From Ceraceosorus guamensis (Eukaryota; Basidiomycota; Exobasidiomycetes; Ceraceosorales; Ceraceosoraceae): a stretch of DNA of 64,000 bases. The DNA is taken from positions 186,001 to 250,000 of the forward strand of contig NW_020290016.1 in the NCBI RefSeq assembly GCF_003144195.1. The letters are read 5' to 3'. Of this stretch, positions 1 to 64,000 are shown piece by piece. The first letter of the stretch is position 1. Each line of letters opens with the position of its first letter. The notes beneath the pieces were generated by a model. That model had not been told where the DNA came from. It searched no databases and saw only the letters and a list, made by a program, of their open reading frames with translations. Both the position numbers and the translations under genes were made by a program.

Positions 1-269
1 CCAAAGGTGGGGCAGGAGGCGCCGCGAATGCTGCTGCAGCTGCAGCCGCGGCTTCGGCAGATGGAACGACCCAGGAAGACGACGATGACAGAGAATCCAG
101 AGCGGCGGCAGCAGCCGCCGCCGTGGCCGCAGCTGCGGTCTCTAACGGTCGACTCAGGTGGGACGCTGGAAAGAGCGTCGCTCAGCTTACTGCCGCCAAG
201 GACTGGGAGGTCGAGAGCGACCTCATCTCACTACGCAAGACTGCCGGTGGCAAACGTCGTCGCAAATGA
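1..269 (+). CDS. C-terminal end of an unrecognised Ala-rich, acidic protein (5' end outside window)
   Basis: Reading frame 3 is open from the window edge and ends at TGA 267-269. It gives about 88 residues: a Gly/Ala stretch, an acidic patch (EDDDD), a second poly-Ala run, then a more ordered tail with DWEVESDLISLRK and a basic end, KRRRK, that could be a nuclear localisation signal. An ATG-started frame (7-276) overlaps it but has no domain-like content and ends beyond it. The gene runs toward the methyltransferase gene on the other strand, whose stop lies 189 bp away. I do not recognise the family. Low-complexity Ala/Asp tracts and a basic tail fit a nuclear protein, but that is inference. 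Confidence 0.55.
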   Translation, partial: KGGAGGAANAAAAAAAASADGTTQEDDDDRESRAAAAAAAVAAAAVSNGRLRWDAGKSVAQLTAAKDWEVESDLISLRKTAGGKRRRK

Positions 270-458
270 GCGCTAGCTTGCCTCTTCTCGCGGCACATGA
301 CTTCTCCCTGCTTTCATGCATACTTTCTTGATCGGGTATCGAATTTCTACACGTGTATACTTCCACTACGGATGCGAGTCTGGCAAGCAATTCACTCTGT
401 AAAATGTCTCCTGTGCAAGCCATCGTTTGGGGGAACTTCGCCAAGCTGTCTGGTGTCG

Positions 459-2050
459 CTACCTGGTGCGCCATGCGACCCACGCGGCATTACCTTTGCC
501 CAGCATGTGTCCAAGCATCTCCTTCTCGAGGCTGCAGATGCACCACTTGCCGTTCGTGTTAGGCGCTCGCCCCCCGGACGAGCCTCGCGCCAACCAATTG
601 GAAAGCCACAGCTGAACAGTCTCGGCTGAGCGAAGCTCGCAGACGATTAGGGCCAGCGTGCGGTTTGGCGCGCAGAACAGATCAATCGTTGCGAGAAGAG
701 CCGCAAACAGCGATGGATTGTATATACCTGTTCCAGAGGCGGGGCAGAACGAAGAACGAATTACGCTAATTGAGCTCAGGAGCTCAAAGGCGCCACGCTG
801 GCTGACCAGCGAGCTGTGACTTACAGTCCGAGGCCAGGATGAGATCCGGCCACGCATCGTCTTCGACACCTTGCGCTTCCTTGTCTACATGGCAAGTGCT
901 CCTCCCCACAAAGTCGGACAGAACGGCGCTTCGAAACCTCTGTCTTCTGCTCTCCACTCCGCTCTCCCAAGCTTGTTGCGCTTCCAGCCAATCCAGCTCG
1001 GCACTACCGAGGCGTACGCCTGCAGATTTATTGAAGCTGGTGGACGCTTTTGGCTCTTTGGATTGGGCGAGGTGATGCGCATCGAGATTTCGACGCAGCA
1101 GTGGCATCATAGCCGCTTGATCCGTCGCTATCCAGGTTGTGCCGGCGTTGGGCGCAGCAATATTCGGATGCGCAAGTAGAAGCAAGGGGAGCACACCGGT
1201 GCCCGCTCCAAGCTCTAGAATTCTTGCGATCTGAAAAGACTGAGGTTGTAATAGCGGTGGTGCTGATGCGGATGTTTCGCTGCTTGGGGACAGCTGTCGA
1301 AGCATCAAAGCGGCAAGAGCAAGGCTGGGTAGAGATCGACGCAGCAGACTTGAGCATCGCTATCAGCATCACTATGATTGATTTGGCACGTCTCACCTCG
1401 ATCGCCAAACAACGCTTCCCGTATCGCCAACAGTGGAGCGCAGCGAGGTGGTCTGGAGACGACCGCCTGGTGACCGTCAGCTCGGTAAGTTCAGAGGAGA
1501 TTTATGTCAAGGCTCACATTCTGGCGAATGGTCACAACTACCTGGTCCACCTCTGCAAGGGAAGGCGTCTGGTCCTTGCTACTTGTGCGTGCTTTCCGAG
1601 ACCGAGCGCTCGATGCTTCTCCTTTACTCCTGCTTCGAGACTTGTGTTTAGCGCTCATCATGTGCATGTGCACCTCCTCGTCGATGCACTCGACGGCAAC
1701 CTCCGGGTGTCCGTCCGCACGTCGCAAAGGCACTGTGACTCGCAAGGTGTCGGAGGAAGCATTGACGAAGCCTAACCCGGCTCGTCCGTCCTCAGGATGG
1801 GATAAAGAGTAGAGCAGAAAGGTCTGAAGAGGAGACAGGGGCTCACAAGGCTACAGCGTCCGGACTGCACGGCAAAGAGAGCTTGATCATGAGCTGTGGA
1901 AGATGTGCTCACCTCGTCGTCAGCATTTGTCACGGGTCTTGCGAAGCCTTGCTGCAGTACAATCAAGTCGTTTGGAGGACTTGACAACACGGGTTCCGCT
2001 GCATTCGCTTGATGTGAAGCTTCGTCATGGCTCGCATCCTGCTTTGCCAT
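459..2050 (-). CDS. Seven-beta-strand protein methyltransferase of the METTL21/FAM86 type (Methyltransferase_16 family)
   Basis: Five exons in transcript order: 2050-1913, 1823-1518, 1452-1397, 1348-825, 727-459, joining in phase to 430 residues. The start is ATG at 2050-2048 (MAKQDASHDE). The N-terminal third holds the beta-rich segment that precedes the Rossmann fold in this family; the junction of exons 3 and 4 rebuilds GDTGSVVWRSS, the family's GxxxW motif. Motif I for S-adenosylmethionine binding, ELGAGTG, lies near residue 211. The junction of exons 4 and 5 rebuilds ASDCIYNPSL, the conserved post-motif II segment. The protein ends AAWVAWRTR. Family members methylate lysines of translation factors or chaperones; the substrate here cannot be told. 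Introns are 89, 65, 48 and 97 nt. Closest yeast relatives would be the Efm6/Rrg1 group, but I cannot choose among them. Confidence 0.85.
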
Positions 2051-2638
2051 GTCCGCGAGTTGACCTTTCGATACGTCCGAATGCTCTCATCAGCCTCTGC
2101 CGGATGCACGTCTTTCGATCGCAGATACGAGTCTGGCTGCTGCTTCTCGTCTCGTTGCACGGGCTCGCCATGGAGGCATGGCCACGATTCTTGTCGCAGC
2201 CTGGGTCATGAATGTGAATCAGGAATTCTTGAGCGATAGATCACGACGCGAAACCTTGTACACTCAAACGTTTGACTCGAGACTTTGGCGAGTCGAGCCA
2301 AATTTCGATTGCACGTGACAGGTGAGGAGACAGACACCTGCGCTCGCAAGGTGGAGCGGCTCGAGCTCGCTTCCCCCGCACGCGTCATGCTGACGTGTGG
2401 AACGTCAAGCGTGCGCGCGATGACTGCGCTGCAATCTTGAATGATGAAGCGCGAAGCTTTCCACTTTGTTTGACGCACGAGCCAGATTTCGAGACTCGAG
2501 AGAGCGCGCGTGTATGTTGGCCCGCACGCAAATTCCCGACAAGCCTGCCTGCGACCGATCTGGCATGTAGGTGCGCGCCGCGGCCCCGAGTGTAAACACG
2601 TGAATGCATGCCAAATGCGGCTGCAATTAATGGGCTGG

Positions 2639-2681
2639 GATTCAAGATTCAAGATTCAAGATTCAAGATTCAAGATTCAAT
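2639..2681. repeat. Tandem 7-bp repeat, (GATTCAA)n, about six copies
   Basis: The unit GATTCAA is repeated head to tail about six times, perfect until the last copy, which turns to TTCAATA. The same word and its complement recur singly in other intergenic spots of this window (near 42070, 47660, 47790, 48015), so it looks like a genome-wide intergenic motif that expanded here. Confidence 0.9.
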
Positions 2682-3208
2682 ATCCTTGAAATTGTCGGGC
2701 TAGATAAGTGCATGCACGGTCGGTCTTCTGAGGCAAAAGGTGCGAACGTGTTCACCAAAGTCACAAGTCGGAGAAAGTGTGCGTTGCTCGTTCATTTGAA
2801 GCCCGATTTGGCGGGCCACATCGAGCTTGAGACTTGAGGCATGCGAATGATGAGGACAGACTCGCCCCACTCGTGCCATGAGCGTCCCTCATCGTTCATA
2901 GGCCACGTTGCACGTTCCTTCGCATTGTGCAGAACGCTACTGACTACTACCGTATACAACAGTAGCAGCTGTAGGCGACCTCCAACACACGCTCCTCGAC
3001 GAGCATGTGCAGTCCTCATTGCAGTGTCGTTCGATCGCTCGCACTAGACAATAGGATCACCAAATGAATGTGAATGTGCACGCTGGCTGATAAGGCTACC
3101 CACAAGGCTATGCTCGTGAGATCTTCCTGTTTGCAGATCAAATTTCAGCTGCTGCTTGCTGCCTGTAGTTCGAGTCCGCCTCTCATGAGAAGACGCATTC
3201 GAAGTGCA

Positions 3209-3508
3209 TTATTGACTCCGCCGCCGACGCCAGCTCAGGCCTCTGTCCGGCAGATCGGCAGGTCGCTCTTTGAAGTCGGAGGCGCCTGAAAGCGCAAATT
3301 GCAACAAGCAAGCCATCAGCGTGCCCTTTGCCCAAGCGAGTAAGCCGATCTTGCCTGTCGCTCCCGCGAAGCAGACGAAGCACGCAGGAATATCGTAGAT
3401 CTGAGGCAAAGTTGCTCGCTGCGTGGGCAGGTACGGCGTGCGATCTAATTTGAGCGTCTTCTGGCCGGCAAGGGCGGGGCGCGAGGGGCACGTCCGCCGT
3501 TCAGCCAA
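3209..3508 (-). CDS. Possible small membrane-protein gene fragment, unrecognised
   Basis: This minus-strand frame has protein-like order: KTLKLDRTPYLPTQRATLPQ, then IYDIPACFVCFAGATGKIGL and LAWAKGTLMACLLQFALSG, a hydrophobic stretch long enough for one or two membrane passes, then SDFKERPADLPDR and a basic end. There is no ATG: the frame is open upstream to about 3625, so an upstream exon joined at an acceptor (for example the CCAG before AAGACGCTC) is likely. The downstream segment ends in a good acceptor-like CTTTCAG near 3294, but no GT donor precedes it. The GATGK-IGLLAW segment faintly resembles the Asterix (PAT complex) family; I would not name it on this evidence. Confidence 0.3.
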   Translation of the reverse strand: MAERRTCPSRPALAGQKTLKLDRTPYLPTQRATLPQIYDIPACFVCFAGATGKIGLLAWAKGTLMACLLQFALSGASDFKERPADLPDRGLSWRRRRSQ

Positions 3509-5100
3509 CTCCGCCCTGCCGACCGGTCCGCGGTTGAGAGACGCGCCGCTGGTCTTCGCGCGTGAGTCTATGGCAGCGAGGCGCTGTCGAAGGTAACGAG
3601 CGCGGGGGAGACGGCCTTGCTAGCGATCAAGCTCGAGCACAAGATGGATCCTTTGCAGCCAAGTCGCCATTCCCTGAATCTTTGCAAGCCCTGCAAAATT
3701 TTGCCAAGACACGCCTCGTGTACATCTCATTCGGGCGGGTTGAGGAGGGGGGGCTACTGAGGCGCGGAAAGTTTTGGCGACGCTCACGCTGTGCTGCGCA
3801 GAGGGAACGCGCTGCGAATAGACAAAAACGTGCGCAAATCGTTCGAAGCGTCAATCACGAATGGCGATTGCCCGCATGCTTGCGAGATCCGTGGCTCGCT
3901 ACCTAGAAGCCACTGTGACGCACTAATGTCTCCATATTTGGCAATGGACCTCACAACTTCCATGCTGCTGCATGCTCGCATGCATCCTTCTCCCTTCCAT
4001 GCCGGAATGCCACAATGCACATTGGCCCGGGCTGATTTCACGGCTCGACGGCGGCGACCAAGTGAATGGTCATCGAGGATCGCGTGCAAGTCCTCTGCCA
4101 CATTGGCGCTGAGCTCGAGTCGTACCTGGGGCATTTGCGAATTGTGGCGAGCTCTGGACCACGCGCCCTCGTCGTGGGCGCACGTTCGATGGGCGTCCTT
4201 AGCTTGGTCCGTCGCGCCAACACTTTGCCTGCCAGATCCCTGTTGAAAGAGAGTCATGGCCTTCGTGGCGACGGACGATCCTGCTCTTCCCATCTGGACG
4301 TTCGCCTTTCAGCCAACAGCTCGCCATTTGACGTGCGTCTCGTCGTCTACTCTGCCCGTGCGTACTACACGCTCTCCCGACGACCTCCCCCCTGGGTCTT
4401 TCTCCGTTCCATGCGGGACCAGCAGAAATGAGACACTGACGTTCGCACTATCTGGGGCAGCGAGGCTTGTGAGTATGAGCAGATAGAGCATCAGCTCCTT
4501 TTAGCGTTTTTTGAATGGACAAGCACAAGGGCCGGCGATGGACGGGCTGTGAATATTGCTGGTCTGGTCAGTGACTGTGTTGCTCTCGCCGTCGCCAGTC
4601 CCCACGGCGTCGCGGTACCGCGTGCTAATGTGTGCTGTTCTCCAATTTGACCATGAAGCACTTGGACTGCGCTGAATCAGGATCTGATGGGTGCAGAGAG
4701 GCTTTCTACCAACCTGGAAGCGATGCTTTCCATGTTCGTGCGCCTCGACATAGGTTGAGATTGACTCCGATTTCTCACTGGTTAGAAGCTTTCCTCACCT
4801 CGAAGGGTCGCGGCGCAGTCCTTGCAACCGATCGTACTTGCCGCCGTCAATACCCTCCCCTCGCATCGAACTGCCTCTTGTCACACGACCCACCTTGACC
4901 TCCCTCATCCATGATCCTCCCAGCCCCTCGACTGTCCGACTGAAGAGCGAAGCGCTCAAGCGGGTCTAGCGCGCCATTCGAAACCTCCCCTCATCTCGTC
5001 ATCAGTCAGCAGATCTGCCTCAGGACGACGCTGTCCCCTCAGAACTTGCTACCGTCCATCACTGTAAAGTGCTCCACTCTTCTTGGCGGCGTCGCTCGAT

Positions 5101-8100
5101 ATGGCAATCTCCTTCGAGCCGCAACGGCGGCTCTCTGGCTGGCAGCGAGTTGCCTATGCGGTGTCCTTGACACTCTCTTGGATTCTCCAGAGGACGCCAT
5201 TTAGCGTGCACTGCTGCATCGTCTTGCTTGCTGCCCTTGGCCCCATCTTCGCTCCGCACCTCATTGCTCTCCTCATCGTCCTGATTCACGTCGTCTTTGT
5301 CATTTGCCAAAGTCGCACTGCTTGGGGAGTCTGGTGCGGCTGGAGGGGTGTACTCCGGCATTCTCGTAGAGATTGGCGTCAATACCACGCCGATGAGCGC
5401 CAAAAGCTCGACAAGAATGGCTCTGGCGATCATGTGCTCGAAATCGACGATGTGCAGCACATCATCATCCTTCCGGCCTACAAGGAGACCGTAGAGACTC
5501 TGAGAGAGGTGAGTGAGCTGTCTTCATCGCGAGGCGCGCAAAGGAACACCTGCAAAAATCAGGGGACCTGACAGAGTGATTGCCTTTTATCAGACACTTG
5601 ATGTGCTCGCCTCCCACCCCATGGCTTCAGCCTGCTACCACGTCTGCTTGGGCATGGAAGAGCGCGAGGCTGGCGCAGCCGCAAAGGCAAACAAGCTTCT
5701 GAGTCAGTACCGACTCAATCGCGCTTTTGCCACCGCCGCCTTCTCTCTGCACCCCGGCAACATCCTGGGCGAGAGTGCGGGAAAAGCGTGAGTGTTGCCG
5801 GATATGTCTGCCTCTTCCTGGTGCCCCTGCTACGCCTCTTCTTGGCTTGCGACATGCGAAGGATGGTGGGTGGACGTAAGAACGTGTGCCAACGCATGCG
5901 ATTTATTTCGTAGACTTCCTGCTCGCCGAGCAGCCTGGTCGAGCGAAGGCAGGGGCGGCCTAGTCGCTTGATTGGGCGGGCATGATGGCAGAGGGAACGA
6001 GGCGCACCAGAGCTCTCACTCCGCGTTGGAAAGATCTGGCTTCATGAGCAATAACGAACGAATCGCGGGGGGTTTCATGCAGCACGCTGTGCTGATGGAT
6101 GTTGCTGATGCTGCGCGGCGCATGAACGGCTGCGTTCTTCCGGCCCGCGGCGTCACGTTTCCGGCCAGGACGCGTCTTTCTGCTGCTGCTGTCACAGCAG
6201 CTGCTGCTTCATCGATCGCCTCAGCTGTTGATAAGCGAGCGGACGCACAAGTCAGCCATAGCACGCACTTCCATCCATACCCGATTCACAGCAGTCACGA
6301 GTGTTGTGAGACTCGCAATCTTTCGGATTTCGAGGGGTTCTTCTGTGAGACGGGGGCAACAGTGACGAATCAAATCTCGAGCTGAAGTTTGAGTTACGAG
6401 TGGATGGATGAAGCTCGTTGCTTGCAGGTGTCAGGCAGACAGGCGGATCAGTGTTCGCTTAGGCTGGCCGGCTCGCCTCGGCCATGCTCTGCGCGTGCAA
6501 AAATGTGCCATCTGACCGTGCCCATCTCGCGCCAACAGTTCGAATGTCAACTGGGCTGCAAGGCACATGGCTCGCTCCGTACCCATTGATCATAGCCGCA
6601 GTGAGTGGAATTGTGGTGCCTGGGCAGACAAGCAGGGAGCATTTGCTAATGCATTCTGATCGCTCTCCTCCGTTCGTGATGGCCAGCTGTTGTGACGGTG
6701 ATGGATGCAGACACTGCCTTTGCCTCGGACTTCTTCCTCTCCATCTCTGCATACTATGCCCTTGCTCCTCACGACAAGCGACGCAGAACGTACTACGTGC
6801 CTCCGACTTTGTTCGATCGAAATGGTGCTGAAGTGCCAGCCACCACGCGGATCGCGGACATCATGTGGAGCTGCGCTGGTATTGGACAGATCTACCCAAG
6901 CAGCAGCTTCAAAGCCCCAACCAGCGCTTACGCCGCAACCATGGAGCTGGTCAAGCATTGCGACTTCTGGGACAGCGGACCGGAAGCTGTGGGCGAAGAC
7001 GTGAGCGACTATCAAAGAGGCAGACCTGTCCTAGATTCGTGATGCTTGCAGCAGCTGACCTCGCGCTTTTTGGACGGCAGTTCCATTTCGCTGTGAAAGC
7101 CACTTTTGACACGCGTGGAAGCGTCTTTGCACAAACCATCTATTCCCCAGCTTCCCAGACCAATGTGGTCGGCTCTCCCTCCCACAGCAGCGTGCTGTCG
7201 TATCTCAACGACATGCACGCTCGATGGTCGCAAGCTGTCCGACACCTGTGGGGCTCTTTGGATTTCGGCTACGCTTTCCATCGTGCGTTGACGGGCTCTT
7301 TCGGCCCAGGTCAGCGCAAGACTGGATACATCGCTCTGATGACCCAAGACTCTGACGAGGGCGCTGAAGACGACGACGTGACGATCAATGGTGATCGTCT
7401 CAAGCCACCTCAATACTTTGTGAACAACACGCTGCAAGTCGAAGATCCTCAGCGATTTCCTTCGCCAAGCACAACGGCGACTACGGACTCCACGTTGGTG
7501 GAAAGCTACGATGCGATGTCTCTGCCGCGTCCTGCCAAGAAATTCGCTCGCTTCGATGATGATGGTGATGCCGAGTCTGAGGACACGGTTCACAAGGTGA
7601 CTCAGACACACTACAGGACACTGAGCAAGTATGGGGAACGACTGGATGTGAGCACGGCAGAGAGCTTCAGCAGGCGGGGCTCTGATAGCAGCATTGTCGG
7701 CGATAGCGAAGATCTGGAGCTAGGCAAACTTCTCGCATCAGACAGTGCTCGCGCCGCAGACGATGACGATAACGCCGAGGTTTGGGACCCTCCCCTGCGC
7801 ATCAGACCCTTTTTTGCGATGTTCTTCCGCATCTTTGAGGCACACATTATGATCGCTGCGATCTTCCTGAGCATGCAGATCCTTACCTTCTATCCCACCG
7901 TCGTCTACCGCAACGGGCACGTGGGATTCAGTGAGCTTCCTGGAAGACAGTGCACCTGGCAGAAATGCGCGCAGGCTATCTTCGAATCGCCTTTCTCTGC
8001 GGACATGCCTATCCCAGAAGGCACGGCTCCCGGCCTTCATCCAGCTTGGCTCTTGCCTGACATCGTGATGTGCAGTATCAGAGTAAGTGCTCTTGTGCCA

Positions 8101-8720
8101 ACGACTCGAGCCACAAAGGCGCTGCTTACACGATGGCGCCCTCTCTCCGACAGGCTGCGCGTCTGCTCACCGTGTTTGGTGTCATCGCGACCATTTTCGT
8201 GTTGCTCGCCCACGATTACTATCACCGTGCTGCTTCGCAGACTCGCTGGCTCGAATCAGAGCAAGTGATCCGCGCGTGGCGAGAGCGTGGATCCCAGGGA
8301 CCAGTTCCTGCTCGGTACCTCGGAACTCGTCCAGGGCAGACCTTTGCTCGCAAGTGGCCAAGAGGATTCCTGGACTTCTTGGCCTTCCCAGCGGCTATTC
8401 TTTACGGCGTGGCGCCCATGCTGTATGCTCAGCTCTGCCATTTGCACACCAACAAACTCACATACACCGTCAGTGGCAAGAGCAAGTCCACCGTCGTTAT
8501 CGCCACACCGTTTGTAGCCGAGGCAGAAGTTCGAGTCAGCTCAGATATTCGAGGTTCAAGGGCAAGCATGGACACCGCAAGGACTATTCGTCAATCCATC
8601 GAGATCGGCCGCATCAGTGTCGATGAGCATGGCATGGACCGCTATTACAGACCAGAGCGCAGCTTGCTCAAATCTGGCGACAGGCAGGACCCGCTTATGG
8701 CCCGACACAAGCAAGGCTGA
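5101..8720 (+). CDS. Multi-pass membrane glycosyltransferase, family GT2 (processive-type synthase)
   Basis: Exons 5101-5508, 5594-5787, 6539-6600, 6687-7000, 7081-8082, 8154-8720 join in phase to 848 residues. The N-terminus has two to three membrane segments, followed by the GT2 nucleotide-sugar fold: HIIILPAYKE near residue 123, then GKASNVNWAARH built across the second and third exons, and VVTVMDADT with the DxD metal site near residue 228. ARWSQAVRHLWGSLD is the acceptor-side RW motif region. A long acidic cytosolic insert follows, then at least three more membrane segments. GT2 synthases of this layout move a growing sugar chain or glycolipid across the plasma membrane; the sugar is unknown. 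The 62-nt third exon lies isolated after a 751-nt intron, far longer than the others (71-86 nt), and a model that skips it loses the frame. Confidence 0.87.
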
Positions 8721-9672
8721 GCCGGCCGCCTACGCGAATGCTCCCCTCGGCGACAGCTGGTCGTCTTCCGACTGTGACAAGTCCTATCGTCACAAGAGCG
8801 CGTGGCGTGACCATGCACTTTCACGATCTCTTGAAGCGCAACTCCCCTCATTTGTCTTCTCCCCTTCCTTTTGTTTTCGTACATATGTCTTGGGGAACGT
8901 GCTTGGTATCGCCTATACATCAGCAGGAATTGATGAGCATCACGACCCTTTTCGGCTTGGTGGTCAGCTGTCATGATGACGAGCGGAACGATCATCCGAG
9001 AATTTGAAGCCGACAGTTTCTGAGCCGTTGCTCGAGAATGATCTTCAGGCGTGACTTTGTGATTCTACTAGCCCAAGGTTCAGGGTCCGAACGCACGGCG
9101 CCTATATGCCCCTCTCGAGAACGTGCCATGAATCAGGCGGTGCGACGCGCACGTGAACGGCACGAGCACGCACTCACAACTGACCCGGCTCTTGAATGGG
9201 TGCGAGCGCACTTCGAGTGAAGCCCACCTCGTGCCTACTATGCTTGCCCTGCAGTACGGCGATCGTGCCATCAGCCCACGTCGCACACGACCTTGGTGAT
9301 CTTGGATAATCAAGAAGGGAAGGCACGCTTGCGTTCAAGTCCATCATCGCGGTGATCACCTGACGTGCTGCCTTGCCGTTGGCGATCCAAGTGCAAGCGT
9401 CAAAGAGATTCACTTGCCGACCGGAGAATCCATTTCGACTCCGCAGTATTCGCGATCGTGAGTTGCCACTGCCGCATGTAATTGCACAAGCGAGCGCTCT
9501 GAATTCCTCTCATCATCCTTCGCCGCTCTCTCGTTCTCACCAGCTGAATCCCTTTGCGCGCCCGCAGCGTACCCAGTGCTGCTTCGAAAGCTGTGTCATA
9601 CTCCGTCATTTCGCCACGAGTAGTATCGCTCAGCTCTGCCAAGGGGCAGAGGGGTCGGTCAAGGATACAAAG
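8721..9672. other. Intergenic region; possible short minus-strand exons
   Basis: No confident gene. On the minus strand, the segment 9453-9271 reads across a possible intron as NLFDACTWIANGKAARQ followed by ITKVVCDVG and a stop, with phase-0 donor (CAG/GTGATC) and acceptor, and another frame with MTEYDTAFEAALGTLRARKG lies upstream at about 9608-9541. I could not join the two parts in phase, so no gene is claimed. Confidence 0.35.
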
Positions 9673-12120
9673 ATGATCACTCTGCTACTCATGAGGCCAA
9701 TCATCCAGAATCACATCAGGATCTTTGTCTTTCTTTCTTTGCTGAGCTGCTTCACCCTAGCAGATTCGGCCAGTGCACTCCCCTCTACTCGGACCACGCC
9801 AGCACCGCAAGCATTATTTAGCGCCACATCCCAGCGCCTCTACCCCCCTAGCCGTCTTGAGTCATCCCAGTGGAAAGATGGCATCGAACTCATGTCCAGG
9901 CAGGACGCAGTTGCTGGCAACTCGTCTTTAGTGAACACTTGGGCACCGCCCTTGAGCACGCGAGGCAGATACATCGTCGATGCGAATGGCAAACGTTTCA
10001 AGTTGCGCGGTGGCAACTGGCACGGAGCTTCAGGCACTTATCTTGGCCGCGGCGACTACAACGACCCAGCAAATCATCACGCGGGTGAGCTGGCGTATCA
10101 GACCCCACTGTGTCTGGACCGCGTCGCGCTCGAAGAGATCGTGGCTCAATTCCTGGCACTGGGCATCAACACTGTGCGCCTGCCATGGTCCAATGAGATG
10201 CTGCACACGGCTACGATTGTGCCAGACAGCGCGTTGAGAGCCAATCCGCAGCTGATGGGAATGTATCCCCTGCAAATTTTCGACGCTTGCGTCACTGCGC
10301 TCACTCGAGCTGGCATCGCCGTCATCTTGAACAACCACACGGTGAAGAGCATCTGGTGCTGCGGATTGGACGTGAACTCTAGATGGAATGGGGCGCAAAC
10401 GGATCAGCAGTGGCAAGCAGACTGGGTGTTCCTCGTCCAGAGATATGCGAACAATACGCGCGTAATCGGTGCCGAGCTGTACAAGTCAGTCAAAGTCTCG
10501 TGTATCGAAGCACGCACACGTAGGCAAAGCTGACACCTCGCAAAATTCAATGCACCATCACCCAGCGAGGTACGGCGTGATATCCTTCTTGATCCGACAT
10601 GGGGTGGCGGCGGAGCAGCAGATTGGTGGCGAGCCTCGCTTGACGCTGCCAACCGAATACATCGCGAAGCGAACGCGGACATTTTGATCGTCATCGATGG
10701 CATCAACTACGTCGGCATCCCTTCGCCTTACACGCCGTGAGCATCACAGCTGCTTGGCATTTGCGGTGAAAGACTCGCTAACCTCTTTCGCCAACCTCCC
10801 AGACATTACCGGCCAGAGCTAGCACCGGTGCAGGACCTCAGTCACGCGCTTGCGATTCCAGACAAGCTGGTGTACGCGGCGCACTTTTACGCTTACACTG
10901 GGCCGAACGCAACGGGCGGCAACGAGCCTTTTGACCTCAATGAGCCCACCTACGCTGAATTGAGCCCAGCGGATTTGAATGCCACTATCAACCGGCTCGC
11001 GTCGTACGTTGCGTCGTCCATCGACCAAGTTCAAAAGCACTACACTGCGCCAGTGTGGATATCGGAATTTGGTATTGGACGTCTGGGCACCTCGCAAACA
11101 GACAAAGGATGGTGGGGTCGCTTTGTCTCACTGCTGATCGACCGAGATCTCGAGTTTGCATACTGGCCACTCGTGGGCTGGCAAGCCGCGGGTGTCGGCG
11201 ATGGATATGCGTTGCTTGAATGGAGCTCTTCCGGAGAGCTGCTCAGCATTGACAGCCCCGGCGCCAACGACTTTCGCGCCTCGAGCTGGAATCGTCTGCA
11301 ACAAGCTTTGGGCCGATTTGAATCCGCTGCCGATGCTACTCTGTCTTCATCGGTCAACCTTACTGTGCCATCGGTACCTCGGTGGCTGATGCTCGGCACA
11401 GATCGCGGCAGCGTGCAGCAGAGCAACGTCATATCCGGAGACATTCGCTACTTTCCCGGCGACACGAAGGCTTCGTGCCCAGACGGCTTGCGGCTGATCG
11501 GCCTGACTCACCAATCAAAGCCTCGCGGCCTTTGCACAGATGCCGTCTTCGGCAGAGAATTGTGGCCAAGTGCAAAGCGCGAGTGGGAGGTGGTGACGGA
11601 CGAGCGGCACGTATCGCATGACTGGGCAAAAGGGTACACCAAGCTGGAATGCGCATCTGGAGCCTTCATCGTTGGATACGCTTTCGACGATGAAGGTCAC
11701 AGTAGAAGCTCGTACTGCGCCAAAACGTCGGTCCAGAGCGATCCTGCGCGTACAGCGACCGCTCAAGGTGCGCGCACGGTCTGGTTCGATCGACACGATG
11801 CCATGGGTCGAAGCGGAGTGACACAGGAGCAAGCGCAGCACGGCATCTTCGCCAGCGATGGCGGGACAGCGGGCTCGTGCGCAGATGATGAGCTCCTGGC
11901 TGGTTACGCATTTACCACTCGCGAGCATGGCGGGTGGCCTGCTGCTCTCCTTTGCAGGAATTTCAACTCCTCTGCCACACCCATTGGCTCAGCGGATGCT
12001 GCCTTTGCATCCAGCAGACTGTACGTTGGCTTGGATATGTTCGGCGTGTTGATTGGCGGATCAATTGCCCTCGTGCTGACAGCTTGGCAGTGCTTGCGAG
12101 ACGCCGTGATGCTTGTATAA
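9673..12120 (+). CDS. Secreted GH5 glycoside hydrolase with C-terminal Cys-repeat module and membrane anchor
   Basis: Exons 9673-10484, 10566-10736, 10803-12120 give 766 residues. The start ATG precedes a signal peptide (basic IRIFVFLSLLSCFTLADSAS). The GH5 (cellulase-fold) domain follows: KLRGGNWHG, INTVRLPWSNEM, VILNNHTVKSIWCC, the acid/base glutamate in YNEV (N271-E272, rebuilt across the first junction), HFYAY, and the nucleophile glutamate E416 in WISEFG. After about residue 550 come three short Cys-bounded repeats of the form C-x4-LIxGL/YAF...C, then a hydrophobic helix (FGVLIGGSIALVLTAW) a few residues from the end, so the enzyme is probably held at the cell surface. Family members cleave beta-glucans, mannans or glycolipids; the substrate is not determinable here. 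Several N-x-S/T sites fit secretion. Confidence 0.9.
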
Positions 12121-12970
12121 TAGTCGCAATACTTGTTGATATGCATTCAGGATCCAGCGATACATCTGCCGCCTAGCAATCGCGAGTGTGACTAAAAGAC
12201 AACATAAGAGCGAGTAGAGCAAGAGTGCGTGTAGCTCTTCTCCATAGAGCATCCATATTCGCGGCTGGATAGAAGGGTGAGGAGGCGGAGGTTAGCGCGA
12301 AGTGGTGCGGTCGTGGTGCGTGTCTGTGGTCTTAAGGGTCAAGCCATGTAAACAGATGAACCTACCTTCACGCTCATGACACACCGTTCGTGGTTTATTG
12401 GTGATCATCCCCGCATCTCTCACAATTTCTCTTTGATGAGCACAGCGCGGTCTCCACGCGTCTGATGAGTCACGTGACTGCGCTCGAGCCATGCTTGAGC
12501 GTGCCCGCAACAGCGACGTCTGTGGCCTTCGAATGCGCGTGGAGGGGAGGGGACACGCATGCGCGGGTTGACACACCACACCGTAAGCTCTATCGACCTG
12601 CTGATGATGTGCGCGCCGCTCTGACTGCTTGAACGCGCAAGCCTCACCGCACGCTCTGCAGGGCTCGAGTCTTGATTTAGCTGAGGGATTATTGGGGATT
12701 GCGCGTTGATCTAGGTCGAAGCTTATGATGAATGCGCAGCTGATCAGAGCGAACTTGAGTCACCTTCACCCACCATTTTGACTGTCCCGAGTTTCTCGTC
12801 CCATCGACCACCACCACCATCGCCTTCACTCTGTGCCAGTGATTATTCTTTGTGAAATAGTCTCTCCGCTCGAAGGGACTTCGATCTGCACTTGCTTGCA
12901 TACCTCCCTGACTGCTCGCTCCCCAAAGTTCTCTCAGCCGATCGGCAGTCACTCCAGTAGCTTCGACATC
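12121..12970. other. Intergenic region upstream of CDC48
   Basis: No gene seen. The distal part has TCACGTGACT-type words near 12470 and runs of short direct repeats; the 150 bp before the CDC48 start are pyrimidine-rich. Confidence 0.5.
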
Positions 12971-15970
<3,000 letters not shown>

Positions 15971-18213
15971 TAGCGCCTAGTCCTTCTAGACTTTCTTCGC
16001 ACGACATTCACTGGCTGCTCGCCCTGCTATTCAAAAACACTCTGTCAGGTTACTCTTGTTGATCATGGTTCCCGAAATCGAACGCAAAGACGCGCTGTAT
16101 TGAATGAATCTGGGGCCTCCACGTGTGTGGCAAGACGTCAATTCGGTCATCACTTCAATACGTCTGTCGAAATTGAGGATGAAAGCAGAGTTGGCGTGTG
16201 GCCGTAGCAGGGAAAGACGTGGATGCTCTCAAGGTGCCCTCGTAAAAATAGACCTTGAGGCACAGCTGGCGAGTCTTCATCTCGTCGGATAATGCTCCAC
16301 GCCCCCTTCATAGCATGGCGTGAGCTCCGGCTGCTTCACGCACAACGTCATCTCCGACATTCATGCGTTGTGGTTTGCGCATGCACTCTCAGACTACGAA
16401 AGCCACTAGCACCTGCTGCAAAGCGTCATGGATTTTCGGAAGTGGCCGCTTGTGACTGTTGGAGCTTCGCGTTGCCGTTTCCTACATCTATAGCTATGAT
16501 AGATATACCGCACATGCAGCGCGGCGGCTAATTTTGCCCTCGGAACGCCCAACTGACGGCAAAACCTATTTGTGATTCGATCCAAGACAAGTTTCTGTGA
16601 GGCCGCCTTAATGGCGGTCATGCCATTTCGACGCGATTAATTGTTCTGTGCACGTTCTACAGAGGGCAGCAGCCTAGCTGTGACAAGTCAGGCAAGGGTC
16701 TCTGTATACAGCTGCTACACCTGATACGGATCGTGAATGTGTTTTGAGCAATTTACATTTGCAGAGCTTGTGCCTGCGAAGATGGCTTCTGGGATGAAGG
16801 CAGGCGCGAATATGACCGTGGTACGAAGGCGTGTCTCCGCAACTCATCCTCGAGCGACCCTTGCGCGAAGGGAAGCGCCACAGGGCAAGTCTGGTCTTTG
16901 GCCTTTCCTTGGTGGTGGTGAGTCGTGAGTAGAAGCGCAAACATGAACGGCGGCTACTGGCAGAGACCGTGGCTGGTGTGCGATTCACTGCACAAATGAG
17001 CAAATGAGCAAATGACCTCTGGACACAGGCATCTGAGAGCTTGATCCTTTGCTGCTGCAGACACACACAACAAGCTTTTGAGTTTGGCATTTGGCCGCAA
17101 CCGCTATGCCTGTACAGCCAGCTCCCATGCACAGGTACCCGCACGTAAATTGAGCACCAGCATTGCGTCCACAGCGATTAGCGCCTCGCGAGGTGGGTGG
17201 ACTTCTCGGGCTCCGAGACACACCTCACAAGCCTTCTACCTGAATTCGGATGGCAGAAGAATGAATCTGCAAGAGGATTGCTGACTTAGCCATGCTCGCG
17301 ATTTGTAAGGTCAATCACGAAATCGCGATTGATGAGAAGCCATTTGAGCGCTTAGTCTGGGGATTTGGGAGATTAGCAAGTGTTGCTGTGCATTGGAATT
17401 TGCAGCGTGATAGGCTAGACCTGCTCCATACGCACGTCGCACTGTATGTACTCACGACTCAAGACTAGAAGTCTGTTGTGTTCAAAGGAAGCTAGCTGCC
17501 TGCTGCTACATGTATATGCCAGCAGCTGTCACATCTGGAGCTTGAGCGACTGCTGCACAGGTCAGCAATCGCAGCTGCCAGCGGTCTAGCGCTGCAGCGC
17601 AAGACGCAACCACGCATTCACGAACTTTTCGACGGAACGATTTTTGAATTTGACTGCTACAGCACTCACGACTCGACCAAATTTGAGAGAGTGGTGCAGT
17701 GCCCGCATGAAAGCGACTTATACTGGCTTATAGCGGGCCATTCGTGTGGCAGCATTAAGCTCCTCTGCCATCTTGTGGATTGATCGGAACAACCCGAGAT
17801 ACGCGGCGGCAAAGAGCGCTGCCGAATCCCACAAAGGGGGTAGGGGAGAGGGGGGGGGGATGTGAACGACAGGCAACTCCGCCAGAAGCCTTGCTGCCTG
17901 CAAGCCAACAGCTGCCTGCTAATGCCTGAGCATGGCAGTCACAAGCGTTGACTCAGCTGCTGTTCAACAGGCGTCGCCTAAGAATTGTGACTACTGACGA
18001 CTCTTGACTCTGACTCTTGATGGCTATGTCGACGCTCGATCGTGTTCGATCCATGACTGGCGTCAGCGTCGTCAGGACATCACTGCTCCGTCACGAGTGA
18101 CTGGAGAATCCTCCTTGGCGTTTAAATTGCGCCATGTGTCCTGCGTGGGGAACATAGCTCCGGAGCTAAGAGTTGCTGAGGTGCCGAATGAATGCAATGC
18201 GGTGCGCCTGACG

Positions 18214-18271
18214 TGCAGTGCAGCGCAGCGCAGTGTAGTGCAGCGCAGTGCAGTGTAGTGCAGCGCAGCAG
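18214..18271. repeat. Degenerate GCAGT/GCAGC repeat with a 20-bp tandem duplication
   Basis: The 20-mer at 18231-18250 (CAGTGTAGTGCAGCGCAGTG) is repeated at 18251-18270 with changes only at its last two positions, and is preceded by related partial copies. Confidence 0.85.
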
Positions 18272-18836
18272 ATGGCCATTCCATCGCACCGTGCAATGTG
18301 AATCTGAATCTAGCTTGGTGAGCCAGACAAATCCGTAGCGTCCTACGCTGTCGCGACCCACACGAGCTGCCGGCAGCAGCAGCTACTTCGAAGCCCGCGT
18401 TCAAACATACAAGTCGATCGTGAGAGTTGCGCTAGGCAGACAGCGTAGCTGTCTGTGTCACGATCGATTCAAGTACGGTACCGGTAAAGTCTTGAGCAGT
18501 GGTCCTCGCGTGGTTGCAGCGTCAATTCGATGTTGACGCTGATGCTGATGCTGATGATGCCGATGCCGATGCAGCTAGCAGCTCACGAGTCACCTGGAGG
18601 TAGCCACAGCAGTACTCCTTTGCTTGACAATCTGAATGACGAATCACGAATATGAATGTGCAGCCAGCGACGGCTCTTGCCATCCTTCGCCTGGCGCCAA
18701 CATTCACCACGGGAAATCGTCGTTGCGCGGCTTGCAGAGGCATTCTGCTACAGTGTGAGCGTATATCGAGGAGAGCTGGCAATCACCAGTCGGGCGCACG
18801 AAGGAGCAGAAGCGCGCTGCGACGACGCTCGAGCCC

Positions 18837-18890
18837 TGCTGCTGCTGCTGCTGCTGTTGCTGCTGACTGCTGCTGACTGCTGCTGACTGC
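18837..18890. repeat. CTG microsatellite followed by three perfect TGCTGACTGC units
   Basis: A run of CTG triplets (one TTG interruption) leads into TGCTGACTGC repeated exactly three times at 18861-18890. Frames crossing it give only poly-Leu or poly-Gln and no flanking protein. Confidence 0.9.
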
Positions 18891-19477
18891 ATGTCGCTCA
18901 GGGCAAGTCTTACATCCCCTCAACACGCGCTCTTGCTCTTCACCGTCCTTGCGGCACCTCCCTTGTCCTTGCATGTCATTGGTATTAGTATTCGCTTCGC
19001 ACGTTTGGTCAACTTTTGTCAAATCCTCCCACGCCTCGCAGCTGAAGCACAGGTCGCCATCTATCGTGCATACATTGGGCGATCCTCGACATCCACACTG
19101 GCGCAGCGAGCCATACGACAAGTGCCATCAGGCAGATCTTGCAACGACTGAGGGTCTGCTCCTGTTGGGCCCGCGTCGCAAGGAGTTTGCCGCACTCGTC
19201 GCAAGCCGCTTCGCCTCCTTGCACACGCACTTCATAGAGTCGAAGAATGCGCATGGACCTCGTCCGCATTGCCTTTGTCTAGTCCAGCCAGCGGCAGGAG
19301 CACTCATTCGTTGCTGTGCTTATCTGGACTTGACTGCTTCTACAGCGGTCTCAAGTGTTGCACTTTGATCGTCTCGGGTACGGGTGCAGTGTCACTAGAT
19401 TGACGCCGCCCGGAAGACTCGTGACTGTGGAAGCGGCCCGAGACTTGAGAGCGGATCCGCTCCTCAACGGAATCACA

Positions 19478-22400
19478 ATGTCATCAGGCTCCAACGAACG
19501 GGTGGGGCAGCTCCCGGACACACCTCCTCGTACCTCCGCAAATCATACTGCATCGATACTCACCCAAGCCGCACGTCCGGCAAGCACGCCTTCAAAACCG
19601 AACACCTCAGAACGCAACAACGCCATCACATCTCCTCACATCCAATCCGAATACTTGTCGGCAGGTAACCCGCTGACGGCGATCCTATCCAAGAACTCCA
19701 GTCCTGCCTCCAGCATCACCTCATCGCCCGTGAGGGTCGCACAAATACTGACACCGACGCCGGCTCGAGCATCGCATTACTCATCATCCGCGGTGTCCAG
19801 CAGCTCCGAGGGCTCCAAGGGCTCGAAGCGAGTGGTGAGATATTCTACCCGAAACAGCGCGTCGAGTCTCGAGATTGATTCGGACGACGGGGCCTTTGGC
19901 GACGAGGATTCGGAGGCCGAAGCAGTGTCTTCTCGCTTTCCTCGACCCAGGAAATTCGAGATTCCTCCTCGAGGCGATCGGGCGGGCCCTCAAATCTCCC
20001 AGAATCGCGTCGCAGCGGCAGCGGCGTCGCGCAAACACAGCAAGTCACCCTCCAGCGCTCGGCATATGGAAAATCCACCTAATGTTGCCCCTACAAAGCA
20101 CCAATCGCAGCGAGCCTCATTAAACTCGCCGCAACTTCCGCGAGACTCTGCACCAGGTTCGCCCGGTCTTTCTCGTCCAGAGGGCCAGATCCGATCCATT
20201 CTCAAGGCACCAAAAGCCGGCTCTGGTGTCATGTCGCTCGACCTTTCGGACACCAGAATTAGTGCGACATGGGCGGCGATCGCCTCCTCCGACACGCGGA
20301 TATCATTCTTCGTTTTGGGATACCTCCACTCAGAAGGCACGTCTGCGCAACATGATCCAGTCAGGAGTTCGACCATCTCCGCGGTGTCTACCGCATCAAC
20401 TCAATCAACGGTCACTCTGCGACCCGGCGTGCCCCAGCCGATGATCGTCGTCGCCGAGGGCACATATACGGGCGTAAAGGGTTTGAGTTCTATCCAGGAA
20501 CATCTCATACCGTCTGAAGCCCGTTTTGCTATTCTGCGCGTCATGGACAAGTACCTCTTGGTGCAGTGCCTTGGGGAGGGTTTGAGGTGAGTGAAATTCC
20601 CTGTCGTCACGCTACCAGCTCGCGCCAAAGATGGCGATGGCGCGAGTCTCTCAGATCGGTCGATGCCGCGTGTCTCGTGGGTAGAGCCACGAAGCTTTGC
20701 CATTCCTCCCGCGCCTTCGTGTGCACGTAAACGCCCGGTTGAGCTCTTTGGATGGAAAATCAATGAGGGAACCAATGCTTCGGTGCACGGACCGCTGCGA
20801 GGAGTTGCAGTCCGGGGAGATGCACTTCGTGCGAAGGCCAAGCGTTGGGGCGCTTTTGGAAGGCAGACTTCCACTATCACAGTGCGACTATGATCATCGG
20901 CAAAGCTGACACGTCTAAGCTTCCTCTGTCCCACAGCGGCGTGCGCAGAGCGAGGGCTTTAGTACACGGGCGCTCGCTGATGGCTCACTTCCCCACGCTG
21001 ACCGCGACGACAGTCGTATCCAAAGCTGCTGAGCTCACCGACTTTTTGATCCGATTCAAACTCAAACTCAATGCCGACACGCCATTGCGCCCGCTGCGTA
21101 TACATCGAGGTGAAACGGACGACGAGTGGGAAGAGACGGATGCGGAAAGTGGTATAATCATGCAAAGCCCGATTCACGACACCAACGGAGGTCAACAATC
21201 GCCAGCCCTTGCAAGCTCGAGCGCGAGCTCCCCTGACCTTGATGACGGACCTCGTGATGGTCACGAGAGCCGCGAGAGCCGCTACGACTCTTCCAGGTAC
21301 TCGAGAGACACAGACGCGAGTACTCCATCTACACGTGACATTGCCACGCCTTCCAGCCTCGGTGGAGACATCAACGGATTTCCTCTTCCTCCGGAATCCA
21401 ACGGTTTTGAACGTAAGCTGGCAGGTGATGAGACTGAAGATGGCAGAGCCACAAAGATGAGCACTGCCAGCCAAAGCACCACCGGCTCCACCATCTTGGG
21501 CTTGGGAATGTCCTCTTTGGCGAAGGGGTATCTCAGCGCCCGGACTAGCGTCGCCACCCAAAGAATGCGAGATCTCGCACCAACACCTATCACGGAAGAG
21601 GGCAGCTCGTACGACGATCGCAGAAGCTCGGTCGCGACGGAGCTTCCTATCTCGAGTCAAATTCCTCCTCGCGAGCGCGAGTTGCCCCCTCTTCCGCTCG
21701 ATGAGCCGGACGAGACCGATGTCTATGGTGGAATCGACGCCGATGGTTCTGCAACACCGCGCGTGAATACGTTGACGCTTGGCCCGACGGGGGCCAGACC
21801 TCTGGAACAGATCGGGAGCCCCGAGCCCGGAGACGACGCGGAAGAGCGAGATCGACTCGAGCGCGAAAAGCAAGACTTTTTGAGCTGGCAACACGAGCAA
21901 GCAGAGCGCATTGAAGCGAAAGAAAAAGCCCGCGCAAAGCGGCGGGAGCGCGAAAGGATCAAGCGCGACGAGAAGAAGCGCGAGCAGGTCATGTCGAAGC
22001 TCAAGAGGGAACAGGAGAGCTGGGCGGGCGGTGACGTTAGTGATACGCCCAATGGCCACTCGAATCCGAGGCACGATACGCCAAATTCCGGCCGCCATCG
22101 TCGCGTTGACAGCAGGCAGAGTGGAAGTGAGAGTCAGAGCGGCCGCAGCGCGCACACCCAATCGGAGCTGCGCGGAGACAGTCGTATCAGCAACAACAAG
22201 TCGTCGGGAGACGAGTCGAGCGATCATAGGAGACGCAATGTCTTGTCTCCGCTGGGAGCGCCTCCCAATCTTGCCTTGCCACCAACGCCCAGGACGCCCG
22301 CTCTCGTCCGCTCCCCACGGTCACCTCCCCCGTTGTCGCCACTGCCACGCACCCCCAGAGAAATCGCAGCGGCGCATCGCTTGTCTGAGGGGCTCACCTC

Positions 22401-23979
22401 GCCGAAGCGTGCAAGCTTCCCAGAGGCTCGCAGTCCGCCGATTGGGCCTGCAACGCTTCCCTCTCACGAGGCGCCACCTATACTCGCTTCCAGTAGGCCT
22501 GTATCGGCCAGGATGAGCGAAGAACCGAGCAGAGCTGACGTCCGGTCTCCAGAATTCAGGATGCCAATTCTCACTGCGGGATGGACTTGCACGCCAGACG
22601 CTGAATTCCCTGTCGATGAGATAGCGCATGATGAACGTGCTCAATCTTCGACCTCTACCGACTCGCCGAGTGTCGCGACTGGTCTCACGGCAAGTGCTGT
22701 CGACAGATCACGATCGAACTCGTTGCTGGCGTCAACCAGTTCTCATCAACATGGAGCGGGACCTTCGTGGCCGTACCGCACCCGCAATCCCACGTGGAGC
22801 GGCAGTACTCTCAACACGGCTCCAACCTCCATCGCGACATCTCCACGAAAACCTCTGCTCAACTTGGGGAGTGCCGGAGAGGCTAGAATTGGGCGTCACT
22901 CGCGGAACGGCTCGAACGATGATGCAGCTCGGGGCGGGGCAGCCTTGAGCCCAACAGCAGCAGTCACGACCACTTCGGAGCTCACGGGCATGATCCGAAA
23001 GAAGAATTTGCCCCCACTTCCTAAGTCGTCCTCGGGCAGCGAGAATGAGAGTAATCCGGAAGAAAAGGCTTTGGCAGCTGAAGCGAGACAGCGGGCGCGA
23101 ATGGCGGATCGGGCAGCTCTGGCAGCTCAGGCTCAGATCGAAATCGCTCGGGCTGAGCAGCGCAGACTTGCTTTCGAAATCAGCGAATCTGAGCGACGTA
23201 ATCGTGAGCGGAGCGAAGCTGAAGTGCTGATACGTGCGAAATGGGCAAAGGAGCAGGCGAGTCGCAATCAGCTCGATGCATACGAGCGAAGCAAGCTCGA
23301 GAGCGAGGTGAGTTCGCTAGTGGACCTTCCTTGTGTATGATGACGACGCGGCTGACATCTGGCTTGCTCTCAGGAACGTCGCCGCCGCGCCCATGTTGCT
23401 GAACAGAAGCGAAAAGAGGCGGAAGCCGCCGAACGAGCTCGAGAGGATCAAAGGCGCCAGGACATTGAAATGCAAGAAGCCCTTGAGCATTCGGCGCGCA
23501 AAAAGAGAGACGCGCAGGCCCGAGAGGCCAAGCTCGTGGCGGATGCTGACGCGGCTCGCAAGCGTGGAGAAGCGGCCGCTATTCGGAAAGCGGTCAAGCA
23601 GCGCGATCGAGAGATGCTTGCCAAAGAGTTTTTGCGTCTGCAAGCTGCAGGAGATATGGTCTTGGAGGGAGATTTGAGCATTCAAATCGGAGACGCTACG
23701 GGATGGAAGAGGCGCTGGTTCGCGCTCAAAGACGGAGAAATTGCATTCTTCAAGACCTCTCATGACGCCCAGCGGAATACGCCCACCGAGCATTACAACC
23801 TCAGAGGGGCCATCGCATCGATCGAAGATGCTTTCGAGGAGGCACAGATGCCACACAGTTTCCGAGTCAACTTTACGAGCGAGAGCGGCAGCGAATGTTT
23901 CGTCGCTTACACTGACACCGAAGACGACATGGAGGTGCTGCTGGTTGGGATGCAGACCTTGAGCAAGCATCTCGCCTAG
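19478..23979 (+). CDS. Actin-binding ADF-H domain protein with coiled coil and C-terminal PH domain
   Basis: Exons 19478-20586, 20937-23307, 23374-23979 join in phase to 1361 residues. A Ser/Pro-rich leader precedes an ADF homology domain (about 250-415): SLDLSDTRISATWAAIASSD, then IVVAEGTYTGVKGLSSIQEH, FAILRVMDKYLLVQCLGEGL, and, across the first junction, SGVRRARALVHGRSLMAHF and LTDFLIRFKLK. This drebrin/coactosin-type order binds actin filaments. A long disordered Ser/Arg/Pro region contains charged coiled-coil stretches (about 670-735 and 1083-1250). The end is a pleckstrin-homology domain (about 1254-1355; VLEGDLSIQ, GWKRRWFALKDGEIAFFK), which binds phosphoinositides. The likely role, linking cortical actin to membrane, is inference. 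The 349-nt first intron is fully open in parts and easily misread as coding; only its removal restores the ADF-H fold. Confidence 0.87.
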
Positions 23980-25441
23980 CGATGAGGGCAACTCGCATCT
24001 GACACCCGACCTTTTACCCAGATCACTTTGGCATCAGTTCGACGTTCCTGCTGGCATACGCATACTCCCCTTTACTTTGCTGGTGAACACGCTGAACTTC
24101 AAAATTCTAGACCAACCCGCTTTCAGTCTCTGTCCCTACCTACTCCTCACACATCCTTCACTCAGGAACGTTCCCTCCTCTGATGTGTCCACTCTCTACA
24201 TGATATCTATGTACCATACCAATTGTCACCTCTGCACACCCTTTGTTTTGCAAATGCCACAATCTCCATTGCAGTACCTCAAAGGTTTGATGAGCTGGGA
24301 GGGGGGCCTGGAAAAAGTCGCTCGTGCGGGACTTAGGAGATGCAAGATGTGGACTCCGGCGATGAGAAGAATCTGACGAACAGTCACCAACTTTTTGTCT
24401 TCGTTTGATCTTGTTGACATGGCCCGAGGCATGGCGCGCCACGGTCATTTCATCTGCCTGCATGGTGGATTTCGATTCACTTGTGAAGTTTGAAGACATC
24501 ACTGGCGACTTCAGCGATCGTCTGTCTCACCGAAGGGCTCGTGACCACCTTTGATATTTCCGCCCTCTCGTCTGCACCAGACGCGCGGTCATTCGTGATT
24601 CTAATGAGCACTCCCGAGCCGTGCGTGGGGCGGCGATGGATGCGGATCTACTCGGTCTATCCTTTAACTTCCAAGGACCCCGCTTGAGCTTCGAACCCAG
24701 CATGACGAACGCGGCGTCGGTCCCACCGACACCCGCCGCGTACGCGCAGCAGCAGCAGCACTCGTGACTACTCCGCGCTGACCGATCGACTGCTGATGAC
24801 TCGTGACTGCATCAGCAGCAGCTAGCTATATATAAGCAGTCGTGAGTCGGAATAGCCAGACGCGAGGATTCACGCAGACGCGGCCATGCTGCTGCGCTGA
24901 GCCGATGCTACAAGCTTGACCGTGGCCTGCATTGCGCCCGCGCGATGGTGCATGATGGTGCTGGTATGGTGGGTGCTGGATGCAGCCCATTATGGACCCG
25001 GAACCGCGCTCTGTGGTAGAACCTATATACAGCGTCAACTGACACGGTACTCGGTAATTGCCCTTGCGACGTGGTTCCAGCATTGACGATTGGTACCGCC
25101 ATACCGACGCTCAGACTCGCGACACCATCCTCCCACGCCCGTCGACCTCGGCAAGCACGAAGCACGAATTCCAGTCTCAAATCGAGGTGTCTCTCCCCTT
25201 TGGTGTCTCTGGACCTGCACATTTTGCTGGGCACGTGCGCCCACTCCCCGCAAGCCACAACGCCTTCGTCAGAGTCGCCCGAGCAGCTGCGTTCAGTATG
25301 TTCTGAAGTGCCGCCAGTCATAAGCAAGTCGACTGAGCACTGCTGAGACTGGAGCCAGCCAATCCTCTAGCGTGCCGGCGTTGAATTGCTTCGAAGCTCG
25401 CGGCTAGTTCTATGTGTCCTCCATCTTTCTAAGAAGCTAAG
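23980..25441. other. Intergenic region upstream of the Nem1 gene
   Basis: No gene seen. It contains short CAG runs near 24750-24820, repeated CTCGTGACT words, and a TATA-like TATATATAAG at about 24829-24838 that lies too far (600 bp) from the next ATG to assign. Confidence 0.5.
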
Positions 25442-28400
25442 ATGAACTCGATCACCTATCTGGACTCGCTGCTGTCGCGGTCACTCCAAGGGTCACCCAG
25501 GCATTCCAGACGACCAAGCAGTAGCGGAAGCGGAGCTGGCGATGGCAAGATTGCTTCCCAGGGCTTCAGCGAATCTTCCGAGCGAAGGAGAAGCCGAAGG
25601 ACTGCGAGTTCAGGGACAGCTGCGGCCGCATCGAGCATAGACGACAAGGAGCGTATTGAAGTGCTTCAAGAAGCCCTAGGAAGCCAGTCCGGCAAAGTCA
25701 CTCGTAGAGCTAGCGACTACTCTCTTCGCAGGGGCGAAAAGGAACGCCGGAAAGCTGCCCTTGCTCTAGGACTTGGGCTCACGCCAGCCCGTCCAAACGA
25801 GTGCGCCGGACCTGACCGAGGCGCTTCGTCGCCCTCCCCAGCCACTGAGGCAGTGGCTGAGACTCCAGCAGCCAATTACCTATCTTCAGCAGTCGGCAGC
25901 GAGAAAGCTCGAGAAGCGTCGTCCCGAAACGCTCGGCAGTCGGCATCGGAAGGCGCGTACAGCAGGCGCTCTTTGGACGATGGTGGGCGACCAGCGCTGC
26001 CTCGGCGCTCGTTCAGGCCTGCAGGCCCGACTCGATGGGCGACCTTGTGGGGCTTGCCTATCAGTGGATGGCTCACTTCCGCCTCACGTGGTGCTGAAGA
26101 TGGTCGCAGACCAAGCCGATCGGCAGACAGACGCTCAGATGAAGAAGGCAAGGACGATCTTAATTCCCAACGCGGCTTGGCCAGAAGGGCTAGCAGTGGC
26201 TCGTTGCATCTCGGACGATGGCGAGCTGAGCTTGAAATGGAGGCTGAGCTGCGTGCCGACGCTTTCGCTGGTCTCGGCCTCAGCGAAGCGGAAGCAGAGG
26301 ATGTTGTGGACTTCGAAGGCGGCGAGCCCGAGTCGGACGACGACGCACCAACTGCACCTCCAGTCACCCCTGCTACGGGCGCGCTTTCGCCGTCATCGTC
26401 ATACCAGCCGCAGAGATCCCGTAGGGTATCCTCACAGAGCTCCGCAGGCCAAGGACCTCGCCGAGAAGGCAGCGAGTCTGCCCGCTTAGCCTCGTTCCTT
26501 TTTGGGGCATTGGCAAGTCGAGTGGACGACTACTTCGGTCCGCAGCCGTCACAGCCACTGGCGCGCCAATCGCCGGCCGTCACTCCATCTGGCGCTCCAA
26601 CCTCTTCGCCACCTCGCGTGCGCCGAGTCAAACAAGATGCATCAGTCTCTAACCTCGTTCCTGTTCCTCCATCCTTCGAGCATTCTGCTGCTTCTCGTGA
26701 GCTCAATTCAGAGGTCAAGAAAGCAACCGCCAATGGTCAGCCTCCCGGACCGGACGAGCCTGCTCTGGTAGACACCAATGCTTTGACTGAAGCTGGGTCT
26801 CCTGACGACCCAAAAGTCCTGCCGATCCCCTCATACTCGGAAGCCGAGAAAGACGCTCACATGAGTGGTGTCATCGGGGCTGGTCCTGTCCACTCTGCAG
26901 AAGAAGCGTCAGCAGCGGATGTCGGCCCCACTGAGCCTTTGGATCCACCACCCCCTTACACTGCACCTGTGGAGTCCTCGTCTCCTCCAATCGCGACCCG
27001 CCCACTCTCTACCCTGCGGCGAGGATTCGGCGCTTTAAGGCGGGCGCTCAACGCCCTGAGACGAGCTCTCATTGCCTTGTTACTGCTGCCTTATCATGTA
27101 CTTCGACACGGCTGGATGCGCATTCGACGTCAAAGACGCGACATTGGCACGGATGGGACCGCCGCTAGCCTCGTGCCCGTACTGGATTATGAGTCCGCAG
27201 CGCTGCGCGAAGGATCGCCTGCGGGGTCCGCTCGCGAGAAAAACATTTCCTTCGCCCAGCAGGAGAAGCATCTGCGCGCACCGTCGTCATCTGTCGCTGC
27301 TGGCAAGCAGCGGGTCAAGGATGACGAATCGGGAGCGCGGCCGCCAACCCCGGGTGTCAAGACTCGTAGCGGACAGCGTCGTTCTAGTCGATCTTCATCG
27401 TCATCCGCTAGCGAGGACAGCTCGAGTGGCGATGAGCCAGTCACCGAGGACCAAGCCGCCGAAAAAGCTGCTAGAAGAGCTGAGAGGCTTGCCAGGCGCG
27501 TAGCCGTGGCTGCTGAGGAGGAGAGGTCGTTGGCGCTCGCCAAGGCAGCCTCAGTCAATGAGCAGCATGCGCCGCCAGGCACAACAACGGGTGACACTGC
27601 CGAAAGCAGTCTATCGGCGACACGGAGCAGTCGTCTCCTTCCAAATCCGCACCCTGTCGACCCTATGCTCACAAAGGAGCCCAAAGCCAAGAGAGTGAGC
27701 GGAAGGCATCCCAATCTAGACATCGAAAAGAGCGCCGCGGCGTCGGGTGCCACGAGCCCAACCCGAAACCCTTCAACAGTCATCCATCATACCCCCAAGG
27801 TCCTCGTCCTCGACTTGGATGAGACGCTCATCCACTCGACCAGCAGAAGCCCAACTTGGCAAGCTTTGCGAGCGGCGAATGGTGCTCGAGGAGGCAAACC
27901 TGCCTCCATCAGCACAGGTGGCAGTCTTCTTGGGCTCGAGGGGCTTGGGAGCATGCTCGGTTTGGGCGAGAGAGGCGTCCGTCCGCATCAGGTGGAAGTC
28001 ATCCTGGATGGTCGTAGCGTCATCTACCACGTCTACAAGCGTCCTTATGTGGATTACTTTTTGCGCAAGGTGGGTTCTTCGTGTGCGACATGGTCCGTGA
28101 CGCCCTCGAGACGAGACTGACTGTGTAATTGGCTGGAACAGGTCGCGTCATGGTATCACGTAGTCATTTTTACAGCATCTGTTCAAGAGTATGCAGACCC
28201 AGTCATTGATTGGCTGGATCAAGGCCGAGGCTTGGTAAGCCAAAGGCTATTCAGAGAAGCCTGCACTTTTAGAAACGGCAGCTATCTCAAAGATCTCAGC
28301 ATTGTCGACTCGGATCTCTCGCGCGTGTGTTTGGTGGACAACAGTCCGGCAAGCTATCTGATCAATCCAGCAAACGGCATCCCCATCGAAGGCTGGACCA

Positions 28401-28501
28401 ATGATCCTAATGACGAGTGCCTTCTTGACCTCCTGCCGCTCTTGGACGCCCTCCGGTTTGCTTCTGACGTACGCAATGTCTTGTCCATTAGAGGCTTTTG
28501 A
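25442..28501 (+). CDS. NEM1: Nem1-type phosphatase, catalytic subunit of the Nem1-Spo7 complex
   Basis: Two exons, 25442-28069 and 28142-28501 (71-nt intron with GTGGGT donor), give 995 residues. The C-terminal 210 residues are the HAD-type FCP1/NIF phosphatase domain: VLVLDLDETLIHSTS with catalytic D791 and D793, VYKRPYVDYFLRK, then across the intron VASWYHVVIFTASVQEYADP, DLSRVCLVDNSP and GIPIEGWTNDPND, ending LSIRGF as in Nem1. A hydrophobic segment (ALIALLLLPYHVL) near residue 540 is the expected ER/nuclear-membrane anchor. Nem1-Spo7 dephosphorylates the lipin Pah1 and so shifts phosphatidate toward triacylglycerol and limits nuclear membrane growth. The N-terminal region of about 780 residues is Ser/Arg/Ala-rich and much longer than in yeast (446 residues in total). 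Confidence 0.95.
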
Positions 28502-28909
28502 AAGCCGCCGAACGTATGCGACCAGCGCAAATGCGGGCCCAGCACTAGAGTGACTACGCTTTCCTACGTTGCGTTAAGCGCTTCGCATCCGTTAGCTTGT
28601 GCATCCTTCCCTGCTCATCCCAAGCAAACAGCCCAGCATTCACAGCACGTGCACGCTACTGCGTGTGACTGACCAACATACACATCGCAATGAAGACAAT
28701 CGTATCTTTAGAGAATCGATCGATTTTGGTTAGCTGTACTTGAGCGTGTGCATGAGTGGTAACGAAGCGTACAGAGTACCAGCTTGGATTTGCGGGCTTG
28801 ATCCAGCGCGCCACTTGGCTAGTTGGGTGCGAGGAGCACATGAGTTGCAGATGCAACAGGTGAAACGCTGACCGAGAAGGCCGAGAGGAAGACGAAGAGT
28901 CCTCTCTGT
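28502..28909. other. Region between convergent NEM1 and RPL11 genes
   Basis: No gene seen; it must contain the 3' ends of both flanking transcripts. Confidence 0.5.
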
Positions 28910-30068
28910 TTACTTGGCAATGATGCCGTCGAATCGCTGACGGAACCAAGCAGCAGTCTCCTCCTTGGTGACACGGTGAGGAGCGCCAATGCGTTGAGTG
29001 CGCTCCTTTCGACGTGCAACACGGGCACCAGGACGAGTCATGCAAACGTAGAAGTCGGCGCCGAAGATACCAATGGAAGGATCGTACTGTGGGCATGCCA
29101 CGAGCGGCGTTAGCCAAAGCTCCCTCAAGCTTTCCGCTGAACACGGATTCGACCGCTCCACCGCCAGACTCACCTTGATACCCAAGTCGATGTGCTCTGT
29201 GATACCGAAGCCGAAGTTGCCTGTCTCGGAGAAGTTCTGCGTGGGATTCCGATCAGACGTCGAGTGAGCCACATCCAGCAGGTCTCGGTGGTGGCTGGCG
29301 CACCGCTCCTAGGCCCCAGCACTCACCCTGCGGCGCAGCTCGTATTCCTTAACCTTCAGCGCACGCTCAATGATTTCCTCTGCCTTGGGTCCGCGAATAG
29401 TGACATGGCAAGCGATCTTTTCGTTACGACGGATACCGAAACCACGCAGAGTGTAACGCGCTTTGGAGGTAACGGGAGTCTGACCGGTGAGCTGTTCCAA
29501 GACCTTGCATGCACGGGTGAGCCTGTCACCAGACTCTCCCACGGAAATGTTGACCACCAGCTTGTCCACCTTGATCTCCTGTTTAGGTGTCAAGCGAAAC
29601 GTGAACATTCAGCGACTTGCCAGTGCATCGCGTCTCGGTAGCGTTTGCCCCCTTGCCCCTGCTATTCCTAAGCACACCGAATGCCCATTCAACCGACGCC
29701 CTTTTCACCCTTGTGCGAGCGATCTTCCGGGCCGTTCGTTCCGCATTCAATCTAGCCGCCTGACCCGACCAGATCTTTTTGCAGCTCCAGCTCCCACCAT
29801 CATCGCATCTGCCGCTCATCTACCAAATAGCATGGCCGATAATGACTTCCATCGATGTCTGCTCAGTCCACCATCGCCGTGAATACCCCACTTCCGCGAT
29901 CAAGTGTAATGCTAGTATCTTGGACTGCGCTACTCACCCTCATGGGGTTACTAATAGCGACAGGGAAAAGGACGCAGCGTCAAAGGTAGGTCTTAATGAG
30001 AACAAAAAGCGAGCGCGCTCAAGCGCTTGCTGATGCCTGACTCACATTGCCTTTCCTTCGGTAGCCAT
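28910..30068 (-). CDS. RPL11: 60S ribosomal protein L11 (uL5)
   Basis: Five exons in transcript order: 30068-30046 (23 nt), 29950-29938 (13 nt), 29578-29327, 29236-29174, 29086-28910; all phases match and give 175 residues, the normal family length. The first two exons supply MATEGKAI and NPMR, then [78 protein letters not shown] and [14 protein letters not shown] follow. uL5 sits in the central protuberance of the large subunit with 5S rRNA. The ATG at 30068 was chosen because only the route through the 13-nt microexon yields the conserved NPMR and keeps frame. The second intron is 359 nt, four times the others; no full C/D-box pair is evident in it. Confidence 0.96.
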
Positions 30069-31065
30069 CTTGAAGAAATGTTTTGAATGCTTTGCCGTAT
30101 GGAGTATGTTGTGGTTCGGGGCGAGAGCGGTCGTCGTTTCCTGCAAGTCGGTGGCTAGATGGCTGTAGGCCACGGCTTTGAACGGTGCTCGAACGGCGTC
30201 ACAGGCTGCCACGAGTCTCGGCCGAAGAACTTGTACCTGTCGCTCTGGAATTTTCCTTGCAGCTGCGGCGTGAGGCGCACCGCTCGCCTTTCAAGACTAC
30301 TACGCGCGAGCCGGCTCGCCACATTCAGTGTGGTCACGTGCTCACGTCACGTGTACCAGCCCCGATTGCCCCCATGTCAGAAAGGTGATCGCGACCGTAA
30401 CCGTTGATTATTGATTTACCGCTTCGGCATCGTGGACAGCCTGACAAAGGACGTCGAAAGTCCAATTTCGACTTCGATGTGCAAGATGAATTGAAAGACA
30501 TTTTGTTGGGGGGCCGCGTGGGTTCAGGATCCCATGTCGCGGAGCGACGCTTGCAAGTTGACGTGCCAATGCGCTTGATTCGTGAATATGCTTAATCGTG
30601 AATGCGGGACAGGCGTAATCGAAATTGCTCCCGCCAACAAGGTGCGCATTCCATGGACCTCGGACACTGGACGCCTTACTTATGAGTTCGTCCAATATGA
30701 GAATCTACTGCGTTCTTGCTCAAGCAGGTACGGTCGCGAAGAAAATAATACCAGTGACGTCTCACAAAGAGCGACGGCGAGGACTGAGGCCCTGCAACGT
30801 TAGTCTTACGTCGACTCCGTGCCTGCATCAGTTCGTCGCGATATCCCTCCCAACGGTGCACGCTCCCAGCGCTTATCATGCGCAGAGCAGTGCAATGCCA
30901 GCGCGCCGCCACATCAAATTACAATCGGTGCCTCTCTGACCCAGGCTTCCAATAAAGCTGCCATAGTAGGAGTTTTGTCACCTGGCCGACGGCCAGCCTC
31001 TTGAAGACGTGGGTGGAAGGCTAACACACAAGTAGCAGACGATTGGTTGTGCGCAAAGCATCTAT
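30069..31065. other. Intergenic region between RPL11 promoter and TatD 3' end
   Basis: No gene seen. The 300 bp upstream of RPL11 (plus-strand 30069-30400) should hold its promoter; a TCACGTG-containing stretch occurs at about 30332-30352. Confidence 0.45.
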
Positions 31066-32575
31066 TCATATTCGGAACAACCATTGGCTATTTTGTTCCG
31101 CAGCATGCACCACCTCCTCCAAGGTCTTACCTAGCACGGCCGCTACCACCGCCGCGATGCCTCCAATACCACAAGGCTCATTTCTCGACTTGACCGCTTT
31201 CGCCGCGTCCCACTTCTCCTTCTTAGATGAGGCGGGATAGTACAGCTCGGCCAAGTCGGGATGCCTCTTCTTGAATGCATCGATGTGTTTGGCTGATGCG
31301 TGAGTAGCTCTCGGCTCGCACCAGGGCGCATCTGAAACGATGTGGCAACGGCCGTCAGAATGCGGACCGAGCTAGACTTTTGTGGCAGACAGAGCTCACC
31401 AGTTTCGAGCAGCAAGCGCTCTAGAGGGACAGCCTTGAGCGCGTCAAGGTTCTCCTGAGTCTTCATGCCGCATCCATTGATGCTCACAAAAAAGCCAGCA
31501 TCCAGATAGTCTTGCGCTTCCTGCGCCGAACCAGTAAAGGAGTGGACGACTCCCCACCTTTGCTTATCCGAAGCCTTGTCTGCGAAGCGAGACTGTCGCA
31601 TGTATCCCAAGTGGGGCTTTATGATCGCCATAAAGTCGTGATGCGCTGCTCGAGAATGAAGAAACAGCGGCAAACCAAATCTCTTTTGGAGATCGAGCTG
31701 CATTGCGAACCTTTTGCGTTGTTCTTCTGCGCCAGTGAAGTGCAGCCTGTCATAATCTAGGGGTGGCACATTGCGATCCGATGGAGGGCTTCAGCGTAGC
31801 CCACTTCTGAGCGTGCAGCTTCAGACGCCCTCACCTAGTCCGCACTCGCCGATGGCGACAATCTTCTTGGACGGCTGCGGGGTATCTTGCGGCGCAGAGT
31901 GAGCTTCAAGAAGCTGCGTCAGCGCAGCTAGATACCCATCTGGACCACCCTTGTGGTACTTTGAGAATTCGCTCGCTCTGGTAGGATGGCAACCTGCCGT
32001 GCTATAAAGGTCCTCTGGCGACGAGCGGAGCTGACTGAGTCAGCACGAAACGCCGACACAAGGTGTGTCGCTGTGATTTGCGCGCACCGTGCTTCTCCGC
32101 GAGATCCAGAGCATGTCGAGACTCGCTGAGGCTTCCGCCTGTAACGATCTGTGCGATCACCCCAGCCTTTCTTGCACGGCCCAAGACGCTATCGAGATCG
32201 GCTGGAGCAGTCATGGAGCCCGTTACAAATGAGCGATGTAACGTCTGCGAGCGCGACTTGCCCTGTCATTGAGTCTATCATACTGACGCGGATGAGACTT
32301 GTGGCCATGATAAGAGCCTGAGTACATGCCATCCGTCAAGTTCACACCGATGTCTGTGAACCAGGCATCCAAGGCACAGAGCAGGTCGTACGCCTTTTCA
32401 GCTCGCAGCGTCGTCACTCGGGTATCAGAGTGACGACACTCTCAGTGTCTCAGAACTCACCGATGAATCTCAGGTTTGCTAGTTGCCGCTTCAAAGAATC
32501 CTGCGCAGCAGCTTGTTGCTGCTTCTGGTCCTCCTCTGCAGAGGCTGCTGCGGCGACTCGTTTTGGGTTGAGCAT
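31066..32575 (-). CDS. TatD-family metal-dependent deoxyribonuclease
   Basis: Six exons in transcript order: 32575-32461, 32353-32288, 32201-32088, 32014-31835, 31756-31400, 31331-31066; they join in phase to 365 residues. The TIM-barrel metal ligands are all visible: DIGVNLTDGMY (exon 2), TAGCHPTRASEF, IGECGLDYDRLHF with the catalytic glutamate (rebuilt across an intron), LPLFLHSR, GVVHSFTGS, and ETDAPWCEPR (rebuilt across the last intron). The end, GIAAVVAAVLGKTLEEVVHA, is the usual C-terminal helix. TatD enzymes are 3'-5' exonucleases with roles in DNA repair and apoptotic DNA breakdown. Splice sites are mostly GTGAGY, with one GTGCGC and one GTCAGT donor. ATG 32575 opens MLNPKRVAAAASAEED, a short extension that might be a mitochondrial leader, but this is unsure. 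Confidence 0.94.
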
Positions 32576-35500
32576 GCTGTGTGGGCGTTTTTGGCTTCCG
32601 AAGTAGAAGATTGATCTGGTGATCGAAAGAGAGCCACGCAGAGAGATTCCTCGGGCCGAGGTGCTATTAGGAAGAACGAATGACGTGGTGATGGTTATGC
32701 GCGAGCTTCGAGGAGCTCGAAGGGAAGGAGAGGAGTAGTAGAGCTTGTCACCAAGCAGTAATGGTGCTCCTTGCGATAGTCGAAATATGTGGCCTGATAA
32801 GTATTACAAAGGGCTTGAAGTGCTGTAACGGCTCGATCGAGTCACACGAGAGCTGTCAAGGAAGGCAGCATGTAGCGGTCACGATGTGAGAGCGGCGCGC
32901 CCATCATGTTGCAGGCCCGGAGATCGCCAGAGTAAGATGCTTTCGCAAAGCTGCCATGCAGGCGCGTGGCTGTGTATGCCTCCACAACCGCGGTGTAGAT
33001 GCTGCAGACACTCGTGACTCACGCGCGACTCTGACGACGTAGAGGTGCAACACGCGCGGCGCGCGCGCGCATTCATCCCCCTCACAACCCGCAAGCGACT
33101 ATGAGTCACGCGTGTAGGTATATACCGGTACCATGCGTGCACCAACTTGGGACTCTTAACTTCATGCACTCAGCATCAAGCATGGCTTTGCTAGAGTCAA
33201 GTCAGCCACGAATCGATCTCGCTCTCCCCCCTTTCCCCCCTCCTCCCCGCATGAGCTAACAGCCATCGACCTCGTTGAAGGTATGCACGCGCCGCACGGA
33301 GGACTTGGTGATGAGTCACGGGTCATGTGATCGTCGAGCGTACAGTAGTGGAAGTACTCTTGACCCGTGACCACAATAGTAGCTCGAGGAAGCACTCCGT
33401 CATCGACGCCCGTCTTTGGTCGTAATTCAAGCCCAGTTCCTCGTCATCGAGTCAGATCGTGATGACGTGGGGTTCGAGTTCGCTACCTCTTGGGAATGAT
33501 TTGCGCAGTAGTAGTAGTAGTCACGGTATTCTTGATTCAAGTTCCAGTATACCGGCCAGGCGAGCGGGATTCATCCGTGCTAGCCAAGGTGCGCGAGGAG
33601 GCTCGGTACAGAGAGCCGGCCACTAAGCGCCCAAGAACCACGCGGCGGCTATCCCGAATTGGCAAGGGCGGGGTCTCAGACGCATGCTGCTCAAGCACAC
33701 TGCTGCCTGAGAACCGCAGTGTAAACGAGGAACAGCTCACACTCACCCAGAGCTACCGATGCATCATCAAAAGGCAGTCTTGGTCTTGGGTTCGCGATGT
33801 CTGACATTCGTCGCCCTTGCGCCATGCGCGATCGAGATCGACCAGTCCACTTGCTCAACAGCTACAGGGCCGCACAGCGCAGCTTCGTTCGGTACATGTG
33901 CCCCTGGAAGGACACACGAACAAGTCGTGCATATTGCGGTTCAAGCCCGACGCATACACAAACGGGGAAGCGAGACAGAGCGTGGCATCTATAGCTAGCT
34001 CCTATATGGGTCAAAGGCTGACAGAATCACCAATTGACGCCAGTCGAAGCTGGCGCCCCACTGACATACGATTCGTGATCGAACCGATAAAGGGAGGCGC
34101 TGGTAGTTGTGGCTGCACATAGCACGATCGATCCATCTCTCGACGCGCACTTCAGCCCCTCGGCGGGCTAAGAGAAGGGTGCCGGATGGCCAACGGTCAC
34201 CAGTCATTTATAGTTTGCCGCAGTCCCTGGCCTGCGACATGGAAAGAGACGATTACGATCGAGGCGACAGCCTGGCACAGCGGCAAAGCTACCGCACATG
34301 CTCTCAAGGAGCTGTCTGCCCCTAGCACCTGCTGTGAGATCTCCCAACTTCTTCACCTCCAAAGTTGTAAATGAACTGCGTGCCCACAGCATACATTGAT
34401 GAGCCGTCGCGTGACCCTTCGGTACTCTTATCCCTTCCTCCTGTCGGCACAAATCTGGGCGCCAGAGTCAAGAGTCACGGGTGCAATTGAGAAGCGTTGT
34501 GGGCTTTTCGACGTTCGCTCACCTCTCATGACTCGTGACGGCTCGACTAGGCTTCGAAGATTCCTGGATCGGGCGTGGACGCCGATGCAGGGTCCCGATT
34601 CGTAGATGGGGTGGAATGCTGAAGCTGCGCTGCCCGTCACCCGCGTAGGCATGGAGTCGTTGCGTATGCATGGCGGCAAGAGCGTGGGGCGGACAATCGG
34701 AAAGTCACCCATTTGGCGGCAATCCAAAAGTGTGAGCACACGGAGGGAAAGAGAGGCGGACGAGGTGCGGACTTTGCTGCGTCGGGGCTGAATCGAATGC
34801 GTTGCGAGTAGTCCCCACTTGCCACCCCATCCCTTTCGGCCCCTGCCAGGTGCCACCGCCATCGACGCAGCTGCTTCGACCGCCGCCTTCGGAATGTTAC
34901 GAAGCGCTGCAAAGGGAAGGCTTAGTGTGCCGGCAATCGTCAAGTCACAACTCAAAACTGTGAATCGCCTTGGTTCTACTCCTGTTTTGTGACTGCTGAG
35001 GGTACGAAGACTCGATCGTGACTGCTTGATCGCATTCTGATGCGTCGTGAAGTATACTTGGCGCTCGATCGCGCTCGGTTCGTGTGGCATGCGCCGGTAT
35101 GCCTGCTGTAGGCGAGCATTTTTGACGCAAGGAGCAACTAGGCGGCGGCCGGCGCGCGTCTGCGCAGCTCCGCGATGGATCTCATGATCCATCAGCAGTC
35201 ACGAGTAATTCTCGGTTCACGACGCAAGGTCGCTGTGCCCCCCCATGCACATCTACGCGGCGTCCATCAAGCACCACGATCGGGTGTGTCTCCTGCTCAG
35301 GAGAGTCAAGTATTGTGCGGTTCGGTTGATTTAGCATCAGCTCCCAGTCACGAATCCAGTCAGACTGCTGCGCCACGAATGCGTTATGTCTTAACTGGGA
35401 CCCCTCCGCTACGGCATATAGAGCTCGTTACCAATACGCGCGCAGGGCCCACTCAGATCCCCCGGCGCCGACGTATGCAAGGTCCCCTGGCATGGCTTCG

Positions 35501-36821
35501 AACAGCTGCTCGGCCGCGGAAAGATCAAGATTGAGCAGCATGCGGCAGCGATGAGGGGGACGAGTGTCCCAGCTGTGATGTCACCAGCGGGAGTTCTCGC
35601 GCGCATGCACCCCCCCGCACCAAAGGCGTGAGACCCCTGACCGCTGAGCTCGCATACATCAGTCAGTGCCGCACGGCCCACTCGTGAGTCCACGCGCGCA
35701 CGCACTCACACACGCACTCACGTACCGTACTGTAACACCAACGCACCAACATGCGACGAGCTGCGCGGTTGCAAAGTCAGGATCCTAGATGTGTTGGCAG
35801 GCGAGCAGCAGCAGCAAGACGACAAGCACATCGAGGAACGCAAGAAAGAGTGGGCAATCAGAATCACGAACGGGACCCATGCCGCTCAGGAGTTCGTTGA
35901 ACTTGGCGCAGGTTCCAGCCGGCATCCAACGCTCGATCAAGCAAGTCTCAGGTCTCGAGTCGGTCAGGTCCCTGACGAATGGCTAACGGCTGCCTTCGGC
36001 GAGTACGTTGATCGCTAAGCAAGGCACGCCCTTTTCCCAAAGTCTGGACAACACTCGTCACTGGTCTGGTGCCCGTGCTTCGAACGTCGGCAGAGTTCTG
36101 TCTGGCTATGCCAACACTCGTGACTCCTGTTCCTCACTGGGCCTGTGCTCCAAAGTCTCGACAACATGGAAGCTTCTTCTCGAGGCACGAAGCGAGGCCC
36201 TAGCTGACGTGAAAGACAGTCGTGAGTCCGCTGACGAACACTTCGGACTCGCAACATGGTCCGCGTTCGCTACAAGATGTGTAGTCGCGAGTCATAGCTC
36301 TACGCACACTCCGCTCCTCGGAAGGTTGAGCAGCAAGGATCTCCGAGGTAGATTGAGACTTGCAGGCAAGGTTCTGCCTCGAGCTGCGCGTTTGTCCGAC
36401 AATCTTTATTGAGTTCGACCCCTTGCACTCATCTCAACGGCTTCTAGCTCCCGACCAAAGCGCTTAAACTTCACGCTCGCAACTGTAACTGTGACCGCTA
36501 GGCGTGCGCCAAGGTGGAGCACCAGCACAGCAGCAATTGTTCGGGCGCACTGGCTGAGGCTATGCCTTTGCCGATGGCGCTCTGAGCTGAGGCCAACGAG
36601 ACCGTTTGCGCAAGCGCTCGCGCCCACGCCAACGGTCGTACGTTGGGCAACTCACGCACACGCTGGCTTTGCAATGGTAGTAGTGAAGGGTGCATAGCAT
36701 GCGAGGAGGCACTTGGACAGTGTTGAAAAGTGATGCTCGAAACCGAACTTTCATGGGCATGCGGCTTCGAGAGATCACTCAGCTACGCTCCAAAAGATAC
36801 AAAAGGCAGTCGTTTTGGTCG

Positions 36822-37060
36822 CCCTACTTTTTCCTTCCTCCTCCTCATCACACACCACTCTCTCTCTCTCTCTCGACTCGAATTTGGCTCTTCTCTCAGG
36901 TGAGCATCCAACTTCTCGCCTGTTCCCCCGCACGTTCACGCCCTTCCCTCTACCCTTCGACATCCTAGCTGACCCTGTCTGGCTCTCCTTCTCTCTCCCC
37001 TCGCAGTTGTCTCGGCTCTTACCACTGTATCCCTACTATAGTCTCGCTCATCCAATTACC
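36822..37060 (+). promoter_or_regulatory. Pyrimidine-rich core promoter and leader of the repeat-precursor gene
   Basis: A long C/T-rich tract with a CTCTCT run at about 36858-36874 lies 190-430 bp upstream of the ATG. In fungi such CT blocks mark start sites of strongly expressed genes. This is position and composition only. Confidence 0.4.
36900..37006 (+). other. Probable 5' UTR intron of the repeat-precursor gene
   Basis: CTCTCAG/GTGAGC at 36894-36905 is a near-ideal donor, and a branch-like GCTGAC followed by a pyrimidine tract leads to CCTCGCAG at 37006. The intron would be 107 nt and lies entirely before the ATG. Confidence 0.4.
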
Positions 37061-37247
37061 GTCTTTTGACAACACACTCACTAAAGCACTGCGCAAGCAT
37101 CTCTCAGCGATCTTCACAAATCACTCAGCTCATAGCTCATCTACTACCACTAGCACTCGACTGTCTACTGTTCATCAGAAACACTCGAAAGCTCCCTCTC
37201 AACGATAAACTTATCGCACATTCAAGCACAACGCAACAGAAGTCAAA

Positions 37248-38894
37248 ATGGCCAAGTTCATTTCCTTTTCCCTTCTGGCTGTCGCCATCGGCATGGTTGC
37301 TGCTGCGCCGTCCGCCATCAAGCAAGTCAGCGACACTGACGGTGTCGACCTCAAGAACGTCGGCATCTTTGCCGACGTACTCAAGCGCGACCCTCACTAC
37401 GGCGGTAGCGTCACTCAGATCAACGACGACGATCTCGTCGATGCCAAGGGCCTCAGGATCCTCGCCGATGTCCTCAAGCGCGAGCCAAACCTTCCCTCGG
37501 TCAAGCAAATCAACGACGACGACCTCGTCGACGCTAAGGGCCTCAAGATCCTCGCCGATGTCCTCAAGCGTGACCCTACCTACGGCGGTCGTGTCACCCA
37601 GATCAATGATGATGACCTCGTCGACGCCAAGGGCCTCAAGATCCTTGCCGACATTCTCAAGCGCGACCCTCACTGGGGTGGCAGCGTCACTCAGATCAAC
37701 GATGACGATCTTGTCGATGCCAAGGGTCTGGGCATCTTTGCCGACATTCTTAAGCGTGAGCCTCACCGTCACCGTCACCGCAAGCAAAAGGGTGTTACCC
37801 AGATCAACGACGATGACCTTGTCGACGCCAAGGGTCTCACCGTGGGCCTCGACATCCTGAAGCGCAACCTCCCAAGCGTCAAGCAAGTCAATGACAACGA
37901 CCTGGTCGATGCCAAGGGACTGCTCGTCGGCCTCGATGTTCTCAAGCGCGAGCCAAACCTCCCCAAGGTCAAGCAGGTGAACGACAACGACGGTGTCGAT
38001 CTCAAGGATGTACTGGTGGGTCTCGATGTGCTCAAGCGCGAGCCCAACCTTCCCAAGGTCAAGCAGGTCAACGACAACGACCTCGTCGATCTCAAGGATG
38101 TTCTCGTCGGTCTCGACGTGCTCAAGCGTGACCCTCACTCCGGCCGCATCACTCAAGTCAACGACGATGATCTCGTGGATGCCAAGGGCTTGACTGTGCT
38201 TGCCGACATTCTGCGCCGCTCTGGTTACGAGGTGTACAAGAACGAGGAGAGCCAGATCACGCGCCGCTCCGACGACGATGGCCTCTTCTACCGCCGTGAC
38301 CGTGGTGACGAGCGATGCATGTGTGTGAAGAAGACGACCTGCGGCAGCTCTGGCCCTGCTCCTGCGCCTCAGCCAAAACCCAGCACCAAGCCTCACTCTT
38401 ACAAGGCTCAGCCCACTCCCGTCACCCACACCCACACTCGTCACCACACCCACCGTCCCACCACCACCTCGACCAAGACGAAGAGCTGGACTAAGACGCG
38501 CACTCACAACCAAGCACCTACGCCCACTCACACCGCTGCGCATCACAAGAGCCCCAAGTGCCCCTCTGGATGGGGATCTGTCACTCAAGTCAACGACAAC
38601 GACCTCATCGACTTGAAGGACGTCAGTGTCGTGATCAGCATCCTCGGCGACGACGACAAGTTCACCAAGGCAGAGACTGCTCCCGCCAAGGACGCCAAGT
38701 CTCACTGCCCTGCTGGCCGTCATTGCTGCGCCAAGTCGGTCAAGCAGATCAACGACAACGACTTGATCGATCTCAAGGGCACCAGCATCAACATCGACTT
38801 GCTCAGCGGTCTTGGTGACACCCTCCTTAGCAAGGATGACAACAAGGGCGGACTCCTCGGCCACGGAGGCTTGCTCGGAACTGGACTTTTGTAG
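37248..38894 (+). CDS. Secreted Kex2-type tandem-repeat precursor (repellent-like)
   Basis: One uninterrupted frame of 548 residues. It begins with a signal peptide (MAKFISFSLLAVAIGMVAAA). Residues 21-324 are ten repeats of 26-36 residues, each with the core Q[IV]xDxD[LG]VDxK and ending LKR (last one LRR), the dibasic site cut by the Golgi protease Kex2; repeats then start with DP, EP or NL. Repeat six carries an HRHRHR insert. The tail has further dibasic sites, about seven cysteines, a His/Thr/Pro-rich stretch, and two more copies of the core without KR. Processing would release about ten nearly identical acidic peptides. The design matches fungal Kex2-processed repeat proteins, best known from the smut repellent Rep1, whose peptides coat aerial hyphae; pheromone or cyclic-peptide precursors share the layout but have shorter units. 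Function is inference. Confidence 0.92.
   Translation: MAKFISFSLLAVAIGMVAAAPSAIKQVSDTDGVDLKNVGIFADVLKRDPHYGGSVTQINDDDLVDAKGLRILADVLKREPNLPSVKQINDDDLVDAKGLKILADVLKRDPTYGGRVTQINDDDLVDAKGLKILADILKRDPHWGGSVTQINDDDLVDAKGLGIFADILKREPHRHRHRKQKGVTQINDDDLVDAKGLTVGLDILKRNLPSVKQVNDNDLVDAKGLLVGLDVLKREPNLPKVKQVNDNDGVDLKDVLVGLDVLKREPNLPKVKQVNDNDLVDLKDVLVGLDVLKRDPHSGRITQVNDDDLVDAKGLTVLADILRRSGYEVYKNEESQITRRSDDDGLFYRRDRGDERCMCVKKTTCGSSGPAPAPQPKPSTKPHSYKAQPTPVTHTHTRHHTHRPTTTSTKTKSWTKTRTHNQAPTPTHTAAHHKSPKCPSGWGSVTQVNDNDLIDLKDVSVVISILGDDDKFTKAETAPAKDAKSHCPAGRHCCAKSVKQINDNDLIDLKGTSINIDLLSGLGDTLLSKDDNKGGLLGHGGLLGTGLL
37311..38219 (+). repeat. Ten in-frame tandem coding repeats of 78-108 bp
   Basis: Unit residue spans are 22-47, 48-78, 79-108, 109-139, 140-170, 171-206, 207-234, 235-264, 265-294 and 295-324. 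Units 2, 4 and 5 form one subtype (DPxxGGxVTQ), units 3, 8 and 9 another (EPNLPxVKQ), so the array grew by duplication of mixed pairs. Confidence 0.93.
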
Positions 38895-39486
38895 TCGACT
38901 CGCACTGCAGTCGCCTCTGATGACGAAATGCCTCCTCACAATCGAGCCGACGCTGCCGCAAGCCTAGTCGCTCAGCGCCGCGGTTACCGATCAGTCAGAA
39001 GCTTTCACGAGTCTCATAAATTTCCAGGTTCCAACATTGTCCCTTGTCACCGTCATCAGCACGCCTTCTCCTCGGACACAATGCGTCGTTCGCTTGCCCC
39101 TCTGATGCGCTTCGAGTCTTGATTGCACATCGAACCGATCTTGCCATTCCCTGTCCTGTTCGCTATCCCGAACTATTCCCCATGATCGTTCTGCTTCCGT
39201 CGCGCTTCCATATTCCGCTACTGTTCCGTCGAGCCCATCGAGCCTATATCATACACATCTGAGAGTCCCACACCCACAACTGCCTGTCAATACAAAGAGC
39301 CACTTTCCCTCCTATCTTTGCTACGAAGTGTGAGCCAATTCTTAAGGCGCATGGCATGACGAGCAAGAATGGCTCGTGCGAGCGAGGCAGTCAGAGTCTT
39401 CGCTTTGCATCGTTATGTTTGGGAGGTGCGGGAGTGTCCTTGACAAATATCTATTGACGGTCGCGCTCCTCTCGGCATGCATAAGA
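38895..39486. other. Region between convergent genes
   Basis: No gene seen; 3' ends of the repeat-precursor and monooxygenase transcripts must lie here. Confidence 0.5.
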
Positions 39487-41724
39487 TTACAGTCTAGGAT
39501 CCGCGCTTCTTTGTGAAGCGTCTAGGGTAGCCAATTTCGCCTTTACGAGGGAGATGAATTTGACGTTGTACATGCCCTGTCGCGCAGCATCTCTAGCCGC
39601 ATCCCACTTGTCCAGCAGCGGATCCAACCAAGGTTTGGCTTTGATCACTTCCTGTCTAAGATGCTGCGCATACTCAAGCTCGTCCGCATGAAGACCTGGC
39701 AGCATGTGGTAAAGTGGCTGTCCAAATGATGGCGGAGCGGCCAGACGCAGAGCTTCGGCCAAGCCTTGCGCTCTGCCCTTTTCCCAGTCCGCTCGCAGCG
39801 CCAGGTCCATCGATGCGTACTGAGGTTTTCGCTCCTCGAGGACCTGTATCCGGCGCCTTTCGTCCAGAGTGCGACCTGCTCTGCTCGATGGCAGGCTTAT
39901 CGATCCATCCCAGACGCCCCGTGTGTAGCGCATCTGCATGTCAGCCAAGACAAAGGGCTTCCAGAACAGTAGACACACGACGAGGCATTAGCGCATGTGT
40001 CCAGGCCTAGGCAGCGACAAGTGAGGTGCCGCGGTGCATGTACACTTACAGTGTTCGATACGGGTAGGCCAGAGAAAGCCAAGGTGGGATTGATACCGTG
40101 CAAGACTTGATGATGCAAGTTGGGCACCCGAGGCGGCCACTGAGCAGTATCCCTACTGACATCGCTGTCGGAACCCTGTATAGTAGGCAGCGCTCCCGAA
40201 GGGGTCGGAGCAGTGGTTGAAGTCTCATCCAGCACATTGGTAGTACTCGCTGGGTTGATACGCGCCCTTGGCGTCAGTGAAAGGTACTGTGACGCTTTGA
40301 TGTTGTCGATCGAGTCAGTTGAGGCTGATTCCGATTTGAGGAGGTGCACCCAAGGTATCGTGCCTACCTCGTACTTGGACCGCGAAGTCGAGATACGTGC
40401 GACCTGGTCAGCGACGTAGCCTGCCTTGTCCTATCACAGCGTCGCACAAGTAGGGAAATCGAACTCACGCCCACGCCGAGCAGCACAACGCAATCCTCCA
40501 GCAACTGATCATCAGCAAGCAGCAAATCGATTCTCTCTCCTTCCACCTTGACTTCCTTGATGCTGGGCACATCCTTTATCCTTTCATCCGGCAGCGAGAC
40601 AAACACAGGCAATTGAGCTTGCAAGATGCTACGATAGACGGGCCTTGCTACGCTGCTATGAGGCGCTAAGTGAGAAGCAGCATCGTTGGCGCTATTTCCG
40701 TTTCCTACAACCACTATTTTACGACCCGCTTCAATATGCGGCAGGAAAGGTGCTGGCGAGCGGTACCACTTTGCGTGGAAAAAGCGCTGCGTCGACAAAG
40801 CCGACAGGAGCCCTGGAATGGGTGGGTAGATGGGCGAGTCGTACCTGCCGAGCATCGAGGATGATGAGCCTTTCCAGCAGCGGTGCCCGACGCAGCAGCT
40901 GCGCACGACATGTCACTCACCAGCCTGTAGCAATTACAACCTGTGCACGCCAAACAAGAGTTCACAGGATTGTCAGAGCACGTCCGGGGATCTCTCCATC
41001 GCAAGTGATCACAGCTGACTCACAGCATCCCAGAACTCAACTTTCTCCTGCCCGCCTGCATTCCAATCTCTGAGGGCAACCCTCCAACCTTGAGCATGAC
41101 CCGCGCAAGCCAGCTCGTGGACGCTCAGCACCTCTACGCTAGTCCTGATCTGATCCTGTGCCCCATTCCCCGCTTCAAAAGGCCGCACAGCGCTGCGTAG
41201 GTATTGCTCGGTCTCGTCCAGTGTCGGGAAGGGATTCCTCTCTGCGGGCGGAGGAAATGGTGCGCCTGAAAGTGAGAGGAAGCGGGGCAGAACATTGCCG
41301 CGAAGAGCTGGATAAGCCGGCGAAGGCCACGTCGGACGATCCGAAGCGTCCCGCACAGGCCATTCGCCCTCTGCATTGCCTAAAGGTCGAGATTGTTCAG
41401 AGGCCACTACAGCCGGGTCGAGGTACCTGTTGACAGGGCAGCGATGCATCAGCGAGCGTTCCGAGGGTGTCTGCGCGCTAGAGCCCCCCACCCCACCAAC
41501 CCCTTTCCGCCGTCTTTCACTCACCAGACTCCGCCCACATCGCGTCTCCTCTCCACCAGCTGCACCTTGTCGAATGGATGGCTTCGCGCACCTTCATCGG
41601 GATCTGACAAGGCCCTCAAAGCTGCGATGCCACATACACCTCCGCCGATGATCAGCACCGTGCGGGGCCTTCGCAAGGGCAGAGCAGGTCGAGAAGAGAA
41701 GAGTGGTGCCGTGGGAGCGGGCAT
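39487..41724 (-). CDS. Flavin-containing monooxygenase-like oxidoreductase
   Basis: Six exons in transcript order: 41724-41525, 41426-41024, 40940-40921 (20 nt), 40844-40469, 40424-40050, 39957-39487; phases match and give 614 residues. The FAD-binding Rossmann motif is VLIIGGGVCGIAALRAL near the start, followed by LVERRRDVGGVW. The 20-nt exon supplies VVIATG, and with the next exon gives VVIATGWYDSPIYPPIPG, the flavin-enzyme ATG motif. RFFHAKWY resembles the FMO signature. The NADPH site is IVVVGNGNSANDAASHLA. The C-terminal part (NLHHQVLHGINPTLAFSGLP) is typical of fungal FMOs. These enzymes use NADPH and oxygen to oxygenate N or S atoms of small molecules; the substrate is unknown. The ATG at 41724 is the first in frame; the frame is open a little further but without ATG. 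The acceptor of the fifth exon (ACAAG) is the least certain site. Confidence 0.86.
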
Positions 41725-42576
41725 GGCGGATGGGCTTCTCGACGCGTACTGCCCTGCGTCCTTCCAAGTGTTGTGGACGAGATGAAGGTGAGGGCGACAA
41801 GGGCGGCAGCTTGAGCATCCCTCAGTCACTGAATCGGGACATCTTGGCGCAATAACATCGATGGATTCACGATTGCATGCACAGCAAAGAAGGGAAAAGC
41901 ACGAATGCTCGGCTCACTGGAGGAGCTTGCTCGGTGCGAGAACGTGCTCACGAGATACACGATTCAGATTGGGAATCACGACCATCAAGCCCGCGGACCT
42001 CGGTGGACTTTGCGAATCAGCATCAATGGGAAAGGTGCATTCGCGCGCTGCCGCAATTCTTAGTGATTCTTATTCAAGATTCACATTCGTGCTTTTGCGC
42101 CATTCGTGATTTCAACCCGAATCCACGGGCGGCGCTGAGGCGGTCCAACGCGTGTCTGAGCGTGTGCCGCGTGCTCTGGTGGCTCGAGCGCGTCTTCCAC
42201 AATCAAGAATGGCGTGCTAATCTGAATAGTCACATGAATCGTCAATAATCACGCGTAAGCTTTTGTCACACAGTATAGGCCGTGACTTTGCGTGCCTACC
42301 CTATATACTGTGCTCGGGAGCTTAGCGTGAGCCCGGGACAGGAGGAGGAGCAGCCATTCTAGAGCAGGTATTGCGTCGCTGGCACTGGTCGCATCCTAGT
42401 CAAAGCCATTGAGACAGGCAAAATTGCTGACTGAAACCCCATTCGTAGTAAACACCTCGCTCTCTGGTCCGAGAGCGGATGGCAGGCTTTGCGGCGACTC
42501 GTAGAGGAAAATGTGCGGGCGTGATCAATCATTCGCAAGCTAATCATATTTTAACAAATGCAGCTTTGTTGCATAG
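41725..42576. other. Intergenic region, monooxygenase promoter side
   Basis: No gene seen. It contains ATTCAAGATTCAC at about 42070 and ATTCGTGATT-type words, the same motif family as elsewhere in the window. Confidence 0.45.
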
Positions 42577-42668
42577 GCGTTTGTGGTGTAGTGGTAACAT
42601 GCCTGCCTTCCATTATTTGCCCTGAGGCGAGGAAGCATGCGCTCCGGGTTCGATTCCCGGCGGACGCA
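42577..42668 (+). tRNA. tRNA-Gly (anticodon UCC) with a 21-nt intron
   Basis: Acceptor stem GCGTTTG pairs with CGGACGC, followed by discriminator A. The D arm (GTG...CAT), T arm (CCGGG TTCGATT CCCGG) and a 4-nt variable loop are present. The anticodon loop reads CTTCCA then, after the intron 42614-42634, A; anticodon TCC is at 42610-42612. The intron sits one base 3' of the anticodon, the canonical site. Mature length is 71 nt. The anticodon stem CCTGC/GCATG has one mismatched pair (C28-T42). Confidence 0.93.
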
Positions 42669-43696
42669 CGCCTTTTTGCCAAAGACCCGGGCGCAGCACG
42701 CCCGCCCCGTCCCTGCGTTCAACCTTCAAGTCATGTTTTTTTACCGGTTCCCAGTGTTCACTTGGACGCGGAGCATCGATCAATTCAGAATGACGCCAAA
42801 AACAAGCGCCGCCACGTTTGCGCTTGAAGCACCTTCACGGCTTGCTTGTTGGACCGTCAGGGACGGAGTTGACGAACAGGTGAATGGAGCCTCTACGAGT
42901 CTTACAGAGAAGCCAGAGGGTCCATCCAGCATCACGTCAATGTCAACCGACAAATCTGACGCCGACAAGCGTAATCGAAAAAATCCGCAGGACCGCCGCC
43001 ATTTGTGGGGATGTCTGTATGTTGCTGCTCTGCGCTGCCAAGGTTGCCCCTCCTGCCACGATTCCTTCACGTGCGCCACCCCTCTCCCCATTTCCGGCTG
43101 CATGTATGTTCCGTGACTGTTGGACACGACGTGCTTGACTCTGGACATGCTGCACAGCCTACGTAGCTAGAAGGAATCAAGAGCATCTGGAACATGTACA
43201 AATGTATATCCAACCATCGAAGGAGCTCGTTGCGAAGCCCACATGTACATGTATATCCATCTGTTGAGTCCTTGCGAATGTCTCCGCGCGCTGCAGCCCA
43301 CACCTGCGGGCCGCCCGCCGGCGACGGGAAACGGGTGCCTGCATGAAGCTCATGCAGAAGACGGCACGAGCGACGTCGAGCTCACGTTGCAGTCAGGATG
43401 AGGGTGCAGCAACTTGGGAGTGCGAGGGCCGAGGGGCCTACGGTAGCGCAGACAAGTCCGGTGGCTTTTTCGACGGCCAAAGAGCATGCCGATGAGGAAC
43501 ATTAGCTGCATGCATGTCGGGATTGCTCCCGTCGCTGCCCTCGCACCACTTACGACTCCATGTGCAGCCTTGCACCAACCCTCATCTTCATTCTCAACGT
43601 CGAGTCCCCTACCCATGCCTCAGATGCAATATCTTTGCTCGCACAAGCCTTTCATCATCACCTAGAACGCTCTTTTGACCCGGCCTCGACTCCACG
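42669..43696. other. Intergenic region between tRNA and GT32 gene
   Basis: No gene seen. Two near-copies of CATGTACAxxTGTATATCCA lie at about 43193-43214 and 43240-43260. Confidence 0.45.
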
Positions 43697-45884
43697 ATGA
43701 TACTCAGATTGCCGAACCACTTGCTGGGCAGGTTGGGAGACGTCGAGGGGTACCAGCTCTTGCCCTTGGTCGGGAATGGGCAAAAAACAAACGTCGTCGG
43801 TACGGGCCCGCTGTCGGATGCCGAGCAGAGAAGGCAGAGGATACACACGCTCTCTAAACGAGCACTGGTCCTGGGCATATCTTGCTTGCTCTGCATAGCT
43901 GTGCTGCTGAGAGTGTCAAAGAGAACGCTCACCTTCGAAGAGGAAGCTTTCAGCAACGCAGTCAAGGTCACGGAGCAGCCGCTAGAGAAGTCGGCTGAGA
44001 ACTCTTCAGCGGCACCCTTGTCCGCCGCTCCTCCGCAGACGAGTGCCCTGCCCACCTCGCTAGGCGGTGTTCCGCTCATCCCTCCACCTCGTCCGACCAG
44101 CCCGCTACCACCTGCCACTGACAACGTGTACGGCCAACCAACTCCCGACTTCGAGACTTACATTTCAGAGCTCAGGGAATTTGTTCGTTTAGAATTCCCT
44201 AGCTGGCATGCTGATGCCGTGCTCGCGCACCTCGACGCCCACTTAGGCTTCGAGGGCACCTCGACCTCATCGCATGCATCCGAAAACGTCGAACAAGGGC
44301 GCATTGGCACCGAACGCAACGGCACAGCGCAGACCTCCCACTCCAACAGCTCCGCTGTGTCCACGCAAATTCCGAAGAAGTTTTGGCAGACCGATAAACG
44401 CAAAGGGAAGCGCATCAGCTGGGGCTTTGAGAACCTCAACGAGGGTCAAGGGTGGACGTTCAGCATGCTCCATGATAACGACATTGCGAGCTGGACCTTG
44501 CAGAATTTGGGGCAACCCGATAAAGTCGTATCTGCCGGGCTCAATGCGACCTTCATCGACAATTATTCAAAGGCTGACGCACCTCCAGCGCCGAAGTTAA
44601 CGAGTAGCCGGTCATCCACGGCCGAGTCATCCCCATCGCCATCGGGCACGACCAACGGATTGAGGCAGATCTGGGATCGCATCAACCAACCTATCCTGCA
44701 CGCTGATCTATGGCGATACCTCATTTTGACTCTGCCGACATACGGAGGCATCTATTCTGACAGCGATACGCAGTGCCTCAAACCCTTTTCAGCATGGGGA
44801 CGTAATGCCACATTTTGGTCAGTCAGCAACCTCTCCTTGCGTCAGGTGACCCGGCCGCCCAGCGTCATCTTGGCAGTGGAAGCAGATGTGGGGAGCAATC
44901 AAGAGTGGTTCAAGTGGTGGGCGCGACCGCTGCAATTTGTCCAGTGGACGATGGGCAGCGCCCCGGGTCACCCAATCTTTATAGATCTGCTGCGAAGGAT
45001 CAAGTTATCATCGTTGGCGTATCGGGACGCCAAGCTGGAACGGCAACGCAAGATTAATATGCTAAGGGCTGAGGCGGGCTCACTGCAAGCCAAGCTGGAC
45101 TTTGCTAGTGCGAAGTCTGGACATTCAATGACTCGCGTCCATAGCGTCAAGACCCGCCTCGCCCGCTCTCCTACCTCTACCGCAGCCCCTAAGCCTGGGC
45201 GAAGGGAGTGGCTGCAAGACTGGCTTTCACTAGAGTCTACAAGATCGATCGCAAAATTTGAGTCGACGTCTGCCTCACCTTCGACCTCCTCAACTAGCAG
45301 CAGACCTAGACCGACAGACGCATCGCTGCTACCGATCTTTGAGAAGATGGAGTCGCTGCTAGCCGAAGCCGCGCTGCTGGAGAGCACGCCGCTGGTGGAC
45401 AGCGACACGCAAGGCGAATTGTCCATCATGGAGTTGACTGGACCGGGCGTCTGGACCGATTCGGTGGTCAATTACCTCAAAGTGCGCTATGGCCTCGATT
45501 GGACGCGCTTCAAGGATTTGGAACATCCTGTGCGGGTAGGCGAGCTGGCGATTTTGCCGAGAACAGCTTTCAGTCCTGGTGTGAATACGCCCGGTTTCGG
45601 ACCAACCTGGGACGACGAGGCCATGGTCTATCACGAGGTGAGCCGAAAGAGATTGCTGCGCGAGCCGAATGATGGCGTGTTGTGCTGAGCCGTGGCAGCA
45701 TCTCTGTTTCGATCGCCAGTTTCGCGGCACTTGGCGAGAGCCAGCAAAGCCGGAACCAGAGCCACCGTCGTCAGATGACGCCTCCGCTTCGTCGAGCTCT
45801 GCATCGGCAGCGCAATCGAGCAACGTGTCAAATGCTGGTGGTGGTGGCGGCAAAGCCCCAGAGGACGACCCTTCGTGGAGCTGA
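43697..45884 (+). CDS. Type II membrane glycosyltransferase, family GT32 (Och1-like mannosyltransferase)
   Basis: Exons 43697-45637 and 45720-45884 join in phase to 701 residues. A short cytosolic N-terminus precedes one membrane anchor (ALVLGISCLLCIAVLLRV, about 56-73), then a Ser/Pro-rich stem. The catalytic domain shows IPKKFWQTDK, ILHADLWRYLILTLPTYGGI and YSDSDTQCLKPF with the DxD site at D355 and D357, as in GT32 enzymes. After the domain there is a long Ser/Thr-rich insert (about 470-560) before GPGVWTDSVVNYL and the conserved HE/FRGTW motif, which is split by the 82-nt intron. Golgi GT32 enzymes transfer mannose from GDP-mannose (or inositol-phosphoceramide glycosylation); which of these applies is not decidable. 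The end is an acidic Ser/Gly tail. Confidence 0.9.
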
Positions 45885-46209
45885 TTTTCAACGTCAAGTG
45901 TCTCTCAACGTCGTCAAGTGTCTCTAGCCACGCGATGTTCTCACCTTTGCGAGCATCCGTCTGCCGGTCTATTTGCTGCTCTACTCTCATCTAGAGGCTG
46001 TCACGTCTAGTACTTCTCGCGCTGTTTCGCTTATCATGTCACCCCATCATCGCTCGTCCTCCATTCACGCTCTGAGTTAGCCAGCACTTCCTTGCAATGT
46101 CATTGTATCGTCCCCGTTGCACTGTGGCGTGATTATGCTGGGCACGTGCATACTGCGACCAGCCTTTCCTGGCAAGCTCCGCACCAGCTCGAGCTATGCA
46201 GCATTCTTG

Positions 46210-47100
46210 TCATCCTTTGGAGATCCTTGACGCGCAAACGCGCTTAGCAGGCTTGAAATGGGAGACTGCTCTGTCTGACCTGGCGGTAAGGATGGCGTGG
46301 CGCCTGTTTTGAAAAGTGAGACGCCCACGCGAATGCGTCAGCTCGGCCGACAATTGAATTGTGACTGTTGACCCATCCTGCAGGACCTTGTTGCAGCGCA
46401 CACTGTGAAATAAGCTGTGCAACCAGCTACGCAGGGGCAGCTCATCTCGTCCCCCCCTTTCCCCCCCGCCGGCGCATTCAGCGCCCCCTTCCTCGATGTT
46501 CAGGGCTCCAGAGTTTGCCACTGTGAGCACCGATGCCCATCCCATGCCTCGCGAAGTAGCTAAAGCGCACACTCACCTCGTGCTGCATTGGTTCCCACAG
46601 CGTGTCTCTCCGCAAGCCTTTCTATCCTCTCTTGCACTTGCCGAATCTCCTCTTCCGACGCCCCTTGTGACCTGGCAACCTCTTGCGCGTCCCGTATCAT
46701 CATCTGCCTCTTCTTTCGAGTATTTTGCTTCTTGACATAGAAATAGGAGAAACCTGCGATGAAGATCAATGCTGTCCATCTGCGAAGATGCGAAAGGGGG
46801 CGAAAGGCGGGCAGGTAGTGTGGTGAGCGAGGAGCGATATGGTGAAAGGGACACCTGTGATTGGAGAGGGCACACATACCCTACGAGTATCCGCTTAGGA
46901 CCGGCGGTATTGGAAACTGACGGTCCCGTTCCTCGAGGAGCATCGGCAGAGGCTGATGCGAACGAACGCCCGCTGCTGAGCTTCGGCTCACCGCGCTGCT
47001 GCGATCGATTATGTCGGAAGAAAGTATGCGAGGAGCTCACGCTGCTGCTGCTGTGAGGCGTCGAATTTGACCGACCGAGTGCTGACCTTGCTACCAGCAT
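46210..47100 (-). CDS. Small single-pass protein with mitochondrial-type leader, unrecognised
   Basis: Three exons in transcript order, 47100-46880, 46779-46577, 46520-46210, join in phase to 244 residues. The N-terminus (MLVARSALGRSNSTPHSSSS, later SGRSFASASADAP) is Arg/Ser-rich with no acids, like a matrix-targeting leader. The first junction rebuilds ILVGWTALIFIAGFSYFYV, a single membrane helix (about 71-89), followed by KKQNTRKKRQMMIRDAQEVA and a charged helix (EEEIRQVQERIERLAERH). The third exon is Gly/Glu-rich then basic, less protein-like; its acceptor (GCTCACAG) and the true C-terminus are uncertain. Layout resembles small inner-membrane assembly factors, but no family is recognised. 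Confidence 0.6.
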
Positions 47101-48565
47101 CTTGTTGGAATCAACACGAAATGTCACTGATATGACGAATTGACCGGGAAGTGATTGCGATGTGCGAGGACTACGCCTTGGTTTGCGAGGGGCGAGACGG
47201 AGGTGAGTAGGGCTGTTTCCGACTGGACTGTCTACTGTCGCTAGGGACGCTGCGAGGTGAGGTTGGTGGACACCAGCTGGCGTGTTCAAGCACCAGCACA
47301 AGCTTGGACAGCCTTCAAGAGAGTTTGGAGCGGGCTGCTGCTGCTGCTGATGATGGTATGATCAATACGTTTCACCAGGTGGTGCGTGCTGGTGCCGCCA
47401 CGACCACGATCGAATGGTTCCCCTCGCTTCACGCTGTAGTGAATTTTGAGTGTACGTGCGTGAGGTATGACTCTGCTCTATTCCCGCGGATGTCCGCAGA
47501 GACGACGCGTGCCCCGCGCCGCGCTGCTGCATGTAGACGCGACGAAGGTCTGTTTCGCGCGTGCATGTGTGCATGACCGAGGATGAGCAGCAATTAAGCG
47601 CACATGGGCCGCATTTAGAAGATCTTGTCTGACATGGGCGTCACAGTCTCAGTCAAGATTCACATTCAAGATTCTGATTGGTGATTGGGATGAAACGAAA
47701 GCCACACATTCACGACAATCAATTAGGAAGTCACTGAATCTCGAATGTGAATTCTGCTTCTACAAACATACTTCATTTGCCTCCACATTCAAGGTTCTTG
47801 ATTCAGATTCTTGATTCGTAGCTTGACGCGGTCACGCGAGTCTCCAGGCTGCTGGGTCACTTCCCGTAGTCTGTCCTCATTGCCCGTCTCAACAGCTACA
47901 GCACCTCGAAGGATCCGTTCACAATTCCTCAAGCTTGTCCAACCCGCCCTTTTGCTTGCTGATGAGCCTCGGCTATACATAGAGTGACTGGTGATCAGCG
48001 ATCAATCTCCAACACATCGACATTCTTGATTCGAGAGCACCGGCGGCTGATGCTGACACCAATTGCGCCGCCGCTCTGCTGCAGATTCGACTGCGCCGAA
48101 GGAAGTGTCTCATATGCTGGTGCGGATCCGATAGCCTCGAAAAGCTTCTCATCTTCGCCCAACAAAAGTTCAGCAACATTTGCCATACAGTTCAGCAGCT
48201 CGCTGCTGCTGCCGTACACATGCCAGATTGGGGCGCTGGGCAAGAGGAGCAGTCTCAGCGCATTCAATACTCATCAGCTTGGCGACTCTAGCCAACCGCG
48301 GCTTTTGCATAGAAAGGGCAGCACTGCTGGAGCGCGGCTGGCTCTGCACAGATTCGCACCACCAGCTTAAGGGGAGTGGAGCTAAGGAGATCGTTGCACC
48401 TTCGCGAACGACTTTTTCGCGCCGATCATAGCGTAGACCTCAATGATAAAGACGAGCGTCTTGTACCTCGAGCTGTAGTACGGATACTTGCATCATTCTC
48501 AAGCTAGATCCGCCAAGCCCTCGTCCTTCTCGTCTCTCATCATCCCCTCCAATCGAGCTGTTGCG
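47101..48565. other. Intergenic region with dispersed ATTCAAGATTC words
   Basis: No gene seen. It holds a CTGCTGCTGCTGATGATGG run near 47336 and repeated ATTCAAGATTC/GATTCTTGATTC words at 47656-47677 and 47785-47818. It serves as a divergent promoter region for the genes on both sides. Confidence 0.5.
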
Positions 48566-51500
48566 ATGTCGAGAATGAAGACGTCGCGGGTGCGGCCCCA
48601 ACCTGCTTCATCTTCTTCGGATGGCAACACCACCTCCTCCAAACCTTCGACGATTCATCTGAAGACTGGGCCAGCGGGCTACACTCTCCCTCAGCGTCCT
48701 TCCGACAGCACTGTGGCCAACGCGAAGCTGCGCAACGACGGGGCCAGAGGCGGAAGGCACACGCTCTCTTCGGATACGCCTTTACCTGCTGTTGGCAAAC
48801 CACCTGGCGCGCCATACTGGTGGGTGCCGCCAGAAGCTCAGGCGTCCCATGGCAATTCGCACTCACACTCAAATGGGAATGGTATCAAGGCCACCAAGAA
48901 GGGCCCTCTGACACCCTTCAATGGGGCGGAGCATGAGTCGAAAAAGGCGATTGGCAAGGTCTCTAAGCGCCTTCAAGCTGAATACACGCCGCGGCCTCCA
49001 CCGCAAGCAAGACCGGAACATCTCGGCATGCCAATGCCCGTCACACCTTTGGAGGGCCACGTCTCGCCCCTTCGTCCGCTCGAAGCGCCAGTCATCCTCG
49101 ACGTCCTCAATGTGCCGCCGGCGGCATCCATGCGAGAGCTGAGAAGGTCCATTTGCAGAGCTTCCAGGGAATTGCAAAGAGGCCCGCCTTACTTGCCGCT
49201 GCACATCACCAAGCCCCCCAAAGCGAGCACGGCGCGCCTGCTGCTATCCGACGAGGGCACAGCGATGCGATGGCTCGGCATCTTTTCGGGGTCCAACTCT
49301 CCCTTGAGTAAGGTGATGGTGAGGGATAATAGGCTGGCATTCCAAGTTAGCGCAAGACCACCCGAGACGAATGCTTGGCTGGCTCTCGCGTCTCCGATCG
49401 ATGATGATGACTACGTCGGGGACGCAGAGGTGGATTTGCCCCCGGACCTGCCGTTTAGCGGGCTGACCTGCGGTGCATGGGACGACAAGAGCCAATTCTG
49501 TCCGGCATGGAAAGCGAAAGATCGGGTGAGTCTTGCATTCAGCTAGACGTCACTCTGCTCGTGGGGTGCATTCGTTGACGAGCACGCTTCCGTCTCCCCA
49601 CACCCATAGGAGAATGGCTCGGGGGCTGTACTGCTTATCGATGAGGCGCGGATGCACCTGCACGTGGATCAAGGCATCATTCAGATCGATCTGCGCAATA
49701 TTAAGCGTTCCATGATCTGCGGCACACACTTGTACTTGGAGCTACGCTGGACTCCGGCTTTCATACTACCAAACGACCCGGTCCGCGCACTCACGGGATG
49801 GGACGAGTACTCCAAATATGACGATGAAGATGACGCCGCAGGCCCGCCAGAGTATCAGAGGATGCCGTTTTTCGATCAGAGGCACGGCCTGGTTGCACCT
49901 TATGCCCACGTCATTTGCCTCAAAGCGCTGCGCCCTCGCCAAATGATTCACAGCTTCATCGCATCTGTGCGGCCCCGACTAGCGCAGCCGGCAAGCTTGT
50001 CGTCCGTCGCCACGGGACCCCTCGAGCATTTTACCGAGAGCACACTGAGAAAATTGAGGGAGCTTTACACCAAACTTAGCTTCGACGTGGCTTTCCAGTT
50101 GGAACGCATTGTTCGTGATGGGCTCATCCTGCCTCTGGAAGCGCTTAGCCTTGCGCCGCAGCTTACAGCGCTCGATAAACGCGCCTCGATGCAGGATGTG
50201 GTGGATGGGCCCAAAAGAGCGGCAGCGATATTGGAAAACTTTTCCGCGCGACTCATTCGCAACAAGAGCCCCGTCAACGAAGCCGCGCAGCCTCGTCAGG
50301 CCTACAAGCGGTTGTTGCCCGCCAAGGTCAAAGATCTGGCCGAAGAGCTGGAAAAGGCCCCTCTGCCCCAAATCGATTCCTCAGCGCAATTTCGGATTCA
50401 CAGCGTTCGACTTATGCCTTCTGGCGCCATGTCTCTATCTGGCCCGACCCCGGATGCGGGCAATCGGATCGTGCGACAATTTGTAGGATGCGATGTGCAT
50501 TTTCTTCGTCTTCAGATGGTGGATGAAGGGGCTTCCACGCGTCTTCGCATGCGAATCGAAGGCGTCAATTCGGACGCGCTCAAATGGATCTTCCGAAACG
50601 CGCTGGAAAAGGGACTGGATGTGGCGGGGAGGAGTTGGCGATATTTGGCCTTCAGCAATAGCTCGCTCAAGGAAGGTACTTGCTGGATGGTCCATCGCTT
50701 CTCGTACGACAGCAAAAAGGTCACGGCGGATAGCATTCGCAACAATATCGGCGACTTGGCCTTTATCAGATGCCCCGCTCGATACGCTGCTCGGTGAGTG
50801 TGGACCCAGCTCGGACATGTACCTGAGTTGCATCGCGGCTCACCGAGTGCGTCCGCCGCAACACAGTATGGGCCAAGCGTTCACGTCGACAATGTTCACG
50901 ATTCCAGTGAAGAGATCCAACGTGGTCCTTATAGATGATATCGAGCGCAAAGGGCACTGCTTCACTGATGGAGTTGGGACCATCTCATCCGATTTAGCCG
51001 AGCAGATCAGAGGCAAGATCATCAGCGCTCGGGGCGGGCGACGCAGCCAGTACTCGCCCGCGAGCGTCTTTCAAATTCGTCTCGGAGGTGCAAAAGGTAT
51101 GGTCACTCTAGACACAGAACTCCCTCCCGGCCATGTCCGCCTGCGACCTAGCATGGTCAAATTTGAGAAGTCAGCCTCTCAAGCCGACGATGAGCACGTC
51201 TATCTCGAAATAGCCAACGCGCCCGATGGGCCTCTGCCAATGTTTCTGAATAGACCCATGGTCATGATGCTTGAAACGCTGGGCGTGCCTAAAGATCGCT
51301 TCATGGAGCTGCTCAGCGAGGCTGTCAGCCACTTGCGCTACTCTGCCACCAACCTCACCTTGACTGCTCAGGTGTACAGACTGTACAATGCTCATCCACC
51401 AGGAGGCGCTGCAGCTTTGTTTGATGCTTTGCGGCGTATCGGCATTGACACGCTTGACGGAGAGAAAGTCCCCTTCTTGTACGATGCTCATCGCGCTTTC

Positions 51501-53253
51501 CAGGCCTTTGTAACGCGACACATGAAAGTGAGTGATGATTTCGATGCGGCAGTGGTCCCTCCAGACGCTCAAGCAAGTGTAGTCCGTTCACCCTCACAGT
51601 ACCGCACTCGCATACCCGTGTTGGAGGGATGCTACACACTCTATGGGGTCGCTGACGAGACGGGCTGGTTGGAAGAAGGGCAAGTCTATGCAAGCGTAGA
51701 AGTCTTTGACGGACCTCGCGATGGCATCGTGCGCCCCCGGAACATTGTCTTGCGCGGAAAATGCTTGCTGGGTCGATCGCCTATGCTGCATCCCGGAGAC
51801 GTGCAGTATGCGGAAGCGGTGTTGCCGCCTCGAGGGAGCAAGCTGAATGCTCTTCGGAATTGCATCGTCTTTTCTACCAAGGGTAAACGTGATCTGCCGT
51901 CTAAATTGTCGGGCGGGGATCTGGATGGAGGTGTGTACAGCTGGCGCCTCGAAAGAGAACAGCATCTGTTTGGTACTGACCGATGTGGATCGAATGCTAT
52001 CGCAGATCTGTTCAACGTCATTCAACATCCCTCGCTGCTTACAGTCAAGACTCAGGAACCGGCCAAGTATCCCCGCGTTGTACCTCGCAATCTCGATAGG
52101 GAGTGCACCGTAGCAGGTGAGCAGATTGGCCGTGATCAGCCACACGTGCTCAGCGCAGCAACAAGCTGACATGGTCCGCTCGCCAGACATGATCGAGTTT
52201 TTCGTCGACTTCTTGTTCTCGGACAGGCTGGGCTTGGTCGCCACCCGACACTTGATATTAGCAGACGCATCACCTTATGGGGTCTTCGATAGAGACTGCG
52301 TGAAGCTGGCCCACATGCATAGCACAGCAGTGGACTTTCCCAAAACTGGTATTCCGGTCGATACGAAGGATTGTCCACCCGTGCCACGCTTGCGACCTGA
52401 CTTTATGCAAGCAGAATTCCGAGTCGAGTGGGCACCTGCAGCCATGCGCTCGGAGCCTCGCGAACGATTCAACTTTTACGCATCTGGAAAGGCCTTGGGA
52501 CACTTATACAGGGCGCTAGACAAGCCCATTGTCGATGGACCTCCTGTTCTCCTCACCTCTGCTCACGAGCCCATCAGCACCCCTGGCATGTCGCGCTCGA
52601 CCAGCCCAGGCGGCGACGACTCAAGCAAAGCCAAAGAGGCTCCACAAGATGACTGGAACAGTCAATTGCGCAAGTACTTGGATCCCTTTCACTCTGCAGT
52701 GCAGGTACGCGCACACCTTCCCTACGTCCGTCGCATCATCGCGGAGTACTACCGCTCCGTCGATCTGATCTCCGTGGAGTGCTCGCCAAGCGGTAGAGAC
52801 GGCCCACTTTCCGAGGCGGAAATCTTTATGGGCTGCATTGCGCGAGGACCACCTGGTGTGGATGCATCGGCGGCAAGAAGCAACACGACTCTCGACACTC
52901 TGCGAGCCCGCTACTCTGGCGTTGTCGAGCGCACTATCGACGCTTTGCTCGGACCTGGTGCTAGCCGTCTGAATACGCGCGATGTCCCGCCCCCTGATGT
53001 GGCACAGATCATGGACAAAGCACAGAAGGAACGCTGGCAGCTGGTGCTCGACAAGTGCTCGGCCTTCGTCGCTGCAGCGAACGAGGTCGAAGTCAGGGAA
53101 GGCGACCATACGGGCAATGTCTGGCACAGCGTCTCGGCCACTGCTGACGGCCAGATCGTGGCCGGCAGGCGTAGCGCGGCGTGGGTGGTAGTGCCATACC
53201 TGGTGCAAGCCGCCGCGACTCTATCGATCGTGAATCGAGAGTGCGCCAGGTGA
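48566..53253 (+). CDS. RNA-dependent RNA polymerase of the RNAi pathway (QDE-1/Rdp1 family)
   Basis: Exons 48566-49525, 49610-50793, 50867-51527, 51600-51930, 52006-52116, 52166-53253 join in phase to 1444 residues. The family core is clear: RCPARYAARMGQAFTSTMFT across exons 2 and 3, NVVLIDDIERKGHCFTDGVG, SVFQIRLGGAKGMVTLD, RIPVLEGCYTLYGVADETGW, PMLHPGDVQYAEAV, and the catalytic SGGDLDGDLFNVIQ with D1042, D1044 and D1046. The third aspartate is encoded across the fourth intron (GTGTGT donor). The enzyme copies RNA into double-stranded RNA that Dicer cuts into small RNAs. The third and fourth introns are 72 and 75 nt, have no stop and keep frame if retained. The last acceptor (52165) is uncertain; one 12 nt upstream would add four residues. 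ATG 48566 is the first in frame. Confidence 0.95.
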
Positions 53254-56200
53254 AGAATAATGCCGCGTCCACCTGCTCACTCATCCAAAGCCTCCATAGA
53301 ATACCTGACAGAACAAAATATTTTAGGATCCGTCATTCGTCTTCAATACCTTTCTCGCTTTCAGGCTCTGCCGCTGCGCATCCTCCCAGGCTTGTGCGGG
53401 CGTGACCCTTCACATATCGTCCCAGACCGCAAGCTTTGCAGGCCTCCCTCTCATAGGTTCACGCATCCAAGACATCACGCCATCCCACTCTGAAACCACC
53501 GTAGACTTGGACAGCGAGTCACCGACGACTTACGTGTCACCCCTCGTAGGCTTGAGCTGTCAAGACTGCTGTCACGATGTCCGGCTGCGCACATACCCGG
53601 CAGATAGGTATCTCGCACTGCCGGCTTCACCCGTGATGCCCGCGCATCGAAACAGTCACGAGTTCAAACGCGCGAGTTGGCACATGCACGTCGCATATGC
53701 CCGACTTGACAAGTTCCGCGGCTGTTCCTCTCGCTGGGTGCTTTGGCCGGTCGGTCCAACATGATGCGACTGTGCGTGCGGCTCTTTCGAGACAGTAGTA
53801 GTAGTGTCATAGCTAGCGCTGTCATCGTGGTCCCCAATAGATTTTGGATGATGATTGTGCACGCAGTCCTGCCTTCTCACGTCTGTCGCTCTCGGACTGA
53901 CCATTGCGTGCCAGGCGTAAGCGCAGGGCTCGTCTCTATAGGGTATTTCCACTTTTGGCAGTCGCGTGTCTAAGCTGACGCAGACGATAATCTATTCGCG
54001 ACCCGAATTGAGAGTCCGCCAGGAACAATGCATGTGTGCTTGCATGCTTGGATAAAGCTAAGTGGCACTCCTCAAAGTGGGCCCATTTTTTGCCTGCTGG
54101 CCAGCAGGTGTCAGCGCGGGATCGTAATCGTCGTAGCTGCATGAATGTGAATCATGAATGCTGCGCATTCCAGCACAGAACAATACAGAAGCCTATCCTT
54201 ATCTCAGACGATCATTCACAATGAACTGGGACCACGTGCTCGTCGGCTCTTGGCAGCTGTTGACTCTCAGTGTCGAAATGCGAAGTTGACGGACGTGCTA
54301 GCTTGGACACGGGCGCATCAAAGACGGCTCAGCAATCATTGAATGTGTAGCGAGGCGCTAGATTCTTGTTCAGACGATCGGCAGATCCCTGTCCCCGCGT
54401 TGCTGTCAAGCACAGGTCGGAGCAAAACGAGCCGCGGCGAAAGCAAGTGCCGCGGGACGACACAGACTGGAGGATCCTTCATGATCCAGGTAGATTGCAC
54501 ACTACATGATCGTAGCTAGACGTGATACATCACCGGCGCACTTGAATCAAGCGTCATGGCCATAGTCGCATCAGCGGCACTCACGACCATCGATTCTGTG
54601 AAGGTCCCGCTCATCTCCGTCTCAAGGCGCATACATTCACATTATTGATTACGTCAATTCACAAAGCATGTGCCTTCTCTTGCGCAGGACGTGAGTCAAC
54701 ACGCATGCCAAAATCACTCACCCATCACAGGTGCTATAGACGGCACCGCCGCTGACCCTCGATCGCATCGGCTACCTTTGACTTGTGGGGTGATTGGGCT
54801 GTGAAGCGTTACGAATCTGAATGTATCAAAATGGATCAGAGAGGAGCTATAAAAGCAGCATGTATTTGGCGACGCGGTGGGGTCTGAAACTATGACGCAT
54901 AAATTGATTGTGTGGCTTGTTCTGCGGAAATGAACCTGATGACCGTCGTGCAGGAATGCCAGCAGACAAAATGCCGGTCCTTGCTACATCGCCCCTTCGT
55001 CCGCATCCGCCTGTACTCTGGGATCACGATCACGAACCACGAGTCTGAATGTCGCAATTCTGCATGGATCAGTCAAGGGAGCAAGCGTACTCTTGACTGG
55101 TGGTTCAGCAAAAGCATCACGGCCCTGGCACTAACCTGTGGGGCATCGAAAGAGCCTTCAAAACCGCCTGTGCGCGTCGGCTGTCCGCCTCCCGACTCGG
55201 CCCGATCGGCTTCAAGGACTTCTCAGCTCTGACCTCGTCGCAAGGACACCATTATGACGTAGTGATACGCAGATGGACTCGAGGATGATTTACACACGGC
55301 AATCATCAGTCGAGAATGGTGACCATCAGAGTCGTGACGTGCGAGCCCAAGGCACGCGTCTGCAGACTAGCCCGCGCAGCAAGTCTTTGCCATGAAATCT
55401 TTCGGTCCGCTGGACTGGAGCGATTCAGCTGTCTTGTCTCACATGGCCGATGCGAGGATGCTTGCGACTTTGCATCGCCTATACCTGAAGCAACACACTC
55501 ATGCCTTGCCGTATAACACACTCATGCCTTGCCGCATAACACACTCATGCCTTGCCGTATAACACACTCATGCCTTGCCGTATGGTGGAGCGCGGCGCGC
55601 GGGGCTTGCCAGACGTGCCATCCGGAGACCGTCGCGGCGAAGTGCCTGTCTTGGCTCGAAGCTGCACTCCAAGTCGGTACGCGTTCGAACGCAGAAGGTC
55701 ACCTGCGGTGCAGTGCTGCTGGACAACCTCACTCACTGACTCACTCACGATTGTGGCCACCCTCGCTTCCTAGACAGACTACTCGGCCAAAGGGCCAATT
55801 CGGAAAAAGGTGCAGGTGAACCGGCGAAAAGGAGACATGGAATCGCGAATCGTGATCGAATCTTCACGCTTTTGGAAAGTCGCAGTTCGACGCCGGGGGC
55901 TGCAGCGTCCCTGTATCAGCGCATTCAGCAGCAGCAGTAGTGTGTGTACCACGTCAAAGACGACGCTAGCACGCGCGAAACAGCGCTAGTGTCAGAGTCG
56001 CGCATGCAGTTTGTTCTCCCGAGGCTAATGCGTGGGTAGGTAGGTAGTATTCGTTTAACGTGAGTAGCTGTACGGTCAGGATCAAAGAAGAGTCACAATC
56101 AACGTTCGTAAGAGTCGTGAGTCGTGAGTGGTGAGTCACTCTTTGTGTTCCGCGAGTCGTGATCGGGTCTGTTGCTCTTCTGTAAGTGTGGACCAATCGC

Positions 56201-57315
56201 ATGGTTCGTGCTCGTCTTGTCCGTCAGCCGAAATCTCTAGCCACAGAGATTTGTATTTGATTATATAGCGGAGGCTGACGTTTAATCTGAATCGTATGAT
56301 TCGGATTGTGCGTCGCTTTCATGCTGCGCGATGAGCGAGAGCCTGTGCTGTGCGCGTGCCGCACATCGGAACTTGTTCCTCCAGACCTACAAACTCACAT
56401 GTCGTCATGCGCCGCCAACAAGAGTTCACAGCACTCATCAGTCAGTAAAACTACGCAGTCGCGGCAGAGCATCACGCTTTCTGATTCGATTGGAAAGAGG
56501 GTCCGCATTCACTTGTTTCTTGATTGGTAGCGTTGGTCGAATATTCAGCTACTTACCATGACGCGTGTGTGTGCGATCCTCTGTCAGAAAAGTATACCTG
56601 TCTGCTCATCACGTAATCATAATAATGAAAGTGCCCGGAAGGAAGCAAGGTCAGGATCAGGAACACCGCTGACACACTACTCACGAGCCTTGCCATCGTG
56701 AAGGGTGCATATGTGTATTGCAGAGGCTGTCGCGGCCCGACTCGTCTCGCTGATTTGCCATGTGAATGACGAGACTTGAAACAACAAACGGAAAAGTGAC
56801 ACGAATGCAGCACAGACTACTGGAATAGAAACATTCTGTTTCAGAATTCGTGATGCGACTTGAGACCTTGCCGTCTAGGGACGACATTCAGCACTCGCGA
56901 GCCTCGAGTATGTGAGGGAAAACACCCCTTTTGAGCTGTAATCCCGCATCAAGCACTATCAAAATCTATCAGTAAGAGCCTTCACGATGCACGCTGGGAA
57001 CAGCAGATTTCGCTCTCCTCCAAGGAAGAGCCGTGCCAAAGCCTGCAGAGTCAAAAGTCTCAAGTGCCGGCACTCGCCAAGTCGCGCCTCCGCGTCAACG
57101 TTGCAGCGGATGCACCAAACTCCGACACTTGTGCGGAACCGCTCGTGTTGTCTCGCTCTCTCAAGCGTGCTCCGCGGCGTTTGAAATCACGAACACATTA
57201 GAACTCACGACCTTACGACTTGCCATTCAGCTCAACTTTGACTGCTGATTTCTACGGGCAACTAAATTGGGCAATGGAATGACGTCCCCCCGTCAACCCC
57301 TCATCGGTCTTGTGC
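53254..57315. other. Gene-poor block
   Basis: About 4 kb with no supportable gene. Open frames are short on both strands. It contains a 23-bp tandem repeat (listed separately), a CTCACTGACTCACTCACG run near 55730, GAGTCGTGAGTCGTGAGTGG near 56112, and AT-richer stretches. Confidence 0.5.
55492..55583. repeat. 23-bp tandem repeat, four copies
   Basis: Units begin at 55492, 55515, 55538 and 55561. The unit is AACACACTCATG-CCTTGCCGTAT (written here in two parts); the only visible variation is GCAT for GTAT in the second copy. There are no spacers, so it is a minisatellite and not a CRISPR array. Confidence 0.93.
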
Positions 57316-58145
57316 ATGAGGTTGGCCGTCGCTGGTGCATTCACCACTCACGACATTCATGCTTTGCGTATCTGTCCTGCTGCTGCACGCCTACGCTTTG
57401 TGCAGCCACTGCGCGCGATTAGACTGATGAGTTTTCTCACCCAGGATGGTGTGCGCTCCTCTCGCCTGAAACTTTCAGACCTTCAATCTGAACAATCTTT
57501 CTTGGTCTCATCGAGGTGACTGTCGAGTGTGCGCTATGATCTCGTCTATCCCCTTTGCCCTTGCAGTGGGATGCCAACGTACAGCCATCGGACGTCGATA
57601 GCTCACCTCACCTCTTCAAACTCGCTTCCGCGTGCGCACGCTGCGCGCAATCGGCGCCGACGCTTCGCGACGCACCTATTTCAGCTTCCGCTCACCTTAA
57701 GCCACAAAAGGCGGATTTTGGCAAGCTTTGCCATCGGTCACCAGCTCAGCGGTGAGTCGTGTCGCTGCCACAAAGCAGATTCCGAATGATGTAAGGCAAC
57801 CGCGATGTCTACCTGGGGCAGCAAGGCACCGTCAAGGCTTACCAAGGCGAGCTGCAAATGTGCATCGCCGTTCGTGGCTTGTGTGAAACCATGCTACCTG
57901 CGCTCAAGCCGACGTCTGCTGCCACTGCCAGCGAATGTGTGTCCGCAGAGCCTGTCCCATCTCAGGCATCCCTTGCGGCTCCGAGCTCTGCGGAGCTGTA
58001 TTGGCAAGTTGCCGAGGTGACCAGAAGGAGGCTTGGACTGTCGCGACCCACATATTGCACAATCAGTTGTCCAATTGTTGTCGGTTCCGCAAATTGGTTG
58101 GCAAATAAAAGAGCGCACTCAGTTTGCGTCGGCCCGAGGCTTTAG
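57316..58145 (+). CDS. Putative Stn1-like OB-fold protein of the telomeric CST complex
   Basis: Exons 57316-57515, 57567-57751, 57796-58145 join in phase to 244 residues; introns are 50 and 44 nt. The N-terminal part reads THDIHALRIC, FVQPLRAIRLMSFLTQDG and SRLKLSDLQSEQSFLV, like the first OB strands of Stn1 (hPxrxVRxvGxxxx...xDD). The third exon reads DVYLGQQGTVKAYQGELQMC, then ELYWQVAEVTRRRLGLSRP, matching the Stn1 pattern of a VKGxxxxYxGxxQI strand followed by ExxxWxxxxxxRRxxL. Stn1 with Ten1 and Ctc1/Cdc13 caps telomere ends and recruits DNA polymerase alpha. The classic DDG is reduced to SDL, and an Arg-rich linker (NRRRRF) separates the two parts. Both junctions fit only in this frame combination, which supports the model; family assignment is by eye. 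Confidence 0.5.
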
Positions 58146-59028
58146 CATCGATTTTTGCCAAATAAAGTCAGAAAAGGCAAGGCAGACGTCGCAATGCCTT
58201 GGCCTAGTGCCCTGCTGCTTGATTCAGCGTGAAGTATCAGTTCTCAGATAGAACTCCTCACTGACAAAGCACAGACCATCTTTTGCCTGTCCCAGTCATA
58301 CCACCTGCAGCCGCCCTATTGGTGTCTGTGCTGCAAAGTCAGGCTTTCTACCCTTCTTCGACGCCTGACGTTGGCTTCTGTGACCTCTCGACCATCCTTC
58401 CCCCACGACTGCCATTCCAAACGCCACCCGGATATTGTCACCTCTCAAATTGGCGGGATTGGCGCAAGCCACTGTCACTCTCCTCACTCGGCTGTGCACA
58501 TCCATTCCGTCGGCGCGAATACCTGTCCATGTTCCAATTGCGGAGGGTATCTTTATTGTGTAGGTATGCTCTTTAACGCGCGACAGTCTCGAGTTAGCCC
58601 AGCAGAGTCTCGCTTCACCTGATCTTCAGGCACTGCGCCGCCCGTGCTTCCGACGATTTGCAGCGGGCTAAGGCACCATTTCACTCGCTAGCACTGCACG
58701 CCCGGGAACCTGTCACGCACTCATCTGCGCTGTCTCCGCGTGGCGTCTTTCGTTTCTGATACAGGGCACCTCTTAAGAACATTCCCATCCATTATCTCCC
58801 CGTTGTCCAAGTATCGACATTCCACGCCACGTACAAATTGACACCGTCATCGTCTGCGTAGAGATTGCGTCCATTCCCCGACGCGTCTCGACTGGCGTGC
58901 CCAGCATCCATCCTCGGTGCCAACCTCTTATACTCACACCTGCTACTCGCTTTTCGAGCTTTTACATCCGCGTACACTCTCCGTCTCGTGCTCTCTGTAC
59001 GCGAGAGGATCACATTTCCTTCCCCCAC
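58146..59028. other. Intergenic region upstream of the Zn2Cys6 gene
   Basis: No gene seen. The 300 bp before 59029 are C/T-rich, as expected for the promoter and leader of the next gene. Confidence 0.45.
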
Positions 59029-61871
59029 ATGTCTTACTATCCCTCTGAGCCGGAAGGCTCCGCTTCTTGGAACTACACAATCCAGCCTCGTCTATCGCGC
59101 GAACAGGTCTCTCCAACCGACATCTCACATGGTCGGCCGGCTTCTTCTTCCCGGGCGGCGGTGCCTGACAGCGAGAGCGTCAAGAAAAGAGGGAGAATCA
59201 CAATGGCTTGCCTGCATTGCCGACAGCGGTGAGTCACAGCTTGTTCCCTGAGCGTGACGCCGCTCGTCAATTTTTATATCACGAGTCTCACACTGACTAT
59301 TACTGTCTTTACTCTTGTCTTGCCCTGCGATCTTCACCGTTGCCTCCATCTCTTGCCGTTGTGCAATTGAAAATGAAACCATGCAATCACCTGCGCCCGT
59401 AACGACACGCCGCCGTCGCCTCCCTTGATCACCACCGGCCCAATCCCGATCCGATTTTGGACCGCTGCGCCAAACAAATTCGCAATCCGGTTCGTGTCCG
59501 ACGACACACGCACTGCCATCGAATCGGGCGACCAACCATCTCCATCCCTGTCATCCGAATCTCTCTTGACTTTGGATGATTGCTCGTGCTGTTGTCACCG
59601 CAAATCCTCTCGTTCGCAGCAAAATCAAGTGCGATGGCGGACAACCAGCTTGCTCAACTTGCACAAGGCTCAGGCGTGAATGTGTCTACGAAGCTGTTCG
59701 AGAGTAAGTCGTCCATCAGCGAAGCCTGTCACGCACACCTTGTTGCTTGTTAAGCTGACAGTCACAACTTCGTGTGCAGGGAGGAGAACGTTGCTACTCG
59801 TGAGCGCAAAAGACTCGGTAAGGAGGCTAAAGAGTCGCGCTTGGCAGCTCTTGCTCGCCTTGGCATCATGCTACCGCCAGCGAGCGGGTCGATGGGCGCT
59901 CCAGCCATACACCAGTCAGGTCCTACTCGTAGCCGTCCACGCCCAATGCGCTCCACTTCCGGCCGCGATCTTGCGGCACCATACCCTCGGATTCCCTCTG
60001 AGGAAGACCCCACGGCGCTCCATTCTCACCATCAATCTCTAGCTCACTCTGTCAGGCGACGAGGTGTGACCATTGGAGGCCACGAAGTGGTTGATCCGTC
60101 AAGCGGGCCTTTTCCACATCGCACAACATTGGTGCGGTTTGATCCGAGCGATCGCGTGGCCGGACGACCATACCAAGCGCGTGCTTTCCAGCCTCCTCCA
60201 TCGCCCGAGCTGTGGTCTGGCTACGGCCTCTCGTCATTGTCTCAGCCCTCGACACCTGAAGAAACATATATGCTCCATGCTTCAATGTTGCAGTCTGATT
60301 TGGCAACGCCAGCGACTCCCAGCGACGTGATGCTTCCCTCGCCCTGGGGCCCACCCGCAGGTCTCCCGGCTCAAGCAACGATGCGAGATATCGATTCGCC
60401 TACCAGGTACGCAGGAGCATCGAATTCCGGGACGAACAGCCTCAACGCAAGTGCGGCACCGACGCCGGACGCTGCCGTGGCTCCACTGCCTCCAGCAGCG
60501 TCTTATATCTCACCCAGGACAACGACGCGAGCCATGCCTTCACATTATCTCCGCGGACCTGAGCGAGATGGTCCAAATTCTTGGTCGCGACCTCCCACCG
60601 GAAGTGTGATCGATACGCGACGCAGAAGCTCGTACGACTCGCCCACAAGTGATTACCGCCGACCTTCAAGGAATCAAGCCGCTATCTATGAATTTTTTTC
60701 ACGAGTAGTAGCTGGAGCAAGCAAGCCATCTCATGGAGAGCTTACTACGGCCGCCACATCTCTTCGACCAGCCAGACTGGACGTTCAGACGGATGCCGAT
60801 CTGCCCACCGGCTCAGGCAGCACTGCATGGCAGAGCGCTTGGCCTCCTCTTGCGCCAAACTTCCAACACGCTGACTCGCCAAAGCATCGCCGTGAGATCA
60901 GTGCAGAGCAACCTTCCGACTTCAACAACCCTTGGCTATCGGCGAATGACCGCTCTGCTTCTGGCTCGACGTTGGTAAGCATTACTGGCACAGATGCCGA
61001 GCAGGCAGGCGGTAGTGGGAGCTCGGCTTCCTCGGCTTCAAGAGGCGCCAGAGGTGGGCACATGACGGCCAAACGCGGCGGCAGTCAGCTCAGTAGTTCT
61101 GGACGTAACAGCACCAGCTCTGCTGCCTCTGTTCCCACCCAAACAGAAGAAGCTGCGCAAGCCTACGCGCTTGCAATGGCGCACTCGAGTACGACTCCGA
61201 GTCACACCTATCTCGCGCCAGCCGATTGGAGCTCGCGTCAAAATTCGCTTGGTGGATCTCCCGGCGGCAGCAATAACAGCGGCCACAGCAGTGGTGTGCA
61301 TTCGTGGCAGAGCGGACAACAACAGCGACCCCTGGCCGAAGGTTCGAGGGCAACAAGCGGCGCTTATTCGATGCACTTGGGGCTGTCCTCCCAACAAACG
61401 CGCATCACCGGAGAGACCGGCTGGGCAGGTGTGCGACCCGACGAGGTCTTCATTTCGCCGGACAGTGCCCTCTCTCGAAGCATGCTCGAGATGTCGTACG
61501 ATCAGCGCAGCGCAAGCAGCGGGGATAGAGCCACAGCAAACGTGCCGCAGCAGAGACTACATGACTCACCCTACTCCGTGGACACTTCAGGCTTGACACG
61601 TGCGGAGGCACAATGGCTTGCCCCACCTCCGTTGAGCGGTGCTCCGTCTCCAGACATCTACTGGACGCAACCAGGATCTGCGCAAGCGCAGCACCAGCTT
61701 CCAGCCGATCAGCGTCAACCTTCCTTGGGTCCATCTCTTGGGCATCGTCAAAGTTTCGCTGGCGTGAGCGGGGAATTGCCTTTTTGGCTCAGTCCTGAGC
61801 GAGATCACAGCGCAGAGAGAGACTCTACCTCGGACATGCAGAGCCCGAAGGGCCACTCGCGGCAACCATGA
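59029..61871 (+). CDS. Zn2Cys6 (Gal4-type) transcription factor
   Basis: Exons 59029-59228, 59620-59703, 59780-61871 join in phase to 791 residues. The zinc cluster occupies residues 61-88 with the exact spacing C-x2-C-x6-C-x6-C-x2-C-x6-C and is split by the first intron just after CRQR. It is preceded by a basic KKRGRITMA and followed by VRE and a basic helix (RERKRLGKEAKESRLAALAR). The rest is Ser/Pro/Gly-rich and predicted disordered; no fungal-specific middle domain is evident, which sets it apart from many members. Such proteins bind CGG-containing sites as dimers and act in the nucleus. The first intron is 391 nt, unusually long for this window; the second is 76 nt. Targets unknown. Confidence 0.93.
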
Positions 61872-63148
61872 TGTCAGTCCTGACCGTGTCCTCTTCAAAA
61901 TTGTAAGGTGCCGAGCTCTATCAGCCACTGCCCTCTATCACCGCATTTTCGCATTGTTTGCAACTGCATCTTGTACCGTTCTGCCTCCTCGCGAAGGTCA
62001 CCTTCAGACCTTTTCAAAGCTGTTTCTAGTGGAATCAATGCTCTTGTCCAGGACGCAATTTGAGCTCAAGCCCTGCATTATAGGGTGGCTATGGCCCACC
62101 GTCATGTGGCGGTGCAATTGCTCCGAGCTCGGTGAGCTAGCGTTTGCGGTGTTGTCATGACCGAGACCCTAGCACATGTGAAATCACCTGAAAGCACCTC
62201 GAATTCCAATGGCCGTTTATCCGGGAGCGGAGATCGACGAGAGCACGGCGGAGTTTGACGATCGCTGCGAAATGAGGCTGGCCGATGCGCTGAGAAAGGA
62301 ATCTGACGCTGTGCCTGCATACCTTTCCTGTACCCGATCTACAGGCTCCGATCAAATGGGCCTCGGTTCCGCTGTATCCAACGGACCACCCAGAAGAGCG
62401 GTCTGCGCGTCGGTCCTCGGCAAAATCAATGTGCGCCGAATCAAATCGAGGCTGGCTGGACAGCCACGAGCGAGCGCCTTTCCGCGACTCCATCGGTCAG
62501 GTCGGCCGTGGCTTTTTGCCGCGCCATTGACCTCTCAAAAGCAAGAGCTCCGCGAGCTGGGTGGTGGTGCGCGTCTATCCTGATTTTCAAGCACCGACGA
62601 AGCCGCTCTCGCTCCTCGCCTGCCAGAACACTACTCTACGTTCCTTCCCTTATTCCCTCCTCTCTCCTGGTTCGCGAATTTATCCGCTTTTCTCAACCAC
62701 GTCATGGATCGCCTTGGCTCGCTGAATGCGACACTACCGGTTGCTGAATGGATCAAAGTTCGAATTTCCCCGATCTTACATTTTCTCCCTCGCTCATCTT
62801 ATCGTTTTAGCTCGGTAGCAGCTAAGGGAATCGAAGTTGTGGTTTAGCGGGCCTTGGCAAGGGGTCCGAGCGAGCGGAACCCTAGGGCCAACGCACGTGT
62901 CTACAACGCGCCTTTCGGGCAGTGGCCCGTAGAATGTTCTCGAAGGTGTGACGAGGGACCCGTTTTCGAATGATGAACTCTTACATTCACGCGATTCTAG
63001 TTCCCAGCTTCTTCATCATCAAGGATCTTGACTGGAAATAGAACCAGTGCAGAGAATCGCCTCCTCGCTCAAAGCTTAGATCTGGAGAGCGTTGGTCTGA
63101 ATGCTAGCTCAAAGTCTGTACTGCCGTTTGAGTCATAGTGTCCATGTA
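61872..63148. other. Region between convergent genes
   Basis: No confident gene. A plus-strand frame at 62209-62583 opens MAVYPGAEIDESTAEFDDR and looks protein-like for about 50 residues, then loses order; it may be a short exon of an unseen gene or chance. Confidence 0.4.
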
Positions 63149-64000
63149 TCACCTCTTAGCATACATGGTCAGGAACGCATCCTTCTCTGTCCATCCAAGA
63201 GCGGTCCTCCTGAGCCTCGAGCTGCGCGGCCCACGTCGAAGGGGCGTGTCGGTATCAGCTTTTGACTTGTGCGCTCGCCGCCCGCTACATTTCTGTACTG
63301 GCGCTAAGAAGGTAAGTACTCACAGATTAGACCACGCATCAGCTACTACGTCTTCGATTCCTCGTCTGAGGGCATTTGCAGCCGTACCTGCTCTCGAATC
63401 AGAAAGGCTGCTACTGGACGATCCGGTGATGCTCTCCGCCGGATTCAGTATGCGTATGCTGGGAGCATATGCTGGTACGCTGCTTAGCAGGGCAAAGAAG
63501 AGAGAAGGTAGAGATCGTGGGACTGTCGTGATTGGTGAAGCGGAGAGAGGCGTTGGTGCTTCGTACCTGCGTATCGAGGATTCCGTACGTTAGCTGAAGA
63601 GAAAGGGATGCCATTAACATCAGCTACGACTCACTTAATGGTGGTGATGAAGAAGGTTGGCCCGTCCTTGAGCGATCTCAGGCTGCCGGTACTGGAATAG
63701 GTGTCTGCCCAGCTCGATGGGAAAGCAGCAGCAGCAGGCTTGAGCAAAGCGCGATTATTGGACGTGACAACCTAGATGGATGCAGACTGGGCCTTTAGAC
63801 GCGTTGACTTAGAGAGCTACGATCGTAGAGGAGACCTACCTCTGGGAAAACGATTAGAGGCGAGCCCACTTCCTTGAGGCTGTCTAGGTCTACTAGGTCC
63901 GCCCGTGTTACGCCTTCCGAGCCCAGCTCCAGCGGCCTACAGCTCGCAATCACCTTCAAAGCTTGCCATATGCTATCGCTCACTTTCCAGCCCTCTATCC
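63149..64000 (-). CDS. Loa1/Vps66-type lysophospholipid acyltransferase (5' end outside window)
   Basis: Exons in transcript order: from the window edge to 63840, 63771-63635, 63566-63324, 63284-63149; phases match. Visible are EGWKVSDSIWQALKVIASCR, VGSPLIVFPE, TSNNRALLKPAAAAFP, GPTFFITTIK, YEAPTPLSASP, and the end SSRLRRTALGWTEKDAFLTM. This is the fungal PlsC-fold acyltransferase related to yeast Loa1, which acylates lysophosphatidic acid at ER or lipid droplets. The HxxxxD catalytic motif would lie upstream, outside the window. The usual PEG(T/C)TSN motif reads PEVVTSN here, with the first glycine replaced, at an exon junction. The last intron as modelled is only 39 nt (63323-63285) and its acceptor is the weakest call; the terminal exon itself is convincing. 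Confidence 0.8.

Follow-up and report, generated by a model that had tools for sequence, protein, structure and literature searches.

What kind of product is made from a gene that strings ten related segments one after the other, each closed by a pair of basic residues, behind what looks like a secretion signal? This question is raised by P0001, an open reading frame (ORF) of the basidiomycete Ceraceosorus guamensis located in the 64-kb window analysed here (the whole stretch of DNA from position 186,001 to 250,000 of contig NW_020290016.1). A first-pass annotation had described it as a secreted repeat precursor cut by a Kex2-type protease and, the cutting being predicted, this description is well supported by the anatomy of the protein and by the selection acting on its units. 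The reading favoured here, with a probability of roughly 0.55, is that P0001 is a secreted Kex2-processed repeat protein (KEP) with a mode of action like that of Rep1, the repellent precursor of Ustilago maydis, and that it most likely serves a structural purpose on the surface of the hyphae or in their wall. The gene and its N-terminus are located as follows.

37248..38894, + strand: repeat-precursor ORF P0001, single exon, intact, 548 aa (ATG at 37248 to TAG at 38894)
37248..37304, + strand: signal-peptide-like N-terminus, residues 1-19, MAKFISFSLLAVAIGMVAA (hydropathy; putative cut before Ala20-Pro21)

A signal peptide, as claimed in the first-pass annotation, is suggested by hydropathy, since the three highest 19-residue windows of P0001 start at residues 1, 2 and 4; the sequence presents Lys3, hydrophobic residues 4-17 and small residues at the presumed cut. 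A proline at +1 blocks signal-peptide cleavage, which is why cleavage would be expected before Ala20-Pro21 rather than one residue further on. When the ORFs of the window are scored for coding by codon usage, P0001 also comes first (106.0), followed by a segment of the CDC48 AAA ATPase gene (104.5), which was part of the training set for this score. This gene (two ORF segments, 13099-15967, + strand) served as codon-usage reference: codons ending in C make up 0.77 in P0001 vs 0.78 in CDC48, and AAG encodes 51 of 52 lysines in the former vs 23 of 27 in the latter. A codon bias equal to that of CDC48 suggests that the product is abundant or strongly expressed. An antisense open frame of 600 codons (37137-38939, - strand) spans the whole repeat gene and, as its coding score of 63.4 lies under the 106.0 of the sense frame, it probably results just from the repeats and the codon bias. 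A tblastn search for a second copy of P0001 in the window gave four matches, none of them meaningful (best E 2.0).

The window, whose long exons and GC content of about 56% might fit a relative of the smuts, also contains an RNA-dependent RNA polymerase gene (PF05183; three ORF segments, 49610-53250, + strand), so an RNAi pathway may be present in the fungus. A glycosyltransferase with a DXD motif (PF04488; 43679-45685, + strand) matches a single PDB entry, an initiation-specific alpha-1,6-mannosyltransferase (9n3s, E 2.3e-21). Together with CDC48 and the polymerase, it indicates eukaryotic, very probably fungal, DNA. There is also a tRNA gene of 92 bases (42577-42668, + strand) that was found by Rfam and missed by ARAGORN with its bacterial setting, perhaps because of an intron. 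A 23-base tandem repeat is present in four near-perfect copies at 55492-55583 (97% matches).

The ten tandem units of P0001 follow the N-terminus directly.

37305..37388, + strand: unit 1, divergent, APSAIKQVSDTDGVDLKNVGIFADVL-KR (repeat alignment)
37389..37481, + strand: unit 2, starts with Asp-Pro, ends in KR (repeat dissection)
37482..37571, + strand: unit 3, starts with Glu-Pro-Asn-Leu-Pro-Ser, ends in KR (repeat dissection)
37572..37664, + strand: unit 4, starts with Asp-Pro, ends in KR (repeat dissection)
37665..37757, + strand: unit 5, starts with Asp-Pro, ends in KR (repeat dissection)
37758..37865, + strand: unit 6, starts with Glu-Pro, contains an HRHRHRKQKG stretch, the sole positively charged unit (sequence, charge)
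37866..37949, + strand: unit 7, NLPSVK straight after KR, the sole internal unit without [DE]P (repeat alignment)
37950..38039, + strand: unit 8, starts with Glu-Pro, ends in KR (repeat dissection)
38040..38129, + strand: unit 9, starts with Glu-Pro, ends in KR (repeat dissection)
38130..38219, + strand: unit 10, starts with Asp-Pro, ends in RR (repeat dissection)

The number of repeats given in the first-pass annotation stands, as do their dibasic ends (nine KR and one RR, at residues 47, 78, 108, 139, 170, 206, 234, 264, 294 and 324) and the HRHRHR insertion, which lies in unit 6. Their length, put at 26-36 residues, has to be corrected to 28-36 aa with the dibasic pair or 26-34 aa without it, unit 1 being counted from the presumed signal-peptide cut before residue 20. 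The core Q[IV]NDxDLVDxK, said to be strongly conserved, fits eight of the ten units in its strict form, with deviations in unit 1 (QVSDTDGVDLK) and unit 8 (QVNDNDGVDLK). All 12 core copies of the protein, i.e. the ten units plus two copies in the tail, align without gaps over 24 residues, and Q3, D6, D8, D11, K13 and L22 are invariant in the 12. The dibasic KR/RR at core positions 23-24 is kept in each of the ten tandem units, with an Arg codon that varies between CGC and CGT. In the mature part of the protein [KR]R occurs 12 times, vs a mean of 3.9 in shuffled sequences, and only 2 of 10,000 shuffles reach 12.

Comparison of the units at the codon level gives an idea of their history. In four neighbouring pairs chosen as independent (2/3, 4/5, 6/7 and 8/9), 35.3 synonymous differences are found over 67.7 sites (52%) vs 14.7 nonsynonymous differences over 220.3 sites (7%; Fisher p 3e-15), and the means over all 45 unit pairs are pS 0.56 and pN 0.21. 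Given this large excess of synonymous change, the repeats would seem to be of some age, with a peptide sequence held by purifying selection. For units 1 and 10, taken as a pair, such selection is not significant (pS 0.53, pN 0.36, Fisher p 0.26).

P0001 is a KEP by the testable part of the sequence criteria of Le Marquer et al. (2019; PMC6339444), with a putative signal peptide judged by hydropathy. These criteria ask for at least four fragments bounded by KR/RR, at least three of them alike; P0001 has 12 such fragments of 8-120 aa, ten of which count as alike with BLOSUM62 local scores of 45 or more, a measure that differs from the FIMO procedure of these authors. Repeats are also required to make up at least 15% of the protein, and units 1-10 cover residues 20-324 of 548; there is no transmembrane segment by hydropathy, used here instead of TMHMM (the best 19-residue window beyond residue 25 is 0.80). 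The six frames of the window contain 90 ORFs that start with ATG and encode 100 aa or more; of these, P0001 alone passes a KEP-like test, i.e. has several similar fragments bounded by [KR]R. Fungi have KEPs in large numbers (one survey gives 7878, from 1345 of 1461 strains), and their functions are described as largely unknown (PMC9769878). Judged by its sequence, P0001 is a further member of this large known class, and what is new is the presence of [DE]P after KR in a ten-plus-one layout.

Searches of sequence databases added little to this assignment. Pfam (E up to 10) returned five matches for P0001, all under the curated cut-offs and either situated in the tail or covering short stretches of the repeats, and none for the 12 units. 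NCBIfam gave one insignificant match (SurE, E 0.63), and a search of the PDB by sequence gave no significant one. P0001 and the unit alignment (A1) produced 17, 15, 23 and 76 pattern matches in viral and prokaryote collections, none confirmed by tblastn; as these collections hold no fungi, this says nothing on fungal relatives. Six strings from the core, for which the first-pass annotation had raised the possibility of an undescribed class, had no occurrence in the PMC article texts searched. Two candidate relationships were rejected. One is a resemblance of the unit to the start of SurE nucleotidases (5ksq; profile E 0.085, the lowest of four PDB profile matches; region 37389-38219, + strand), but no unit matches any Pfam model and this resemblance was taken as probably due to chance. 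The D-x-D-x-x-D spacing in the core is reminiscent of an EF-hand or dockerin-like calcium loop, but such loops need an Asp at the position where the core has its invariant Gln, and Pfam shows nothing of the kind.

Unit 10 is followed by a tail in which further cut sites and two further copies of the core can be distinguished.

38220..38297, + strand: two short non-core pieces of 16 and 10 aa, each ending in RR, SGYEVYKNEESQITRR and SDDDGLFYRR (cut-site dissection)
38298..38543, + strand: tail linker, residues 351-432, three Cys and then a basic stretch rich in Pro/Thr/His/Lys (charge, composition)
38580..38651, + strand: uncut core T1, at residue 445, GD in place of KR, CPSGWGS before it (core alignment)
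38739..38810, + strand: uncut core T2, at residue 498, SG in place of KR, CPAGRHCCAKS before it (core alignment)

The tail has 224 residues, and its last piece would have 198 aa if both extra RR sites (residues 339-340 and 349-350), which are absent from the first-pass annotation, were cut. It is rich in Cys and His as previously stated (7 Cys and 13 His in residues 341-548), and the last 198 residues are basic (+7.8 at pH 7), a charge that resides mostly in residues 371-432 (rich in Pro, Thr, His and Lys/Arg; net +9). The two core copies in the tail had been called degenerate and KR-less; KR is indeed missing, but over their first 13 positions, which keep Q3, D6, D8, D11 and K13, they are not very degenerate. 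Between T1 and T2, core positions 1-13 are conserved (pS 0.63, pN 0.14, p 0.025) but positions 14-24 are not (pS 0.31, pN 0.50), so the front half of the core may be the part that has been retained in the tail, although few sites are involved. Comparisons of the core between units and tail are not significant (p 0.21 and 0.26).

Likewise absent from the first-pass annotation is a dipeptide, Asp-Pro or Glu-Pro, found directly after KR in eight of the nine internal units, vs a mean of 0.2 in shuffled sequences (0 of 10,000 shuffles reach 8). In all, XP follows eight of the 12 dibasic sites, and again none of 10,000 shuffles has as many. The eight copies are not eight independent events, because the units are related by descent; the four Asp-Pro copies have identical codons (GACCCT) and the four Glu-Pro copies three different Pro codons. 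An XP that directly follows a Kex2 site constitutes the STE13 signature, which was proposed as a mark of peptide hormones, including in basidiomycetes, and reported as absent from Rep1 (Le Marquer et al., PMC6339444). Pleurotus peptides are described as consistent with STE13-type trimming, and removal of the signature from a Coprinopsis KEP in Pichia was reported (Vogt et al., PMC9769878). In P0001, AP stands at the presumed start of unit 1, and unit 7 (NLPSVK) differs from unit 3 (EPNLPSVK) by exactly the missing dipeptide, as if the latter were dispensable to the product. Nevertheless, the Pro of [DE]P may have a structural place in the folded unit instead of marking a trimming site, since it is retained as Cys-Pro before both tail cores where there is no KR. 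The Cys-Pro of T1 is in the same register as the dipeptide in units 2 and 5 (alignment A1 takes in only the Cys of T2, not that of T1).

After the predicted removal of KR and XP, units 2-10 would be 26-32 residues long, and unit 1 would have 25 residues counted from residue 21, or 24 with Ala20 as its first residue and AP removed. The calculated [M+H]+ values of trimmed forms are, for instance, 2806.556 for unit 3, 2748.514 for unit 7 and 2875.614 for unit 9. The earlier claim that the peptides are acidic holds for nine of the ten (-2.1 to -4.0 at pH 7), the exception being unit 6 (+1.2). All ten differ from each other, as would suit a blend of structural peptides more than a ligand for a receptor.

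These features bear on the possibility, which we consider rather unlikely, that P0001 encodes a peptide signal, i.e. that it is an alpha-pheromone-like KEP of a basidiomycete whose STE13-trimmed peptides would be sensed by a receptor. The distribution of [DE]P over the internal units, the AP of unit 1 and the loss of precisely EP from unit 7 speak in its favour, as do the proposed hormone function of STE13-marked KEPs in basidiomycetes and the trimming-consistent Pleurotus peptides in the sources cited above. As in the precursors of ascomycete alpha pheromones, where STE13-type dipeptides such as EA and DA are described, KR is followed by a dipeptide of this type (PMC6339444). However, alpha pheromones are given as 9-24 aa (PMC6339444), whereas trimmed units 2-10 lie outside this range and unit 1 at its upper edge (24-25), the units vary, no MF_alpha model is among the Pfam matches of P0001 (E up to 10), and a signal has no need of a 224-residue tail with uncut cores. 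The STE13-marked KEPs of Pleurotus and Coprinopsis are similar to P0001 in having XP or XA after the dibasic site, but their cores are short in the examples given, e.g. SGVAADW (PMC9769878), compared with about 24-32 aa here, and the dipeptide in P0001 is single, not a run.

It is doubtful that P0001 is a repeat protein of the wall or surface that stays uncut or is only partly cut, its KR/RR pairs being incidental or marking flexible joints. Two core copies do persist without KR, and the Pro before the core is kept where KR is absent. A full-length single-sequence AlphaFold model, discarded as fold evidence for its mean pLDDT of 38, would also agree with this in placing a strand and then a helix in several units. 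On the other hand, the dibasic pair has been retained in ten of ten tandem units and [KR]R is three times as frequent as the shuffle mean.

A model of unit 3 computed by AlphaFold with a 12-row alignment has a helix at residues 12-29 (mean pLDDT 73, pTM 0.27), and Foldseek found 0 matches for this one-unit model. Over the whole core of units 1-10, the hydrophobic moment does not exceed that of permuted columns, either for a helix (100 degrees, p 0.30) or for a strand (160 degrees, p 0.34). Among the sub-ranges tried, columns 12-22 at 100 degrees come out best for the units (p 0.055) and, for the tail copies, columns 9-22 at 160 degrees (p 0.044), each uncorrected for 32 tests. An amyloid strand in the free peptides is neither supported nor excluded by these results, but a modelled helix instead of a strand counts against a likeness to Rep1. 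The C-terminal helix of the predicted unit would suit a precursor of membrane-active peptides with the layout of Ece1/candidalysin, and the likeness of the Ece1 and Rep1 precursor layouts has been noted in print; with nine acidic peptides out of ten and a helical moment not above chance over the whole core, such a function is very improbable. Still harder to credit is a RiPP precursor of the dikaritin type with cyclised cores, for although dikaritin precursors also combine a signal peptide with Kex2 repeats (PMC9769878 among sources), Tyr occurs in only two of the ten units, and a scan of 41 of the window's 67 ORFs with 150 aa or more found no DUF3328 match.

The favoured comparison is with Rep1 (UMAG_03924), a protein of 652 aa with 12 mostly tandem repeats according to a review table (PMC4617103), which is processed to ten peptides of 35-53 aa plus one of 228 aa, these products forming amyloid-like fibrils (PMC4617103). 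Both proteins comprise ten imperfect repeats cut by Kex2 and one long terminal piece, the cut sites being predicted in P0001. The terminal piece has 228 aa in Rep1, as reported, vs 224 or 198 aa here, and the 12 repeats counted in that review are matched in number by 12 core copies. The differences are that the units of P0001 are shorter than the 35-53 aa given for Rep1 (28-36 aa with the basic pair, 26-34 without), that the whole core has no amphipathic moment above chance, that [DE]P follows KR, and that the terminal piece carries two core copies, while that of Rep1 is, per one paper, without similarity to its repeats. The likeness to Rep1 put forward in the first-pass annotation thus holds for the layout and fails for the dipeptide, which counts against it as a proposed hormone mark reported absent from Rep1. 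The two precursors were compared by descriptions of their layout, and what emerges is a likeness of plan, not a shown kinship. A loose tBLASTn rule (coverage of 60% or more, identity above 20%) led to reports of Rep1 orthologues in Tilletia (PMC9172201). A table covering Ustilaginomycetes gives such orthologues, beside a second repellent, Rep4, in five further gene columns, the listed counterparts of UMAG_03924 including UHOR_05948, sr14829 and BCV70DRAFT_80316 (PMC7409079). It would thus be no surprise if a related fungus had one too. Hum3 and Rsp1 of U. maydis are likewise described as secreted tandem repeats with Kex2 sites (PMC4617103), and the Hum3 units, at 31-36 aa, are similar in size to those of P0001 (PMC4617103). 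However, Hum3 has a hydrophobin domain after its repeats, for which no Pfam match (E up to 10) was found in P0001, and the units of Rsp1 are given as hydrophilic and 18 or 21 aa long (PMC4617103).

What favours a Rep1-like function is the combination of the ten-plus-one layout, purifying selection, the kept KR/RR, the XP pattern and codon bias. Repellent-like assembly of the peptides is plausible, and the following sequence of events can be proposed. P0001 would enter the secretory pathway and lose its signal peptide, a Kex2-type protease would cut after the ten KR/RR sites that flank the cores, and a Kex1-type carboxypeptidase would remove the basic pair. A dipeptidyl aminopeptidase of the STE13 type would probably then remove the N-terminal [DE]P, or AP in unit 1. 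The output would be some ten free peptides, each approximately 24-32 residues long, and one terminal fragment of about 198-224 residues, containing the two uncut cores and a Cys-bearing basic segment rich in Pro/Thr/His. The terminal fragment would be the wall-bound part, with assembly taking place at the surface, and acidic peptides could bind its basic segment through opposite charge. That its two uncut cores would go further and seed the assembly of the trimmed peptides, nine acidic and one (unit 6) basic, is an unlikely extension of this scheme; the first-pass annotation had already raised the hypothesis that the tail copies might nucleate assembly.

Were such templating to be true, STE13 trimming would time or trigger assembly, a use of this signature outside signalling, and the uncut tail copies provide a concrete test case for templated assembly. 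More generally, P0001 unites features that are kept apart in one survey, a ten-plus-one layout as in a surface repellent and an STE13 mark as proposed for hormones, and the true mature N-termini of its peptides would tell whether this mark sorts hormones from structural peptides.
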